Part shown: positions 1 through 64,000 of the stretch, in pieces
Layout: each line of letters starts with the position of its first letter
How positions within the stretch are numbered: position 1 is the first letter of the stretch
Origin: Corynebacterium afermentans subsp. afermentans
Lineage (GTDB): Bacteria; Actinomycetota; Actinomycetes; Mycobacteriales; Mycobacteriaceae
DNA: 64,000 nucleotides
Assembly (NCBI RefSeq): GCF_030408355.1
Contig: NZ_CP046606.1
Location: forward strand, 1,426,001-1,490,000
Reading direction: 5' to 3'
Position numbers and translations under genes: made by a program
The notes under the pieces: model-generated
The model's input: the letters and a program-made list of their open reading frames with translations, nothing else
Told to the model about the DNA's origin: nothing
Database searches by the model: none

Positions 1-585
1 GGTGAGCAGTTCCGGCACGGGCGCGAGGGTGCCGTCCATGGAAAACAGCCCGTCGGTGACCACGATTGCTTCTCCGGAGCGTTGTCGGAGCAGCTCGTCG
101 ACGTGCGCGGGATCGCAGTGGCGGTACACGCGCACCGTGGCACCTTGCGCCTTGGCCAAGCGGCAACCGTCGATGATGCTGGCGTGGTTGCGCTCGTCCG
201 ACAAGATCAACGTGTCCGAACCGGCGAGCGCCTGCAGCACACCGGCATTGGCCATGAACCCGGCGGAGAAAAACACGGCGTCGTCGTAGCCGAGGAAACG
301 CGCGAAGTCGCGCTCAACCTGGGTGTGCAGTTTCGTGGTGCCTGTGGTCAGGCGCGATCCGCCGGAGCCCGCGCCGAACTGGTTGAGTGCGTCGGAGGCC
401 GCTTCAGTCACGGCGGGGTGTTCGGCAAGCCCCAGGTAGTTCGAGGAGCTGAACAGGACGTACTCGTGCCCATCGATGGTGGCTACCGGGGTCTGGCCGG
501 TGCCAAAGATTGCGGGGGTGCGCTCAAGGCCTTGGCTGCGCCAGTCCTCGCTGTGTTGCCTGGCGGCATTGTCGAGCCAGCTCAT
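1..585 (-). CDS. bioF: 8-amino-7-oxononanoate synthase (BioF), partial
   Basis: Pyridoxal-phosphate enzyme of the alpha-oxoamine synthase family. It condenses pimeloyl-CoA with alanine to give 8-amino-7-oxononanoate, the second step of the BioW route to biotin. The 195 N-terminal residues are visible and the window edge removes the rest, including the PLP lysine. Family signatures seen are SSSNYLGL near residue 46, GAGSGGSR near residue 71 and DERNHASIIDG in the middle. The ATG overlaps the bioW stop codon (ATGA), so the two are translationally coupled. Other oxoamine synthases such as glycine C-acetyltransferase look similar, but coupling to bioW makes BioF by far the best reading. Confidence 0.9.
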   Translation of the reverse strand, partial: MSWLDNAARQHSEDWRSQGLERTPAIFGTGQTPVATIDGHEYVLFSSSNYLGLAEHPAVTEAASDALNQFGAGSGGSRLTTGTTKLHTQVERDFARFLGYDDAVFFSAGFMANAGVLQALAGSDTLILSDERNHASIIDGCRLAKAQGATVRVYRHCDPAHVDELLRQRSGEAIVVTDGLFSMDGTLAPVPELLT

Positions 586-1298
586 TCGGCCTCCCCAACC
601 AGCACCGGGGTGTGCTCGAGGAAAGTGATCAGGTCTGCGGGCTCGTCGGTGTCCACGACGAACAGGCGGCCGCCGACCGGCGATCCGTCGGGCTTTATGT
701 TGGGCACCCGCAGGTAGCCCAACTTTTTCGAGGCGACGTAGCCGGTGGTGTAGTCCGGATCGTCTGAGATGCACACCTCGGCCAGCACCGCCGGGTGGTG
801 CGCCACTTTGGAGGCCAGCACAAGCGCATCGGTGACGCGGGTCTTGCCGGAGTGCGCCTCGGGGCGCTCGCCTGTAGCGATGGCGGCGTCCATGGAGGTG
901 ACCCGCACGCCGCGGGCATGATCCGGTTCGAGGCGCGCACCGGTTGGCGCGTGGAACAAAATGGCGCCCCGCATGTCGCGAACGGTGGTGAGCAGGTTCC
1001 ACGCTTCGGCGGCGTGCGGGGTCAGCGGGACCAGGGCGTTGATGACGATGTCGCGGGCTTCGGCCGTGTCAGCGCAGCGCGCTTCTGCGATTGGCAACGC
1101 CGGGATGCGCTCGACCTCGCGGTCGATCGCGGTGACAGTCACGGTGATTGCATCCGGCTGTCCTTTGCCGTGGGTCATCGCGCGCTTGCTCATGGCGGCG
1201 CACACGTCCGGAACCTCATACTTCTCCACGATGCGCTCGGCGCCGGAGATGTGGGTGCCGTCCGCGCTGGATCGCATCTTCACGCTGAACAATGCCAT
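582..1298 (-). CDS. bioW: 6-carboxyhexanoate-CoA ligase (BioW)
   Basis: Converts pimelate, CoA and ATP into pimeloyl-CoA, AMP and pyrophosphate, the committed precursor for BioF. The 238 residues are about normal length for BioW. The N-terminal signature SVKMRSSADGTHISGAERIV (residues 5-24), the internal DMRGAILF and ASKVAHHPAV segments and the C-terminal SDDPDYTTGY segment match the Bacillus subtilis family as I recall it. The gene is leaderless: TAGACT lies seven bases before the ATG and no Shine-Dalgarno is present. It is followed directly by bioF. C. glutamicum is a biotin auxotroph lacking this step, so the unit looks like an addition next to the conserved recX-recA-bioYMN block. Confidence 0.93.
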   Translation of the reverse strand: MALFSVKMRSSADGTHISGAERIVEKYEVPDVCAAMSKRAMTHGKGQPDAITVTVTAIDREVERIPALPIAEARCADTAEARDIVINALVPLTPHAAEAWNLLTTVRDMRGAILFHAPTGARLEPDHARGVRVTSMDAAIATGERPEAHSGKTRVTDALVLASKVAHHPAVLAEVCISDDPDYTTGYVASKKLGYLRVPNIKPDGSPVGGRLFVVDTDEPADLITFLEHTPVLVGEAE

Positions 1299-1305
1299 GC
1301 GTACT

Positions 1306-1335
1306 AGTCTAGGAGACCGCCTTGAACACTGTTCA
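1306..1335 (-). promoter_or_regulatory. bioWF promoter with BioQ-like operator
   Basis: On the minus strand TAGACT (1311-1306) lies seven bases before the bioW ATG, giving a leaderless transcript. The 13-bp palindrome TGAACACTGTTCA occupies 1323-1335, exactly where the -35 region would be. It is a perfectly symmetrical version of the corynebacterial BioQ (TetR-type biotin repressor) motif TGAAC-N3-GTTAC. A second, larger inverted repeat, AACACTG-TT-CAGTGTT (1325-1340), overlaps it. Repression of bioWF by BioQ when biotin is plentiful is inferred; bioQ itself is not in the window. Confidence 0.7.
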
Positions 1336-1345
1336 GTGTTTCGGA

Positions 1346-1927
1346 CTACTCCTCACACTCGGCAATGCGCGCGTCCAGTTCTTCGCGCGCGATGCGCAGC
1401 GCCATCCCCTGGTTGAAGCCACGCCGGGCCAACGCGCCAACGACGCGGCGCAGGTGTTTGTCGTACTCGGCGCGGTCTGCCGGAGCTGCCTTGACCTTCC
1501 GCGCGGACTTTTCCGCCACAGCGCGGGCGGTGTGTTCTTCGTCTTCTTCAGAGATCTGCTCCAGTGCCGCGGCGCGGTCCGCCCCTGAAACGCCCTTGTC
1601 ACGCAGCTCCATATCCAGCGCTCGGGTGGACTTGCCCCTGCGGGAGGCTCTTTGGCGCACCCACTCGTGAGCGAACTGCGCGTCGTTGAGGAGGCCGGAG
1701 CCTGCAAGGTCGTCGAGCACTTCGTCAACAAGCTGCGGCTCAAATTCCGCCCTGATCAGCCGGTCGCGGAGTTCCGTGCGGGAGCGCGCACGCTGATCCA
1801 GCAAACCGAGAGCGCGCTTACGAACCGGCGCTAGCGCCTCCTCGTGTTCCCGGTCGAAAAGACCGGTGCCCGGTTCGAAGGCATCGAGCGCCGCCTGGAG
1901 CCGGGCAATCTGGTCCGCGTCCGCCAA
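1346..1927 (-). CDS. recX: regulatory protein RecX
   Basis: Small helical protein that binds RecA filaments and limits recombinase activity. Its 193 residues contain the three-helix repeats typical of RecX, e.g. [10 protein letters not shown] near residue 47, [12 protein letters not shown] near residue 80 and [14 protein letters not shown] near the C-terminus. The reading frame begins with TTG immediately after the recA stop codon (no gap), so translation is probably coupled to recA. A later start cannot be excluded, but the N-terminal 25 residues are low-information. recA-recX on one transcript is the standard actinobacterial arrangement. Confidence 0.93.
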
Positions 1928-3055
1928 CTACTTCTCCGCAGTTGCCGGCGCGGCAGCATCTTCCTCGTCGTCGAAGTCGATGTTCGGCACCACATCCACC
2001 GGCTCGTCCGTCAGCTCATCGGAAGCGTTGGCGTACTTACCCACGCCGAGCGCGCGGAAGATCTTGTCCTCGATCTCGTCGGCCAGATCCGGGTTCTCTT
2101 TGAGGAACATGCGGGCCTTTTCCTTGCCCTGGCCCAGCTGGTCGCCTTCGTAGGTGAACCAGGAGCCGGACTTCTTCACAATCCCGTTTTCCACGCCCAT
2201 GTCGATAATGGAGCTCTCTCGCGAGATGCCCTCGCCGTACATGATGTCGAACTCGGCGATCTTGAACGGCGGGGAGACTTTGTTCTTCACAACCTTCATC
2301 TTGGTGCGGTTGCCGATGGAGTCCTGGCCGTCCTTCAGCGTCTGAATGCGACGGACATCGCAGCGCACGGACGCGTAGAACTTCAGGGCCTTACCGCCAG
2401 TGGTGGTCTCCGGGGAGCCGAACATCACGCCGATCTTCTCGCGCAGCTGGTTAATGAAGATGGCGGTGGTGCCGGAGTTGTACAGCGCACCGGTCATCTT
2501 GCGCAACGCCTGGGACATGAGGCGAGCCTGCAGGCCGACATGGCTATCGCCCATCTCGCCCTCAATCTCGGCCTTCGGTGTCAGTGCGGCCACCGAGTCA
2601 ATCACGATCATGTCAATCGCGCCCGAGCGCACCAGCATGTCCGCGATTTCCAGCGCCTGCTCACCAGTGTCAGGCTGGGACACCAGCAGGTTGTCCGTGT
2701 CCACGCCGAGCTTGCGCGCGTAGTCCGGGTCGAGCGCGTGCTCCGCGTCGATAAACGCGGCGATGCCGCCGCCGCGCTGTGCCTCCGCGATCGCGTGCAG
2801 CGCCACGGTGGTCTTACCAGAAGACTCCGGCCCGTAGATCTCCACGATTCGTCCGCGCGGCCAACCACCGATGCCGAGCGCGACATCGATGGCGGTGTTG
2901 CCGGAAGAGATGGACTGGATCGGCGGGCGGTTCTCATCGCCCAAGCGCATGACAGCGCCCTTGCCGTAGTCCTTCTCAATCATTGCCAGCGCTGCATCGA
3001 GCGCATTCTTGCGGTCATTGCCGGCCGAAGCCGCGGACTTCTTCTTCGTTGCCAT
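1928..3055 (-). CDS. recA: recombinase RecA
   Basis: ATP-dependent strand-exchange protein for homologous recombination and coprotease for LexA self-cleavage. It has 375 residues, normal for actinobacteria and without an intein. The Walker A motif GPESSGKTT lies at about residues 73-81, followed by the classic [10 protein letters not shown] and [20 protein letters not shown] segments. The C-terminal tail is acidic ([12 protein letters not shown]). The ATG is preceded by a strong GGAGG about ten bases upstream. recX follows without a gap, and a LexA-like box lies about 170 bp upstream. Confidence 0.99.
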
Positions 3056-3223
3056 GTGGTGTTTCTACCTCCAAGTATTCGGCGGCGCTGGGCGCGTCGC
3101 GTGCACAGTTTCTTAGTTAGACGTATCGCTATACCGCTTCGGTTCCATTCAACGCGAAGAAATCTTTCCCAAGCGGAAAACACGGCACACTGTAGAACGC
3201 AACGGCGACACGCCAGAGAATAC

Positions 3224-3239
3224 ACGCAAACGTGTTCGA
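3224..3239 (-). promoter_or_regulatory. candidate LexA (SOS) box upstream of recA
   Basis: Read on the minus strand, this is TCGAACACGTTTGCGT. The left half matches the actinobacterial SOS consensus TCGAAC-N-GTTCGA perfectly; the right half is degenerate. Its place 170 bp upstream of recA fits LexA control, but the right half-site weakens the call. Confidence 0.4.
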
Positions 3240-3269
3240 AATTCAAAGACACGCCGGGGTGGCGGAGCC

Positions 3270-3285
3270 GTCGATAAGCAACTGC
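3270..3285 (+). repeat. GTCGATAAGC repeat copy (intergenic)
   Basis: GTCGATAAGCAACTGC lies just past the stop of the DUF3046 gene (which ends at 3290 on the minus strand). It is one of nine exact GTCGATAAGC decamers in the window; see the finding on this repeat. No inverted partner is present here. Confidence 0.6.
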
Positions 3286-3289
3286 CCTT

Positions 3290-3505
3290 CTACGTCCCCG
3301 GACGATCGACCCCGAGGCGGCGCTCCTCCGGGACATCGAACGCGTCGCAAAGTCCCCGCCACGCGTCGCGCGGGTCCACGCCGGCGTCGATGAGCTGCGC
3401 AGACGTCTGCTCAAACCCGGGCAACACCTGGGTCTGGATGATCCACTGCGCACGCTCCGAGCCGAACTCGTCCTGCACAAGCTGGTGAAACTCCGTCAAA
3501 CGCAT
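3290..3505 (-). CDS. DUF3046 family protein
   Basis: A 71-residue acidic protein of the actinobacterial DUF3046 family, which regularly sits next to recA; its function is unknown. The ATG giving MRLTEFHQLVQDEFG is chosen because that is the conserved start of the family, and the upstream in-frame extension is antisense to bioY. The conserved WIIQTQVLPG and DPRDAWRGLC segments are visible. It is divergent from bioY: 43 bp separate the two start codons, so both promoters share that space. Confidence 0.85.
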   Translation of the reverse strand: MRLTEFHQLVQDEFGSERAQWIIQTQVLPGFEQTSAQLIDAGVDPRDAWRGLCDAFDVPEERRLGVDRPGT

Positions 3506-3535
3506 GCGCCCGACAGTACACGCCACCCACCCCGG

Positions 3536-3541
3536 TACACT
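3536..3541 (+). promoter_or_regulatory. -10 box of leaderless bioY
   Basis: TACACT followed by exactly seven bases and then the bioY ATG at 3549. No BioQ-type TGAAC-N3-GTT palindrome is visible in the 43-bp divergent gap, in contrast to bioW. Confidence 0.6.
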
Positions 3542-3548
3542 CCCGCGC

Positions 3549-4115
3549 ATGAAGAAAAACTCTACGGCGCAGGATATCGCGCTCATTGCGGTCTTCGCCG
3601 CCATCGTTATCGTGCTTGGCTTCGTGTCCATTCCCGTCGGCGCCGCCGGCGTGCCTATTGTGCTGCAGAACGCCGCCGTGATCCTCGCCGGGCTGGTGCT
3701 CGGGTGGCGCCGCGGCCTCTCCGCCGCCGCAATCTTCCTGCTGGTGGGCCTGGCGCTGCCGGTGCTCGCAGGCGGCCGCACGGTCATCTCCGCACTCGGT
3801 GGTCCGACCGTGGGCTACCTGGTCGGCTACCTTGTCTCCGCAGCCGTCGCCGGCGCGATCGCATACACCGCGCCGGCACGCTCGAACAAAACGGCGAACA
3901 TCGGCATCCTCATCCTCGCCGGCTACCTGGCCCTGTTTTTCCAGTACCTCTGTGGCGTGTTCGGCCTGATGTGGCGCGCTGACATGAGCTTCGGCGCAGC
4001 CTGGGCGGCGCAGGTGCCGTTCCTGCTGCCGGACGCCGGCAAGGTCGCCCTCATGATCGCTATCGCGTTCGCGGTGCACCAGGCGTTCCCGGATCTGCGC
4101 GCGGCTCGCAAGTAA
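3549..4115 (+). CDS. bioY: biotin ECF transporter S component BioY
   Basis: Membrane substrate-binding subunit of the energy-coupling-factor biotin importer. Its 188 residues hold about six hydrophobic segments, with the BioY signatures IPVGAAGVPIVLQNAAVILAG near residue 29 and LGGPTVGYLVGYL near residue 80. The ATG at 3549 is preferred over an upstream in-frame ATG (3504) because it begins the typical MKKNSTAQDIALIAVFAA stretch and has a -10 box seven bases upstream. bioM follows after 5 bp and bioN overlaps bioM, giving a bioYMN operon as in C. glutamicum. Import here complements the partial synthesis genes at the window's left edge. Confidence 0.96.
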   Translation: MKKNSTAQDIALIAVFAAIVIVLGFVSIPVGAAGVPIVLQNAAVILAGLVLGWRRGLSAAAIFLLVGLALPVLAGGRTVISALGGPTVGYLVGYLVSAAVAGAIAYTAPARSNKTANIGILILAGYLALFFQYLCGVFGLMWRADMSFGAAWAAQVPFLLPDAGKVALMIAIAFAVHQAFPDLRAARK

Positions 4116-4120
4116 GCGCC

Positions 4121-4810
4121 ATGCCCCTTATCGATTTCCGCGGCGCCGCTGTCGCTTACGACGGCGAGCAGGTCCTCGCACCGCTGACCGTGAGTCTGTC
4201 GGAGCAGCGCATCGGCATCATCGGCTCCAATGGTTCCGGCAAATCCACCACCGTGCGCCTGATCAACGGCTTGATCGAACCGACTTCGGGGCAGGTGCTT
4301 TACGACGGGCTCACGCCCGACAAACACGGCAGAGACATCCGCAAGCGCGTTGGTTTTGTCTTCTCCGACGCCGAATCCCAGATTGTCATGCCGCGCGTTT
4401 CCGACGACGTTGCATTTTCCCTGCGCCGCTTCAAGCTGCCACGCGAGGAGGTAAAGCGCCGCGTGGCAGACGCGCTCGAACGCTTCGATCTTGCCGATCG
4501 CGCCGAGAACTCCCCGCACACTCTCTCCGGCGGCGAGAAGCAGATGCTCGCGCTCGCGTCCGTGCTGGTGATCGAGCCGGACACGATCATCGCCGACGAG
4601 CCCACCACCCTGTTAGACCTGCGCAACCGCCGCCGCATCATGCGCGAGTTGATGTCGCTGGACCAGCAGCTGATCGTGGTCACGCACGACCTAGAGATGC
4701 TGCGCGGATTCGACCGCGTGCTCGTCATCGACGACGGTGCCTTGGCCTACGACGGCACGCCCGATGATGCGATTGCGTTCTATACCGACCTGATGGATGC
4801 GAAGCCGTGA
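4121..4810 (+). CDS. bioM: biotin ECF transporter ATPase BioM
   Basis: ABC-type ATPase of the ECF biotin transporter, 229 residues. Walker A GSNGSGKST is near residues 34-42, the Q-loop region FVFSDAESQIV is near residue 81, the signature LSGGEKQM is near residue 135 and Walker B IADEPTT is near residue 159. It lies between the S component bioY and the transmembrane coupling protein bioN. The single ATPase probably works as a homodimer. It overlaps bioN by four bases (GTGA), implying coupled translation. Confidence 0.95.
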   Translation: MPLIDFRGAAVAYDGEQVLAPLTVSLSEQRIGIIGSNGSGKSTTVRLINGLIEPTSGQVLYDGLTPDKHGRDIRKRVGFVFSDAESQIVMPRVSDDVAFSLRRFKLPREEVKRRVADALERFDLADRAENSPHTLSGGEKQMLALASVLVIEPDTIIADEPTTLLDLRNRRRIMRELMSLDQQLIVVTHDLEMLRGFDRVLVIDDGALAYDGTPDDAIAFYTDLMDAKP

Positions 4811-5412
4811 TCCGCGAACTCCCCTTAGGCGTCTACATCCCCGGCGACACGTGGCTGCACCGCATGGGAGCGGCGCTGAAGTTCGCGCTGCTGGTCGTTT
4901 TCATCATCGCCGTCACTGCCCTGCCCACCCAGCCGTGGCACTCTTTCGCCGCACTCGTGTTTGTGCTCGTGCTCTACGTGTGGGCGCGCATCCCCGCGCG
5001 CGTGGCGTGGCGCCAGCTCGTGCCGCTGCTGCCCGTGCTGCTGTTTCTGGGCGTGTTCATGGTGTGGCAAAACGGTGTGCAATCTGCGCTGACGCTGCTG
5101 ATCGGCCTGCTCGCCACCATCGCCGCGGCGAACCTGCTCACCCTGACCACACCGGTGGAGGAACTGCTGGCGGCGCTGGACCAAGCGTTGGCCCCGTTCG
5201 GACGTACGGGTGAATTGATCTCCCTGACCATCGCGCTGACAATCCGGTTAATTCCGCTCACCCTCGCCACCGCGAACGAGGTCCTCGCGGCGCGCAAAGC
5301 CCGCGGCGTCGGCTTCTCCTTCAGCGCTTTTGGCATCCCGCTGGTCATCCGCTCCGTGCGCCGCGCCAAGATGATGGGCGAAGCACTCATGGCCCGCGGA
5401 GCCGTGGACTAG
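4807..5412 (+). CDS. bioN: biotin ECF transporter T component BioN
   Basis: Transmembrane coupling protein of the ECF transporter, transmitting ATP hydrolysis by BioM to BioY. It has 201 residues with four to five hydrophobic segments. The C-terminal coupling-helix motif AARKARGVGF (near residue 160) is an Ala-Arg-x short-helix signature of EcfT proteins. It starts at a GTG overlapping the bioM stop. It is the last gene of bioYMN and is followed by an inverted-repeat region. Confidence 0.94.
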   Translation: MIRELPLGVYIPGDTWLHRMGAALKFALLVVFIIAVTALPTQPWHSFAALVFVLVLYVWARIPARVAWRQLVPLLPVLLFLGVFMVWQNGVQSALTLLIGLLATIAAANLLTLTTPVEELLAALDQALAPFGRTGELISLTIALTIRLIPLTLATANEVLAARKARGVGFSFSAFGIPLVIRSVRRAKMMGEALMARGAVD

Positions 5413-5440
5413 CTACACTGCCCCCTCCCCATATCCCAAA

Positions 5441-5502
5441 TCCAGCTACTAAGACCCAGCTATTCGGCCCTGAGGGGCGAATAGCTGGATCCTGATAGCT
5501 GG
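5441..5502. repeat. nested inverted repeat downstream of bioN
   Basis: Inner arms CCAGCTATTCG (5456-5466) and CGAATAGCTGG (5478-5488) are perfect 11-bp complements whose loop can pair further. Outer arms TCCAGCTA (5441-5448) and TAGCTGGA (5495-5502) enclose them and repeat the same core. The element lies in the 214-bp gap between the convergent genes bioN and pspA. It may be a terminator, although a T-run is missing. Confidence 0.6.
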
Positions 5503-5558
5503 AAACGCCTGGAAGAAGCCGTGGAAGGTTGCGCTCGCACTCTGCTATAGAACGACGC

Positions 5559-5592
5559 TCCGCCCGGCCCCTCCTACGAGGAACCGGGCGGA
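5559..5592. terminator. hairpin downstream of pspA
   Basis: TCCGCCCGG (5559-5567) pairs with CCGGGCGGA (5584-5592), and the loop contains a second small stem CCTC/GAGG. It lies 34 bp past the pspA stop, between the convergent genes pspA and bioN. There is no T-run, so it is a terminator or RNA stabiliser of uncertain strength. Confidence 0.5.
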
Positions 5593-5626
5593 ATGCGTTT
5601 AGCGGGCGTGTGCGGTGTTACTCCGT

Positions 5627-6496
5627 TTACTCCCCGCGCAGCTCGCGCATGCGCTGTGCGACAGCGTCGTCGGAGACATCGCCGCCGACCGGGTTCGAAG
5701 AACTAGCAGCACCACCCTGAGCAGCACCACCCTGAGCAGCCTTACCCTGCTCGATGGCCTGCTTCTTGCCGGAGGTCAGCTCCCCTGCCATCTCGGCGCG
5801 CAGCTGCTCCAGGCGGCCGTGGCCTGCCATCTGGATGCCGGCCTGCTCAACCTCAGCCATGCGGCCCTCGATGGAGTTCTGCGCGAGCTCGGCGGCGCCC
5901 AGGGCGTTGGCGTAGCGGCGCTCGATCTTGTCACGCACCTGATCCAGGTTCGGGCCGGAGGAGGTGATGGAGTTCATGGACTGCATGGTCTCCGAGACCT
6001 TCTCCTGCATCTTCGCCTGCTCCAGCTGGGACAGCAGCTTGGAGCGCTCCGCCACCTGCTGCTGCAGGTGCGCCGCGTTGCGCTCGACGGCCTGCTTCGC
6101 CTGGGCCGCCTGCTGCAGCGCCTGGTCGTGCAGCTGCTTGGTGTCCTCAACGCCGGACTCGGCGGTCACCAGCTGGGCCGCGAATGCCTCGGCAGCATTC
6201 TCGTACTCCTGCGCCTTCTGGGCGTTTCCCTCGCCGCGTGCCTTGTCGGCGAGCTGGAGCGCCTGGCGAGCGTTCGCCTGCAGCTTCTCAACGTCCTCCA
6301 GGCGACGGTTGAGCTGCATCTCCAGCTGGCGCTGGTTGCCAATCACGGCAGCCGCCTGCTGGGACAGTGCCTGGTGCTGACGCTGAGCGTCGTTAATGGC
6401 CTGCTCGATCTGGATCTTCGGGTCTGCGTTTTCTTCGATCTTGTTGTCGAAGAGCGCCATCAGGTAGTTCCAGAACTTGGTAAAGGGATTCGCCAT
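5627..6496 (-). CDS. pspA: PspA/IM30 family membrane-stress protein
   Basis: Peripheral membrane protein that oligomerises on damaged inner membrane. It has 289 residues: an amphipathic N-terminus ([18 protein letters not shown]), then an almost continuous coiled coil rich in Gln, Ala and Glu from about residue 25 to 225. A flexible Ala/Gly/Gln tail follows, with a perfect GGAAQ duplication. This composition is typical of actinobacterial PspA. The gene lies downstream of clgR, reproducing the clgR-pspA pairing of the mycobacterial stress locus, in which ClgR drives pspA. Confidence 0.93.
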
Positions 6497-6567
6497 GGCT
6501 AAAGCACCGTGACCTTTCTGTCAGTAGATTGCGTTAATCGCCAACCACTGTAGTCGCGGATTGCCAG

Positions 6568-6930
6568 CTACGCTTCCGCAGCAGCCGGCGTGGTGCGCTC
6601 CAGCTCTTCGGTGAAAGAGTGCAGCGACATGTTCGCCACAGCTTCCAGCAGAACCTCGGAGACCGTGGTGCCCAACGCCTCGCACAACGAGGCCAGCAGC
6701 TCCGAGGAAACTTCCTTGCGGCCGCGCTCCAACTCGGAGATGTAGCCGGAAGACACACGCGCTTCCTTCGCCAGCGCACGCAGCGTCACGCCTTTGTCGG
6801 CGCGGAATGCGCGCAGCGACATGCCGAGCGCCTCTCGGAACAACGGCTCGCGGGACGAAGCAGGGGCAACCTCGGCCGGGGCAAGCGGCAGGTTTACCGG
6901 GGTGTCGTAGAGCAAAGTAGTAGTGGTCAT
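6568..6930 (-). CDS. clgR: ClgR-type transcriptional regulator
   Basis: Helix-turn-helix (Cro/CI, XRE-type) activator of clp protease genes and of pspA in actinobacteria. It has 120 residues; the HTH spans about residues 40-85 (GVTLRALAKEARVSSGYISELERGRK). It ends in Ala-Ala-Ala-Glu-Ala, reminiscent of the C-terminal degron that makes ClgR a Clp substrate. The ATG at 6930 is preferred over the TTG one codon upstream and has GGAG eight bases before it. cinA precedes it closely. Confidence 0.88.
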   Translation of the reverse strand: MTTTTLLYDTPVNLPLAPAEVAPASSREPLFREALGMSLRAFRADKGVTLRALAKEARVSSGYISELERGRKEVSSELLASLCEALGTTVSEVLLEAVANMSLHSFTEELERTTPAAAEA

Positions 6931-6953
6931 CAATTACTCCAACGACTCGCCGT

Positions 6954-7493
6954 TTAGTTTTGTTCCCGCACGCACTTCAGCGCTCCAACCAGCACGGCTT
7001 CCACCGCCAGGCGGCGGACTTCGTTGCGCTGCCCGGACAGCACACGCACGGGCACCGCAGCTCCTGGCATGAGCGCATACTGGCCGACAGACGGGTCGAG
7101 CAGCTCAGCCGCCTGTGACGAGGCAGTCCACTTCGGCCCCGCCAAACCAATCCACACGGTGCCGGCGGGCACACCGTCCTGGCTGTCGGGACCCGCCACA
7201 CCAGTCAGCGCCACCGCCCAGTCGGACCCGCACACGCGCCGCGCCCCGCGCGCCATCTCGCGCGCAACAGTGGCAGAGACCACACCTTCGCGCTCGATCA
7301 GCTCCGCCGGCACATCCGCAAGCGCCGTCTTCAGCTCCGGCGAGTACGTCACCAGGCCCCCGACCAACACATCCGAGGCACCCGGCACATCAGCCAACGT
7401 CGCAGAGACCAGACCGGCAGTCAGCGACTCGCAAAAGGCGATGGTTTGGTGGCGGGCGCGGAGCTCGTCGATAAGCAATTGCGCAGTAGTCAC
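6954..7493 (-). CDS. cinA: CinA C-terminal-domain nicotinamide-nucleotide amidohydrolase
   Basis: Stand-alone CinA amidohydrolase domain (PncC type), deamidating nicotinamide mononucleotide in NAD salvage. It has 179 residues and lacks the COG1058 N-terminal domain of full-length CinA, as usual in corynebacteria. Signatures are AFCESLTAGLVSATLADVPGAS near residue 17 and VALTGVAGPDSQDGVPAGTVWIG near residue 100. The GTG at 7493 overlaps the pgsA stop (GTGA). The 5' end carries an exact GTCGATAAGC repeat (7467-7476), which encodes Leu-Ile-Asp on the gene strand. Confidence 0.92.
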   Translation of the reverse strand: MTTAQLLIDELRARHQTIAFCESLTAGLVSATLADVPGASDVLVGGLVTYSPELKTALADVPAELIEREGVVSATVAREMARGARRVCGSDWAVALTGVAGPDSQDGVPAGTVWIGLAGPKWTASSQAAELLDPSVGQYALMPGAAVPVRVLSGQRNEVRRLAVEAVLVGALKCVREQN

Positions 7494-8044
7494 TTGTTCA
7501 CCTTTCCTGCGTCGACCAGATACTGCACGCCCGTGACCACGGTGACCGCGACCGCCAACAACATCACCACGAACGTCGGAGTGTCCATCCACGCGGGCAG
7601 CGGGCACAAGTACAACCCAACGGCGAGGGTTTGAAGCGCCGTCTTGAGCTTGCCGCCCTTCGACGCGGGCACCACCTTGCCGCGGCGCAGCATCACCATG
7701 CGCCACACGGTAATGCCCAGCTCACGGGCCACAATGACCACCGTCACCCACACCGGCAGCGTGCTGGCGATATTCAGGGTGACCAGCGCGGTGACCATCA
7801 GCGCCTTGTCCGCGATCGGGTCGGCAATTTTGCCGAAGTCCGTGACCAGCCCGCGGGCGCGCGCGATGTCGCCGTCGAGCTTGTCCGTGATCATGAGCGC
7901 AACGAACAACCCGAACGCCCACCACCAGCGCTCAGACAGCACCAGCCAGGCAAAAACGGGAATGAACAGGATCCTCAGCGAGGTCAAAATGTTCGGGAGG
8001 TTCCAATTCGACTGCTTGTCGGGTTGCATCACAACGTCCACCAT
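7490..8044 (-). CDS. pgsA: CDP-alcohol phosphatidyltransferase (PgsA family)
   Basis: Integral membrane enzyme transferring a phosphatidyl group from CDP-diacylglycerol, most likely to glycerol-3-phosphate, for phosphatidylglycerol synthesis. It has 184 residues with about five hydrophobic helices. The family signature D-G-x2-A-R-x8-G-x3-D-x3-D appears as DKLDGDIARARGLVTDFGKIADPIADK near residue 64. The ATG at 8044 is chosen as the first that clears the divergent yciI gene; the next in-frame ATG (8029) is also possible. It is coupled to cinA. Actinobacteria carry several paralogues, so the exact alcohol acceptor is inferred. Confidence 0.87.
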   Translation of the reverse strand: MVDVVMQPDKQSNWNLPNILTSLRILFIPVFAWLVLSERWWWAFGLFVALMITDKLDGDIARARGLVTDFGKIADPIADKALMVTALVTLNIASTLPVWVTVVIVARELGITVWRMVMLRRGKVVPASKGGKLKTALQTLAVGLYLCPLPAWMDTPTFVVMLLAVAVTVVTGVQYLVDAGKVNK

Positions 8045-8078
8045 ACCCATGCGGCGCCACGCTCCTAGACTGCCCTTC

Positions 8079-8363
8079 ATGAAGTATTTCGCAGCCACGT
8101 ACATCTACGGCGAGCAAAAGCTTGTCGACGACACACGCCCCGCCCACCGCGAATTCATCTCCTCCCAGCTGTCGCTGGGCCGAATCGTCGGCTCCGGGCC
8201 GTTCGCGGGCGCCGAGCAGGCCCTGATCATCCTGCAGCTGCCGGACACCGCCACCGAGGAGGACGCGGCGACCATCCTGGACGGCGACCCCTACAACGTC
8301 GCCGGGGCCTTGGCCGCCCGCGAGATCCGGGAGTGGAACCCGGTGATGAATATCTTCAGCTAG
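8079..8363 (+). CDS. YciI family protein
   Basis: A 94-residue ferredoxin-like-fold protein of the YciI/YCII family; members are small and mostly uncharacterised. The start MKYFAATYIYG, the middle GRIVGSGPF and the DPYNVAGALAAREIREW segment match the family. It is leaderless: TAGACT (8066-8071) lies seven bases before the ATG. It is divergent from pgsA with only 34 bp between the starts. An imperfect repeat copy, GCTTGTCGAC, falls in its codons for Lys-Leu-Val-Asp. Confidence 0.85.
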   Translation: MKYFAATYIYGEQKLVDDTRPAHREFISSQLSLGRIVGSGPFAGAEQALIILQLPDTATEEDAATILDGDPYNVAGALAAREIREWNPVMNIFS

Positions 8364-8366
8364 GGG

Positions 8367-9542
8367 TTACCCCTTGCGGCCGCCACGGGCGACGTCGAGG
8401 TGCCCCGTGTCGCGCGAGCCAGTGGCGGTGTGGTCGCCCTTGCCGGAGGTGGCAGGGTCGTCGATCCACTCCACGTGGTGGCCTTCGCGGTCCACCTTGC
8501 GACGGTTGCCGTGATCGTCGTAATCGATGTGGTACTTGCCCTCCTCCGGATCCCGGCGACCGGCTTTCACCTCCGCGCGGTCCTTCATCAGCGACGCAAT
8601 TGCGGTGACCGCAAGCGTGCCCACGATGACGAGCAGCGAGGCAACGGTGCCGACCTCCGGCACGTTCAAGCCCTCGCCGCCGTTGATGAACGGCAGGTTG
8701 TTCTCGTGCAGCGCGTGTAGCAGCAGCTTCACGCCGATGAAACCGAGGATGATGGCCAGGCCGTACGGCAGGTAGACCAGCTTGTCCAGCAGGCCGTTGA
8801 GCAGGAAGTACAGCTGACGCAGGCCAAGCAGCGCGAACGCATTGGCGGTGAACACCAGGAAGGATTCCTGCGTGATACCGAAAATCGCGGGAATGGAGTC
8901 GAAGGCGAACATCACGTCGATGAAACCGATGGACAGCAGCGCCACGAACAGCGGGGTGACGGCCTTCTTGCCGGCTTCCGTGGCGGACACCAGACGGTCC
9001 GAGTGGTACGACTTGGTCACCGGAATGACCTTGCGCAGCGTCTTGACCACGAACATGTCGTTCGGGTCCGGGTCTTCCTGGTCGGTGACTTCGTCGTAGA
9101 CCAGCTTGATGGCGGTGTAGATGAGGAAAGCGGCGAAGATGTAGAACACCCACGCCCAGGCGGAGATGATCACAGCGCCAAGCAGAATGAATACGAGGCG
9201 GAACACCAGTGCCATGACAATGCCGATGAGCAGCACCTTCTGTTGGTACGCCCGAGGGATCTTGAACGAGCCCATGATTAGCGCGAACACGAAGAGGTTG
9301 TCGACACTCAGCGACAGCTCCGTGATGTAGCCGGTGAAGAACTGCAGCGCATGCTCACTATCCCACAGCCACCAGACGAGCCCTCCGAAGATCGCGGCCA
9401 TAGTCATGTAGAACAGCGCCCAGCCGCCCGACTCTTTCATCGTCGGCTCGTGCGGGGTGCGCACGTGCGAGACGAAGTCGAAGACGAAAAATCCCAGGAT
9501 CACCGCCGAGGTGATCAACCAAATGTACAAGGGCACATGCAT
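8367..9542 (-). CDS. TerC family integral membrane protein
   Basis: TerC/Alx/MeeY-type transporter, a family linked to manganese export to exoenzymes and to tellurite resistance. The 391 residues contain about nine hydrophobic helices to residue 320. Acidic family motifs appear in ELSLSVDNLFVFALI near residue 77 and IGFIDVMFAFDSIPAI near residue 208. The tail (320-391) is hydrophilic and His/Asp-rich and may bind metal. The ATG at 9542 has GGAGG seven bases upstream; an upstream in-frame ATG would place the start inside the regulatory hairpin. Expression is probably set by the riboswitch just upstream. Confidence 0.93.
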   Translation of the reverse strand: MHVPLYIWLITSAVILGFFVFDFVSHVRTPHEPTMKESGGWALFYMTMAAIFGGLVWWLWDSEHALQFFTGYITELSLSVDNLFVFALIMGSFKIPRAYQQKVLLIGIVMALVFRLVFILLGAVIISAWAWVFYIFAAFLIYTAIKLVYDEVTDQEDPDPNDMFVVKTLRKVIPVTKSYHSDRLVSATEAGKKAVTPLFVALLSIGFIDVMFAFDSIPAIFGITQESFLVFTANAFALLGLRQLYFLLNGLLDKLVYLPYGLAIILGFIGVKLLLHALHENNLPFINGGEGLNVPEVGTVASLLVIVGTLAVTAIASLMKDRAEVKAGRRDPEEGKYHIDYDDHGNRRKVDREGHHVEWIDDPATSGKGDHTATGSRDTGHLDVARGGRKG

Positions 9543-9549
9543 AAGTAAG

Positions 9550-9680
9550 CCTCCGGTCAGCGTCACAAAATAGACCGGAGGTCTCCCCCACCGCCGTGGG
9601 CGGTCCGGACCGGGGCCATCACTTTACGACGGCACCGTGCTGACGATCCTGGACACTTCCGGGGTACTCCCCTCCAAGCG
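9550..9680 (-). promoter_or_regulatory. yybP-ykoY type Mn(II) riboswitch before terC
   Basis: The minus-strand leader starts with GGAGGGGAGTACCCC (9675-9661), holding the GGGGAGTA hallmark of yybP-ykoY aptamers. It ends with GGGGAGACCTCC (to 9577), whose CCTCC pairs with the initial GGAGG as helix P1. Hairpins ACCGCC/GGCGGT and GGTCC/GGACC lie between. CCTCCGGTC (9581-9573) can instead pair with GACCGGAGG (9558-9550), which contains the terC ribosome-binding site. Metal binding would favour P1 and free that site, making an ON switch. A -10 box TAGTGT (9692-9687) puts the transcript start at about 9680. Confidence 0.75.
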
Positions 9681-9785
9681 CGTTACACACTACACCACCC
9701 GGCCTACACAACGCGGCGCGGTGTGCCGACCCGCCGGTCTGCGCCGCTCCCGCGCCTCTCCGTGCCGCCCGCGCCTTTCGCGCAA

Positions 9786-9951
9786 ATGCTTACCCCAGGA
9801 TGCTTACCGCCCCAGGATGCTTACCGCCCGAGGATGCTTACTTCTAAACGCTTACTTGTCGAGATGTCCAGTGCTTCGGCAGGTGCACCACTCGATGGGT
9901 AAGCATCCTCGGGTAAGCATCTAGACCCGGTAAGCATCCTCGGGTAAGCAT
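9786..9951. repeat. inverted array of ATGCTTAC units
   Basis: Four copies of ATGCTTAC on the plus strand (9786, 9800, 9817, 9834) face four copies of GTAAGCAT (9899, 9913, 9930, 9944). Spacings are 14 or 17 bp on both sides. The two 56-bp arms align to each other apart from a 3-bp gap and a few mismatches, around a 57-bp centre. The array fills most of the 433-bp gap between the ftsK stop and the terC start. It could form a long cruciform, act as a terminator for ftsK, or be a protein-binding array. Confidence 0.85.
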
Positions 9952-9975
9952 CTAGGGCGGTTATATGTCCGCAGC

Positions 9976-12900
9976 CTAGAACGCACCCCCGGTCGGGTTG
10001 TACGTTGCAGTGACAGTCCGGGTGTCGGCGTCGCCACCGGCATCGGAGCCATCCGCGCCGGAACCGTCCGCGTCACCGGCGCCGTCTTCAAGCTCGACGC
10101 CCTTCGGTGCTTCGGCGGGGTCTGCGCCCTTGATCATCCAGATGATGGTCTCCAGCTCCTCGGGCTTAACCAGCACGTCTCGGGCCTTGGAGCCTTCGGA
10201 CGGTCCGACCACGCCGCGAGATTCCATCAGATCCATCAGGCGGCCGGCCTTGGCGAAGCCTATGCGCAGCTTGCGCTGCAGCATCGACGTTGAACCGAGT
10301 TGGGAGGTAACCACGAGCTCGACGGCCTCGAGCAGGTCGTCCATGTCCTTGCCGATGTCGTCATCGATGACCTTGGCTTCGGCCTGCTTATCCTCGGTGA
10401 CACCCTCGACGTAGTCGGGCTCGTCCTGCTGCTCCTTCGCAGCCTCGACGACCGCCTGGATCTCCTCGTCGGAGACGAACGCGCCCTGGAGGCGCTGCGG
10501 CTTGCCGGCGCCCTGCGGGATGAACAGGCCGTCGCCCATGCCGATGAGCTTCTCGGCGCCGCCCTGGTCCAGAATGACGCGCGAGTCGGTCAGCGAGGAC
10601 GTCGCAAAGGCAAGCCGCGACGGCACGTTTGTCTTGATCAGGCCGGTGACCACGTCCACGGACGGCCGCTGGGTCGCCAGCACCAGGTGGATGCCAGCCG
10701 CACGCGCCTTTTGGGTGATGCGCACGATGGATTCCTCGATCTCCTTCGGCGCCGTCATCATGAGGTCAGCCAGCTCGTCCACAACGCACACGATGAACGG
10801 GTACGGTCGCATCTCGCGCTCGGATCCCGGAGGTGCGGTCAGCTCGCCCGATTGGACCTTGCGGTTGAAGTCCTTGATGTGGCGCACGCGCGCGGACTTC
10901 ATGTCCATGTAGCGCTGCTCCATCTCCTCCACCAGCCACTGCAGGGCAGCGGAGGCTTTCTTCGGCTGGGTGATGATCGGGGTGATCAGGTGCGGGATGC
11001 CCTCGTAGGGGGTCAGCTCCACCATCTTCGGGTCCACCAGGATCAGGCGGACTTCCTCCGGTGTGGCTCGCGTCAGAAGCGAGATCAGCATGGAGTTCAC
11101 AAACGCGGACTTACCGGAGCCGGTGGAACCGGCCACCAGAAGGTGCGGCATCTTCTGGATCGAGGAGGCGATGAAGTCGCCCTCGATATCCTTGCCCAGT
11201 CCGATGAGCATCGGGTCGTCCTGCGAAGAGACCTTCGGCGAGTCCAGCACGTCGCGCAGCCGCACCATTTCGCGGTCTGCATTGGGAACCTCGATGCCCA
11301 CGGCGGATTTGCCGGGGATCGGGGTGAGCAGGCGCACGTTGTCGGTGGCCACGGCGTAGGCGAGGTTGGATTGCAGGTTGGTGATCTTGGAGACCTTCAC
11401 ACCAGGCCCCAGCTCCACCTCGTAACGGGTCACTGTCGGTCCGCGGGAGAAGCCGGTGACCTGGGCGTTGACCTTGAATTCCTCGAAGACATCAGTGATC
11501 GCCTCGATCATGCGGTCGTTGGCCTCGGTGCGCGACTTCGGCGCGTTGCCTGCGAGCAGCAGTTCGGTCGACGGCAGGTTGTAGTCTCCCTGCGAGATCT
11601 TGCGTACCTGTTTCGGCGCGGCCTTTTCTGCTTCGGATTTCGGGGTGGTTGCGGGGATCTTGGAGGCGTCGATGCCGCTGCGCGCCGCGATCGCCTTGGC
11701 CATCTGCTCGCGCGAGCTGGCTACGGCGTCGGGGGCAGTTGCTTCTCGACGTCCACCCTCCGGAGCTTCCCGCTGCAGCACCTTCGTCTCGTTGACTGTC
11801 TCGTTGTCGCGCTGTGCTGGCTTCGCCTCAGCCGGTTGTGGTGCGGCCGACTTGGCCGATGCGGGCTTGGGGGCTGGTGCCGGAGCTTCCGCCGGGCGCG
11901 GGACCACGGCGGTCTCCGCAGTGTCGGCGGGCTCGGCCGCGGGCTGGTCAAAGCTGTCGTGGTCTTCGACCTCGTCGGCGAAGTCGAAGAGATCCAGCTC
12001 GTCATCGCCGTCGGCCGGGTAGCTCTCCATCGGGGTCGGGCGGCGCAGTGACGGGCGCCGAGCCGGGCGGTCCGGGCGGTCCGGGCGTGCAGCGTCGGCT
12101 GTGCGGCCACGCCCACGTCGAGAAGCTGCACGCGTCGCTGCCCCACCGGAGCCGCGATCGCGGGTGGCGCGGCGCTCGCGGCCTTCCGCGATGTCGTCCA
12201 AGTCGTCGGCGACGTGGCTGTACGGATCCAGGTCGTCGTCGGGCGTGTCCGTGTCGGACAGCATCCGAGTGACCAGGTCCTTGATGTAGTCGTACGCCTC
12301 GCGCACGGTGATTCCGGTGGTCTTCAGCGCACCGTAGACAATCACCAGGCCAAGCAGCGGGATTGCGACGAAAGAGGAGAATCCGGCTGCGAGCACCCCG
12401 CCGGTGAAGGCGCCAAGTGCGCCGCCGGCGAGTTTGCGCTCCTCCCACGCCGCAGGATTGCCGGAGAAGACGTGGATCAGGCCGAGCATGCCAATAGCGA
12501 TGATGGAAAGGCCCAGCGTGACACGTGTGCGCACTGCGTCGGAGGCACGCACGTTGAGCATCAGTGCGATAGCGATGCCGACCAGGATCACCGGCAGGAT
12601 CAGCGCACCCGCGCCGATGAGCCAGTGCGTGCCGGTGGAGATGACCTCTCCCACTGGGCCGGCCACGTCGAACCAGACCGAACCGCCGATGACTGCGGCG
12701 AGCCCAATGAGAAGCAAACCCCACGCGTCGGCGTGGGTCTCAAACGTGCTGTGGCCGCCGAAGCGGCTTTCCCGCCGCGGTTCGCGGTCTCGGCGATCGC
12801 CGTTCGCGGAGCTTTCGGTGCGCTCCTCTGGCATGTCCAGATCGTCCTCCCATTCCTCGTCCCAATCATCACGGCTGCGCCTGGGTCTGCGGGTGGCGGT

Positions 12901-13143
12901 GCCCTCGAAGTCGGACTCGTGCTTGTCGCGGCGAAAGAACGAGCCGACGCCACGGGCAGCTGCACCCAGCGAATGGCCGACGACTTTATACGCGGATCCC
13001 ACGCGTTCGTCGGCGGTTTCTGCGGCCACGTTCGACGATGTCGGCGGGTGCGTCATGGACACCGGACCGCCATAGCGGGTGCCGCCTTCTGGGCGGCGCG
13101 TTGAAGACCGCGACGAGCGCGGCGCGGTGTTTTTGACAGACAT
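9976..13143 (-). CDS. ftsK: DNA translocase FtsK
   Basis: Hexameric ATP-driven pump clearing chromosome termini through the division septum and activating XerCD at dif. It has 1055 residues. The N-terminal basic and disordered part is followed by four membrane helices (about 138-270), a long acidic/Pro-rich linker (280-500) and the RecA-like motor. Walker [10 protein letters not shown] is near residue 667 and Walker B region [14 protein letters not shown] near residue 785. A winged-helix gamma domain lies near 950-1005. It is leaderless: TAGAGT (13156-13151) is seven bases before the ATG. An inverted array follows its stop codon. Confidence 0.97.
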
Positions 13144-13210
13144 GGGTGTAACTCTAACGCCTTAAGTCACATTTACACCTCACGCCACACCCGCGACGCG
13201 CAGTCAAGGG

Positions 13211-13837
13211 TCACATCTTGATATCGAAACCCTCGAACACCTCTACGGCACCAGTCAGTTCCACCTTGGCGGCGACGCGCCCGGACGCCCACAGCAAGAG
13301 CTCGCCGGGATCGCCCGACACGCGCAGCACGTTGTCTCCGCGCTCGGCAACCCCGGCCTTGTCGCCGATGGTCGCAGGCGGCATCGTCGGCGGAGTCAAG
13401 ATCACAGGCACCGGCGCATTACGAAGCGTCAGCTTGGCAAAGCGCTTTGCCAGCGCAAACAGCTCCTCGTTGATGACTTGGGAGAACTCGCGAGGCTCAA
13501 CCACTCCCCCACCCCGGCGCACGTCTTCGTGGTGAATGAAGTGCTCGGAGGTGTTCATTGCGGAGTTCAGCGGCTTGAGCCACACGGGCGGGCCAGCAGC
13601 CCACTCGCGCACGACATCTTCGTACGGGCGAGCTTTCTGCTTATCCGTCTCCTTCTCGGTGATGCCGGACAGCGCATCCACGAAGATTCCCGGGGCTGCC
13701 GCCGGCTTGAACTCCCGGATGAGCAGGTGCACTGCGAGGTCCCGGGTGGTCCAGCCTTCATTCAGCGTCGGCGCACCGGGGCCGACCTGAAGCAGCAATT
13801 TGGCGAGGCGTTCACGTTCCTTCTGCGCAAAAGACAT
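13211..13837 (-). CDS. TIGR03085 family metal-binding protein
   Basis: Actinobacterial protein of the TIGR03085 family, distantly related to DinB-like mycothiol-dependent enzymes; its function is unknown. The 208 residues include TTRDLAVHLLIRE (about residues 30-42) and EHFIHHEDVRRG near residue 98, whose histidines are the likely metal ligands, and a C-terminal beta-rich sterol-carrier-like half. It is leaderless: TAGGCT (13850-13845) lies seven bases before the ATG. It is transcribed separately from ftsK, with 67 bp between its stop and the ftsK start. Confidence 0.82.
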   Translation of the reverse strand: MSFAQKERERLAKLLLQVGPGAPTLNEGWTTRDLAVHLLIREFKPAAAPGIFVDALSGITEKETDKQKARPYEDVVREWAAGPPVWLKPLNSAMNTSEHFIHHEDVRRGGGVVEPREFSQVINEELFALAKRFAKLTLRNAPVPVILTPPTMPPATIGDKAGVAERGDNVLRVSGDPGELLLWASGRVAAKVELTGAVEVFEGFDIKM

Positions 13838-13847
13838 GCACTCAAGC

Positions 13848-14297
13848 CTAGCTGGAAAGGTTCACTCCGGTGCCGCTGGAGAGCTGCAGTTCCAGGTTGT
13901 TGTAGCTCCTGATTAGCGGTGCGAACTGTTCGACCTTCGGGTCGAAGGTGATTACCTCTCCGAAACGGCCCCATCCGAGCTTTGTCGCCTGCTTGCCGTC
14001 CTTGTAGCACTCATTTCGTCCGCCCTTGGCATTCATGTGGCACATGACAGAGTCGCCCTCGAAGGCGCCCATCACGCGCACTCCCTGCACCTTGATGTTG
14101 CGGAAGTTCGGGTCACCGAAACGGATCACGTCGTAGAGTTTCCACGCGGATGCGTAGCCAGGCTCGTACGGCACCTCGGTGCCGGGCGGCAGGGGCCGGC
14201 CGCCGGTCCAGTCAACGTCGTCCTGTGCATGAGCGGTTGGTGCGAGTGTCACCGTGGCGGCAAGCAGTGCCGCGGCGGTTTTCGTTGCGATCTTCAT
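13848..14297 (-). CDS. secreted hypothetical protein
   Basis: Not recognised. It has 149 residues beginning MKIATKTAAALLAATVTLAPTAHAQ, a clear Sec signal peptide with AHA-Q cleavage near residue 25. The mature part is about 125 residues with two cysteines (CHMNAKGGRNEC), probably one disulfide, and no repeats or membrane anchor. The ATG at 14297 is preferred to one 18 bases upstream because it gives the proper signal peptide; CACAAT lies seven bases upstream. It ends 10 bp from the TIGR03085 gene start. Confidence 0.75.
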   Translation of the reverse strand: MKIATKTAAALLAATVTLAPTAHAQDDVDWTGGRPLPPGTEVPYEPGYASAWKLYDVIRFGDPNFRNIKVQGVRVMGAFEGDSVMCHMNAKGGRNECYKDGKQATKLGWGRFGEVITFDPKVEQFAPLIRSYNNLELQLSSGTGVNLSS

Positions 14298-14355
14298 GGG
14301 CCACATTGTGCACACCTGTCACAAAGGTTACTAGGGCGTGTTGCACGGTTGTTAT

Positions 14356-14371
14356 GAAACCGTACGGTTTC
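14356..14371. promoter_or_regulatory. 16-bp perfect palindrome upstream of secreted gene
   Basis: GAAACCGTACGGTTTC is fully self-complementary. It sits about 60 bp upstream of the secreted-protein start codon and downstream of rnj in orientation, so it could be an operator. No matching second copy was noticed in the window. Confidence 0.35.
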
Positions 14372-14466
14372 CGGCTACATCTGGGAGGACCCTGACGGAT
14401 CCTCAGTCACGACCTTGCCGTAGGTATCTCATACCTGTCGTATCGGAATACCCTGAAGACGCGTTA

Positions 14467-14501
14467 GCCCCCTCGGCTACCACGGGGTGGGCCGAAGGGG
14501 C
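14467..14501 (-). terminator. hairpin downstream of rnj
   Basis: GCCCCCTCGGC (14467-14477) pairs with GCCGAAGGGGC (14491-14501) with one mismatch, 17 bp past the rnj stop. It has no T-run. A GTCGTAAAGC variant of the decamer repeat (14502-14511) sits between it and the stop codon. Confidence 0.5.
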
Positions 14502-14517
14502 GTCGTAAAGCAAATGC

Positions 14518-16656
14518 TTAGCGGGACTCGCGGGTGGACGCGATCTCGTCCTCGCTGGCGATGTGGTTGTCCGACGACATCGGCACCACAGTCGGCAGAA
14601 TCACAGGCTGCCGCTTGTAGTTCTGCTCGATTGCGCGAGAGACCTTGCGGCGGATCTGCTGCACCATACGGAACGGATCGTTTTCGCCCTCGGCGGCCAG
14701 ATCGCCCATGACGGCTTCAACGCCCTCGACGACTTTCTTGTTGAAGTCGCGGTCGTCGTCGCTGTAGCCCGTGGTGGACACCTGCGGTGCCTCCAGCAGG
14801 CGTCCGGTGCTGTCGTCGACCACGCAGGTGATGGACACAACGCCTCCGGACGCCAGCGAGGTGCGGTCCGCCAACACGTCCGGGTCCACGTCGCCCATGG
14901 TGGTGCCGTCAACGTAGAGCTGGCCCACCTGGTACTGACCGGCAACCTTAATGTTGCCTTTGTGCATGTCCACTACCACGCCGTTCTGGGCGAGCGCCGT
15001 GTTGTTCGGCTTGACGCCAGTGGAGATCGCCAGCTCCTTGTTGGCGCGCATGTGCCGCCACTCGCCGTGCACCGGCATCGCGTTGCGCGGACGCGCCGCG
15101 TTGTAGAGCGCGAGCAGCTCACCGGCATAGCCGTGGCCGGACGCGTGGACGTGCGCCTCAGCGTTGGTGATCACGTTCGCTCCGATCTGCGCGAGGTTGT
15201 TGATCACCGCGAACACTGCTTCCTCGTTGCCCGGAATGAGCGAGGACGAAAGGATAATCGTGTCACCGTCGTGGATGGTGATCTGGCGGTGCTCACGGCG
15301 GGACATGCGCGACAGCGCAGCCATCGGCTCACCCTGGGTGCCGGTAGTGATCAGCACCGTCTTGTGCGGCGCCATCTTCGCGGCTTCCTCGATCGGGATG
15401 ATCGTGCCCTTCGGAGCCTTGAGCAGGTTCATCTTTTCCGCGATCTCCATGTTGCGCAGCATGGAACGGCCGTTGAAGGCGACCTTGCGGTTGTTGGACA
15501 CAGCGGCATTGATAGCCATCTGCACGCGCGCCACGTTGGAGGCGAACGACGCGATGACCACACGCTGGCGGGCGTTGGACACCAAGCGTGTCAGCGTCTC
15601 CTCAATACCTGCCTCCGAGGCGGAGATGCCCGGAACGGTGGCGTTGGTGGAATCGCACATGAACAGGTCGATGCCCTCGTCACCGAGGCGGGCAAGCGCC
15701 GGGATGTCCGTCGGCTTGCCGTCGTATGGCGTCTGGTCCACCTTCACGTCGCCGGTCATCACAACGTGGCCCGCACCAGTCTTGATGGACACGCCCAAGC
15801 ACTCCGGGATCGAGTGGTTGACGTGCCAGAAGCGCAGACGGAACGGGCCGACGGTGACCTCGGAATCCGTGTTCACGTCGTTGAGCTTCGGACGCTGGCG
15901 GTGCTCCTGCGTCTTCGCCTTGATCAGCGCGTTAGTGAACTTGGACGAGTAGATCGGAATATCGCTGCGCAGCTTGAGCAGCCACGGGATAGCGCCAATG
16001 TGGTCCTCGTGACCGTGCGTGACCACGAGTGCGTCGATCTTGTCCAGCTTGTTTTCAATCGGGCCGAAGTCCGGCAGCACGAGATCCACGCCCGGCTCGT
16101 CCGAATTCGGGAACAGCACGCCGCAGTCCACGATGAGCAAGCGGCCGTTGTACTCGAAGACCGTCATGTTGCGGCCGATTTCGGAAATGCCGCCGAGCGC
16201 GTAGATGCGAAGCGTGTCCTTCGCTGGCTTCGACGGTGCGGGCAGGCGCTTGGTCAGATCGGCGCCCTGCATCGACTTCATCGGGTTGCGGCGGCCGCCG
16301 CCCTGGCCCCCGCCGTTGCCGCCACGGCCACGGCGACGACGGTTGCGGTTGCTGCCACCGCCGTTGCCGTTGCCCTTATTGTTGTCGCGGTCTTCGCCAC
16401 CACGGCCACCGCGGGCGTTGCCGCCACGGTTGTTGTTGCCGCCGTTGCCGTTATTGCCGTTGCCACCATCGCGGCCGCCACGGCCGTTGCCGCCGTTATT
16501 GCCGTTGTTTCCACCGTCGCGCTCAGCTGGCGCGTCATTGCCGCCGCCGTTTGCAGGAGCGTCGCTCGGTGCCTGGAATACCGGCTGCTGTTCGGTTGCC
16601 TCCGGCGGCCCAGCCTTACGCGTCACCTTGCGTGCGCGGTTGCGGGGTTCATTCAT
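14518..16656 (-). CDS. rnj: ribonuclease J
   Basis: Beta-CASP metallo-beta-lactamase nuclease with 5'-3' exonuclease and endonuclease activity in mRNA decay and rRNA maturation. It has 712 residues. Residues 1-135 form an extra low-complexity tail rich in Gly, Asn, Arg and Asp, ending in an RRRRGRGG basic patch. The catalytic core follows, with the zinc motif HGHEDHIG near residue 213. The C-terminal domain ends near residue 700. Actinobacterial RNase J often has such an extension, thought to contact RNA. The start ATG lies 2 bp after the dapA stop, so dapA-rnj are co-transcribed. Confidence 0.96.
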   Translation of the reverse strand: MNEPRNRARKVTRKAGPPEATEQQPVFQAPSDAPANGGGNDAPAERDGGNNGNNGGNGRGGRDGGNGNNGNGGNNNRGGNARGGRGGEDRDNNKGNGNGGGSNRNRRRRGRGGNGGGQGGGRRNPMKSMQGADLTKRLPAPSKPAKDTLRIYALGGISEIGRNMTVFEYNGRLLIVDCGVLFPNSDEPGVDLVLPDFGPIENKLDKIDALVVTHGHEDHIGAIPWLLKLRSDIPIYSSKFTNALIKAKTQEHRQRPKLNDVNTDSEVTVGPFRLRFWHVNHSIPECLGVSIKTGAGHVVMTGDVKVDQTPYDGKPTDIPALARLGDEGIDLFMCDSTNATVPGISASEAGIEETLTRLVSNARQRVVIASFASNVARVQMAINAAVSNNRKVAFNGRSMLRNMEIAEKMNLLKAPKGTIIPIEEAAKMAPHKTVLITTGTQGEPMAALSRMSRREHRQITIHDGDTIILSSSLIPGNEEAVFAVINNLAQIGANVITNAEAHVHASGHGYAGELLALYNAARPRNAMPVHGEWRHMRANKELAISTGVKPNNTALAQNGVVVDMHKGNIKVAGQYQVGQLYVDGTTMGDVDPDVLADRTSLASGGVVSITCVVDDSTGRLLEAPQVSTTGYSDDDRDFNKKVVEGVEAVMGDLAAEGENDPFRMVQQIRRKVSRAIEQNYKRQPVILPTVVPMSSDNHIASEDEIASTRESR

Positions 16657-16658
16657 AT

Positions 16659-17567
16659 TTATAGGACTCCAGCCTGTGTCATTTCTTCGCGGAGCCGCTC
16701 GACCTGCTCATCCGTCGCCGCAGCGACCGGCAGGCGCGGGTCTCCTACTTCGATGCCCTGCAGTCGCAGAGCTGCCTTTGCAAATGTCACGCCGCCCAGC
16801 GCGCCCTGTTGGCGCGCGAGCACGTTGAGTGTGTTGGCGTTGATTTCCCGTGCGCGGGCGAGATCGCCGGTCTCGTAAGTAGTCACTAGTTCACGCAGTG
16901 CCTTCGGTGCGGCATGCCCCACCACAGAGATCATTCCAGTCGCGCCGACGGCGAGCCACGGCAGGTTCAAGGGATCGTCACCCGAGTACCAGGCCAGCCC
17001 GGTCTCCTGGATCAGCGTGGACGCTTCAAGGAAGTCGCCCTTTGCGTCCTTCACCGCTTGGATCGTGTCCACTTCCGCAAGCTTGCGGATGGTGCCGGAA
17101 TCGATCGGAATGCCGGAGCGGCCGGGGATGTCGTACAGGCAGACAGGAAGATCGGTCGCTTCCGCAACTGCACGGAAGTGCGCCTCCACCCCTGCCTGGG
17201 ACGGCTTTGAGTAGTACGGCGTGACAACCAGCAGGCCGTCAGCGCCGGCCTCCGCGGCCGATTTCGCCATTGCCGCCGCATGGCGGGTGTCGTTGGACCC
17301 CGCGCCTGCGATGATGTGGGCTTTGTCCCCTACCTCTTCGCGCACTGCCTTGAGCAGCGCGACCTTCTCTTCGTCGGTGGTTGTCGGGGATTCGCCCGTT
17401 GTGCCTGCGAGCACTAGTGCGTCGATTCCTTGTTCTACCAAGTGGGCAGCGAGATCGCGGCCTGCCACAACGTCTAGTTCGCCGTCGGAATCAAACGGCG
17501 TGACCATTGCTACGCAGACGGAGCCGAAGATGTCGGCTCCCAGATCAGCTTTGAGAGATGTGCCCAT
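16659..17567 (-). CDS. dapA: 4-hydroxy-tetrahydrodipicolinate synthase
   Basis: Condenses pyruvate with aspartate semialdehyde in lysine/diaminopimelate synthesis. It is a 302-residue class I aldolase barrel. Visible signatures are [17 protein letters not shown] near residue 55, YYSKPSQAG near residue 118 and [13 protein letters not shown] near residue 143; the Schiff-base lysine lies in the [10 protein letters not shown] segment near residue 173. It is leaderless: TATCCT (17581-17576) lies eight bases before the ATG. rnj follows. dapB lies upstream, separated by the degenerate thyX gene. Confidence 0.97.
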
Positions 17568-17593
17568 GGCCCACTAGGATACCTGCCTCCCGG

Positions 17594-17612
17594 AAGCAAT
17601 TGCTTATCGACG
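17594..17612 (-). repeat. decamer repeat at the thyX-like gene end
   Basis: On the minus strand this reads GTCGATAAGCAATTGCTT and supplies the last codons and TAA stop of the ThyX-like gene. It shares a 16-base identity with the copies at 7467 and 32546. The short inverted extension AAGCAATTGCTT could form a small hairpin. Confidence 0.6.
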
Positions 17613-18236
17613 TTCCCCTTCGGCCAAATCGCCGAAAAGCAGCGGCGCCTCGCGCTGCATGACCTCGAGCACCGCAAGGGCGAGCTGCCGGATCTCTTCG
17701 TGCTGGAACCTGCCATTGTGCGCGGCGATGAATTTGCGCCATGCCCGGTAGGTGCCGGTGGCGACCAACTCAGTCGCGGCGGCGGCAGGCACAAGCGCGT
17801 CGGCTGCCTCGCGCGAGCGCTTGCGCCTTAAGAGCGCGTTTGGCTCGCCAGCCATCGCCTCCTCCAACGCGTGCAACAGCTCGCCGCGGACAAACTCCGC
17901 TTCCTCCACGGCAGCCTCAAACAGCCGTGTCAGCTCCTCGTCGGCGGCAATCGCGGCCGGTATCACCGCGCCGTTTGCCGCGCGCTCGCTGACCGCCAGG
18001 CCGTGCCCCCGGACCGCGGCGGCCGCGTCGCGCGAGATACCCCGGATATGCAAGGTGGCGCTGGCGTGTTCCAGCATGTGCGCGCGAGAATCGGCGAGGT
18101 CGTCGGCGTGGCGGCGAAGGAGGGCGGCCGGAGGTTCGTCGCTAAGCAAGGCGTAGGCAACCACACCCTCCCCTTTGGTGACGCCCTCTGCCACTGGGAC
18201 CCGCAGTGCGGTGGCTGCGATGAGTTCAACCTGCAT
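17604..18236 (-). CDS. degenerate ThyX homologue lacking the catalytic motif
   Basis: It occupies the thyX position between dapB and dapA and aligns with flavin-dependent thymidylate synthase in several blocks. These are LEHASATLHIRGISR (residues 55-69), EPNALLRRKRSREAA near residue 130, GTYRAWRKFI near 162 and the C-terminal PLLFGD. The signature RHRHFSFSQLSQR expected at 76-88 reads RGHGLAVSERAAN instead. The FAGRACYE-type N-terminal block is missing, and FI-x-MRA-x-EHAD is replaced. The reading frame is intact over 210 codons (family about 250), so it may be a repurposed protein rather than a fresh pseudogene. Thymidylate synthase activity is unlikely. Confidence 0.8.
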   Translation of the reverse strand: MQVELIAATALRVPVAEGVTKGEGVVAYALLSDEPPAALLRRHADDLADSRAHMLEHASATLHIRGISRDAAAAVRGHGLAVSERAANGAVIPAAIAADEELTRLFEAAVEEAEFVRGELLHALEEAMAGEPNALLRRKRSREAADALVPAAAATELVATGTYRAWRKFIAAHNGRFQHEEIRQLALAVLEVMQREAPLLFGDLAEGERR

Positions 18237-19022
<786 letters not shown>

Positions 19023-19035
19023 CTAGGGTGGGGCT

Positions 19036-19734
19036 ATGACACTCCACAGCCGCAAGTTCAGCCCCACCCGCAGCCGAGCTCTTTGTGCAGCGCTCGCAGT
19101 GACCGCTCTGACCGTTGCGGGCTGCGGAGCCGAGACGGGAGACACGGAGCCGTCTGTAGAGCCCGAGACCAGATCAGTGACGACCTCCGCCGCGAGCTCC
19201 ACTGCACCGGCGTCCACTTCCGCGGCCGCAGACAACACGACAGAGGCGGACACCAAGGACGTCTCCGCAGCGGCAGCCCCGGCAGGCGCACAGTCCGCCA
19301 CCCAGTTCACCCTGGAAGACACCCACCTGCAGAACCCTGGCCACCCCGAGCTGCAGATCGAAGACGTCCGGGCCGGCTCCCACGAAGGCGTCGACCGCGT
19401 CGTGGTGGAGCTATCCGGCACCGGCATACCGAACGTGTTGGCCGGCTACACCGCCGACCCGCGCCAGCAGGCCTCCGGACTTCCGCTTGTGCCCGCCGGC
19501 AACGCGTACTTCGAGCTGATTATCCAAGGCGTGCCGTGGTCGATGGGCCTAAGCGATGCCGATTTGGCCAAGGCCGACCCCGCCGGAGTGGCGGCTGGCG
19601 GCATCCAGGAGATCGCCGACGGCGGAATCTTCGAAGCGGACGCCCAGTACATCGTGGGCCTTAACGCTCAGCGTCCGTACAACCTGTACCTGTTGGAGAA
19701 CCCGACCCGCGTGGTCGTGGACTTTCAGAAGTAG
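19036..19734 (+). CDS. AMIN-like domain lipoprotein
   Basis: Exported lipoprotein of unknown role. The signal peptide ends in the lipobox VAGC (Cys near residue 30). A Ser/Thr/Ala-rich spacer (35-85) follows, then a beta-rich domain to residue 232 resembling the AMIN-like fold (EGVDRVVVELSG ... NPTRVVVDFQK), which often binds peptidoglycan or septal components. It is leaderless: TAGGGT (19024-19029) lies six bases before the ATG. It is divergent from dapB and followed by a small membrane protein gene with an AGGAGG site. Confidence 0.82.
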   Translation: MTLHSRKFSPTRSRALCAALAVTALTVAGCGAETGDTEPSVEPETRSVTTSAASSTAPASTSAAADNTTEADTKDVSAAAAPAGAQSATQFTLEDTHLQNPGHPELQIEDVRAGSHEGVDRVVVELSGTGIPNVLAGYTADPRQQASGLPLVPAGNAYFELIIQGVPWSMGLSDADLAKADPAGVAAGGIQEIADGGIFEADAQYIVGLNAQRPYNLYLLENPTRVVVDFQK

Positions 19735-19743
19735 GAGGCAACA

Positions 19744-20004
19744 GTGAGTCTGATTTCCTGGCTCGGACTCGTTTTCGTGGCGTTTCTTGCCATCGGCGGC
19801 ATCGTGGCCCTGGGCAACACGGCCAAGGAAATCCACGAAAGCGACATGGACGAGGACTCCAAGCGCCGGTGGGGTTTCCTCATGGGGTTTTCGCCCCTGG
19901 CCGGGCTGTACGCCTACAAGAGGCGGAATGAACTGTTCGGCCACAGCGAGCGGCCAGCGGATGAGCACAGCGACAATCCGGAACGCAACCGCGGCTCCCG
20001 CTAG
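19744..20004 (+). CDS. small membrane protein
   Basis: Not recognised beyond general features. An 86-residue protein with one N-terminal hydrophobic helix (about residues 4-24), a charged loop (KEIHESDMDEDSKRRW), a second weak hydrophobic stretch (GFLMGFSPLAGLYAY) and a polar tail. It starts at a GTG with AGGAGG seven bases upstream, 9 bp after the lipoprotein gene, so probably in its operon. Its end overlaps the remnant on the opposite strand by four bases. Confidence 0.75.
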   Translation: MSLISWLGLVFVAFLAIGGIVALGNTAKEIHESDMDEDSKRRWGFLMGFSPLAGLYAYKRRNELFGHSERPADEHSDNPERNRGSR

Positions 20005-20339
20005 TTTCTAATTGCGGTCAGTGTGAACGACGGTGCGCGGAACTGCTGACTATGCAGACTCACAAGCTTTAGGGTTGCGTTGTTGAGCGCTACATTGTCC
20101 ATGACCATGTCCGGCACAGCCACATTTGGCACCGGGCGCGCGTCCGGGATGCCGAGCTGCTGGAGGACAGCGCCGAGATCGCCATTTAAATCCACCGTGA
20201 CGGGCACCGTCGGCACCCCGGCTACCACGGGCGTTGCGGTGATGCCCGTTACCTCGATACGCACAGGGCCTCGGGAGAGTCGTGTTTCAACTGGACCTGT
20301 TGTCAGGTTCCCAAGCCCCGGAAGCCCCGGCAGGTCCAA
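20001..20339 (-). pseudogene. probable 5'-truncated gene remnant
   Basis: An open frame of 112 codons with Val/Pro/Leu-rich beta-like sequence. No ATG or GTG start is usable: the only start is TTG at 20339. The same frame continues upstream as coding-like sequence (VARNLSLDLPGL) until a TGA near 20399. A plausible continuation (LPRGEHVELKGN) appears in another frame just before that. This suggests a frameshift or loss of the 5' part, including any signal peptide. The family is not recognised. It could also be a real gene with a rare start. Confidence 0.5.
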
Positions 20340-20552
20340 AGAGAGGTTTCGCGCAACAAGCTCGTCTCCAGTGAGGATGAGTGTGCACGTTGCCCTTCAG
20401 CTCCACGTGCTCCCCGCGCGGCAGTCTTTTTCACACTAATGCGCCCCATGGATTCACCTTTCCTGCACGGGAACTCGCGGGGCCGTCAAAGCGGAACTCC
20501 ACTGATAATCCGCCAAACCCTACCACGGCGAATGCAGCCTAAGCTCGTCTCC

Positions 20553-22136
20553 ATGCTCCCCAAACGGCTCAATGAAGCAGCACTGCCAACACCCTTCGTA
20601 GATGAACTGCTCGCACTCACCACCAACCACACCACCGGTTCGCTCGCCTCCGGAGACTGCACCGTGGTCCGTTCCCCCTTCGTTGAGGACGCCCTCGGCG
20701 CTGTCGGCAACGGCACAGAGGCGGATGTGGACGAAGCGTTCCGGATCGCCCGCTCTGCGCAAAAGGACTGGGCCGCGAAACCCGTGGCGGACCGCGTGAA
20801 GGTCATGGAGCAATTCCACAAGAGTGTTGTTAAACGCCAGGACCTGCTGGCGGATCTGGTGCAGCTGGAGACAGGAAAAGACCGCACCGCGGCGTTTGAT
20901 GAGGTGCTGGACGTGCTCAACAACGCCCGCTACTACGCCAACAACGCAGCCGGTTTTCTGTCCACCAAGCGACGCGCCGGCGCATTTCCGGTGATCACCT
21001 CTACCAAGGAGCAGCGCTTCCCCAAGGGCGTGGTGGGCCAGATCAGCCCGTGGAACTACCCGCTCGCGCTTGGGGTCTCCGACGCTATCCCCGCACTGTT
21101 GGCTGGTAACGCCGTGGTGGCGAAGCCGGATTCCACCACCCCGTTTTCTGCCATCATCGCCAAGAAGTTACTCACAAACGCGGGCCTTCCGCACGACGTG
21201 TTCCAAATTGTCACCGGTTCCGGAAAGGTTGTCGGCCAGGCGATTGCCCAACAGTGCGACTACCTCATGTTCACCGGCTCCACCGCCACCGGCAAGCTCT
21301 TGGGCAAGGTTGTCGGCGAACGCCTCGTGGGCTACTCCGCCGAGCTGGGCGGCAAGAACCCGATGATCATCGCGCCGGACGCCGACATCGAAGCCCACAT
21401 CGACACGATCGCCACCGCCTGCTTCTCCAATTCCGGCCAGCTGTGTGTCTCCATCGAGCGCATCTACGTGCCTGACGAGGTCTTCGACCGCTTCATCGGC
21501 GCGTTCAGCGAGGCCACCAAACGCATCAAACTGGGTTCAGGCCTGAATTGGAACTACCAGATGGGCTCGCTGATCAACCAGAACCAGTTGGACACCGTGC
21601 AACGGTTCGTCGATGACGCCGTGGCAAAGGGCGCGACCGTCGTCTCCGGCGGCACACCCCGCCCTGACCTTGGGCCGTTCTTCTTCGAGCCGACGGTGCT
21701 CACAGATGTCAGCGAGGACGCCGACCTGCTCACCCAAGAGGTCTTCGGCCCGGTCGTCTACGTCCAGCGCGTCGCAGACACCGAGGAGGCGATCCGCCTG
21801 GCCAACAGCACCAACTACGGCCTCAATGCCTCTGTCTTCGGCGCCCCGGATACAGCGTGGGAGATCGCCGAGCAGGTTCACGCAGGCGGCGTGACCATCA
21901 ACGACGGCTACGCGGCGACCTGGGCATCCGTGTCCACCCCGCTCGGCGGCGTGAAGGAATCGGGCGTGGCCCGCCGCCACGGCCCCGAAGGGCTGACCAA
22001 GTACACCGAGGTCAAAAACATCTCCCAGCAGCGGATCATGCCCATGCGCGGCCCCAAACAGATGCCGCGCAGGTACTACGGCGAGCTCATGACTACTGCG
22101 CTCGATCTGGGCAAGAAGTTGCGGTTCTTGCCGTGA
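20553..22136 (+). CDS. succinic semialdehyde dehydrogenase-type aldehyde dehydrogenase
   Basis: NAD(P)-dependent aldehyde dehydrogenase, 527 residues. SPWNYPLALGVSDAIPALLAGN (from about residue 167) forms the cofactor-binding entry, and FTGSTATGK near residue 239 the Rossmann loop. The catalytic glutamate lies in AELGGKNP and the catalytic cysteine in SNSGQLCVSIER near residue 298. Overall resemblance is to corynebacterial and mycobacterial succinate semialdehyde dehydrogenases, but the natural aldehyde is inferred. The ATG at 20553 is chosen over upstream in-frame ATGs because TAAGCT (20540-20545) lies seven bases before it. A strong hairpin terminator follows. Confidence 0.85.
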   Translation: MLPKRLNEAALPTPFVDELLALTTNHTTGSLASGDCTVVRSPFVEDALGAVGNGTEADVDEAFRIARSAQKDWAAKPVADRVKVMEQFHKSVVKRQDLLADLVQLETGKDRTAAFDEVLDVLNNARYYANNAAGFLSTKRRAGAFPVITSTKEQRFPKGVVGQISPWNYPLALGVSDAIPALLAGNAVVAKPDSTTPFSAIIAKKLLTNAGLPHDVFQIVTGSGKVVGQAIAQQCDYLMFTGSTATGKLLGKVVGERLVGYSAELGGKNPMIIAPDADIEAHIDTIATACFSNSGQLCVSIERIYVPDEVFDRFIGAFSEATKRIKLGSGLNWNYQMGSLINQNQLDTVQRFVDDAVAKGATVVSGGTPRPDLGPFFFEPTVLTDVSEDADLLTQEVFGPVVYVQRVADTEEAIRLANSTNYGLNASVFGAPDTAWEIAEQVHAGGVTINDGYAATWASVSTPLGGVKESGVARRHGPEGLTKYTEVKNISQQRIMPMRGPKQMPRRYYGELMTTALDLGKKLRFLP

Positions 22137-22157
22137 CGTGAAGCGTCGACAAGCAAG

Positions 22158-22192
22158 AAAGCGGGTGCTCTCACCTCGAGAGCACCCGCTTT
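22158..22192. terminator. bidirectional intrinsic terminator
   Basis: AAAGCGGGTGCTCT (22158-22171) and AGAGCACCCGCTTT (22179-22192) form a perfect 14-bp stem with a seven-base loop, with A and T runs on each side. It separates the convergent dehydrogenase and pnp genes. A GTCGACAAGC decamer variant (22145-22154) lies just before it. Confidence 0.9.
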
Positions 22193-22210
22193 TCGACGAT
22201 TACCTGACGG

Positions 22211-24499
22211 TTACTCGCCGTCCTCGACCGGAACCAACGAGATCTTGCCGCGGTTGTCGATGTCGCGGATCTCCACCTCGACCTTGTCGCCGACGTTGAT
22301 GACGTCCTCGACGTTTTCCACGCGGGTGTTGCCGCCCAGGTTGGAGATGTGGATCAGGCCGTCAGTGCCCGGCATGATGGACACGAACGCGCCAAACGCC
22401 ACGGTCTTGACCACGGTGCCGAGGTAGCGCTCGCCCACCTTCGGCATCTGCGGGTTGGCAATGGCGTTGATCTTCTCGATCGCGGCGTCCGCTGCCTCGC
22501 CGGATGCGGCGGAGACGAACACGGTGCCGTCGTCCTCGATGGAGATCTCGGCGCCGGTGTCCTCGGTGATCTGGTTGATGGTCTTGCCCTTCGGGCCGAT
22601 GACCTCGCCGATCTTGGCCACGGGGACCTTCACGGTGGTGATCTTCGGAGCGAGCGAGTTCATCTCGTCCGGGCCCTCGATGACCTCTGCCATGGTGTCC
22701 AGGATGGCGTCGCGCGCGTCGCGGGCCTGGTTCAGGGCGTCTGCCAGCACCTTCGACGGGATGCCGTCGAGCTTGGTGTCCAGCTGCAACGCGGTGATGA
22801 ACTCGCGGGTGCCGGCAACCTTGAAGTCCATGTCGCCGAACGCGTCCTCCGCACCGAGGATGTCGGTCAGCGCGACGTACTCGGTTTCACCGTTGACCTC
22901 GCCGGAGACCAGGCCCATGGCGATGCCGGCCACCGGGGCGGCCAGCGGCACACCCGCGTTGTACAGCGACAGCGTGGAGGCGCACACCGAGCCCATGGAG
23001 GTCGAGCCGTTGGAGCCCAGCGCTTCGGAGACCTGGCGGATGGTGTACGGGAAGTCCTCCCGCGACGGGATCACCGGCAACAGCGCGCGCTCCGCGAGTG
23101 CACCGTGGCCGATCTCGCGGCGCTTCGGGGAGCCGACGCGGCCGGTCTCGCCGGTGGAGTACGGCGGGAAGTTGTAGTGGTGGATGTAACGCTTGGAATC
23201 CTCCGGGTGCAAAGAATCCAGGTGCTGCTCCATCTTCAGCATGTCCAGGGTGGTCACGCCCAGGATCTGGGTCTCTCCGCGCTCGAACAGGGCGGAGCCG
23301 TGGGCGCGCGGGATGAGCTCGACCTCGACCTCGAGGTCGCGGATGTCGGTCACGCCGCGGCCGTCGATGCGGAAGCCCTCGGCGAGGATCTTCTCACGCA
23401 CGATCTGCTTCATCAACGCGTTGTAGGCCGCGCGGATCTCCTTCGACGCCGCCGCGTACTCCTCGCGGTCATCATCGTCGATGTCGAAGTCCTCGAGGAG
23501 GCTGTCCTCGATGTCTTCCATGTACTCGTTGGTGGCCTCGTCGCGCTCGGCCTTGCCCTTGATAGTCAGCAGCTTGGCCAGCTTCTTGGACGCCTTCTTC
23601 TCCACGGCGTTGAAGACCTTGTCGGAGTACGCCGGGAAGAGCGGAAACTCCTTGGTCTCCTTGGCCATCTCGTCGGCCAGGCCGCGCTGGGCGCGGCACA
23701 GCGTCTCAACGAACGGCTTAGCGGCCTCGATGCCCTCGGCGACGGTGGACTCGGTTGGTGCTGGGTAGCCAGCCTCGATCTGCTTGACCACGTTCACGCC
23801 GGCGCCAGCCTCCACCATCATGATGGCGACGTCTTCTTCGGTCTTGCGGCCGCGCTTGCGCTCGACCATGCGGCCGGCGACAACCATCTCGAACAGGCAG
23901 CGCTCGTGCTGCTCGTGGTTCGGCAAGGCCACCCACTGACCCTCCGGGTGCTTGTCGTCTGCCAGCAGCGCCATGCGCACGCCGCCGACCGGGCCGGAAA
24001 CCGGCAGGCCGGACAGCTGGGTCGCGGCGGATGCGCCGTTGATGGCAACAACGTCGTAGTACTCCTCCGGGTGCTGCGACATCACGGTGATGACAACCTG
24101 CACCTCGTTGCGCAGCCCCTTGACGAAGGTTGGGCGCAGCGGGCGGTCAATGAGACGGCAAGCCAAGATCGCCTGCGTGGAGGGGCGGCCCTCGCGGCGG
24201 AAGAAGGATCCCGGGATCTTGCCGGCGGCGTACATGCGCTCTTCCACGTCCACGGTCAGCGGGAAGAAGTCGAAGCCCTCGCGCGGCTGGTTGGATGCGG
24301 TGGTGGTGGCCAGCATCATCGTCTCGTCGTCGAGGTAGGTGGTCACGGAGCCGTCCGCTTGACGTGCCAGCTGCCCCGTTTCAAAACGAATGGTGCGCGA
24401 GCCGAAGTCGCCGTTGTCCAGGGTGGCTACTGCCTCGGTGATGCCGAACTCCTCGTCCACGTGGACGTCGTACGAGTTCTGTGGCGTGAATTTACTCAA
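22211..24499 (-). CDS. pnp: polyribonucleotide nucleotidyltransferase
   Basis: Phosphorolytic 3'-5' exoribonuclease of mRNA decay. It has 762 residues: two RNase PH domains separated by a helical domain, then KH ([20 protein letters not shown] near residue 630) and S1 domains ([20 protein letters not shown] near 693). Actinobacterial members are also called GpsI. The start is TTG with AGGAGAG about nine bases upstream; no in-frame ATG is better placed. It lies downstream of rpsO on the same strand, with a strong rpsO terminator and 364 bp between them, so it probably has its own promoter. Confidence 0.97.
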
Positions 24500-24631
24500 A
24501 AGGATCCCTCTCCTTGAAGGTTCGTGGCGATCATCGGTGCCGCCTGGTCGTGTTTCTCATGCAACGGCCAATGATGATAACAAAAAATCGGCGCTGATCA
24601 CGCCGAACCACCCCGGCGGCCCCGTGCGGAT

Positions 24632-24747
24632 TTGTTCACGGCGCCGCAGCGGAGCAGTGAATTTGTTGCCTCGTAGTTGCCGAATTGTTCACTCTGCCCA
24701 GGTTGGGTGTTCGAATAGTGCGGGATCATTCATCGCGCCGTGAACAA
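24632..24747. repeat. nested inverted repeat in the rpsO-pnp gap
   Basis: TTGTTCACGGCGC (24632-24644) and GCGCCGTGAACAA (24735-24747) are perfect 13-bp complements 90 bp apart. Inside them, AGTGAA and a third TTGTTCAC form a smaller inverted pair. The 364-bp gap (24500-24863) otherwise holds the rpsO terminator and the pnp leader. It may mark a pnp control region or a mobile palindromic element. Confidence 0.65.
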
Positions 24748-24816
24748 TTCTGCGCATGGCCGCCAACGAGGACCCAGCCCGGCTCACCCCAGCGCAACCC
24801 AGTTCAACGCCGCACG

Positions 24817-24846
24817 AAAAAACGCCCCACCACGTTGGGTGAGGCG
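24817..24846 (-). terminator. intrinsic terminator of rpsO
   Basis: On the minus strand, CGCCTCACC and GGTGGGGCG form a 9-bp stem with one wobble or mismatch, followed at once by six T residues. It lies 17 bp past the rpsO stop codon. Confidence 0.9.
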
Positions 24847-24863
24847 TGCTTCCAGGCGCGTGA

Positions 24864-25133
24864 TTAACGACGCAGGCCCAGGCGACCGATCAGGTCACGG
24901 TAGCGCTCGACGTTGTTCTCGCGCAGGTACTTCAGCAGACCGCGACGACGGCCGACGAGCAGCAGCAGGCCACGACGGGAGTGGTGGTCGTGCTGGTGGT
25001 CCTTGAGGTGCTCGGTCAGGTTGTTGATGCGCTCGGTGAGCAGCGCAACCTGTGCCTCCGGAGAGCCGGTGTCGGTCTCGTGCAGGCCGTAGTTCTTGAG
25101 GATCTCGCTCTTCTTCTCAGTGGACAGTGCCAT
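24864..25133 (-). CDS. rpsO: 30S ribosomal protein S15
   Basis: Small-subunit protein binding the 16S rRNA central domain, 89 residues and full length. It carries the typical [19 protein letters not shown] start, the [22 protein letters not shown] core and a basic RRRGLLKYL helix. The ATG at 25133 is preceded by AAGGAG. Upstream in-frame sequence has no family match. It is followed by a strong terminator. Confidence 0.98.
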
Positions 25134-25236
25134 GAGGTACTCCTTGGTTGTTTCAGTTCGCGTTCTACGGAAAAAGTCTTTGCTGCGCCGTGACTGCCGC
25201 GAACCACAGTCGAGTGGCGCAAGACCTCGCAAGAGG

Positions 25237-26199
25237 TTACACGACCGGGGTTGCCTGAGCCAAAACGCTCAACCGCTGCATGAACTCCTGCAAAAAGCCC
25301 GTCGTGTCTACTCGCACGGCCACTGCGGCGTGCTTGTCTGGGTCGTTGAGCCGGGCCTCGTCGCCGATGGTGCGCCCGCGCGTTTCGCCTTCCGTGTCCA
25401 CCTTCATGTTGACGCCCAGCGTGTCCACCAGGCCCGGGTTGATCGCCGCCGCTACCGCCAGCGGGTCGTGCAGACCGCAACCGCCCAGGTGCGGCGAGGT
25501 GGTTTTGTATGCGTCGATGTAGTAGTTCGTGATGTCCGCCAAGAACGCGCCACCGGCTGTGCCCAGCTCGGCCCACTTCGTGGTCTCCGCAGTAGTCAGC
25601 AGCGTTTGGAGGGTCACGTCCAAGCCGATCATGGTGACGTTGCGCAGACTGCGGAACATCAGGTCGGTCGCCTCCGGGTCCTGGTGGATGTTCGCCTCCG
25701 ACCACGCCGTGACGTTGCCCGGCACGGTCAGCGCACCGCCCATCATCACAATCTGCGCGCCGTCGCGGAACACGTTTGACACCTCGATCGCGGCGGCGAT
25801 TGTGGTGGACGGGCCGGTGGGCACGATCACCAGTTCGTCGCCGTACTTGTGCACCGAATCAACCAAAAAATCCACCGCGGAAGTCTGCTCAACCTGGCGG
25901 GCGGCATCCGGGATCTCAACCTCGCCAATGCCGTTTTGGCCGTGGATGAACGCGGAGATCTCCTGGACTTCAAACGAGTCCTTGGCGCGCGCGTGGCCCG
26001 GGCCTTCGAACACTGGCACGTCCGTGCGGCCGAACAGCTCCAGAATTGCCAGGGTGTTGCGGACGGATTGCTCAACCACGACGTTACCGTAGGTGCAGGT
26101 CACGCCGATAAGTTCGACTTCCGGCGAGGCGAGCGCGTACGCGAGAGCCAGGGCATCGTCGATGCCGGTGTCCAAATCCAGGATCAGCTTGGGGGTCAT
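25237..26199 (-). CDS. nucleoside hydrolase (IUNH family)
   Basis: Cleaves the N-glycosidic bond of nucleosides to ribose and free base for salvage. It has 320 residues. The calcium-binding motif appears at the N-terminus as [14 protein letters not shown] (residues 5-18), slightly different from the common DTDxGx[16 protein letters not shown] near residue 123 and [15 protein letters not shown] near 240 are family blocks; the late His-Asp pair completes the metal site. The base preference cannot be read. The start codon overlaps the ribF stop (ATGA), so it is co-translated with ribF, as in other corynebacteria. Confidence 0.93.
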
Positions 26200-27164
26200 G
26201 CCCCGAGAATATCGCGGGTGCGGGAAACGTCGCGGGACATGTGTTCCAAAAGCTCGTCCACGGAGTTGAACTTGAGCATGTCGCGGACTTTTTCCACGAA
26301 TTCCACGCGCGCCATGCGCCCGTACAGGTCCGCGTCGCGGTCCAGCACGAAGGACTCCACGCTGCGTCGCGCGTCGCCGAACGTGGGGTTGGTGCCCACG
26401 GAAATCGCCGCAGGGTAGCGCACGCCGGGTTCCATGTCGCCGTCGATTTCGCCGTCGTCGATGATGGTCAGCCAGCCGGCGTACACGCCGTCCGCGGGCA
26501 CTGCGGAGGTGTCTGAGGCGTACTGGTTCGCCGTGGGGTAGCCCAGCTCCCTGCCGCCGCGGCCCGCGCCGCGCTCAATCGGGGCGATGACGGAAAACGG
26601 CCGGCCCATGAAGTCTGTGGCCAGGGCGACGTCGCCGCCGGAAAGATGGTCGCGGATGGCAGTGGAACAAATCCGCACTTCGCCCTCGCCCAGCAGTTTG
26701 ACGATGGTCACGTCCACGCCCGCCCGCTCCCCGAGCTGCGCCATGTCGGTGGCGGTGCCGGCGGCGTCGCGTCCGAAGGTGAAGTTCTCCCCCACCAGCA
26801 CGTGCTTCGCGCCCAGGGTGGAAACCAACACGTCGTCCATGTACTCCGCAGGCGTCAGGCCGGCCAGTTCTTCACGGAAATCGATGACCACAAGCTCGTC
26901 CACGCCCAGGTCGGCGATGTGGCGGGCGCGCTCGTCGAGAGGCATCAGCGCCCGAGGCGCGCGCTCCGGAGCGAAAATGGTCACGGGGTGCGGGTCGAAG
27001 GTCATCACAACGCACGGCACGCCGAGTTCGCGAGCGGTGTCCACCGCTTTGGAAATGAGCAGCTGGTGGCCCCGGTGCACTCCGTCGAACACACCGATAG
27101 TGACTACCGTGCCGGTTTCCGCGAAGGAATCCGGCACACTCGAAAGCCCGCGCAGAATATCCAC
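26196..27164 (-). CDS. ribF: bifunctional riboflavin kinase/FAD synthetase
   Basis: Phosphorylates riboflavin to FMN and adenylylates FMN to FAD. It has 322 residues. The N-terminal nucleotidyltransferase domain has TIGVFDGVHRGHQLL (residues 21-35) and FDPHP; the C-terminal kinase domain has GRPFSV, GRELGYPTANQ near residue 205 and GVYAGW. The GTG start is leaderless: TACCCT (27178-27173) lies eight bases before it. It is divergent from truB with 31 bp between start codons. The nucleoside hydrolase gene is coupled downstream. Confidence 0.97.
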   Translation of the reverse strand: MDILRGLSSVPDSFAETGTVVTIGVFDGVHRGHQLLISKAVDTARELGVPCVVMTFDPHPVTIFAPERAPRALMPLDERARHIADLGVDELVVIDFREELAGLTPAEYMDDVLVSTLGAKHVLVGENFTFGRDAAGTATDMAQLGERAGVDVTIVKLLGEGEVRICSTAIRDHLSGGDVALATDFMGRPFSVIAPIERGAGRGGRELGYPTANQYASDTSAVPADGVYAGWLTIIDDGEIDGDMEPGVRYPAAISVGTNPTFGDARRSVESFVLDRDADLYGRMARVEFVEKVRDMLKFNSVDELLEHMSRDVSRTRDILGA

Positions 27165-27172
27165 GGGGACTT

Positions 27173-27187
27173 AGGGTACGGCATAAT
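27173..27187. promoter_or_regulatory. back-to-back -10 boxes for ribF and truB
   Basis: The minus-strand TACCCT (27178-27173) precedes ribF by eight bases. The plus-strand CATAAT (27182-27187) precedes truB by eight bases. Both transcripts would be leaderless, and polymerases would compete for the same few bases. Confidence 0.55.
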
Positions 27188-27195
27188 CGCGAGAC

Positions 27196-28089
27196 ATGAA
27201 CGATCCCCTCGCCACTTCCGGAATCGTCGTCGTGGACAAGCCCGCTGGCATGACCAGCCACGACGTTGTCGCACGCCTGCGCCGCTTCTTCGGCACCCGC
27301 AAAGTCGGCCACGCAGGCACGCTCGACCCCATGGCAACCGGTGTCCTGGTGGCGGGCATCGAGCGCGGCACGAAGCTTCTGGCCCACCTCGTGGCCGAGG
27401 ACAAGGTGTACGAAACCACCATCCGCCTGGGCGCGTCGACGACAACGGATGATGCCGAAGGCGCAACCGTCGATACGCATGATGCTTCCGGGGTCACAGA
27501 TGAGGCGATCCGCGCTGAGGTGGCAAAGCTGACCGGCACGATCATGCAGGTGCCGTCGAAGGTGTCCGCGATCAAGATCGACGGGCGGCGCGCGCATGAG
27601 CTCGTGCGCGCCGGCGAGGAGGTGGACATCCCCGCGCGCGAGGTGACCATCCACGCCTTCGACCTCGGCGAGATCCGCCGCGACGGCGAGTTCGTGGACG
27701 TCGACGCGCGCGTGCACTGCTCTTCCGGCACCTACATCCGCTCGCTCGGGCGCGACCTGGGTGCTGCCTTAGGTGTCGGGGGGCATTTGATTGCCTTACG
27801 ACGCGCCCGTGTCGGCGCATTCTCCCTCACCGATGCACGCACCCTGGAGCAGCTCGAGAATTCCGCCGAGCTGTCGCTGAGCCTGGACGACGCCTTGATT
27901 CGCGTGTGGCCGGTCCTCAACGTGACAGCAGACGAATACGACGCCCTGGCCATGGGCAAGTGGCTGGAGCCGCGCGGGCTCAAGGGCGTCCACGCGGCGG
28001 TGGGTCCGGATGGGCGCGCGGTGGCGCTTGTGAAGGAGAAGGGCAAACGCCTCGCCACAGTGTTCGTCGCACGCCCCTCGACGCTGTAG
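27196..28089 (+). CDS. truB: tRNA pseudouridine(55) synthase TruB
   Basis: Makes pseudouridine 55 in the T-loop of tRNAs. It has 297 residues; VVVDKPAGMTSHDVVARLRR at residues 10-29 and KVGHAGTLDPMATGVL near residue 37 carry the catalytic aspartate. The C-terminal extension with LALSLDD-like acidic and PUA-like sequence is typical of actinobacterial TruB. The ATG is preceded by a -10 box and no Shine-Dalgarno. It is divergent from ribF and convergent with pptT; a G-rich/palindromic intergenic stretch follows. Confidence 0.96.
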   Translation: MNDPLATSGIVVVDKPAGMTSHDVVARLRRFFGTRKVGHAGTLDPMATGVLVAGIERGTKLLAHLVAEDKVYETTIRLGASTTTDDAEGATVDTHDASGVTDEAIRAEVAKLTGTIMQVPSKVSAIKIDGRRAHELVRAGEEVDIPAREVTIHAFDLGEIRRDGEFVDVDARVHCSSGTYIRSLGRDLGAALGVGGHLIALRRARVGAFSLTDARTLEQLENSAELSLSLDDALIRVWPVLNVTADEYDALAMGKWLEPRGLKGVHAAVGPDGRAVALVKEKGKRLATVFVARPSTL

Positions 28090-28111
28090 GGGCCCGCCCT
28101 GCCCCGTCTTG

Positions 28112-28129
28112 CCCCGCCCTGCCCTGCCC
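28112..28129 (-). other. G-quadruplex motif between truB and pptT
   Basis: The minus strand reads GGGCAGGGCAGGGCGGGG, four G-tracts of at least three with loops of one or two bases: a canonical intramolecular quadruplex pattern. It lies in the 157-bp gap between convergent truB and pptT and would be in RNA only if pptT transcription reads through. Confidence 0.6.
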
Positions 28130-28140
28130 TCGGTGCACAA

Positions 28141-28205
28141 ACCCTGGGATCGAGAGCCTGGGTTCGCGCAAAAATCGGCGGATCCCTGGGTCTAGATCCC
28201 AGGGT
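28141..28205. repeat. 65-bp palindromic element, intergenic copy
   Basis: Bounded by ACCCTGGGA and TCCCAGGGT; in this copy the inverted ends extend to 13 bp (28139-28207). The core contains CAAAAATCGGCGGAT. A second copy of the same 65-bp length and internal spacing lies on the other strand at 44600-44664. It lies between the convergent truB and pptT and may terminate either. Confidence 0.85.
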
Positions 28206-28246
28206 TTGCGCGAGGAGGTGTCAGCCTTCGATCCTGCGCACGGGAG

Positions 28247-28912
28247 CTACCGCACGTAGGTGGCGGTGACCACGTAGTTGCAGCGCTCGATCCAGCGGCC
28301 CTCGAACAACGGCACTGGGGCGGGCCGCGCCAACAGCTGGGAGGTGAAGGACCCGTCGGTGCGCAGCTCGATTTCGGCCTCGTCGAAGTCCAGCCAGCGC
28401 CGGGTCATCGGATACCAGCACTTGTAGGTGGCTTCCTTGGCGCAAAACAGCAGCCGATCCGCCCAGGTGTAGCCGTCGGTCTGCAGTCTTTGCACCATCG
28501 CTATCTCGGTTTCGCTGGCGATGGAGCGCAGCACCCCGTCCGGAAGCGGCTCTGCCGGCTCCGCGTCCATGCCCATGGAGTGCACGTGGCGGGTGGAGGC
28601 AGCCACGGCTGCGCGGAGCCCGTCGGTATGCGTGAGAGAGCCGGTGAACCCCTCGGGCCACAGCGGCATGCCCCTTTCCCCTCGCAGGATGGCCCCGGCA
28701 GATTCCACGCCGAGTTCACGCAGCGCCTGGTGCGCGCACCAGCGAGCGTCGCCGAACTCGCCTTTGCGCACGTCCACGGCGGCGCTGACCTCATTACGCT
28801 CGTCGGGGTGCAGGTCCTCGTAGCGGGTCAGGTCGACGGTGTCGGTCGAGTCGTCGGCGAGGTAAAACACGCAACGTGCTTCGGGAGGGAACAGCGCAAC
28901 GTCTTGCATCAC
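28247..28912 (-). CDS. pptT: 4'-phosphopantetheinyl transferase PptT
   Basis: Sfp-type transferase that moves phosphopantetheine from CoA onto carrier proteins, needed in mycolate-producing bacteria for FAS-I, Pks13 and nonribosomal synthesis. It has 221 residues. Motifs are GSLTHTDG near residue 91, GMDAEPAEPLPDGV near 113 (Mg ligand Asp) and FCAKEATYKCWYP near 156. The start is GTG (28912) or the adjacent ATG (28909); both overlap the stop of the upstream phosphoesterase gene. The pairing matches the mycobacterial PptT-PptH unit. Confidence 0.93.
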   Translation of the reverse strand: MMQDVALFPPEARCVFYLADDSTDTVDLTRYEDLHPDERNEVSAAVDVRKGEFGDARWCAHQALRELGVESAGAILRGERGMPLWPEGFTGSLTHTDGLRAAVAASTRHVHSMGMDAEPAEPLPDGVLRSIASETEIAMVQRLQTDGYTWADRLLFCAKEATYKCWYPMTRRWLDFDEAEIELRTDGSFTSQLLARPAPVPLFEGRWIERCNYVVTATYVR

Positions 28913-29709
28913 TGCTCAACCTCCATGACCGGGTACGGGAACGGCTGCGCAGACGGGTGCTGCTCCCATTCGCGCGGATAGCCGAGAGACGCTTCGATGT
29001 GCTCTATTCCGTCGACAGTTGTCACCCCCGGCATGTGCAAGTGACCGTACACGACGGCCTTCGCGTTATAGCGCTGGGCCCAGGTTCGCGTGTGCCGGGT
29101 GCCGCACCACAGGGCGATGTCGGACCACTGCATGCGCTGTACCGGCTCCTGCACCAGCGGCCAGTGGTTGATCAGGATCGTGGGGCCGTTGATACGGGAG
29201 AGCCGCTTGGTGGTGTACGCCAGCCGGTCCCAGCACCAGGCGCGGATGTCCACGAAGGGGGCAATGGCGACCTCGTCGGTCATCACCACGTTGTTCTCGT
29301 GCGCGGCGGCAAGCGCCTCTTCCACGGTGAGGTCGCGGGCGCGGAACGAGTAGTCGTAGAGGGTGAACAGCGGGCAGATGGTCATCCCGCCGAAAACCGG
29401 GTAGCGGTCCTCGGGGGTGATCACGCCGATTGCCCGCATGGCCTGCACCAGCATCGTGTATTTCTCACGGCCCCGGTGCCTGTCCGCTGAGCGGCAGAAC
29501 AGCTCGTGGTTGCCCGGCACCCACACCACGGTGTCGAAGCGTTTAGCCAAATTTTCCATCACTTGGATGATCAGCTCTGGCCGCTCGGCGACGTCGCCCG
29601 CCACGATGAGCCAGTCCGACGGGTCGGCCGGCTGGATTGCGTCGATCTTCGGGCCGTTGCGCTTCACCGCCGCGTGTAGGTCGCTGACGGCCCAGAGCGT
29701 GGTGGTCAT
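28909..29709 (-). CDS. metallophosphoesterase, PptH-like
   Basis: Calcineurin-type phosphoesterase of 266 residues. Metal ligands are visible in VSDLHAAVKRN (residues 8-18), IVAGDVAERPE near residue 35, VPGNHELFC near residue 64, NHWPLVQEP near residue 177 and YGHLHMPGV near residue 218. The Mycobacterium tuberculosis homologue in the same position is PptH, which hydrolyses phosphopantetheine off carrier proteins and opposes PptT. The same role is inferred here from the overlap with pptT and with the upstream dinF gene (ATGA). Confidence 0.88.
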   Translation of the reverse strand: MTTTLWAVSDLHAAVKRNGPKIDAIQPADPSDWLIVAGDVAERPELIIQVMENLAKRFDTVVWVPGNHELFCRSADRHRGREKYTMLVQAMRAIGVITPEDRYPVFGGMTICPLFTLYDYSFRARDLTVEEALAAAHENNVVMTDEVAIAPFVDIRAWCWDRLAYTTKRLSRINGPTILINHWPLVQEPVQRMQWSDIALWCGTRHTRTWAQRYNAKAVVYGHLHMPGVTTVDGIEHIEASLGYPREWEQHPSAQPFPYPVMEVEQ

Positions 29710-31043
29710 TCCTCTTTCTTACCATCTACGCCAGACACGGCCCACCGCATTGAGCGGAACCTCCACACCACGCCAACCAATCGCGTGGCTACCTGAGCGA
29801 GTTGCCCGACCCAGATGCCGGTGAGGCCCCAGCCAAACACCCCGGCGGCCAGGATGATCGGCAGCGCCACCGCCAGCAGCGAAAACAGTGTGAGGTTGCG
29901 TAAGAACGCGGCGTCGGCGGCACCAAGCAGCACGCCGTCGAGGGCGAAGACAGCCCCGCCGACCAGGATCATTCCGATAAGCAGCAACCAGGGCACCCGC
30001 AGCGTATGAACGACCTCCGGGTCCGCCGTAAAGATACTCTGGATCGGCACAGCGAATAGCGCGAACACGGCGGACAGCGCCACCGCGAAGATCATGGAGT
30101 ACTTCAGCGCCTGCAGCCCCACGGCACGGGCTTGCTGCGCGCCTCCGCGGCCCAGCGCGGAGCCGGTGAGCGTTTGCGCCGCGATTGCCAACGAGTCCAA
30201 CACCAGTGTGAGAAAGTTCCACAGCTGCAGCATCAGCTGGTGCGCCGCCAGCGCCACCACTCCGATCCGGCCCGCGACCGCCGCGGCAGCCAAAAGCGAG
30301 ACCTGGAACGACAGCGAGCGCAAGATCAGGTCCCGGCCCAGCACGAGCTGGCGTTTGATCACGCTCCAGCGCGGCGCCCAGCTTCCGTCGTACCTGGCGT
30401 TTTCGCGCGCCAGCACCACCACGAACAGCACGGCGGTAATCCCCATGCCGATCACGTTGGCAATTGCGGAACCGACCAGGCCGAAACGCCCCACTAGAAT
30501 CGGCAGCAGGATCGCTCCCGGGATCAGCCCGCATAGCGTCAGGTAGAACGGCAGCTTCGTGTTTTGCACGCCGCGCATCCAGCCGTTACCGGCCATGATC
30601 GCAAGCGTTAACGGCACGGCGAAAACCGCCACGCGCATCCACTGGGCGGCCCGCACGCTCGTCGCATAGTCGTTGGCGAGCGCCTGGGCGAGGGGTTGTG
30701 CGAACAGCCCAACGATAATCGCCAGCAGCGTGCCGACGCCTAGCGCCACCCACGTGGCCTGCACCCCCTCCGCCACCGCTTTGTCGCGTTTGCCGGCGCC
30801 GAAAAAGCGCGAGCTGCGCGCAGTGGTGCCGTAGGACAAAAACGTCAGCTGGGTGGTCACCGTGGACTGGAGCGCCGCGCCCGCCGCAAGCGCGGCCAGC
30901 TGTGCGGTACCGAGCCTGCCCACCACTGCAGTATCGAGCAGCAAGTAGAGCGGGTTGGCGGCCAAGACGCCGAGCGCTGGCAGGGCGAGCATTAGGATCT
31001 CGCGGCCCATCGAACGTTGCTTTGCTGGTTGCCAGTTAGTCAT
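29706..31043 (-). CDS. dinF: MATE family efflux transporter (DinF-like)
   Basis: Twelve-helix multidrug and toxic compound extrusion transporter, 445 residues. It begins REILMLALPALGVLAANPLYLLLDTAVVGRLG, the hallmark first helix of the DinF branch, and carries an internal repeat of two MatE halves. Substrates are not predictable. The first eight bases overlap the end of nrnA and its stop overlaps the phosphoesterase start, so it is in one long operon from rimP or infB to pptT. No LexA box was noticed nearby. Confidence 0.92.
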   Translation of the reverse strand: MTNWQPAKQRSMGREILMLALPALGVLAANPLYLLLDTAVVGRLGTAQLAALAAGAALQSTVTTQLTFLSYGTTARSSRFFGAGKRDKAVAEGVQATWVALGVGTLLAIIVGLFAQPLAQALANDYATSVRAAQWMRVAVFAVPLTLAIMAGNGWMRGVQNTKLPFYLTLCGLIPGAILLPILVGRFGLVGSAIANVIGMGITAVLFVVVLARENARYDGSWAPRWSVIKRQLVLGRDLILRSLSFQVSLLAAAAVAGRIGVVALAAHQLMLQLWNFLTLVLDSLAIAAQTLTGSALGRGGAQQARAVGLQALKYSMIFAVALSAVFALFAVPIQSIFTADPEVVHTLRVPWLLLIGMILVGGAVFALDGVLLGAADAAFLRNLTLFSLLAVALPIILAAGVFGWGLTGIWVGQLAQVATRLVGVVWRFRSMRWAVSGVDGKKEE

Positions 31044-32037
31044 CAGTTGCTTGCGGCTCCGGGAACGCGTCGAGAAGCTTGCGGATTACCTCGTTGCGGC
31101 TGCCGGTGGCGGAATATCCGGCGGCTGCCCAGTGGCCGCCGCCGCCCAGCTGCTTCGCCACGGCGGAGACATCCACCACAACCGAGCGCAGCGACATCGC
31201 CCATTGTTTCTTCGACTGCTCCTTGAGCACCACGCCGACATCCGTGCCTTCCAGCGAACGGGAGTAATCGATAATCGACTCAACCGCTGTCTGGCTCATG
31301 CGCGAGTGGATGCCCACCGGGATCGTCAGCACGGCCACGGACAGGCCCTTCGTGGGCACGATGTGGGTGTTCGCCAGCACCTCGCCCATCAGCTGCAAAT
31401 CCACGGGCCCCATCGTGTCCATCAGGTCGAGCGCGATCTGGCGGGTGTTCAGTCCGTACTCCATGAGCTCAGCGGCGAAGGTGTGCATGCGCGGTGTGCC
31501 CCAGCGGAAGCTTCCCGTATCCGTGACCAAACCGGCGTATAGGCCGTAGGCAATGTCCGGGTCCAGCTCGACGTCGAGGCGGCCCAGCAGCTCGCGGACC
31601 ATCACCGTGGTGGATTCACTGTCCACAATCAGGTTCATCCCGCCGAAGCCGGGGTTGGTGTTGTGGTGGTCGATCACGATGACCCGGGAGGGATCTTCCA
31701 TGATCGCCGGCATGAGCGAGCCGGTGCGGTCCGCGGACGCGCAGTCCACGGTGACCACGAGGCCGTCGTCAGGCAGCGGCGCGCCGTACTGGATACGGTC
31801 CACACCTGGGATGGTGCGCATGTTCGCCGAGTGCGGAAGCGGCTGGCCAATATAGACCTCCACGTCCTTGCCCAGTTTCTCCAGGCCGAACGCCAGCGCG
31901 CAGGCGGAGCCGATCGCGTCCGCGTCCGGCTTGATGTGCGCAACCACCGAAATTTTCTCTGCTGCGCGCACACGGGAGGCGGCGGCCTCGAACTGCGCCG
32001 CCGCCTCCGGGAGGTATACCGGTGCCTGCTTAGACAT
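31036..32037 (-). CDS. nrnA: DHH/DHHA1 phosphoesterase NrnA
   Basis: Bifunctional oligoribonuclease and phosphoadenosine-phosphate phosphatase that degrades nanoRNAs. It has 333 residues. The DHH domain has [16 protein letters not shown] near residue 33 and [10 protein letters not shown] near residue 106; the DHHA1 domain ends with [10 protein letters not shown] near residue 301. The ATG at 32037 is chosen because a family-like N-terminus follows; the longer upstream frame is antisense or out of frame to rbfA. It overlaps rbfA by eight bases and dinF by eight bases. Confidence 0.95.
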
Positions 32038-32476
32038 CGTCACCTGTGCGCTTGTAGGGGTCGCTGTCGCCCGCCGGCTTCGCGTTCGCGCGCAGCTTTG
32101 CCAGTTCCTCGTCGCGGGCGCGGGCCCGGTTGAGCAGCTCCTCCATGTGGGCGGAGGACTCCGGGACGGTGTCGCGCTCGAAGGAAATGGTCGGAGTGAA
32201 ACGCACACTGAGCTGATCGCCCACGATCTTGCGGATCTGGCCGCGGGCGCGGTGCAGCGCCTCGGCGGCCTGGTCGTAATCCGGATCGTCGTCGATGTTG
32301 CGGCCACGCACCGTGTAGTAAATGGTTGCGTCGTGCAGGTCGCCGGTGACGCGGGTGTCGGTGACGGTGACCAGTTCCAAGCGTGGATCTTTCACTTCCC
32401 GCTCGATGGCGGATGCGACGATCGTTTGAATCTGCTTTGCCAGGCGCTGTGCGCGAGGGTTGTCAGCCATGCTCAA
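32030..32476 (-). CDS. rbfA: 30S ribosome-binding factor RbfA
   Basis: Assembly factor binding the 16S rRNA 5' region in cold-sensitive 30S maturation. It has 148 residues. The KH-like core includes [23 protein letters not shown] (residues 10-32), [19 protein letters not shown] near residue 35 and [12 protein letters not shown] near residue 93. The C-terminus is acidic ([11 protein letters not shown]). It lies between infB and nrnA; the 111-bp gap to infB contains an inverted pair of the decamer repeat. Confidence 0.97.
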
Positions 32477-32545
32477 CTCCTTTGTCCGAAACTTTCAATA
32501 GTGTAACCCCCGCCCTGCGCAGGTTCGCGCGGAGCGGGGGTTGGC

Positions 32546-32569
32546 GTCGATAAGCAATTGCTTTACGAC
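32546..32569. repeat. inverted pair of decamer repeats between infB and rbfA
   Basis: GTCGATAAGC, a four-base AATT loop and GCTTTACGAC form a 24-bp near-palindrome. It starts 19 bp past the infB stop codon. It is the only place in the window where two members of the family face each other closely, as paired uptake sequences do in Neisseria. It may also terminate or attenuate infB transcription. Confidence 0.75.
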
Positions 32570-32587
32570 GGGGACGGCGCTGCAGTG

Positions 32588-35467
32588 CTAGTCGCGCGGC
32601 ACCTCGACCATCTCGTAGGTCTGGATGATGTCGCCCGTCTGAATATCCGGGTAGGACAGCACCATGCCGCACTCGTAGCCCTTGGCAACCTCGTTGGCGT
32701 CGTCCTTCTCGCGGCGCAGCGACTCGATGGTCGCGTCCGGGGTGATGACGTTGCCGTCGCGGACCAGGCGCAGCTTCGCGCCGCGCTTGACCTTGCCTTC
32801 GGTGACCATGCAGCCGGCGATGAGGCCGACAGCGGATGCCTTGAAGATCTGGCGGATCTCCGCCTCGCCCAGATCGCGCTCCTCGTAGATCGGCTTGAGC
32901 ATGCCCTTGAGCGCGCTCTCGACGTCCTCGATGGCCTGGTAGATCACCGAGTAGTAGCGGATCTCCACGCCCTCGGCGTTGGCCTCCTCGGTGGCCTTGC
33001 CGTCGGCGCGGACGTTGAAGCCGATGATGATCGCGTCCGACGCCGCCGCGAGGGTGACGTTGGTCTGGGTCACAGCACCGACACCGCGGTCGATGATGTT
33101 GACCTGCACCTCGTCGTCGACCTCGATCTTGAGCAGCGCCTCCTCCAGGGCTTCCACCGAACCGGCGTTGTCGCCCTTGAGGATGAGGTTGAGCTGGCTG
33201 CGCTCCTTGAGCGCCTGATCCAGATTCTCCAGGGACACGCGCTTCTTACGACGAGCCTGCATCGCCGCGCGCTGACGAGCATCACGCTGCGCAGCAATCT
33301 GGCGGGCAACGCGGTCGTCGTCGACCACGAGCAGGTTGTCGCCCGGGCCGGGGACACCGCTGAGGCCCTGGACTTGGACCGGGCGGGACGGGCCCGCCTC
33401 TTCCACGTCGTTGCCCCACTCGTCGACCATGCGGCGCACGCGGCCGAAGTTGCCGCCGACGACGATGGAGTCGCCGACACGCAGGGTGCCGCGCTGCACG
33501 ATGACGGTGGAAACCGGGCCGCGGCCGCGGTCCAGGTAGGACTCGATGGCCACGCCCTGGGCGTCCATGTCCGGGTTCGCCGTCAGCTCGAGCGCCGCGT
33601 CCGCGGTCAGCAGCACAGCCTCGAGCAAATCGTCTATGCCGGTGCCCTGCTTCGCCGAGATGTCGATGAACATCGTGTCGCCGCCGTACTCTTCCGGCAC
33701 CAGGCCGTACTCGGTGAGCTGACCGCGGATCTTGTCCGGCTGAGCCTCCGGCCTATCCACCTTGTTCACCGCCACCACGATCGGCAGCTCCGCCGCCTTG
33801 GCGTGGTTGATCGCCTCGACGGTCTGCGGCATCACGCCGTCGTCCGCCGCCACAACCAGGATGGCCAAGTCGGTGGACTTGGCGCCGCGGGCACGCATGG
33901 CAGTAAACGCCTCGTGGCCCGGAGTATCCAGGAACGTGATCTTTCGCGGCCGGTCCTCGAGGGTGACCTCGGTCTGGTACGCGCCGATGCCCTGCGTAAT
34001 GCCGCCGGCCTCGCCGCGACCCACGTTTGCCTTGCGGATCGAGTCCAGAAGGCGGGTCTTACCGTGGTCGACGTGGCCCATGACGGAAACCACTGGCGGG
34101 CGGTGCTCAAGTGCCTCTTCGCCGCCTTCGTCCTCGCCGAACTGCAGGTCGAAGGACTCGAGCAGCTCGCGGTCCTCGTCCTCAGGCGAGACGATCTGCA
34201 CCTCATAGTTGATCTCGGCGCCGAGCAACTGCAGCGTGTCCTCGGACACGGACTGCGTTGCCGTCACCATTTCACCGAGGTTGAACAGCGCCTGAACCAG
34301 CGACGACGCCTCGGTGTTGATCTTCTCCGCCAGGTCAGACAGGGTCGCGCCTTGGCGCAGGCGGACGGTCTTGCCGCCGCCGTCGGGGAGACGAACGCCA
34401 CCGATGACGTTCGGCTTGTGCATCTCCTCGTATTCAGCCCTCTTCTGACCCTTGGACTTACGACGCTTGCCGGGCGCACCACCCGGACGTCCGAATGCAC
34501 CGGCGGTGCCGCCGCGGCGACCACCGCGACCGCGGAATCCGCCACCCGGACCACCGAAACGGGGACCACCCGGTCCACCGCCACGACCACGGCCACCGCC
34601 ACGGCCTCGACCGCCCGGGGCGGCCGCCTTCGACGGCATCTGTGTCGGGGACGGACCTGCAGGCATATCCGCCGGGGACGGGCGTGAGCCGCCGCCTTGG
34701 CGTGAGCCGCCGCCTTGGCGTGAGCCGCCGCCTTGGCGTGCGCCACCGGGGCGCGGGCCACCCTGACCCGGACCGGAACGGCCGCCACCCGGACGTCCAC
34801 CACCCGGACGCGGCGGACGCTGTCCGCCACCGGTGTTGGAAGAGAACGGGTTGTTGGCCACACGCGGACGGCCCGGCTTCGGCACCGGACGCGGCATAGC
34901 GCCCGGCGTCGGAGCGCCGCCCTTTGCACCCGGCTTGGCAGCCGGCTTCGGTGCGGCCGGCTTGGGTGCGCCCGGCTTCGGCGCGCCAGGCTTTGCGCCC
35001 GGCTTCGGGGCACCCGGCTTCGGCGCGCCCGGCTTCGGCGCGCCCGGCTTCGGCGCGCCCGGCTTCGCTGCTGCGGGCTTCGGGGCACCCGGCTTCGGCG
35101 CGGACTGGCCACCCGCGGGCTTCGCGCCCGGCTTGGGGGCACCGGGGGCAGGCTTGTCGCCCGCCGGCTTCGACTGCGCGCCAGGCTTCGGGGTGGCAGG
35201 CTTCGGCGCCGTTGCCTTCGCACGGTTCTGGCCCGGCTTCTTCAGCGGCGGCTTCTTCGGCCCAGCCTCGCTCTTCTTCTCGTCGGCAGCGTCGTTGCCG
35301 CCGGTCTGCTTGGCGTAGTGCGCCTTCATTTTCTTCACGACGGGCGGCTCGATCGTCGACGACGCCGTCTTCACAAACTCACCCTGCTCCTTGAGCGTGG
35401 CAAGCAGTTCCTTACTTGTTACGCCGAGCTGTTTTGCCAACTCATGAACGCGTAGCTTTCCGGACAC
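32588..35467 (-). CDS. infB: translation initiation factor IF-2
   Basis: GTPase that places initiator tRNA on the 30S subunit, 959 residues. An N-terminal IF2N helix bundle ([21 protein letters not shown]) is followed by a very long low-complexity linker (about 50-330). That linker has two repeat zones, about ten Lys-Pro-Gly-Ala-Pro units and a triplicated RQGGGS unit, then Arg/Gly-rich sequence. The G domain starts with [16 protein letters not shown] near residue 463, with DTPGHEAF and NKVD following. Domains II-IV are complete. GTG start with GGAG upstream. Confidence 0.97.
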
Positions 35468-35572
35468 GTATCTCCTCTTCGTTGTTGCTAGGAGCAGTGC
35501 CCTTCCGGCTACCTGCCCCTAGACGTGGTCAGTGACATTCATCGCTGATGCTGCTTCATCGTTGCGTACTCA

Positions 35573-35905
35573 TCAGTGTTCAGTCTTTCCTTTTTCGTCT
35601 GGGTCGTTTACCTCATCACAATTGCTTTGCGACGACGCAAGGTACGTACGTACATGACCTAGGTCCACCGCAGTGGACAGACGGAGCGCCCGCCCGAAGG
35701 CACGGCGTTGTTCCGCCAGCTCGACCGCATCCAACGAGGGCGTGATCCACGCTCCCCGGCCAGGAAGTTTCCTGGCCGGGTCCGCAAGCACACGCCCCGG
35801 CACGTCAGGGTCGGCGACAACCCGCAGCAGCTGGGTATCCGGCTGCGCGGTGCGGGTGGCGATGCAGGTTCGGGTGCGGATCGGCTGCTTGCGCGCAACA
35901 CCCAT
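35573..35905 (-). CDS. YlxR family RNA-binding protein (DUF448)
   Basis: A 110-residue member of the YlxR/DUF448 family, usually encoded between nusA and infB and proposed to bind RNA or RNase P. The family motif RTCIATR (residues 12-18) and the Pro-Gly-Arg-Gly-Ala-Trp segment near residue 49 are visible. The C-terminal 25 residues are polar. The ATG has GAAGGGA upstream. A hairpin sits between it and nusA, so ylxR-infB may have its own promoter (TACAGT or TTATAC near 35968-35980). Confidence 0.88.
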   Translation of the reverse strand: MGVARKQPIRTRTCIATRTAQPDTQLLRVVADPDVPGRVLADPARKLPGRGAWITPSLDAVELAEQRRAFGRALRLSTAVDLGHVRTYLASSQSNCDEVNDPDEKGKTEH

Positions 35906-35984
35906 CCGCGTCCCTTCCTTTCACGCCATCGTCGTCGCCGCACCTGATTGTGCGGACACAAAAGCCGTATAACACTGTACGCCA

Positions 35985-36016
35985 AAACCCGCTGGATCTA
36001 TATTTCCAGCGGGTTT
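35985..36016 (-). terminator. hairpin between nusA and ylxR
   Basis: AAACCCGCTGGA (35985-35996) and TCCAGCGGGTTT (36005-36016) form a perfect 12-bp stem with an eight-base loop. On the transcribed strand it ends in GGGTTTTGG. It lies 31 bp past the nusA stop inside the nusA-infB cluster, so partial termination (attenuation) is likely. Confidence 0.75.
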
Positions 36017-36046
36017 CCTGGTTACAGCGGTGTAATTTACTGCGAG

Positions 36047-37066
36047 CTACTCGGCCGCGTCTGCGTCGGAACGGATGTCGATCTTCCAGCCCGTCAGACG
36101 CGCAGCGAGGCGGGCGTTCTGCCCTTCCTTGCCGATGGCCAGCGACAGCTGGTAATCCGGTACGGTCACCCGGGCCGCCTGCGCCTCAAGGTCCAGCACT
36201 TCAACGGAAACCACCTTCGACGGGGCCAGGGAGTTGCCGACGTACTTGGCGGGGTCCTCGTCCCAGTCGATGATGTCGATCTTCTCACCGGCGAGCTCGG
36301 ACATGATGTTGGTGACGCGAGCACCGCGCGGGCCAATGCAGGCACCCTTGGCGTTGACTCCCTTGACGGTGGCGCGCACCGCCACCTTGGACCGGTGGCC
36401 CGCCTCGCGGGCAATGCCGATGATCTCTACGGAGCCGTCCGCAACCTCCGGCACCTCGAGTGCGAACAGGCCGCGCACCAGCTCCGGGTGCGTGCGCGAC
36501 AGGTTCACCTGCACGCGCTTGTCGCCCTTGTTCACGCCCACGACGTAGGCCTTGATGCGGTCGCCGTGCTTGAGATTTTCGCCCGGGATTTTCTCCGCCG
36601 GCAGCAGGATGCCGTCCTGCGGGTCTGCCTCGGTGCCCAGCTGGACAATGTTTAGGCCGCGGGCCTCCGCCTGCGCGTCGCGCTGGACGATGCCGGAGAC
36701 CACTTGCCCCTCAAACCCGGAGTACTCGTCGTAGACCCGGCCGGCCTCCGCCTGACGGAGACGCCCCTTGATGGCGTCGCGCACGGCCACGGAGCCGATG
36801 CGGGAGAAGTTCACCGGAGTGTCGTCGTACTCGGAGACGACCTCCCCCTCGGCGTTCAGCTCACTGACAATGACGGCCACATCGCCGGTCTCGGTGTCGA
36901 TGTCGACGCGCGCCTTGGAGCTGTCGTCCCCCTTGACACCTGCATCCCCCTCCTTGAACTCGCGGTAGGAAAACAGCAGCGCATTTGCGATAGTCGCCAG
37001 CAAATCCTCCATGGCGATGCCCTGCTGTTCCTCGATCGCCTTCAGCGCGTTCAAGTCGATATTCAC
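36047..37066 (-). CDS. nusA: transcription termination/antitermination factor NusA
   Basis: RNA polymerase-binding elongation factor affecting pausing, termination and antitermination. It has 339 residues: N-terminal polymerase-binding domain, S1 domain (FEGQVVSGIVQRD near residue 119) and two KH domains (GACIGPRGARVTNIMSEL near residue 236 and LAIGKEGQNARLAARLTGWKI near residue 308). The C-terminal acidic repeats of E. coli NusA are absent, normal for actinobacteria. The GTG start overlaps the rimP stop (GTGA). Confidence 0.97.
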   Translation of the reverse strand: MNIDLNALKAIEEQQGIAMEDLLATIANALLFSYREFKEGDAGVKGDDSSKARVDIDTETGDVAVIVSELNAEGEVVSEYDDTPVNFSRIGSVAVRDAIKGRLRQAEAGRVYDEYSGFEGQVVSGIVQRDAQAEARGLNIVQLGTEADPQDGILLPAEKIPGENLKHGDRIKAYVVGVNKGDKRVQVNLSRTHPELVRGLFALEVPEVADGSVEIIGIAREAGHRSKVAVRATVKGVNAKGACIGPRGARVTNIMSELAGEKIDIIDWDEDPAKYVGNSLAPSKVVSVEVLDLEAQAARVTVPDYQLSLAIGKEGQNARLAARLTGWKIDIRSDADAAE

Positions 37067-37614
37067 TTGTGTTCCTTTCCTTCCGCCGCAGCGGCCTCAA
37101 GCTCTTCAAACGCCCGATCCGCCAGCTCTGACTCGGTCGCTGGCGGGGCATTGAACTCAATTTCTACCACTGCTCCCGACAATTCAGAAACCGGCGAAAT
37201 ACGAACCTCCTCCCCCTTTTTCGTCGCGTGCACCAACGCCACCAGAGTCTCGTTCGCGTCGAGCGGTCCCACGCGCCACTGCTCCCCGCCTACCTTGACC
37301 TTGCGGCCGCGGTTGCGGCGGAAGTGCCGCGCCTCGGTTAACGGCAGGTCCACGCCCGGGGTGGTCAACTCCAGGGTGTAGCCGGCGCCGAAGCTGACTT
37401 CGCCGCGTTCCTCGGCGTCGTCGAAAAGCGTAGAGAGCTCCTTCGACACCTCCTCGAGGTCGTCGAGCGTCGGATGCTCGTCCGAGTCCAGGGCGATGAC
37501 CACCTGCGACTTCTTGCCCGCCTTGACCGTGCGGATCTTCTCAATGTCCATGCCGTAGGTGCGCGCAACCGGTTCAACCATGCGCTCGATTGCCTCGTTC
37601 GTGGGAAAAGCCAT
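37063..37614 (-). CDS. rimP: ribosome maturation factor RimP
   Basis: Assists 30S subunit assembly. It has 183 residues: an N-terminal alpha/beta domain (IERMVEPVARTYGMDIEKI), the conserved VVIALDSDEHPTLDDLEEVS near residue 42, YTLELTTPGVDLPL near residue 79 and a C-terminal SH3-like barrel. The ATG at 37614 is the first in-frame start before the divergent DUF4439 gene. It is coupled to nusA. It heads the rimP-nusA-ylxR-infB-rbfA cluster. Confidence 0.95.
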   Translation of the reverse strand: MAFPTNEAIERMVEPVARTYGMDIEKIRTVKAGKKSQVVIALDSDEHPTLDDLEEVSKELSTLFDDAEERGEVSFGAGYTLELTTPGVDLPLTEARHFRRNRGRKVKVGGEQWRVGPLDANETLVALVHATKKGEEVRISPVSELSGAVVEIEFNAPPATESELADRAFEELEAAAAEGKEHK

Positions 37615-37645
37615 GCCGACCAACCTAGCGTGTAACGTGCAGCGC

Positions 37646-38461
37646 GTGAAGAAACTCCTCCTGCTGCCCGCCGCCGCGCTTTTGCTCACCAGCTGCACCG
37701 TGATGGACGTTGTGGGTCCGCGCGCGAACGGCGAAATCATGGCGCTGGCGAAGCAGGCCTCCGCCGACTGGTCCGGCGGGGACCCCGCACGGGAGCAGTG
37801 GCGCGAGATGCGCAAGAAGCAAAGCGAGGAGCTGAAAGGGGAAGCGCGCAGGCTGTGCGGCGTGGACGCTACCGGCAACACCCCCGCCTCCTGCGACGTG
37901 AGCTACGGCGACACGGACCTGCCCGCCACGGGTAACGCGGACGCGCTGCTCGGGCACACCGTCGCCGCCGCCGACAAGGTGCCGGCGGAGTCCGTGGACC
38001 TCATCGTCGCCCAGGCTATCGACGCACTAACGCTCTCCCCCGTCGACCTCGAGCCTGTCACCGAAACTGTTTCGAATACCGCCGATAAGGAAGCGGCCCG
38101 CGACATGCTCGCCCGCGAAAACGCCATGTACTACGGCCTCGGTGTTGCACTCGCCTACGCCGATTTTGATCTGCGCGAGCGCGTCGGCGAGCTGCGCGAG
38201 GCATCCCACGAGCGCACCGCGGCGCTCGCCCGCGTGCTGGGCCCTGTCGAAGGCGCGGCCGACGAGGCCCTCGTTCCGGCCGCCGGCTACGACTTTGCCG
38301 AGGGTTACGCCGAGCCTGCGAACGCAGAAGAGGCCGCCCAGCTGGTGAGCACCATGCAGGGCGACCTGGTCAAACAGTGGCGCTACACCGCCGCACACGC
38401 GGAGTCATCTACCTGGCGCGAGGACGCCATCAGGCTGGCCGCCCACGCGCAGCGGACGTAG
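37646..38461 (+). CDS. DUF4439 lipoprotein
   Basis: Exported lipoprotein of 271 residues. The signal MKKLLLLPAAALLLTSC (GTG start) has a lipobox Cys at residue 17. The mature C-terminal half (about 130-271) is helical with ferritin-like DUF4439 sequence (ARENAMYYGLGVALAYADFDLRERV); its role is unknown. The family is a regular neighbour of rimP in actinobacteria. It is leaderless: TAACGT (37633-37638) lies seven bases before the GTG. It is divergent from rimP with 31 bp between the starts and convergent with proS. Confidence 0.85.
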   Translation: MKKLLLLPAAALLLTSCTVMDVVGPRANGEIMALAKQASADWSGGDPAREQWREMRKKQSEELKGEARRLCGVDATGNTPASCDVSYGDTDLPATGNADALLGHTVAAADKVPAESVDLIVAQAIDALTLSPVDLEPVTETVSNTADKEAARDMLARENAMYYGLGVALAYADFDLRERVGELREASHERTAALARVLGPVEGAADEALVPAAGYDFAEGYAEPANAEEAAQLVSTMQGDLVKQWRYTAAHAESSTWREDAIRLAAHAQRT

Positions 38462-38482
38462 GGCGCAAGCAACAACCCCGGG

Positions 38483-40270
38483 CTACCCCAAACGTTCCGC
38501 CACGAGCTCCTGGACCTTCGCCACGATTTGGTCGGCTGGGACCTCGAGCGTCTCGCCGCCGCGGATGCGCAGCTCCACGATGCCGTCGGCGAACGCGCGA
38601 CCGAGGATGACAATGAACGGCATGCCCAAAAGCTCGGCGTCTTTGAATTTCACGCCCGGGGAGACCTTCGGGCGGTCGTCGAAAAGCACCTCGAGGCCCG
38701 CCTCGGACAGCTCGGCGGTGATCCGGTCGCCCGCCTCGAGTGCTGCGGCATCTTTGTTCGCCACTGCCACGTGCACCTGGAACGGGGCGATCTCCACGGG
38801 CCAGACCAGGCCCTTGTCGTCGTAACGCTGCTCCGCGATCACCGCGAGCATGCGGGAGATGCCGATGCCGTAGGAGCCCATGGTGGGCACTGCGCGCTTG
38901 CCGTTTTCGTCCAGGATCTGCACGTCCATGGCTTCGGTGTACTTGCGGCCGAGCTGGAAGATGTGGCCCAGCTCGATGCCGCGGGCGAGCTCCACGGTGC
39001 CGTTGCCGGACGGCGACGGGTCGCCCCCCTTGATCTCGGCGGCCTCGACGTAGCCGTCGACGGTGAAGTCGCGGCCCGCGACCAGGCCCACCACGTGCTT
39101 GCCCGGTGCGTCCGCGCCGGTGATCCAGCTCGTGCCGTCGACCACGCGCGGATCCGCCAGCACGCGCACGCCGTTGGACTGCAGCGCGCGCGGGCCGACG
39201 TAGCCCTTGACCAAGAAGTCGTGCTTGGCAAAGTCCTCATCGCTGGCCAGCTCAAACGTGGCCGGCTCCAGCGATGCCTCCAGGCGCTTCTCGTCCAGCT
39301 CGCGGTCGCCCGGGATGAGCACGCCGACGAGCTGTTCGCCGACCGGCTCGCCGTCTTCATCCAGCGCGCGCGGGTCGTTGACCTTCACCATCATGCATTT
39401 GAGGGTGTCGCAGGCTTCGGCGGAGTGGCCGTCGATAAGCACCCCCTGCCCCTTCGCCCACTCCACGAGCGCCGCAATCGTCTCGGAGGACGGGGTGTCG
39501 TGCTCGACCGCCTCCGGCAGGCCGTCGTACGCGCGCGGCTCCGGTGCGACGGTGGTCACGGCCTCCACGTTGGCCGCGTAATCGCCCGCGGTGGAGACGA
39601 CGAAGGTGTCCTCGCCGTTGTCGGAGTACGCCAAAAACTCTTCGGACGCGGAGCCGCCCATCGCACCGGAGGTGGCCTTGCAGATCTCGTAGCGCAGCCC
39701 CACGCGGTCGAAGATGCGCTGGTAGGCGGCGCGGTGGTTGGCGTAGGACCGATCCAGCCCCTCGTCGGACATGTCAAAGGAGTAGCTGTCCTTCATCACA
39801 AACTCGCGCCCGCGCAGGATGCCGGCGCGGGGACGCGCCTCGTCGCGGTACTTCGTCTGAATCTGGTACAGCGTGACCGGGAAGTCCTTGTAAGAGGAGT
39901 ACAGGTCCTTCACCGCCGTGGTGAACATCTCCTCGTGCGTGGGGCCGAGCAGCATGTCCGCGCCCTTGCGGTCCTTCAGGCGGAACAGATCGTCGCCGTA
40001 TTCGGCCCAGCGGTTGGTGGCCTCGTACGGCTCGCGGGGAAGCAGTGCCGGGAAGAGCAGCTCCTGGCCGCCCATGGCGTCCATCTCCTCGCGGACCACG
40101 CCCTCGATCTTGCGCAGCGCGCGCAGGCCCAGCGGCAGCCAGGAGTACACGCCGGGGGCGGCGCGACGCACATAGCCTGCGCGCACCAGCAGCTTGTGGC
40201 TGGGCACTTCGGCATCGGCGGGATCTTCGCGCAGCGTGCGCAGGAACAGCGTGGACAGGCGTGTAATCAT
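38483..40270 (-). CDS. proS: prolyl-tRNA synthetase
   Basis: Class II aminoacyl-tRNA synthetase of the bacterial type with an editing insertion, 595 residues. Motif 1 lies near residues 55-85 ([19 protein letters not shown]), motif 2 includes [21 protein letters not shown] near residue 140, motif 3 lies near 445 ([17 protein letters not shown]) and an anticodon-binding domain ends the protein. The ATG at 40270 is preferred because it gives [23 protein letters not shown] lies eight bases upstream, so it is leaderless. A GTCGATAAGC copy at 39431-39440 encodes Leu-Ile-Asp. Confidence 0.97.
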
Positions 40271-40278
40271 GGTTTGGC

Positions 40279-40294
40279 AGTTTACCGCTAGGGT
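40279..40294. promoter_or_regulatory. divergent -10 boxes for proS and yaaA
   Basis: Minus-strand TAAACT (40284-40279) precedes the proS ATG by eight bases; plus-strand TAGGGT (40289-40294) precedes the yaaA ATG by seven. Only 31 bp separate the start codons, and both messages would lack leaders. Confidence 0.6.
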
Positions 40295-40301
40295 TTTGCG
40301 C

Positions 40302-40988
40302 ATGCTGATCGTCCTCCCGCCTTCTGAAACCAAAGCCCCCGGCGGCAACGACGCTGAGATGCAGCTGTCGTTCCCGTCGCTCGATCCGGTGCGCACTTTG
40401 CTTCTCGACGCTCTCTCGGCCACCGACGTCGACACCATGATGCGCGAGTTGAAAATCCCCGCCGGCAAGCGCGCGGAAGCCGAGGAGAACCTCGCGTTGC
40501 GCTCCGCGCCGGTGATGCCGGCGATCCAGCGCTACACCGGGGTGCTCTACGACGCACTCGATGCTGCTTCGCTCTCCACGGACGCGCTGTCGCGCCTGGC
40601 CGTGGGCTCCGCGCTGTTCGGTGTGGTGCGGGCGGGCGATCTGATCCCCCGCTACCGGGTTTCCGGCGGCTCCAAGCTCGGCGGGAAGACGATGAAGGCG
40701 TGGTGGGGCTCTGCCGTGACGAAGGTGTTGGCCGAGGAAGACTTCGTGGTGGACATGCGCTCCGGCGCCTACCAGCAGCTCGGGCCTGTGCCGGGAGCGC
40801 TGACCGTGCGGGTAGAGCAGTCCGCGACCGGCAAGGTGGTCAGCCACTTTAACAAGCAGTACAAAGGCGAGCTGGCCCGCGCGCTGGCGCCGCACGACGC
40901 CGCGTCCACTGAGGACGTCGCCGACATTGCCGCCTCTGCCGGCTTCGACGTCGCCCTCGACGGCACGCTGCTCACGATGCGGGTGTAG
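40302..40988 (+). CDS. yaaA: YaaA family peroxide-stress protein (UPF0246)
   Basis: DUF328/UPF0246 protein; the E. coli member lowers intracellular iron during peroxide stress and the fold binds DNA. Its 228 residues begin [15 protein letters not shown], the family start, with [15 protein letters not shown] near residue 75 and [14 protein letters not shown] near residue 184. The ATG at 40302 is supported by this match and the -10 box. It is divergent from proS; the DUF1648 gene starts 2 bp after its stop and may be co-transcribed. Confidence 0.88.
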
Positions 40989-40990
40989 CC

Positions 40991-41716
40991 ATGGCTTCCA
41001 ACTACCGCCGCTACGGCCTGGCCGCGCTGATCTACGCCACCGGGTTCGCGTACGTGCTGCTGCGCTGGGACGCGATCCCCGACCCGGTGCCGATACACGT
41101 CGGCCCCACCGGCGAGGCGGACGGGTTTGCGCCAAAGACGCTGTTCAGCGCGACTGCGCCGATGATCATCGGCATCGTCGTCTCTGTGGTGATGCCGCTG
41201 TTACTGCCGCCGCGGACGTTTGCCCGACGCACCGTCGACGTTCCGGCCGAGGGCGCGTTGCCGTTTTCGGAGACGGCGGCCCGGCGCGTCGAGAAGCTTT
41301 GCGGCGCCTCCGCAGACGTCATCTCCAAAATGATCCTCGCGATGGCTGCACTGTTCGCGGTGATGAACATCTCCATGGTGGTGCCGGACGTGAAGCTGCC
41401 GTTTTGGCTGGAGATTGTGCTCTGGATCGGCTTCACCGTCTATGTAGTGGTGATCGCGGTGCGGATGACCTCTGCGAAGGACGGCATCGAACCGGACGCG
41501 GAGGAGCAGGTGCGCAACGAGAACCTGCGCTACCAGGGCGGCATGGGCACCTACTCTGCGCCGAACGACCCGATGGCCGTCGCGGTGCTGCCGTCGAACC
41601 CGGGCAAGATCGCGGTGAACACCGCGCACGCGCCGGGTAAACAGTATCTGCGCCGGGTAGTCGTTAGCGTGGTGGTGCTCGTGGCAGTAACCATGGCCAT
41701 TGTGGTGACGATGTAA
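40991..41716 (+). CDS. DUF1648 family membrane protein
   Basis: A 241-residue integral membrane protein with about five hydrophobic helices (near 9-25, 54-74, 112-133, 137-157 and 222-240). The DUF1648 signature is visible near residue 30 (IPDPVPIHVGPTGEADGFAPK), typical of SdpI-like immunity and membrane sensor proteins. Its function is unknown. It follows yaaA closely. Its 3' end is followed by a tandem TTATCG repeat and a lower-GC patch. Confidence 0.78.
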   Translation: MASNYRRYGLAALIYATGFAYVLLRWDAIPDPVPIHVGPTGEADGFAPKTLFSATAPMIIGIVVSVVMPLLLPPRTFARRTVDVPAEGALPFSETAARRVEKLCGASADVISKMILAMAALFAVMNISMVVPDVKLPFWLEIVLWIGFTVYVVVIAVRMTSAKDGIEPDAEEQVRNENLRYQGGMGTYSAPNDPMAVAVLPSNPGKIAVNTAHAPGKQYLRRVVVSVVVLVAVTMAIVVTM

Positions 41717-41740
41717 CGGACGCGCGCCGCCACGGGGACT

Positions 41741-41788
41741 TTATCGATTTATCGGTTTATCGGCAGAGTGTGAATTATCGGTTTATCG
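41741..41788. repeat. tandem 8-bp TTATCG repeats
   Basis: TTATCG occurs at 41741, 41749, 41757, 41775 and 41783, so two blocks have an exact 8-bp period (three, then two copies) separated by about 12 bp. It lies between the convergent 3' ends of the DUF1648 and AbiEi-like genes. It looks iteron-like, but no origin gene is nearby. Confidence 0.6.
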
Positions 41789-41809
41789 GTTTCGGTATGC
41801 TGACCAGCG

Positions 41810-42703
41810 TTAACTCGCCGCCTTCTCCACCATCTCCGCTAACGCGAGAAGCCGGCGCACATCGGTCACAAACTCATCTTCTCTGAACAGCAAATCGACC
41901 GGAGACGGGCGAAGTAGCTTGACGCCTGCCTTCAGCAGGTTCTTTTCACGGCGACGTTCTTTCCGCAGCGTCTCGTCGGTTGGTTTGAACGTCACTCCGT
42001 CGTATTTGTAGTCGCCGTCTATCTCCGTGACGAACATCCCGCGGCGAAGATCCACCTCATAGCCGACGAACATGCCGTTGACGATCCAGTGCTCTGCCAC
42101 CCGCTCGATCAGAATCGCTCTTCCGTAGGACTCGAACGGCGAGCGCGAGTTGTGCACCGCGAACTTCACTACTTTCCGCAGCGTGTCAATCCCTCGCACC
42201 CTGCCCAGCTTCTCCATCTCGGCCTCGACCATGTCCCTGTCCGCGTGGAACTTCAGTATCCAGTCCATGGCGACGAGCCCCTCCCTGAAGCCATGTCGCA
42301 GCGCGATTTCGAACGCCGTCGTCAGTTCATCCGTGGCACGCAGCGTGTCGAAGTGCCGGATTGTCGCTGACCGTCTCCTTGCCCGGTGATAGACCGTGTT
42401 CGCCGGCTGCTGTTTCTTCGGCGGCGCTTTGCCGTTTGGCAGGATGAGTTCCACTGGCTCGTTCGGGTCGGTCGTCACCACCCACATATCCAACGCTCGT
42501 GCTGCTGATCGCCCAGCCAGAGCCGCTTTCCTGGCAGCTTTTCCTGCAGCGATGGCCTGGATCCATCGCTTCTCAAAGAACGCGAGCTCATCAAAGTCGG
42601 CTCTCAGCATGCAGTGCTTCGATGACAGAATCACTGCACCTGTATTGTTCGTATACCGACGGCGTAACTTACGTACTATTTCTGTTTGTCTCCCCCGATC
42701 CAT
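41810..42703 (-). CDS. AbiEi-like / DUF559-type protein
   Basis: A 297-residue actinobacterial protein resembling orphan AbiEi-type (type IV toxin-antitoxin) proteins fused to a DUF559/Vsr-like domain. ALAGRSAARALDMWVV (about residues 60-75) and GFREGLVAMDWILK near residue 149 match the AbiEi-like part. The C-terminal ITEIDGDYKYDG-like segment, then LRKERRREKNLLKAG, fits a restriction-endonuclease-like E-x-D-x-K core. No AbiEii toxin gene is adjacent. The ATG at 42703 is preferred to a TTG eight codons upstream. It is lower in GC than its neighbours, suggesting transfer. Its role is unknown. Confidence 0.65.
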   Translation of the reverse strand: MDRGRQTEIVRKLRRRYTNNTGAVILSSKHCMLRADFDELAFFEKRWIQAIAAGKAARKAALAGRSAARALDMWVVTTDPNEPVELILPNGKAPPKKQQPANTVYHRARRRSATIRHFDTLRATDELTTAFEIALRHGFREGLVAMDWILKFHADRDMVEAEMEKLGRVRGIDTLRKVVKFAVHNSRSPFESYGRAILIERVAEHWIVNGMFVGYEVDLRRGMFVTEIDGDYKYDGVTFKPTDETLRKERRREKNLLKAGVKLLRPSPVDLLFREDEFVTDVRRLLALAEMVEKAAS

Positions 42704-42811
42704 GCCGCGATCCTGACAGAGGTTCAAGCGAAAAGGAAGAGCGTTTGCTCTTCTGTGGACAACTCACCGGCGGAGTTATCCACAGCTGACGTTCTTGGGA
42801 ACCTACCCGCC

Positions 42812-42831
42812 AAATGCCGATATCGGCATTT
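42812..42831. promoter_or_regulatory. 20-bp perfect palindrome, copy 1
   Basis: AAATGCCGATATCGGCATTT is fully self-complementary and lies in the 244-bp gap between the divergent AbiEi-like and sirtuin genes. A near-identical second copy lies 69 bp away, so a dimeric repressor or activator is likely. Confidence 0.65.
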
Positions 42832-42880
42832 ACCCTCCTGACCCGACCACGACCAGGGCTTTTGACACCGCATCAACGCT

Positions 42881-42900
42881 AAACGCCGATATCGGCATTT
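42881..42900. promoter_or_regulatory. 20-bp palindrome, copy 2
   Basis: AAACGCCGATATCGGCATTT matches copy 1 except at one position. It ends 34 bp before the sirtuin -10 box (TACCGT, 42935-42940), so it would sit just upstream of the -35 region. Confidence 0.65.
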
Positions 42901-42947
42901 AGGGCAGCCCCGCCCGCCACTACCGCCCCGCGGGTACCGTCGCATCC

Positions 42948-43685
42948 ATGACCACATCTTCCACCATCGACACCGCCCGCACCCTCCTCACCGACGCCTC
43001 GCACATCGAGGTCTTCACCGGCGCCGGCATGAGCGCGGACAGCGGCATCGCCACCTACCGCGACGCCCAGACCGGCCTGTGGGAGAACGTGGACCCGCAG
43101 GACATGGCGTCCATCGACGCGTGGCACAACGACCCGGACACCATGTTCGCCTGGTACCTCTGGCGCGCCCACCTCGCGCAGCAGGCGGAGCCGAACGCGG
43201 GCCACGTTGCCGTCGCTAAGTCGCCGAAGACGACGGTGACCACCCAAAACATCGACAACCTCCACGAACGCGCAGGCAGCAAAGAGGTTGTCCACCTGCA
43301 CGGTTCGCTGTTCGACTTTCGCTGCTCGCTTTGCGACGAAAACTTCGCCCAGCCCATCGACCTCCCCAAAGAACCCGTGGAGGCAATCACTCCCCCGGCC
43401 TGCCCGGTCTGCGGTGGCTCCGTGCGCCCAGGGGTGGTCTGGTTCGGCGAGGCCCTGCCCCAGGCCGAGTGGAAAGAGGCGGAGCGCCGCATGCGCACCG
43501 CGGACGCGCTGGTGATCGTGGGCACGTCCGGGGTGGTCTACCCCGCCGCCGGCCTGCCGCTGATGGCGCACGTCCGCGAGATCCCCATCATCGAGGTCAC
43601 CCCGATGCGCACGGACCTGTCCCACCTGGCCGACGTGGTCATCGAAGACACCGCCGCCAACGCACTGCCTGCCCTTTTGGGCTAG
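42948..43685 (+). CDS. cobB: NAD-dependent protein deacylase (sirtuin)
   Basis: Removes acyl groups from protein lysines using NAD. It has 245 residues: GAGMSADSGIATYRD (25-39) and TQNIDNLHERAG (99-110) line the NAD site, H118 (LHGS) is catalytic, and C126, C129, C152 and C155 bind zinc. Tyr70 and Arg73 in YLWR correspond to the acyl-pocket pair of class III sirtuins, so desuccinylase as well as deacetylase activity is likely. It is leaderless: TACCGT (42935-42940) lies seven bases before the ATG. Two palindromes upstream suggest dedicated regulation. Confidence 0.93.
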   Translation: MTTSSTIDTARTLLTDASHIEVFTGAGMSADSGIATYRDAQTGLWENVDPQDMASIDAWHNDPDTMFAWYLWRAHLAQQAEPNAGHVAVAKSPKTTVTTQNIDNLHERAGSKEVVHLHGSLFDFRCSLCDENFAQPIDLPKEPVEAITPPACPVCGGSVRPGVVWFGEALPQAEWKEAERRMRTADALVIVGTSGVVYPAAGLPLMAHVREIPIIEVTPMRTDLSHLADVVIEDTAANALPALLG

Positions 43686-44755
43686 CGCGTAGCCCGGAGC
43701 ACCGTGAAGGTTGTATTCCGCGCGACCTGCTCCACGGATGCGAATCTGCGCTCCACCTCGCCGCGGTAACGCAGGTGGGAGTTGTGCACCACATACAGCG
43801 CACCGCCGGGTGCGAGTAGGCGCACGGAGGCGTCAAGGAGGTGCTGCACGAGGGTGGCGTCGACGGTGGTGCCGTCGTGGAACGGCGGGTTCAGCGCAAT
43901 CGTGTCGAAGGACGCATCCGGCAGGCGTGAGCCGGCGTCGTCCCACGTCGCCTCCAGCCCAATGGCGCGCGCGGAGAGTACCGCGTCTGCGTCCGCGTCC
44001 GTGGCCACGCCGCCCATCCCCCGGGTGACCGAGCCGTTGCCGCAGCCCAGATCGAGCAGGCGGCCAGGCTCAGCCGGCAGGCAGGAGCGAAGCAGCTCCC
44101 CGCCCCGGTCCGGCTTCGCGCCGGAGAAGACACCGCCGACGGCGACCAGGCCGTCGCCAAGCAATGGCGCATAGGCCACCTCCCGCGGGCCGGAGGCGAC
44201 GAGGCAACGGAACTTGCCGCGGCCAAGCGAGGCTGCGACGTCGGTGAATGATTCGCCCAGCACCGTGTTCATGCTGCGTGCGAGGTGCTTGTTGTTCGCA
44301 CCTAACACGACCCGCACGTCGTCGAAACCCGCGCCCGCGATGGAGCGCGCCAGGTAGTCGAGCCGGGCGAGCGACTTGGGCATCTCCCCGACCGCGACCG
44401 CGGAACCGGTTGCGCCGGCCAAGAACTCGTCGAGCCGCACATCACCGGCGATCTCGACGCCCATTGCCGACGCCTCTTGGCTTCGCGCGTAGTCCGAGTC
44501 CAAGAACAGCACCGGCGCGCCCGTCGCCACCGCGGCGCGGGTGAGGTCCAGCGTCGGGTCGTGGCAGATGAGCACCGCCTGCCGGTCCCCCTCCCCCAGA
44601 CCCTGGGAACTAGAGCCTGTCATCGGCCGATTTTTGCCAGCCCCCAGGGTTTGGCTCCCAGGGTATGCAGAAGCGGCGGGCTCGACGGAGGCGACGCCCC
44701 CGAACGCCGTGTCCCCGAACGCGACGTCCCAGATCAAGCTATCCAGCGTGCGCAA
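43682..44755 (-). CDS. RsmC-like class I methyltransferase with in-frame element insertion
   Basis: SAM-dependent methyltransferase of 357 residues resembling the RsmC/RlmG group that methylates guanine in rRNA. The C-terminal catalytic domain has LLDLGCGNGSVTRG (SAM loop, near residue 232) and the N-P-P-F motif in IALNPPFHDG near residue 288. The N-terminal half is a degenerate methyltransferase-like domain. Residues 31-52 are encoded by the 65-bp palindromic element, with the frame kept open. The start is TTG at 44755, overlapping cobA by 17 bp; translation from an ATG within the element (44623) is possible. Confidence 0.82.
   Translation of the reverse strand: MRTLDSLIWDVAFGDTAFGGVASVEPAASAYPGSQTLGAGKNRPMTGSSSQGLGEGDRQAVLICHDPTLDLTRAAVATGAPVLFLDSDYARSQEASAMGVEIAGDVRLDEFLAGATGSAVAVGEMPKSLARLDYLARSIAGAGFDDVRVVLGANNKHLARSMNTVLGESFTDVAASLGRGKFRCLVASGPREVAYAPLLGDGLVAVGGVFSGAKPDRGGELLRSCLPAEPGRLLDLGCGNGSVTRGMGGVATDADADAVLSARAIGLEATWDDAGSRLPDASFDTIALNPPFHDGTTVDATLVQHLLDASVRLLAPGGALYVVHNSHLRYRGEVERRFASVEQVARNTTFTVLRATR
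44600..44664. repeat. 65-bp palindromic element, in-gene copy
   Basis: Inverted relative to the copy at 28141. It has the same 65-bp length, the same ACCCTGGGA/TCCCAGGGT ends, the 11-base core GCCGATTTTTG and the TCTAG block, all at identical spacing. The variable positions differ freely, as expected of an older dispersed family. It lies inside the methyltransferase reading frame. Confidence 0.85.
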
Positions 44756-45479
44756 GGCCTGCGACCTCCCCCACCACGTACACGGCCGGCGCCGCGACGC
44801 TCTCGGCCTCCATCACGTCGGCCAAGCTCGCCGCGGTGGCGAAGTACACCCGCTGCGCGTCCGTCTCGCCCTCCTGGATAACGGCGGAGGGCGTCGCACC
44901 ATCCAAACCGGCCTCCACCAGCGCCGCCGTGATGGCGCGCACGTTGCGCACGCCCATCACCACCACGATCGTCCCGCCGACGCGAGCCAGCGCGCCCCAG
45001 TCCACCAGCGACTTTTCGTGTCCCGGAGATAGGTGCCCGGACACCACCGTGAACGCGTGGGTGACTCCGCGCTGGGTCACCGGCACCGAAGCGGCGGCCG
45101 GGACCGACACCGCCGAGGTCACGCCCGGCACCACCGAACACTCCAGCCCAGCGGAAGCGCACGCCTGCAGCTCCTCGAAGCCGCGCCCGAATACGTACGG
45201 GTCGCCACCTTTGAGCCGCACGACGTGCTTGCCGGCGCGCCCATAGGCAACCAGCATCTCGTTGATGCGCTCCTGCGCCACCTGCCTCGCGTACGGCAGC
45301 TTCGCCACGTCCACGACTTCCTTGCCGGTTAAGTCCAAAAAGCTCTCCAGCTCAGCGGCGGGGCCGAGGTGGTCGGCGAGGATGACGTCGGCAGCCTCGA
45401 GCGCGCGCAATCCGCGGATAGTCAGCAGATCCCACGCGCCTGGGCCGCCGCCTACGAGTGTGATGTGGCCGGTAGTCAT
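44739..45479 (-). CDS. cobA: uroporphyrinogen-III C-methyltransferase
   Basis: Methylates uroporphyrinogen III at C2 and C7 to give precorrin-2, the branch point to siroheme and corrinoids. It has 246 residues: ITLVGGGPGAWDLLTIRG (6-23), VVRLKGGDPYVFGRG near residue 85 and VVPGVTSAVSVPA near residue 115, all family signatures. It lacks the CysG dehydrogenase/chelatase half. The ATG at 45479 is preceded by TAAACT eight bases upstream (leaderless). The methyltransferase gene overlaps its end. Confidence 0.94.
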   Translation of the reverse strand: MTTGHITLVGGGPGAWDLLTIRGLRALEAADVILADHLGPAAELESFLDLTGKEVVDVAKLPYARQVAQERINEMLVAYGRAGKHVVRLKGGDPYVFGRGFEELQACASAGLECSVVPGVTSAVSVPAAASVPVTQRGVTHAFTVVSGHLSPGHEKSLVDWGALARVGGTIVVVMGVRNVRAITAALVEAGLDGATPSAVIQEGETDAQRVYFATAASLADVMEAESVAAPAVYVVGEVAGLAHAG

Positions 45480-45487
45480 AGCCAATC

Positions 45488-45497
45488 AGTTTAGGGT
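45488..45497. promoter_or_regulatory. overlapping -10 boxes of cobA and selO
   Basis: Minus-strand TAAACT (45493-45488) and plus-strand TAGGGT (45492-45497) share two base pairs. The start codons are only 24 bp apart, so only one promoter can be occupied at a time. Confidence 0.6.
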
Positions 45498-45503
45498 GGA
45501 GCC

Positions 45504-46709
45504 ATGAATCACCCCCAGCTCGCCCACACGCTCGCAGATGCCTTGCCGGAGCTCGCGCACGCAGAGCCCGGCACGCAGTTTGAGAACCCGCAGCTTGTCG
45601 CGCTCAACGAGCCGCTTGCGAAGGAGCTCGGGCTCGATGTCGCGTGGCTCAAATCTGCCGACGGCCTGCAGTTTCTCTCCGGCGGATCCGGCGGCCACGC
45701 CATGGCGTACGCGGCGCATCAGTTCGGTCAATTCGTGCCATTGCTTGGCGACGGCCGCGCCCTGCTACTCGGCGACACCGCCGGCCATGAGATCCAGCTC
45801 AAAGGCTCCGGCTTGACCGCGTTTTCGCGCCCCGGCACGGACGGGGTGGGCGCGATCGGGCCGATGCTGCGTGAGCACCTCGTCTCCACGTTCATGCATG
45901 CGGTCGGCGTGCCCACCACCCGCTCGCTTGCGGTGCTGTCCACCGGCGGCACCGTGATCCGTCAAAACGGCGCGGTTCCGGGCGGCATCGTGGTGCGCGT
46001 GGCCAAGAGCCACCTGCGCGTGGGCACGGTGCAGTACGCGGCGACACAGTCGGAGGAGCTAACGCGGAAGGTCGTCACCGCCGCGGGCTTTGACACCGCC
46101 GAGGAGATGCTGCGCACCGTCACCCGCCGCCAGTTCGATCTGGTGGCGCACTGGATGCGCCTGGGCTTCGTCCACGGGGTAATGAACACCGACAATGTGG
46201 CGCTGTCGGGCGAGACCATCGACTACGGGCCGTGCGCGTTCACCGAGCGTTTCGACGGTACCGCGAGCTTCTCATCCATCGACAGGCAGGGGCGCTACGC
46301 GTTTGGCAACCAGCCAAACATCATCGCCTGGAACATGGCGCGGCTGGCGGAGGCGCTCTACCCGCTGCTCGGCGCGGAGAAGGTCGACGAGTACGTCAAA
46401 ACCGTCCAACCAGCCTGGGACGAAGCGTGGGCGAAGTGGATTGGTAACGACCACGACGGGCTCAACGCCGCGGACGACATCACCACCTACAACCGCGAGC
46501 ACGGCATCAACGGTGAGCCCGGCCCCATCTTCATCCCCCGCAACCAGATGCTGCAGGAGGCTATCGACGCCGCCGAGCTCCGCGGCGACTACACCGCGTA
46601 CAACGAGCTGCTCGCCGCGGTGAGTGACCCGTACAACGAAAAAGCCGGGCCCGAATGGATGACCCGGCCTGAAGGGCAGCTGCCCTTTGTCACCTTCTGC
46701 GGCACGTAG
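45504..46709 (+). CDS. selO: SelO family protein adenylyltransferase (YdiU)
   Basis: Pseudokinase-fold enzyme that transfers AMP to protein Ser/Thr/Tyr residues. It has 401 residues, shorter than the E. coli protein of about 480. ELQLKGSG-type lysine loop (IQLKGSGLTAFSRPGTDG near residue 97), HGVMNTDN near residue 226 and IDYGPCAF near residue 239 give the nucleotide and metal site. The protein ends Phe-Cys-Gly-Thr, with the cysteine at the place of selenocysteine in the vertebrate enzyme. It is leaderless, sharing its promoter region with cobA. Confidence 0.9.
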   Translation: MNHPQLAHTLADALPELAHAEPGTQFENPQLVALNEPLAKELGLDVAWLKSADGLQFLSGGSGGHAMAYAAHQFGQFVPLLGDGRALLLGDTAGHEIQLKGSGLTAFSRPGTDGVGAIGPMLREHLVSTFMHAVGVPTTRSLAVLSTGGTVIRQNGAVPGGIVVRVAKSHLRVGTVQYAATQSEELTRKVVTAAGFDTAEEMLRTVTRRQFDLVAHWMRLGFVHGVMNTDNVALSGETIDYGPCAFTERFDGTASFSSIDRQGRYAFGNQPNIIAWNMARLAEALYPLLGAEKVDEYVKTVQPAWDEAWAKWIGNDHDGLNAADDITTYNREHGINGEPGPIFIPRNQMLQEAIDAAELRGDYTAYNELLAAVSDPYNEKAGPEWMTRPEGQLPFVTFCGT

Positions 46710-46715
46710 GGAGCG

Positions 46716-48227
46716 CTACAGGGTGTTTTCGTCCGTGTCCAGCCCCAGCGTCTTCTGGGTCCACGCCCACTGCTCGTCGTAGGCGGCCTCGTCGCGCTTG
46801 AGGGACTTGCCGTAGGTGGGGAACATTTCGTGGAGCTTGTCGCCCCAGTCGATCATGTGCTCGCCGAAGCAGCGCTCCAGAAGCTCGATCATGGCGGCCG
46901 GGGTGATGGACGCACCCGGGGAGGCGCCGAGCACGCCGGCGATGGTGCCGTTCTGGTCGTTCACCAGGGCGGTGCCGAATTCGAGGGTGCCGAAGCGCGG
47001 GAACGCGGCCGGCTTGATCACCTGCACGCGCTGGCCAGCGACCACGACCTCCCAGTCCTTGCCGTCAGCTGCCGGGTAGTACTCGTGCAGCATGTCCACC
47101 TTGCCGTCGAAGTCGCGGAAGACCTCCTGCACCAGGTACTTCACCAGGCCGATGTTGGTGGCGGCCACGCCGAGGTAGGACGGGATGTTGTCCAGGCGGA
47201 TGGACTTGAACAGGTCCAGGTAGGAGCCTTCCTTGAGGAACTTCGGGCTCCAGCCGCCGTAGGGGCCGAACAGGAGGGATTCCTTGCCGTCGACCACGCG
47301 CAGGTCCAGGTGCGGCACGGACATCGGCGGGGCGCCGACCTTGGCCTTGCCGTAGACCTTGGCCTTGTGCTGCTGCACCAGTTCCTGGTTGTCGGTCTTG
47401 AGCCACATGCCGGAGATCGGGAAGCCAGCGTAGCCGTGCACCTCAGGCACGCCTGCCTTGCGCAGCAGGTCAAGGGCGTAGCCGCCGGCACCGACGAAGA
47501 CGAAGCGGGCGCGCACGACCTGCTTGTCGCCGGTGTGGACGTTTTTGACCGTGACCTTCCAGAAGTTGCCTTCACGCTTGATGTTGGTCACTTCGCGGCC
47601 GTAGCGGATCTCGGTGCCGTTGCGCTTCGCAGCATCGAGGAACTGCCCGGTCAGGGAACCGTAGTTGATGTCGGTGCCCGCGTTGGTCCAGGAGATGGCC
47701 ACCGGCTCGGCGTCGAAGTCGCGGCCCTGGGACATCAGCGGCAGCTTCTCCGCGAAGGTTTCGCGGTCATCCGCGAACTGCATGTTAGGGAACATGTGGT
47801 TTGCGGAGAGCTTGTCGTAGCGCTTGCGCAGGTAGTTGATCTGGTCTTCGCCCTGTGCGAAAGACACGTGCGGCACGGGGTTGATGAAGGCGCGGGGATC
47901 CGTCAGCACACCGTTTTCCACCTGGTAGGACCAGAACTGGCGCGAGAGCTGGAACTTCTCGTTGATGTTCATCGCCTTGGAGACATCGATGCGTCCCTTT
48001 TTCTCGGGCGTGTAGTTCAGCTCGCACAGTGCGGAGTGGCCAGTACCGGCGTTGTTGAACGGGTAGGAGGACTCCTCGGCAGGACCGTCGAGCCGCTCGA
48101 AGATCATCTGGGACCAATCAGGCTCCAGCTCGTGCAGCATCGAGCACAGTGTCGCGCTCATGATGCCGGCGCCGACGTGCAGGATGTCCACCTCGTCCGC
48201 GTACTTTTTACCACCGTTGTCAGACAT
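46716..48227 (-). CDS. mqo: malate:quinone oxidoreductase
   Basis: Membrane-associated FAD enzyme oxidising malate to oxaloacetate and passing electrons to menaquinone in the TCA cycle. It has 503 residues, with DILHVGAGIMSATLCSML (residues 14-31) as the FAD-binding loop, FNNAGTGHSALCELNYTP near residue 57 and GASPGASITPAAMIELLERCF near residue 435. AGGAT precedes the ATG. It is convergent with selO. The 131-bp gap to the divergent hydrolase gene carries a GCTTGTCGAC decamer variant. Confidence 0.97.
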   Translation of the reverse strand: MSDNGGKKYADEVDILHVGAGIMSATLCSMLHELEPDWSQMIFERLDGPAEESSYPFNNAGTGHSALCELNYTPEKKGRIDVSKAMNINEKFQLSRQFWSYQVENGVLTDPRAFINPVPHVSFAQGEDQINYLRKRYDKLSANHMFPNMQFADDRETFAEKLPLMSQGRDFDAEPVAISWTNAGTDINYGSLTGQFLDAAKRNGTEIRYGREVTNIKREGNFWKVTVKNVHTGDKQVVRARFVFVGAGGYALDLLRKAGVPEVHGYAGFPISGMWLKTDNQELVQQHKAKVYGKAKVGAPPMSVPHLDLRVVDGKESLLFGPYGGWSPKFLKEGSYLDLFKSIRLDNIPSYLGVAATNIGLVKYLVQEVFRDFDGKVDMLHEYYPAADGKDWEVVVAGQRVQVIKPAAFPRFGTLEFGTALVNDQNGTIAGVLGASPGASITPAAMIELLERCFGEHMIDWGDKLHEMFPTYGKSLKRDEAAYDEQWAWTQKTLGLDTDENTL

Positions 48228-48358
48228 GCGTAGTCATCCTTTGATGTTTATCGACTTTTGGGAGTGGTGACCATATTACGTCCCCTTCATGCCCAAGGTG
48301 CAAAGGCTTGTCGACGACCAAAGATCCGAACCGTTCGCAGAAAAGTATCATCGGCCGC

Positions 48359-49366
48359 ATGAGTGACACCGCGCATCAGCTTGATTGGCAACCCGACCCG
48401 CTCGGCGACGGATTCGAGCAGGCCGTCCTCCCCCAGGGCAAGGACCCGGACAGTAGAACCCGCGTGGATGCGGTGCTGGTGCGGGACGTGCGCGCGTCGC
48501 AAAGCAAAAGCCCCCAAAAGCCCGCGGTGCTGTGGGTGCACGGCATGTCCGACTACTTTTTCCAGACCCACGTCGCCGACGAGTTCGCGCGGCACGGGTA
48601 CCCGTTTTACGCGCTGGACCTGCGGCGCTGCGGGCGCGCGCTAAGAAAGGATCAGCGCGCGCACTTCACCCTTGCCATGAGCCGGTATTTCCCCGAGCTC
48701 ACGCAGGCGTTAGAGATCCTCGCCGCGGAGCACGGTTCGGTGGTGGTGCTGGCGCACTCCACAGGCGGATTGATCGTGCCGCTGTGGGCGGATCACCTGC
48801 GCCGCGACAAACCTGCGGAGCATAAGAGGCTTGCCGGCATCGTTTTGAACAGCCCGTGGTTGGACATGCAGTTCCCGAAGTGGCAGGTGGCCGCGCTCAA
48901 GCCACTGCTCAACTTCTTCGGCACGATGTTCCCGTCGCTGCCGCTGCTGCAGCGCGGGGAGGGCACCTACGGCAAGTCCATCCACAAGGACTTCCACGGC
49001 GAGTGGGAGTTCAATACGCAGTGGAAGCCGATTGACGGGCACCGCAAGTACTTGGGCTGGATCCGCGCGGTGATCAAGGGGCAGGAAAAGATCCACGCCG
49101 GGGACGTTGACACTGGCGTGCCGACGCTGACGCTGCGCTCTTCGCATTCCTATCTCGGCGAGGAGTACTCCCCCGCCGCCGACACTGCTGACACGGTGCT
49201 GGATGTTGACCAGATTCAGCGCTGGGCACCAACACTGTCGGGCACCGCAGACGTGCAGGTCATCGATGGTGCCCGGCACGACGTGTTCCTGTCCGAGCGC
49301 CACGCCCGCGAGGCCGCATTCAAAGCCGTATTTGGGTGGCTCGACGGCCAGGGTTTCGCCCAGTAA
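48359..49366 (+). CDS. alpha/beta hydrolase
   Basis: Serine hydrolase of 335 residues. The oxyanion region VLWVHGMSDYFF is near residue 56, the nucleophile elbow AHSTGG near residue 132 (variant G-x-S-x-G with Ala first), and an acid/His pair in VIDGARHDVFLS near residue 303. This resembles monoglyceride lipase/lysophospholipase-type enzymes; the substrate is unknown. The ATG at 48359 is leaderless (TATCAT at 48346-48351, seven bases before it). It lies between mqo and mtr, as in C. glutamicum. Confidence 0.85.
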   Translation: MSDTAHQLDWQPDPLGDGFEQAVLPQGKDPDSRTRVDAVLVRDVRASQSKSPQKPAVLWVHGMSDYFFQTHVADEFARHGYPFYALDLRRCGRALRKDQRAHFTLAMSRYFPELTQALEILAAEHGSVVVLAHSTGGLIVPLWADHLRRDKPAEHKRLAGIVLNSPWLDMQFPKWQVAALKPLLNFFGTMFPSLPLLQRGEGTYGKSIHKDFHGEWEFNTQWKPIDGHRKYLGWIRAVIKGQEKIHAGDVDTGVPTLTLRSSHSYLGEEYSPAADTADTVLDVDQIQRWAPTLSGTADVQVIDGARHDVFLSERHAREAAFKAVFGWLDGQGFAQ

Positions 49367-49407
49367 CGTCGATACGCGAAATACACATATATATAGAGGA
49401 GAAGACC

Positions 49408-50835
49408 ATGCCCGCTCACGGAAGCGATTTGCAGGACGCCACACGCTACGACCTGATCATTGTGGGAACGGGTTCAGGAAACTCCATTCTCACTCCCGAC
49501 TTCGACGACAAAAACGTCGCGATTGTGGAGAAAGGCGCGTTCGGGGGCACATGCCTCAACGTCGGCTGCATCCCCACCAAGATGTACGTACTTGCCGCGG
49601 AGCAGGCGTACGCGGCGCGCGAGGCCGGAAAGCTCGGCATCGATCTCGAGTACAAGGGCGCGGACTGGCCCGGCATTGTCGAGCGCGTCTTTGACAACCG
49701 CATCGACCTGATCGCCAAGGGTGGTGAGGACTACCGCCGCAACGGCTGCCCCAACGCCACGGTCTACGACGTGGAAGCGCGCTTCGTCGGCCCCAAGACG
49801 CTATTGACCGGCCGCGGTGGGACCGAAGAGCTCATCACCGCCGACACGGTCATCCTCGCCGCCGGCGCCCGCCCGTTCATTCCGGAATGGGCACACGATG
49901 TCACCTTCCACACCAACGAGGACATCATGCGCCTTGAGCGCCAGCCGAAGTCGCTGACCATCGTCGGCGGCGGGTTCATCGCCATGGAGTTCGCGCACGT
50001 TTTTGATGCCCTCGGTACCGAGGTGACCATCATCAGCCGCTCACAATTGCTGCGACAGTTGGACCAGGACCTCGCGGAGCCGTTCAACACACTCGCCGAC
50101 GAGCGCTACACCGTCCACATGGGCCGCACGGTCACCTCCGCTTCCGAGGACAGCGCGGGCGTCACGCTCACGCTCGACGACGGCACCACTGTCACCTCCG
50201 AGTCCCTCCTGATCGCCACGGGCCGCATCCCCAACAGCGACACCCTCGACGTCGCCGCTGCCGGGATCGAAACGCACGAAGACGGACGCGTCGCTGTCGA
50301 CGAGTTCGGCCGCACCACCGCGAACGGTGTGTGGGCGCTCGGCGACCTGTCGTCGCCGTACCAGCTCAAGCACGTGGCCAACGCGGAGCAGCGTGCGGTG
50401 ACCCACAACGTGCTTCGTGCCTGGGCGGGCGAAGACGATTCCGCGATGGTGCCGATGCCGCACGATCACGTCCCGTCGGCGATCTTCACCCATCCGCAGA
50501 TCGCAACGGTGGGGATGACCGAACAGGAAGCGGTGGACGCGGGCCTCGACGTCACGGTGAAGGTGCAGAACTACGGCGACGTGGCCTACGGCTGGGGCCT
50601 GGAGGACTCCACCGGCGTGGTGAAACTGGTGGCGGACCGTAAAAGCGGCCAGCTTTTGGGCGCGCATTACATGGGCCCGCAAGCCTCCACTCTGATCCAG
50701 CAAATGGTTACCGTTCTCGCATACGGGCTGGATCTGAGGGACTTCCCGCGGTCCCAGTACTGGATCCACCCATCCCTTGCAGAGGTGACCGAAAACGCGA
50801 TCCTCGGCCTCGACTTGACGTTCAAAGAAGTCTAA
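49408..50835 (+). CDS. mtr: mycothione reductase
   Basis: NADPH-dependent flavoprotein disulfide reductase that regenerates mycothiol from mycothione, the actinobacterial counterpart of glutathione reductase. It has 475 residues. The redox-active cysteines are in GGTCLNVGCIPTKM (about residues 46-59), the FAD motif is IIVGTGSGNSIL near residue 17, the NADPH motif VGGGFIAMEFAHV near 190, and the C-terminal HPSLAE motif carries the catalytic His. The ATG is chosen because GAGGAG lies upstream of it. It is transcribed separately from the hydrolase only if a promoter exists in the AT-rich 41-bp gap. Confidence 0.96.
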   Translation: MPAHGSDLQDATRYDLIIVGTGSGNSILTPDFDDKNVAIVEKGAFGGTCLNVGCIPTKMYVLAAEQAYAAREAGKLGIDLEYKGADWPGIVERVFDNRIDLIAKGGEDYRRNGCPNATVYDVEARFVGPKTLLTGRGGTEELITADTVILAAGARPFIPEWAHDVTFHTNEDIMRLERQPKSLTIVGGGFIAMEFAHVFDALGTEVTIISRSQLLRQLDQDLAEPFNTLADERYTVHMGRTVTSASEDSAGVTLTLDDGTTVTSESLLIATGRIPNSDTLDVAAAGIETHEDGRVAVDEFGRTTANGVWALGDLSSPYQLKHVANAEQRAVTHNVLRAWAGEDDSAMVPMPHDHVPSAIFTHPQIATVGMTEQEAVDAGLDVTVKVQNYGDVAYGWGLEDSTGVVKLVADRKSGQLLGAHYMGPQASTLIQQMVTVLAYGLDLRDFPRSQYWIHPSLAEVTENAILGLDLTFKEV

Positions 50836-51155
50836 ACCTTTACTTCACCCCCTCTTTCGGGGGACCACGTCAAAAGGCATGATCTTTTTGACACACCTGG
50901 CGAAAAGAGCACGTGAGAGATATTTGGATTAGCCCAATCTTTTCAGCTAACGTCAAGTTTTCCAACCTTTGGTTGAACTTTTGAAAATTTTTAAGCGCCA
51001 ACTTGCATACGGCTGGAAGTCTTCGGCTATTGTCGGGGCAGACACCGGGACCGAGCCCACCGGGCTTGCTATCGGTCCTAGGAGCTCATGCCCCTGGGAT
51101 TCTTTGAATTCCACCCGGACGTCGTGCAAGAACTATCAGAGAAGGATTTCGTTTC
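50836..51155 (+). promoter_or_regulatory. AT-rich structured leader region of the secreted pair
   Basis: A 320-bp gap with no gene. CCCCC/GGGGG (50849-50865) may terminate mtr. GTCAAAA/TTTTTGAC, CAACC-TTT-GGTTG near 50980 and a long hairpin GACCGA...TCGGTC (51047-51076, with AGCCC/GGGCT inside) lie before the first secreted gene. The A/T-rich stretch at about 50940-50995 stands out from the rest of the window and is the likely promoter. No -10 box is certain. Confidence 0.45.
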
Positions 51156-51521
51156 ATGCGTAATTTCCGTAAGGCAGCCCTCGCCGGCGCAACCGCCGTC
51201 GCTGTGGCATTCGGCTCCACCGCAGTCGCAACCGCCGAGACCGTCAACCCGGACAACCAGCTTGGTGAGGCCACCGCTGGCGACAGCTCCCTGTCCTCCC
51301 GTATTGGCGCTGGCCTTGAGGGTGATCAGACCGCTTACGGCCCGGCCCTGTTCGGCTCCTCCCACGGCGAGGCCGAGGGCGAGACCGAAGCCTACGAGCA
51401 GCAGCCGGCATGGGCTAAGCTCTTCCACGCTCTCACGATCTTCACCGCTGTGTCCGCCCTCGTTGGCATGATCGTCGGCCCGGCGTACAACTTCGTCGTC
51501 CACGGCCCGTTCAACGTCTAA
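51156..51521 (+). CDS. secreted membrane-anchored protein, paralogue 1
   Basis: Unrecognised corynebacterial surface-protein type. It has 121 residues: signal peptide MRNFRKAALAGATAVAVAFGS ending near AETVNP (residue 29), an acidic Gly/Ser linker, and a C-terminal hydrophobic helix (about 90-112) after QQPAWAKLFHA. Codons are strongly biased to C-ending forms, as in highly expressed genes. GAGAAGGA precedes the ATG. The next gene encodes a paralogue with the same start, signal pattern and pre-helix motif. C. glutamicum has a comparable secreted pair near mtr and map. Confidence 0.75.
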   Translation: MRNFRKAALAGATAVAVAFGSTAVATAETVNPDNQLGEATAGDSSLSSRIGAGLEGDQTAYGPALFGSSHGEAEGETEAYEQQPAWAKLFHALTIFTAVSALVGMIVGPAYNFVVHGPFNV

Positions 51522-51573
51522 TTGCGGTTTTCCGCGATCTAATCCCCCCATCACACCTGAAAGAAGGATTGCA

Positions 51574-52014
51574 ATGCGTAACTTCCGCAACGCTGCTGTC
51601 GCAACCGCGACCGCGATCACTCTCGCCGCTTCCGGCACCTCCATCGCTCTGGCAGAGACCACCGATGCTGCAGACGCTTCCGACCGCAAGGTGACCCAGA
51701 CTGGTGGCCAGTCCTCCGTGGCATTCCAGGGCACCAAGCAGGACGGCGACAAGAGCTTCGGCGAGGTCATCTCCGACGGCATTAAGGGCGAGGGCTCCTC
51801 CCAGTACGTCACCAAGGATGACGCTCAGACCCGCTTCGACATCCGCGACGCTGCTGGCAAGGAGAGCAACGTCGAGAACATGCCGCAGTGGGCACGTCTC
51901 TGGGTTGACGGCACCATCGTCGCTGGTATCGGCGCCATCGTCGGCCTGGTCATCGCTGGCATCAACTACGCTTCTTACAACGGCTGGATCCAGCTGCCGA
52001 ACTTCAACTTCTAA
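51574..52014 (+). CDS. secreted membrane-anchored protein, paralogue 2
   Basis: A 146-residue paralogue of the preceding protein. Signal peptide MRNFRNAAVATATAITLAAS ends after ALA (near residue 26). A polar 70-residue middle (GGQSSVAFQGTKQDGDKS) is followed by MPQWARLWVDG and a C-terminal glycine-rich hydrophobic helix (about 112-135). Both proteins share a Gln-x-Ala-x-Leu type motif before the helix, suggesting a C-terminal anchor. AAGAAGGA precedes the ATG. Strong terminator downstream. Role unknown, possibly envelope structure or a small porin-like element. Confidence 0.75.
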   Translation: MRNFRNAAVATATAITLAASGTSIALAETTDAADASDRKVTQTGGQSSVAFQGTKQDGDKSFGEVISDGIKGEGSSQYVTKDDAQTRFDIRDAAGKESNVENMPQWARLWVDGTIVAGIGAIVGLVIAGINYASYNGWIQLPNFNF

Positions 52015-52046
52015 GTTGAGCTTCGCCTGTAGGGCGTAAATGAAAG

Positions 52047-52075
52047 ACCCGCTGCAGCCGTGCAGCGGGTTTTTC
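52047..52075 (+). terminator. terminator of the secreted pair
   Basis: ACCCGCTGCA (52047-52056) and TGCAGCGGGT (52061-52070) form a perfect 10-bp stem with a four-base loop, followed by TTTTT. Confidence 0.92.
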
Positions 52076-52093
52076 CTTTTCCCACAACAACCG

Positions 52094-52135
52094 AAAGCCC
52101 GGCGGAGCAGTGTGAGCTGTCCCGCCGGGCTTTAT
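52094..52135 (-). terminator. terminator of map
   Basis: AAAGCCCGGCGG (52094-52105) and CCGCCGGGCTTT (52122-52133) form a perfect 12-bp stem, 13 bp past the map stop, with A/T runs at both ends. It can work in both directions. Confidence 0.9.
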
Positions 52136-52147
52136 TGGTTTTCGGTC

Positions 52148-53047
52148 TTACTCCCCCAGCATGTGCTGCCCGGCGGCGACGTCGGAGTCCGGGATGGTGA
52201 GGATCTCGTTACCGTCCTCGGTGATCACGATGGTGTGCTCGAACTGGGCGGTGTATTCGCCGTCGATGTTCTGCACGGTCCAGCCGTCGTCCCACACACG
52301 GTACGGCAGCTCGCCCAGGTTGATCATGGGCTCGATGGTGAGCGTCATGCCCGGCTCCAGTATGTCCGTGTAGGCGTCGGAATCGTAGTGCAGCACCACC
52401 AGCCCGTTGTGGAAGGTGGTGCCCACTCCGTGGCCGGTGAAGTCCGTGACCACGTTGTAGCCGAAGCGCTTGGCGTAGGACTCGATCACGCGCCCGATCA
52501 CGTTGATCTGGCGGCCGGGCTTTGCCGCCTTGATGCCGCGCATCGTCGCCTGGTAGGTCCTATCCACCAGGTCCGTGTGCTCCTGCGCCACCTCGCCGGC
52601 GAAGAACGTGGCGTTGGTGTCGCCGTGCACGCCGTTTTTGTAGGCGGTGACGTCGATGTTGACGATGTCGCCTTCCTGGATCACCGTGGTGTCAGGGATG
52701 CCGTGGCAGACAATTTCGTTCAGCGAGATGCAGCAGGACTTCGGGTACCCACGGTAGCCCAGCGTGGACGGGTAGGCACCGTGCTGAACCAGATAGTTGT
52801 GGACGATACCGTCGATCTCATCGGTGGTTTTGCCCGGGGCCACAGCGGCGCCGGCAAGCGCCAGAGCGTTCGCCGCGATCTTCGACGCTTCACGCATCGC
52901 CTCGATGGTCTCAGCGGTCTGGATCACCGGCTCGCCGACGTTTTCCTGAACTTCGTCCTTCCATGCGTACTCGGGGCGCTCAATGGTCTTTGGCACCTTG
53001 CGCTCTGGGGTGGGTTTTCCTGGGGTGAGTAGGCCTCGGTTATTCAT
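52148..53047 (-). CDS. map: methionine aminopeptidase
   Basis: Removes the initiator methionine from nascent proteins; type Ia metallopeptidase with two metal ions. It has 299 residues with a 45-residue N-terminal extension typical of actinobacterial MetAP1 (SH3-binding-like Pro-rich sequence). Metal and active-site residues are in CHGIPD near residue 126, [31 protein letters not shown] near residue 216 and LTIEPMI. The ATG at 53047 is leaderless (TACCAT seven bases upstream). It lies downstream of the penicillin-binding lipoprotein gene, on the same strand. Confidence 0.96.
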
Positions 53048-53101
53048 GTCCCCAATGGTAGACCTGCGGTCAAACATGGCCTGAGCATCCCTCCGGGAGA
53101 C

Positions 53102-54916
53102 TTACTCGGCGGGAGCGTCCAGGTTCAGCAGCATCCGGTCCGACAGTGCCACAGCGGCCTCAGAACCGCCGCCAAGCACCACCAGGGTGGCGAAGGCGAT
53201 GTCATCGTCGGCCCGGTAGCCGGTGAACCACGAGTGGGAGCCGCCGTTGATCTCGGCCTCGCCGGTCTTGCCGCGGATATCGCCGCTCGCGGTGAACGCG
53301 CTCGCCGTGCCGCCAGGGCCGGTGACCGCAGCCATCATCTGACGCAGCTCCTCGGCCGCCTGCGGGTCCATTGGCGGGGCCTCTCCGCTCAGCTTCGTCT
53401 CCTCGCCCTCCACCAGGTACGGCACAGGCAACGAGCCGCGCGCGGCAGCGGCGGACACCAGCGCCATACCGAACGGGCTGGCCAGATCCAGGCCCTGGCC
53501 GTAGCCGGCCTCGGTGCGGTCCAGCGGCTCTTCGCCCTCCGGGATGGAGCCGGTGATGGTCTCCACACCGGGGATCTCCATGTCCACGCCCAGGCCAAAC
53601 TGCTTGCCAACGTCCTGCAATTCGCCGGGCGCCAGTTTCGTGGAGATGTCCGCGAACGTGGTGTTGCACGAGCGCGCGAACGCGGTCTCCAACGGCACGG
53701 TGCCCATTCCGAAGCCCGCGTAGTTGGTTACGGTGCGCCCGTAGAGGTTCATGGTGCCGGGGCATGGCACCGGCGAAGCCGGAATAAGCCCCTGCTTTGT
53801 CAGCCCGGCAAAGGCGGTGAGGATCTTAAACGTCGAGCCTGGCGGGTACTGGCCCATCGTGGCCAGGTTGCCACCGGCATCCGCGGCCGGCGTCTGCGCA
53901 ATGGCCAGGATTCCGCCTGTGGACGGCCGCATCGCCACGATCATGGCCTGCTGGCCGGCAACCGGCTCGAGCGCCATTTCCGCGGCACGCTGGATGCGGT
54001 GATCCAGGCTGATGTGCACCGCGGGAGCCGGAGCGGCGTCCTGGCGCTTGATCTCCTCGTAGGAGGCACCGTTTTCGTTGACCACATCGACGCTCCAGCC
54101 GCTATCGCCCTGTAGATCGTCTCGCACCAGCTCACCCACGCGCGCCATGATGTCGGGCGCAAACTCCGGCTGCGCATTGACCATCGCGGCCTCCTCGTTG
54201 AGCCGCACGCCGGGCTCACCGGCCAGTGCCGCCTCGAACGCGTCTTTTGCGGGCGCAGGCACCACTGCAACGGAGTATGTGCCGGAGGCGTCCTGCAGCT
54301 CCTTCGCTACCTCCTCCGCGTCACGCAGGGGCACGCCGCGATCCACCTCGTGGGCCTTGGCCAGCGCCGCGCTGATACCGGCTGCCGCCGCCCCGGCGCT
54401 GTGCATTTCCTCCGTGTCCACCAGCACGCGGTAGGCGGTGCCGGGCGTGAGCAGCTCCACCCCGTCGGAGGAGACCACGCTCGCCTGCGACGGGGCCACT
54501 GCGCGCAGCTCCAAGTGCTGGTTCGCCCCCAGTCGCGGGTGCAGCACGGACGGCTGCCAGCGCACGTTCCATTCGTTGCCGCTCTGCGTCAGCGTCATCT
54601 GTGCCTGATACGTCAAATCCCGCTCTCGAGGCAGGTCCCAGCGCAGCTCGTAGGTGGCTGTGGCCAGGTTGTCGTCCTGGTTGACGTCGATAAGCGATGC
54701 GCTCAGGCTTTCCGCCTGCAGCCCGCCCCACGTGTCGTTTAGGGAGGTTTCGGCGGCGGAGGCGTCGTCGATAAGCGACGAGTTCACCTCGCGCTTCTCC
54801 AGCGCGCTGAGAAAATCGGAGGCGGCGGGTTCGGCGTCGTTGGGGCGCGGGGTGCAACTGCTTATCGACGCCGCCAGCGCCACCACCGCAACCCCCGCGA
54901 CACGGCGGCGCAGCAT
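53102..54916 (-). CDS. penicillin-binding lipoprotein (transpeptidase)
   Basis: Class B penicillin-binding protein anchored as a lipoprotein, 604 residues. The signal ends in the lipobox SISSC (Cys about residue 21). An NTF2-like MecA-N-type domain (30-140) and dimerisation domain precede the transpeptidase domain. Its motifs are STFK near residue 360 (nucleophile Ser), SCN near 413 and KTG near 550. The mycobacterial homologue is the Rv2864c lipoprotein. It starts 1 bp after the ispG stop. It carries three exact GTCGATAAGC copies within 184 bp at its 5' end, a local concentration. Confidence 0.93.
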   Translation of the reverse strand: MLRRRVAGVAVVALAASISSCTPRPNDAEPAASDFLSALEKREVNSSLIDDASAAETSLNDTWGGLQAESLSASLIDVNQDDNLATATYELRWDLPRERDLTYQAQMTLTQSGNEWNVRWQPSVLHPRLGANQHLELRAVAPSQASVVSSDGVELLTPGTAYRVLVDTEEMHSAGAAAAGISAALAKAHEVDRGVPLRDAEEVAKELQDASGTYSVAVVPAPAKDAFEAALAGEPGVRLNEEAAMVNAQPEFAPDIMARVGELVRDDLQGDSGWSVDVVNENGASYEEIKRQDAAPAPAVHISLDHRIQRAAEMALEPVAGQQAMIVAMRPSTGGILAIAQTPAADAGGNLATMGQYPPGSTFKILTAFAGLTKQGLIPASPVPCPGTMNLYGRTVTNYAGFGMGTVPLETAFARSCNTTFADISTKLAPGELQDVGKQFGLGVDMEIPGVETITGSIPEGEEPLDRTEAGYGQGLDLASPFGMALVSAAAARGSLPVPYLVEGEETKLSGEAPPMDPQAAEELRQMMAAVTGPGGTASAFTASGDIRGKTGEAEINGGSHSWFTGYRADDDIAFATLVVLGGGSEAAVALSDRMLLNLDAPAE

Positions 54917-54917
54917 A

Positions 54918-56081
54918 TTAGCGGGTGACCTTGACCTCGGCCTTAGCGCCCTCGACCTCCTCGAGGCCCTCCTCTTCGGCGATGCGCTGCGCGTAATCAA
55001 TGAGCGTTTCCACGATCTTGGACTCCGGCACGGTCTCCACGACCTCGCCCTTGACAAAGATCTGGCCCTTGCCGTTGCCCGACGCCACACCGAGGTCGGC
55101 GTCGCGCGCCTCGCCCGGGCCGTTGACAACGCAGCCCATCACGGCAACGCGCAGCGGGAACTCCATGCCGTCCAGGCCAGCGGTGACCTCCTCGGCGAGT
55201 TTGTACACATCCACCTGGGCGCGGCCACAGGACGGGCAAGAGACGATCTCCAGCTTGCGCGGGCGCAGGTTCATCGCCTGCAGGATCTGATCGCCGACCT
55301 TGATCTCCTCCACCGGATCAGCGGACAGGGACACGCGGATGGTGTCGCCGATGCCCTGCGAGAGCAGCGCGCCGAAGGCCACGGAGGACTTGATCGTGCC
55401 CATGAATTTCGGGCCTGCCTCGGTCACGCCGAGGTGCAGCGGGTAATCGGTCTTCTCCGCCAGCTGGCGGTACGCCTCCACCATGAGCACCGGGTCGGAG
55501 TGTTTGACGGAAATGGCAATGTCGCCGTAGCCGTACTCCTCGAACAGGCCGGCCTCGTAGATTGCGGACTCCACCAGCGCTTCTGGGGTGGCCTTGCCGT
55601 ACTTCTCCAGCAGGCGCTTGTCCAGGGAGCCGCCGTTGACGCCGATTCGGATCGGGATACCCGCGTCACCCGCAGCCTTGGCCACCTCCTTAACGCGGCC
55701 GTCGAACTCCTTGATGTTGCCCGGGTTCACGCGCACTGCCGCGCAGCCGGCGTCGATGGCCGCGAAGATGTACTTCGGCTGGAAGTGGATGTCCGCGATC
55801 ACCGGGATCGGCGACTTCGCAGCAATGGCCGGCAGGGCTTCCGCGTCCACGGTCTTCGGGCAAGCCACTCGCACGATGTCGCAGCCCGCGGTGGTCAGCT
55901 GCGCGATCTGCTGAAGCGTGGCGTTGATGTCGTGCGTCTTCGTCGTGGTCATGGACTGCACAGAAATCGGGTGATCCGAACCGACGCCGACATCGCCCAC
56001 CATCAGCTGACGGGTTGTGCGGCGCGGAGCCAAAGTCGGTGCCGGGCCTTCGGGCATGCCTAATCCGATGGGGGTGTTCAT
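54918..56081 (-). CDS. ispG: 4-hydroxy-3-methylbut-2-enyl diphosphate synthase IspG
   Basis: [4Fe-4S] enzyme of the non-mevalonate isoprenoid pathway converting MEcPP to HMBPP. It has 387 residues; the cluster cysteines are in SCPSCGR near residue 281 and [10 protein letters not shown] near residue 316. [20 protein letters not shown] near the N-terminus is a family block. The ATG at 56081 is leaderless (TAGAGT eight bases upstream) and gives the MNTPIGLG start. It lies with dxr and rip1 in one strand group: dxr, rip1, ispG, penicillin-binding protein. Confidence 0.96.
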
Positions 56082-56101
56082 GGTGGCTAACTCTAGCACC
56101 G

Positions 56102-57310
56102 TCAGCCAAAAATTCGGACGGGGTTGACCACGTCCGCGGCCATGACCAACACACCGACGCCGAGCAGCAGCGCAGCCATGGCGTACGTCAAGGGCATGAG
56201 CTTTTCATAATTCGCGGGAGCGCCTGGGCCGAGGCCCCGGAGGCGTCGTAAAGCATCGCGAATCTTTTCGTACAGCACCACCGCAATGTGCCCGCCGTCC
56301 AGCGGCGGCAACGGCACGAGATTGAACAGCGCGAGGAAGAAGTTCAGGCTGGCCAGCATCATCCAGAACGCGGACCACATATCCTGCTCCACCAGCTCAC
56401 CGCCGGTGCGCGAGGCACCGATGACACTGACCGGGCCTTCGATGTCGCGTTCCGCGCCGAAGATGGAGGCCACAACACCCGGGATCTTCGCCGGGAACGA
56501 CGCGATGCCGCCCACCGTCGCGCGCAGCATTTGGCCGGTGAACCGGAAGGTCGCAGGCACCGCTTCTGCCGGGCCGTACTGCTTCACCGCGTCCGTGGGG
56601 GGCGCTGAGACGATGCCCACCGCCCCCTGGGTGACGCGCTCCCCAGTGGCCGGGTCGATGCGCTCAACCTCGGCGACAGGCACGTCGAGGGTGACGGTTT
56701 CTCCGCCGCGCAGCACCTCGAGGCGCACGGTTTCGCCAGGCTGCTTAGCGACGGCATCCCGCAACTGCCCGAATTGCTCAATCTCCTGCCCGTCAAGTGC
56801 CACCAGCGTGTCGCCAACCTGGACACCGGCCTCGCCCGCCGGGCCCGCACCGGAGCACTCCCCCAGCGTGTCAGCGTCCACCTGGTCGGCAACGCACACC
56901 GTCTTGCCCACTCGCGGGGTGAAGTCCGCGTCCGGATTCGGGATGCCGGAAAGCACCGCCACAAAGTAGGTGATGACAACGCCGATGAGCAGGTTCATCA
57001 CAATGCCGCCGGCAAGCACCGCGATGCGCTGCCACGCCGGCTTATTCACCATCGCGTGCGGCTCCTCCTCTGGCGTGAGGGGATCCAACGCGGTCATGCC
57101 CGCGATGTCGCAGAACCCGCCGAACGGCAGCGCGGCAAGGCCGTACTCGGTGTTGCCCTTCGTGGTCGACCACACCGTGGGGCCAAACCCAATAAAATAG
57201 CGACGCACGCGCATACCAAAGGCGCGGGCGGTGAACATGTGCCCGGCCTCATGCAGCGCAATGGACGCAGCGATCGCCAGCGCGAACGCCAAAATGCCTA
57301 GCGCACCCAC
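56102..57310 (-). CDS. rip1: site-2 intramembrane zinc protease Rip1/RseP
   Basis: Membrane-embedded metalloprotease that cleaves anti-sigma factors and controls envelope stress and mycolate metabolism in mycobacteria. It has 402 residues: zinc motif [12 protein letters not shown] (about 18-29), a PDZ domain (about 140-240, [22 protein letters not shown]) and the second metal ligand in [12 protein letters not shown] near residue 336. Four hydrophobic helices. GTG start, 15 bp after the dxr stop. The 3' end carries the GTCGTAAAGC decamer variant. Confidence 0.95.
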
Positions 57311-57325
57311 AGAACCCCTAGTGCG

Positions 57326-58489
57326 CTACTTGTGCGCGAAGCGCTCGACAACGGCCTCCGCACGCTCGCGGGCGCGGCTTTCGGTGCGCAGGACCGCGTT
57401 GACGTCCGCCGGTGCCTCCGCGAAATCATCCGCGTTTTCGAGGACCTCGGCGATGGTGTCCACAATGTGCGGGAACTTGATGCGGCCTGCCACGAACGCG
57501 TCGACGGCAACCTCGTTGGCTGCGTTGTAGATCGCCGGGTACGGCTCGCCCTTCTCAGCCGCTTGGCGTGCCAGCTTCACCGCCGGGAACGCTTCCTCAT
57601 CCAACGGCTCGAAGGTCCACTCGAAGGATTGCGAGAAGTCCAGGGCAGGCTGCGCGTCCGGGATACGGTTTGGCCAATTCAGCGCGTGGGAGATTGGCAG
57701 CATCATCGACGGCGGGGACGCCTGGGCGATCGTGGCGCCGTCGGTGAACGTCACCATGGAGTGCACTATGGACTGCGGGTGGACCGTGACGTCGATGTTG
57801 TCCGGCTCGACGTCGAACAGCAGCGATGCCTCAATCAGCTCCAGGCCCTTGTTCACCATCGTCGCGGAGTTCAGCGAATTCATCGAGCCCATAGACCACG
57901 TCGGGTGGGCGACGGCCTGCTCGTAGGTGACGTCCATCAGCTCCTCGCGGGAATTGCCGCGGAATGGGCCACCGGAGGCGGTGAGCACGAAGCGGGCCAC
58001 CTCCCCGCGGTCGCCGGAGCGCAGCGCCTGGGCCATCGCGGAGTGCTCCGAATCCACCGGGATAATCTGTCCGGGTTTTGCCGCCTCCAGCACGAAGCGG
58101 CCGCCAGCGACGAGCGACTCCTTGTTGGCCAGCGCTAGCGTCGCGCCGGACTTCAGCGCAGCGAGGGTCGCCGGCAGACCTGCAGAACCGACGAGCGCGT
58201 TGAGCACCAGGTCCGCCTCCTGCGACTCCACCAGAGCCGCAGCGCAGGCATCGCCGGTAATAACGAAGCCGCCGAGCGCCTTTGAAACCTTCTTGGCTCC
58301 TTCTAGATCACGCACGGCAACCTGGTCAGCGCTGAGGCCGAACTCGCGGGCTTGCTCAATAGCCCGGTCCGGGTTGGTTCCACCGGTGGCGATGCCGACC
58401 ACGTTGAATTGATCTCTATGTTCGCGAATGACATCGATCGCCTGAGAACCGATAGAACCAGTCGAGCCCAAGATGATTACATTCTTCAC
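57326..58489 (-). CDS. dxr: 1-deoxy-D-xylulose-5-phosphate reductoisomerase
   Basis: NADPH-dependent enzyme making MEP in the non-mevalonate isoprenoid pathway. It has 387 residues. [16 protein letters not shown] (residues 6-21) is the nucleotide loop, ALANKESLV near residue 117 the NK-E motif, and [10 protein letters not shown] near residue 181 a substrate-binding block. The GTG at 58489 begins the family start [12 protein letters not shown]; upstream in-frame starts have no family match. It heads dxr-rip1-ispG. It is divergent from the DUF2631 gene across 186 bp. Confidence 0.96.
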
Positions 58490-58675
58490 ACGCCTATTGT
58501 GACATGAATCAGCACATTGTGGCACCGTGCGGGCATAATCCCGTGGACTGTGGTGCGAAAGTTTGAACACATTGGGGGTGAGAAGTCCCCTTTGGTCAAC
58601 CCAGTGTGCGATGATAGGCGCTGAAAGTTTTACCAATCTTGGCAACCGCTAACCAGGCTTTGAAGGAGCATTCCA

Positions 58676-59209
58676 GTGGCCCACGCGAAGGACAACGCAC
58701 CCCAGGTGTACAACGGTGTTTCTGAGGCGGACGTTCCGTCTGCCCGTTTCGGCTGGAGCGCGTTCACGGACCGCACCATCCAGCTCGCCGGTTGGATCTC
58801 CGTTTTGTTCCTCATCGCCTACAACTTTGGCAACCACCAGGGCCACGTGGAGACCATCTGGCTCATCTCCCTGGCGGTGCTGCTGGCGCTCGGCCTGATC
58901 CTGCACGCTACCAAGCCGAAGCTGAGCCAGGTGCGCACCGTCACCTCCCACAACAAGCCGGTGGGCCACCAGGAGCCGGACTGGATGTACGACCAGGCCA
59001 CCCTCTCCGGTGACGTATACGAGAACCTGTCCGACTCGCAGCTGCGCGCCCTGAACATCGAGCCGGGCCGCGTTGCCCACCTGCGCCCGGCACACGGCCA
59101 GGAGCGTGTGGTTGAGCGCACCGCCGCCCGCCCGGTCGACGCGCCGCACCAGCACGAGGACGTCGAGGTCATCACCGTCGAGTCCCGCGGCAAGCACGAG
59201 CGCATCTAA
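58676..59209 (+). CDS. DUF2631 family membrane protein
   Basis: A 177-residue actinobacterial protein of unknown function with two hydrophobic helices (about 37-53 and 61-79), the first preceded by WSAFTDRTIQLAGW. A long hydrophilic tail (85-177) is rich in His, Arg and Glu and may be cytoplasmic. The family often lies beside dxr. GTG start with GAAGGAGC upstream, so unlike many neighbours it has a normal leader. A strong terminator follows. Confidence 0.8.
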   Translation: MAHAKDNAPQVYNGVSEADVPSARFGWSAFTDRTIQLAGWISVLFLIAYNFGNHQGHVETIWLISLAVLLALGLILHATKPKLSQVRTVTSHNKPVGHQEPDWMYDQATLSGDVYENLSDSQLRALNIEPGRVAHLRPAHGQERVVERTAARPVDAPHQHEDVEVITVESRGKHERI

Positions 59210-59229
59210 GCTTCTCGACGCCACCGTCA

Positions 59230-59257
59230 CCGCCAGCCCCACCGCTGGCGGTTTTTT
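59230..59257 (+). terminator. intrinsic terminator of the DUF2631 gene
   Basis: CCGCCAGC (59230-59237) and GCTGGCGG (59244-59251) form an 8-bp stem with a six-base loop, followed by six T residues. Confidence 0.92.
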
Positions 59258-59322
59258 CGTGCCGTGAGTGCCCGCCCTGCACCCCACTCGCCACCTCCCC
59301 ATTCCGCCTTGGCTCGAATCCG

Positions 59323-59393
59323 CAGACCCAGAGCAAGAGACCCCTAGTATGGCCCTATTTTGGGCATACTAGGGGTCCTGTACTGGGGGTCTG
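59323..59393. repeat. nested inverted repeat upstream of the rlmN 3' end
   Basis: Inner arms GACCCCTAGTATG (59339-59351) and CATACTAGGGGTC (59365-59377) are perfect 13-bp complements. Outer arms CAGACCC (59323-59329) and GGGTCTG (59387-59393) enclose them. It lies between convergent DUF2631 and rlmN genes. The layout, an inner hairpin with short outer arms, resembles the elements at 5441 and 24632, though the sequences differ. Confidence 0.8.
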
Positions 59394-59480
59394 TACGCGG
59401 AGGCGTGCTCGGAAGGGTTGCGGCGTGGGCTGTAGCGCCGCAGGTAAACGCGAAAAGTGAGCTCGGCAGAAGCTAAGCGG

Positions 59481-60584
59481 CTAGCTGGCGTCCTCGTCGG
59501 CAGCGAGCTGGCCGCAGGCGGCGGCGATTTCCTGGCCCTTGGTGTCGCGAACGGTGCACGGCACGCCCTGGGCCGCTACCCGGCGGACGAACTCGTCCTG
59601 GCGGGCCTTCGGCGAGGCGTCCCACTTCGAGCCCGGGGTCGGGTTGAGCGGGATCACGTTGACGTGCACGCGCGAACCGAGCGCCGAGTGCAGCTTCTTG
59701 CCCAGCAGGTCCGCCCGCCAGTCGTGGTCGTTCATGTCGCGGATGAGCGCGTACTCGATGGACACGCGGCGGCCGGTCTCGTCCGCGTAGTAGCGGGTGG
59801 CGTCCAGCACTTCGGACACTGCGAAGCGGTTGTTGACGGGGACGAGTTCGTCGCGGAGCTCGTCGTCAGGCGTATGCAGGCTCACCGCCAGGGTGCAGGA
59901 CAGCCCCTCGTCCGCGAGCATGCGGATCTGCGGGGCCAGCCCCACCGTGGAGACGGTGACGTTGCGCTGGGAAATGCCGAAGCCATCCGGGGACGGCTGG
60001 GTGATCTGGCGCACCGCCTCCACAACTCGCTTGTAGTTGGCCAGCGGCTCCCCCATGCCCATGAACACGATGTTGGACAAGCGCGAGCCCTCCGCGGCCA
60101 TCATCGCGGCGGCGGCGCGCACCTGGTCCACGATCTCCGCCACGGACAGGTTGCGGTCCAGCCCGCCCTGGCCGGTGGCGCAGAAGGGGCAGGCCATGCC
60201 GCAGCCGGCCTGCGAGGAGATGCAAAGGGTTGCGCGGCCCGGGTAACGCATGAGGACGGACTCCAGCAGGGTGCCGTCGTGAAGCCGCCACAGCGTCTTC
60301 GTCGTGTCGCCTTCATCAGTCTCCACCGTGCGCACCGGAGAGAGCAGCGTAGGAAACAGCGCGTCCTTGACGGTCTGGCGCTGTGCCTCCGGCAGGTCCG
60401 TCATGGTTAGCGGGTCGGCTTCGAACTTGCCGTAGTAGTGGCGCGCGATCTGGTCGGCGCGGAACTTGGGCAGGCCGAGTTCCTTGAGCGCGTCGATGCG
60501 CTCGTCTTTGCTCAAGTCCGCGAAGTGCTTCGGCGGCATGCCGCGCTTCGGCGCGAGCAGCTGGATCTGGGGGAAATCGCTCAT
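59481..60584 (-). CDS. rlmN: 23S rRNA (adenine2503-C2)-methyltransferase RlmN
   Basis: Radical-SAM enzyme that methylates C2 of A2503 in 23S rRNA and A37 in some tRNAs. It has 367 residues. The cluster motif CGMACPFC lies in [19 protein letters not shown] near residue 120. [11 protein letters not shown] near residue 172 and the C-terminal [16 protein letters not shown], whose cysteine carries the methyl group, are present. Either of two nearby ATGs (60596 or 60584) could start it; 60584 gives the family-like MSDFPQI. It is downstream of cdsA by 59 bp. Confidence 0.95.
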
Positions 60585-60642
60585 AGTGCGCCCCATCTTG
60601 GCACGTCGCGCGGCGAATTTCGAATCTGGCGCGGGCGGAAAC

Positions 60643-61593
60643 CTACTGGTTCATCAACGTGATGGTGGTCAGCAGGATGTAGGTCGCCGCCGCGGCGGGC
60701 AGCATGCCGTCGAGCCGGTCCATGATGCCGCCGTGGCCCGGCAGCAGGTTGGACATGTCCTTGATGCCCAGCTCGCGCTTGAACTGGCTTTCCACCAAAT
60801 CGCCCATGGTCCCGCAGATGACCAGGGCGATGCCGAGCACGATGCCCATCCACCACGGGCCGTGGATGAGAAAGTGCACCACCAGCACACCGGTGATGAT
60901 GCCGGCGGTCATGGATCCGGCGAAGCCCTCCCAGGACTTGTTGGGGCTCACGGCCGGGGCCATCGGGTGGGAGCCGAACATCACTCCTGTGGCGTAGCCG
61001 CCGACGTCGTTGGCCACGACGCACAACATGAACGCCACGATGTACGCGGAGCCGTCCACCCCGGCCTCGGTGATCCGGGAGATCATGGCGGCGAATGTGC
61101 CGAACAGCGGGATCCACGCGAGCACGAAGATCGCCACTGCGGTGTCGCGCAGGTAGTTCTCGGGCTGGTGGTGCCTGCCCTGGTGGAACATGCCCCAGAA
61201 CATCACCACCAGCACGGTGAAGGCGAATCCGGAGACCAGACCTGTGGTGCCGTAAGGCGCGGACAGCCAGAGCATGGCCTGGCCGAGGATGATCATCAGC
61301 GTGCGCGGCTGGACATAGCCGGCCTCTCTCAGACGCGTCATCACCTCCCACATGGCCAGCGCCACGGCGGCGGCAACCAGCGGGTACCAGGCGACGGGCC
61401 CGATCCACACCGCCGCGATCACCAACGCGCCGAGCACGACGCCCGTGGCGATCGCCGCGGGCAGGTCGCGCCCCGCCTTGTTCTTCGGCTTCGGGGCGCG
61501 GCTGGGCCAGCGGCTCGGGGTGGCCTCGGGTGCCTCCGGGGCATCGCTCACGGCCGCACCCATCTCGGTGGTTTCCGTCTGCGCCTTCGACAC
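60643..61593 (-). CDS. cdsA: phosphatidate cytidylyltransferase
   Basis: Makes CDP-diacylglycerol from phosphatidic acid and CTP, the precursor of all phospholipids including those of PgsA. It is a 316-residue multi-helix membrane protein with a hydrophilic N-terminus (about 45 residues). The signature [25 protein letters not shown] near residue 270 holds the KD and DR-x-D residues. GTG start, 6 bp from the frr stop codon, so it is co-transcribed with frr. Confidence 0.95.
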
Positions 61594-61599
61594 GTCGGC

Positions 61600-62157
61600 T
61601 TAGACCTCCAGCAGCTCGTTTTCCTTGCGCTGCACGATTTCGTCGATCTGACCGACGTAGTCCTGAGTGGTTTTGTCCAGCGACTTCTCAGCGGTGATGA
61701 CCTCGTCCTCGCCCGCGTCGCCGTCCTTCTGGATCTTCTTCAGCGCTTCCATGCCCTGGCGGCGCACGTTGCGGATGGCGATCTTGCCGTCCTCGCCCTT
61801 CTGCTTGGCCTGCTTGACCAGCTCCTTGCGGCGCTCCTCTGTGAGCTGCGGGACGGACACGCGGATGACCTGGCCGTCGTCCGTCGGGTTCACGCCGAGG
61901 TCGGAGTTGCGGATGGCGGTTTCGATCTCGCCCATGGTGGACATGTCGTACGGCTTGATCAAAAGCATGCGCGGCTCCGGCACAGAGATGGTGGCCATCT
62001 GGTTGATCGGGGTGGGCGCACCGTAGAAGTCGGCCATCACGCCGTTGAACATGGCCGGGTTCGCGCGGCCGGTGCGGATGGTGGCCAGCTCGTTTCGGGT
62101 GTGTTCAACGGAGGCGGTCATGCGCTCTTCGGCGTCCAGCAAAACGTCATCAATCAT
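61600..62157 (-). CDS. frr: ribosome recycling factor
   Basis: Splits post-termination ribosomes with EF-G. It has 185 residues, normal length, with the [28 protein letters not shown] block (about 28-55) and the C-terminal three-helix bundle ending [14 protein letters not shown]. In most actinobacteria it lies next to pyrH; here an amidase gene is inserted on the opposite strand. cdsA follows. Confidence 0.97.
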
Positions 62158-62234
62158 GGTTTCTACCCCTATCGTTTCTCGGGTTTGCGTCCCCCTTAAC
62201 TTACCAGCGCCAGCCGCGTGCCTAGACTGTCGCC

Positions 62235-63317
62235 ATGCCGCACCCAGCCTTCACGTTCGTTGCGCCGCCCGGCGCCGCGCTCGCCGGCCCGCTCGGCGGG
62301 CGGCTTTCCGGCTGGAGCATTCCGATCAAAGACGGCACCGATGTCGCCGCCATGCCCACCACGCACGGCAACCCCGCACGCGCCTACACCGCGCAAGCGA
62401 CAGACCCGTTCGCGCAGATGCTTATCGACGCCGGAGCGCGCGTCAGCGCCAAAACCCTCACCTCCGAGCTCGGCGCCACCTGCTACGCGGAACGCCCCGG
62501 TGTGCCCGTGCTGGAATCCCCCGCCTTCCCTGGCTGCACGCCCGGCGGTTCGTCCGCGGGCGCTGCGGTCGTGGTCGCGGACGAGACGGTGCGTGCGGCC
62601 CACGGGACCGACGCCGGCGGCTCGATCCGTGTGCCGGCCGCGGCCTGCGGGGTTGTGGGGTTAAAGCTCGCCAGCCACGACCTGTCCGCCCACGGGTTGT
62701 TCACCCGCAACGTCGGCGACCTGTTCACGGTGACGGGATGGGCGCCGCCAGCCCGGCGACGGCTGCGCATCGGCGTGCTCACCCGGGGCGTGTTCGCGGA
62801 CCCTGAGGTGGCGGAGAGGCGCGGAGCTGACGTCGAGAAGCTTGCCGCAGCCCTCGGACGCGCCCACGATGTGGTGGAGATTTCCCCCTACGCCGAATCG
62901 CGCGAGACGTACGCGCACTTCAGCACCACCATCAAGCGCGCGTTCAAGGATGTGGATCCGCTGGACAGCGGCTACATCGCGTGGCTGAAAGATCAGGCGC
63001 ACCGCCTACGCCCACAACACGTCGCCGCAGCGAACGCGCACACGAGCGGGTTGCCCGCGTTGCTCGCGGCGCAGTGGGGCGTGGATGCGGTGCTTTCCCC
63101 CACGATCGCTTTCGATCCGCCCCCGCTCGGCTACTTCCCCTCGCTCAGCCCAGAGGAGAGCTTCCACGCGCAAACCGAATGGTCGCCGTGGTGTTCGGTA
63201 TTTAACATGCTGCGCACCCCCGCGATCGCGCTCGCGGGGGTGCATTTGGGCAGCCTGAAGCTCAGCGGCCCGGAGTTGCTCGGCCTTGCAGCACAGGCCG
63301 AGCTGTTGCGCGCTTAG
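62235..63317 (+). CDS. amidase signature family enzyme
   Basis: Ser-Ser-Lys amidase of 360 residues, compact compared with the usual 450-500. The catalytic lysine is in [10 protein letters not shown] near residue 32, the cis serine in [11 protein letters not shown] near residue 104 and the nucleophilic serine in [17 protein letters not shown] near residue 127. The substrate is unknown. It is leaderless (TAGACT at 62223-62228, six bases before the ATG). It splits frr from pyrH: divergent from frr and convergent with pyrH, sharing three stop-codon bases. A GTCGATAAGC copy encodes Leu-Ile-Asp near its 5' end. Confidence 0.86.
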
Positions 63318-64000
63318 GCCACCAGCGTGCCCACCTGCTCGCCGGAGACGGCGCGGGCGATGTTGCCCTCCTGCAGCAGGTTGAACACCAAGATGGGCAT
63401 GTTGTTGTCCATGCAGAGGCTGAACGCGGTAGCGTCAGCGACCTTCAGGCCGTTTTCGATGACCTCGCGCGGGGAGATTTCGGAGTACAGCTTCGCGTCC
63501 GGGTTCTCGCGCGGATCGGAGTCGTACACGCCGTCAACGCCCTTGGCCATCAGCAGCACCTCGCAGCCGATCTCCAGCGCGCGCTGGGCGGCGGTGGTGT
63601 CGGTGGAGAAGTACGGCATACCCATGCCGGCGCCGAAGATGACCACGCGGCCCTTTTCCAGGTGTCGGGCGGCGCGCAGGGGCAGGTACGGCTCGGCGAT
63701 CTGCGCCATGTTGATGGACGTTTGCACGCGGCAGTCCACGCCCATCTGCTGCAGAAAGTCCTGCAGCGCCAGGCAATTCATCACCGTGCCCAGCATGCCC
63801 ATGTAGTCGGAGCGCGCGCGGTCCATGCCGCGCTGCTGCAGCTCGGCGCCGCGGAAGAAGTTGCCGCCGCCGATGACCACGGCGACCTCGGTGCCTGCGC
63901 GTGCCACGTCAGCGATCTGGCGCGCGACAGACTCGACCACGTCCGGGTCGATGCCGACTTTGCCTCCGCCGAACATTTCACCGCCCAACTTCAGCATCAC
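63314..64000 (-). CDS. pyrH: uridylate kinase PyrH, partial
   Basis: Phosphorylates UMP to UDP; hexameric amino-acid-kinase-fold enzyme. The last 228 residues are visible and the first few lie beyond the window edge. [16 protein letters not shown] at the left end is the phosphate loop. [32 protein letters not shown] and the late [16 protein letters not shown] segment are family blocks. It ends by sharing bases with the stop codon of the convergent amidase gene. Confidence 0.97.

Follow-up and report, generated by a model that had tools for sequence, protein, structure and literature searches.

How a palindromic DNA element that also lies between genes came to be part of a protein-coding sequence is the question raised by the RsmC/RlmG-like methyltransferase gene at 43682..44755 (minus strand) of the window, the 64-kb stretch of Corynebacterium afermentans subsp. 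afermentans DNA analyzed here. The genome is a single contig of 2,375,453 bp and is labeled G000; G-numbers denote genomes and L-numbers loci. A preliminary description had noted the same 65-bp element at two places, with shared ends, core and spacing. A pattern search of the window allowing up to 3 mismatches returned these two matches, both with 0 mismatches (mean of 100 shuffles, 0.00), and the length was revised, as the palindromic unit extends to 71 bp at both copies, with the ends CARACCCTGGGA...TCCCAGGGTYTG. One copy occupies 44597..44667 (minus strand) in the methyltransferase gene and the other 28138..28208 (plus strand), between the convergent truB (27196-28089, plus strand) and phosphopantetheinyl transferase (28247-28912, minus strand) genes.

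The unit is a nested palindrome, with the word CCCTGGG in both the outer and the inner arm, a core such as CAAAAATCGGC, and another half in which both arms are repeated in inverted order. Folding gives a long hairpin with interruptions, at z -7.63 and -7.04 on either strand of the intergenic copy and z -3.87 and -3.84 on those of the in-gene copy. Among 36 copies of 71 nt without gaps, selected across several genomes and word groups, both sides had changed in 23 of 30 palindrome pairs (0/500 in shuffles), pairing fell from 84.5% to 46.6 or 49.2% when the partner was shifted by one column, and one variable base was identical across all four half-sites in 32 copies. An Rfam scan of the window gave no match at gathering thresholds. 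A possible 3-bp target repeat, GAG, was seen at one site only.

The methyltransferase gene, which encodes an MTS domain (PF05175), has a TTG start at 44755 and there overlaps the 3' end of the upstream uroporphyrinogen-III C-methyltransferase (cobA-type) gene (44739..45485, minus strand). As described earlier for the shorter element, the 71-bp unit is in frame and free of stop codons, and by a hand count from the coordinates it encodes residues 30-53 of 357. Matches to the protein were found in 50 of 242 genomes, of which 5 extend to residue 1, and a separate scan of named genomes with this protein gave matches in, amongst others, C. sp. MSK008, C. wankanglinii, C. haemomassiliense and C. mucifaciens. 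Thirty orthologue loci were compared, of which 29 were readable through an N-terminal motif (G019 was dropped). The element was identified in five of them (G000, G095, G187, G052 and G079; 346-357 aa) and was absent from the other 24 (315-325 aa). The N-terminal segment [LM]R[TSA]LDxLI is present in all 29, although this segment was itself the reading criterion and some of its conservation is forced by the partial overlap with the upstream gene. Between G079 and the pair G154 and G091, the difference consists of one 81-bp block holding the element, bounded by GCTGA(G/C) and GG(T/C)GGTCA. Two base differences inside the element separate G000 from G095, and the encoded protein is identical there. 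Because 24 of the 29 orthologues lack it, the element is, as judged from sequence comparison, an insertion in frame that is read through. A later start is possible in G000, G095, G187 and G052, where an in-frame ATG lies inside the element; the G079 element has no in-frame ATG and a TTG near its end.

In a predicted structure, the insert sits in residues 16-56, which have pLDDT values below 50, between a helix (3-17) and a strand (60-65), and is modeled as a disordered linker; the model was poor overall (mean pLDDT 68.1), so that only the position of the low-confidence stretch was used. The suggestion that such elements can be tolerated inside proteins was upheld as far as an in-frame, read-through insertion goes, at one locus only. 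The ORFs holding the methyltransferase copies had a third-position GC of at least 0.79 to either side of the element. A copy at G079 327586 also passed this filter (0.80/0.80), where the ORFs look, by eye, like low-complexity non-coding sequence, and the copy at G000 1681340 was rejected as an in-gene copy, since by eye the probable gene start comes after the element. The GC filter and inspection by eye, which rare cases could escape, gave no further convincing in-frame gene copies. The methyltransferase case is a natural experiment in which a mobile palindrome has turned into protein sequence.

The five carriers did not form one clade on an insert-free methyltransferase tree (AU p 0.0011), which comprised 21 of the 29 readable rows, the remaining 8 having been missed by the anchor pattern. 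G052 grouped with G236, and G187 with G091 and G154, where G236, G091 and G154 are without the element. Either the element was inserted once, long ago, and was then lost several times, or it was gained or exchanged repeatedly. The linker of G116 resembles the right arm of the element, as 4, 7 and 57 of 2000 shuffles were as good for three arms; with the same hand-picked short pieces, the resemblance was weaker in G236 (21, 146 and 268 of 2000) and none was found in G154 (123, 1104 and 1777 of 2000). Given the G116 linker, one old insertion with later losses is favored from these sequences, repeated gain or exchange of the element being the possible alternative.

A search of the whole genome gave 6 pattern matches (0 for the reversed-pattern control) and 8 clear copies. 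A covariance model built from the latter recovered the same 8 by construction, together with 6 further places, diverged or interrupted and 71-77 bases long, at E <0.001, and matched 17 of 242 genomes of the genus at E 0.01. By eye, copies of the CAAACC word group occur in 8 of these 17, and the matches inspected in other genomes, including those in G167, G055, G073, G022, G076 and G032, were rejected as different nested palindromes. An unguided palindrome scan of 464 kb of the genome (the window plus 20 further stretches) listed 98 peaks, about 10 of which were selected by eye as elements of this kind, with several different words. Within the window, a lone nested palindrome with the word CCAGCTA lies at 5437..5507, and another, of the CCCAGAG/CCCCTAG word group, at 59323..59393 is near a radical-SAM (RlmN-like) gene; neither was assigned a strand. 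Several copies are interrupted by foreign sequence resembling insertion-sequence ends. Such sequence, or a short remnant, was observed inside palindromes at G000 C1:1662724-1664540, 1185296, 1505608 and 2041126 and at L160 and L172, and it looks as if palindromes attract insertions.

The initial proposal of a small non-autonomous dispersed family was correct as to a dispersed palindromic family, but there is more to it, as palindromes of the same architecture flank genes of DUF559, a Pfam family of unknown function. Copy pairs about 1.1 kb apart enclose a DUF559 gene in G095 and G079, and a palindrome, a putative DUF559 nuclease gene and a second palindrome of the same word together constitute a cassette. 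A family search located 63 DUF559 places in 17 genomes; these are the genomes matched by the palindrome model and do not sample the genus at random. By a plain palindrome score, a same-word pair stood on both sides at 26 of the 63 places, compared to 11 of 5000 random positions. A gapped comparison with limits widened after the result of this first test gave 31/63, compared to 11/4000 in controls. The controls were drawn from G000 only, and these last 11 control matches represent one pair, which itself flanks the DUF559 gene at G000 1732303 and is the only same-word pair scored in the 464 kb of G000. The spacing between centers was 1110-1225 bases in 23 of the 31 pairs, 1001-1265 in 3 more and 1929-2104 in 5. 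In the CCCCTAG cassettes L183, L185, L186 and L207, the palindromes are about 2.1 kb apart and the downstream one lies about 700 bases or more past the DUF559 gene. At L188, L214 (G073) and L189 (G055), distant Corynebacterium DUF559 genes have flanking palindromes of very different make-up.

The pair test was passed by 6 of 30 DUF559 loci of the same order (0/600 in a shuffled control), 5 of them with centers 0.96-1.12 kb apart; these 30 were the best-scoring loci, from 101 genomes with a match, and are no census. In a phylum sample, 3 of 27 further best-scoring loci passed (control, 1/540), two with centers 1.03 and 1.24 kb apart and the third with palindromes that we take to resemble parS sites. 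In predicted fold, the N-terminal half of the cassette DUF559 protein appears to resemble an AbiEi antitoxin and the other half is Vsr/I-Bth0305I-like, so that the protein is a predicted nuclease of two-part fold with a catalytic half of homing-endonuclease type. Residues E208, D234, E243 and K249 are conserved in such proteins, of which the one encoded at G000 C1:2021591 is an example.

Words and DUF559 protein clades agree broadly. On a tree of the 63 DUF559 proteins the pair label was strongly clustered, with 8 changes compared to 21 in shuffles, near-copies contributing to this figure. By eye, a match of word and clade was found for ATGGTGAA; one larger clade comprises CCCTG.., CCATGAG and mixed CCCCTAG/CCAGGAG; and separate clades correspond to GTCGAGTA, CCAGCGAA, ACCGGCTACC and CCAGCTA, the last of these words being present next to DUF559 genes in G187 (on one side only), G154, G052 and G116. 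Several DUF559 clades are without pairs.

Amongst solo copies, counted only if exactly 71 nt long, the G079 cassette word CCATGAG was found in 4 of the 5 non-cassette copies of that genome, whose remaining one, in the methyltransferase gene, has CCCTGGG, and in 0 of 52 copies of seven other genomes. Solo CCCTGGG copies occur without a detected cassette of that word in G000, G187, G052, G091 and G154, and G095 is the only genome with a detected CCCTGGG cassette. Since none of the four DUF559 genes detected in G000 carries this word, the copies of G000 may now be fossils. One locus, at an M20 peptidase gene, was compared between genomes (12 of 16 loci examined, two of them unreadable). It holds cassettes in G095 and G079, a solo CCCTGGG copy in G000, a solo CCAGCTA copy in G154 and, at L300 (G032), a loose palindrome of about 100 bp with yet another word downstream of the gene; in G187, G091, G052, G116 and G236, no palindrome peak of at least 19 was detected within 600 bases of the stop.

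Altogether, these observations point to an unrecognized kind of mobile DNA in these bacteria, with palindromes of one architecture beside predicted nuclease genes. The insert in the methyltransferase gene is, on balance, probably a mobile nested palindrome present as a lone "solo" copy, belonging to a nuclease-linked system in which cassettes and solos coexist. The association with DUF559 genes is observed, and from it we infer that the palindrome is most likely mobilized or copied in trans by DUF559 nucleases. The AbiEi-antitoxin-like half would bind the repeated word at each of the palindrome's four half-sites, and the Vsr/I-Bth0305I-like half would nick or cut there, upon which repair or strand transfer could place copies of the palindrome, or of the complete cassette, at new or homologous sites. 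One copy of frame-keeping length would have inserted where the first helix of the RsmC-like protein gives way to the first strand and would be translated there as an apparently neutral Gly/Ser/Pro-rich linker; later trimming or loss of this insert has probably occurred several times. The CCCTGGG copies in five genomes, G000 included, without a DUF559 gene of that word count against mobilization in trans. Together with support coming mainly from one genome, they slightly lower the likelihood of this link. For the Actinobacteria at large, it is conceivable, although short of probable, that an AbiEi-like, palindrome-binding nuclease of Vsr/homing type spreads its own nested palindromes as cassettes and solos, as a convergent counterpart of REP/RAYT with an unrelated enzyme, word and protein co-diverging into many pairs. 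A link between DUF559 and palindromes would account for one class of the palindromes dispersed in these genomes, would provide numerous natural combinations of a nuclease with its DNA word and, through clade-linked palindromes, would give a testable substrate for the DUF559 family.

Other mechanisms could account for parts of this picture. The flanking palindromes might be only regulatory, an AbiEi-like autoregulator binding inverted repeats at its own gene and the dispersed copies being a regulon or old debris. The AbiEi-like half of the cassette protein fits this reading, and binding of AbiEi antitoxins to inverted repeats in their own promoter is described in PMC7319586. However, palindromes found similarly far upstream and downstream of the gene, a solo copy between convergent genes (28138-28208) and the genuine insertion in the methyltransferase gene, which 24 of 29 orthologues lack, speak against regulation alone, which we regard as unlikely. 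Alternatively, the palindromes might be miniature elements mobilized by a common insertion-sequence transposase or by some unknown enzyme, with DUF559 genes as passengers landing at them. This would be in line with the insertion-sequence-like interruptions, with an ISL3 transposase gene adjoining one G079 copy and with the CCCTGGG copies in genomes without a matching cassette. It is harder to reconcile with the DUF559 gene inside the only same-word pair scored in 464 kb, and DUF559 clades largely keep their own words, a pattern that passengers would not show; this reading appears rather unlikely.

Movement by a RAYT (Y1 tyrosine transposase) follows the same logic, as PMC3733652 and PMC8266576 describe REP palindromes that flank an enzyme gene and are dispersed as solos, enzyme and palindrome reportedly co-evolving, and some TIRtrons with double-palindromic terminal repeats. 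Like REPtrons, the Corynebacterium nested palindromes flank an enzyme gene and occur dispersed, and REP/RAYT is the closest known logic, by analogy to which the element may work like a solo REP. However, the flanked gene has a different fold, a predicted AbiEi-like and Vsr-like nuclease (DUF559) and no HUH tyrosine transposase, and the units are nested palindromes of 71-73 bp in which one word recurs. Y1_Tnp (PF01797) was found in 0 of 9 genomes at E 0.001, whereas control matches occurred in 5 of 14 genomes, which contradicts RAYT movement in these 9 and leaves it highly improbable; for lack of a Y1 match, the element was not filed as a REP member. By eye, CCCTGGG copy ends carry no GTAG/CGTC end tag, and GTAG is seen inside some other words. 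That the extra residues are an ordinary variable linker, palindromic by chance, would agree with the varying linker length amongst orthologues and with the modeled disorder. The single 81-bp block distinguishing G079 from G154 and G091 argues against it, and it is contradicted by the agreement over 71 bp with copies lying between genes, where chance predicts 0 matches, so that this origin is barely credible.

The likeness to Rickettsia palindromic elements proposed at the outset holds as an analogy, both being palindromic, in frame and translated. Unlike the elements of about 150 bp, nearly half of them in genes, reported in PMC10969869, the Corynebacterium unit is 71 bp long, is convincing in one gene and has kindred palindromes at nuclease genes; size and linked gene thus differ. 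The predicted catalytic fold of the cassette protein is shared with I-Bth0305I and Vsr-fold homing endonucleases, from which the Corynebacterium system differs in having dispersed palindromes that also border the gene to its left and right, and, unlike in AbiEi antitoxins (type IV toxin-antitoxin), the AbiEi-like half is joined to a nuclease domain. Titles and abstracts amongst the literature matches listed, subscription papers and preprints aside, contained neither a DUF559-palindrome link nor this Corynebacterium family; the terms DUF559 and palindrome co-occur in two papers. Stem-loop families of C. diphtheriae are listed in PMC2267715.

Additionally, an ORF at 41810..42727 (minus strand), with no Pfam match at E 0.01 and no adjoining palindrome amongst the 12 best of the window, lies two genes downstream of the gene carrying the insert and is a remote homologue of the DUF559 proteins found in cassettes (phmmer E 9.5e-16 for the part in L075).
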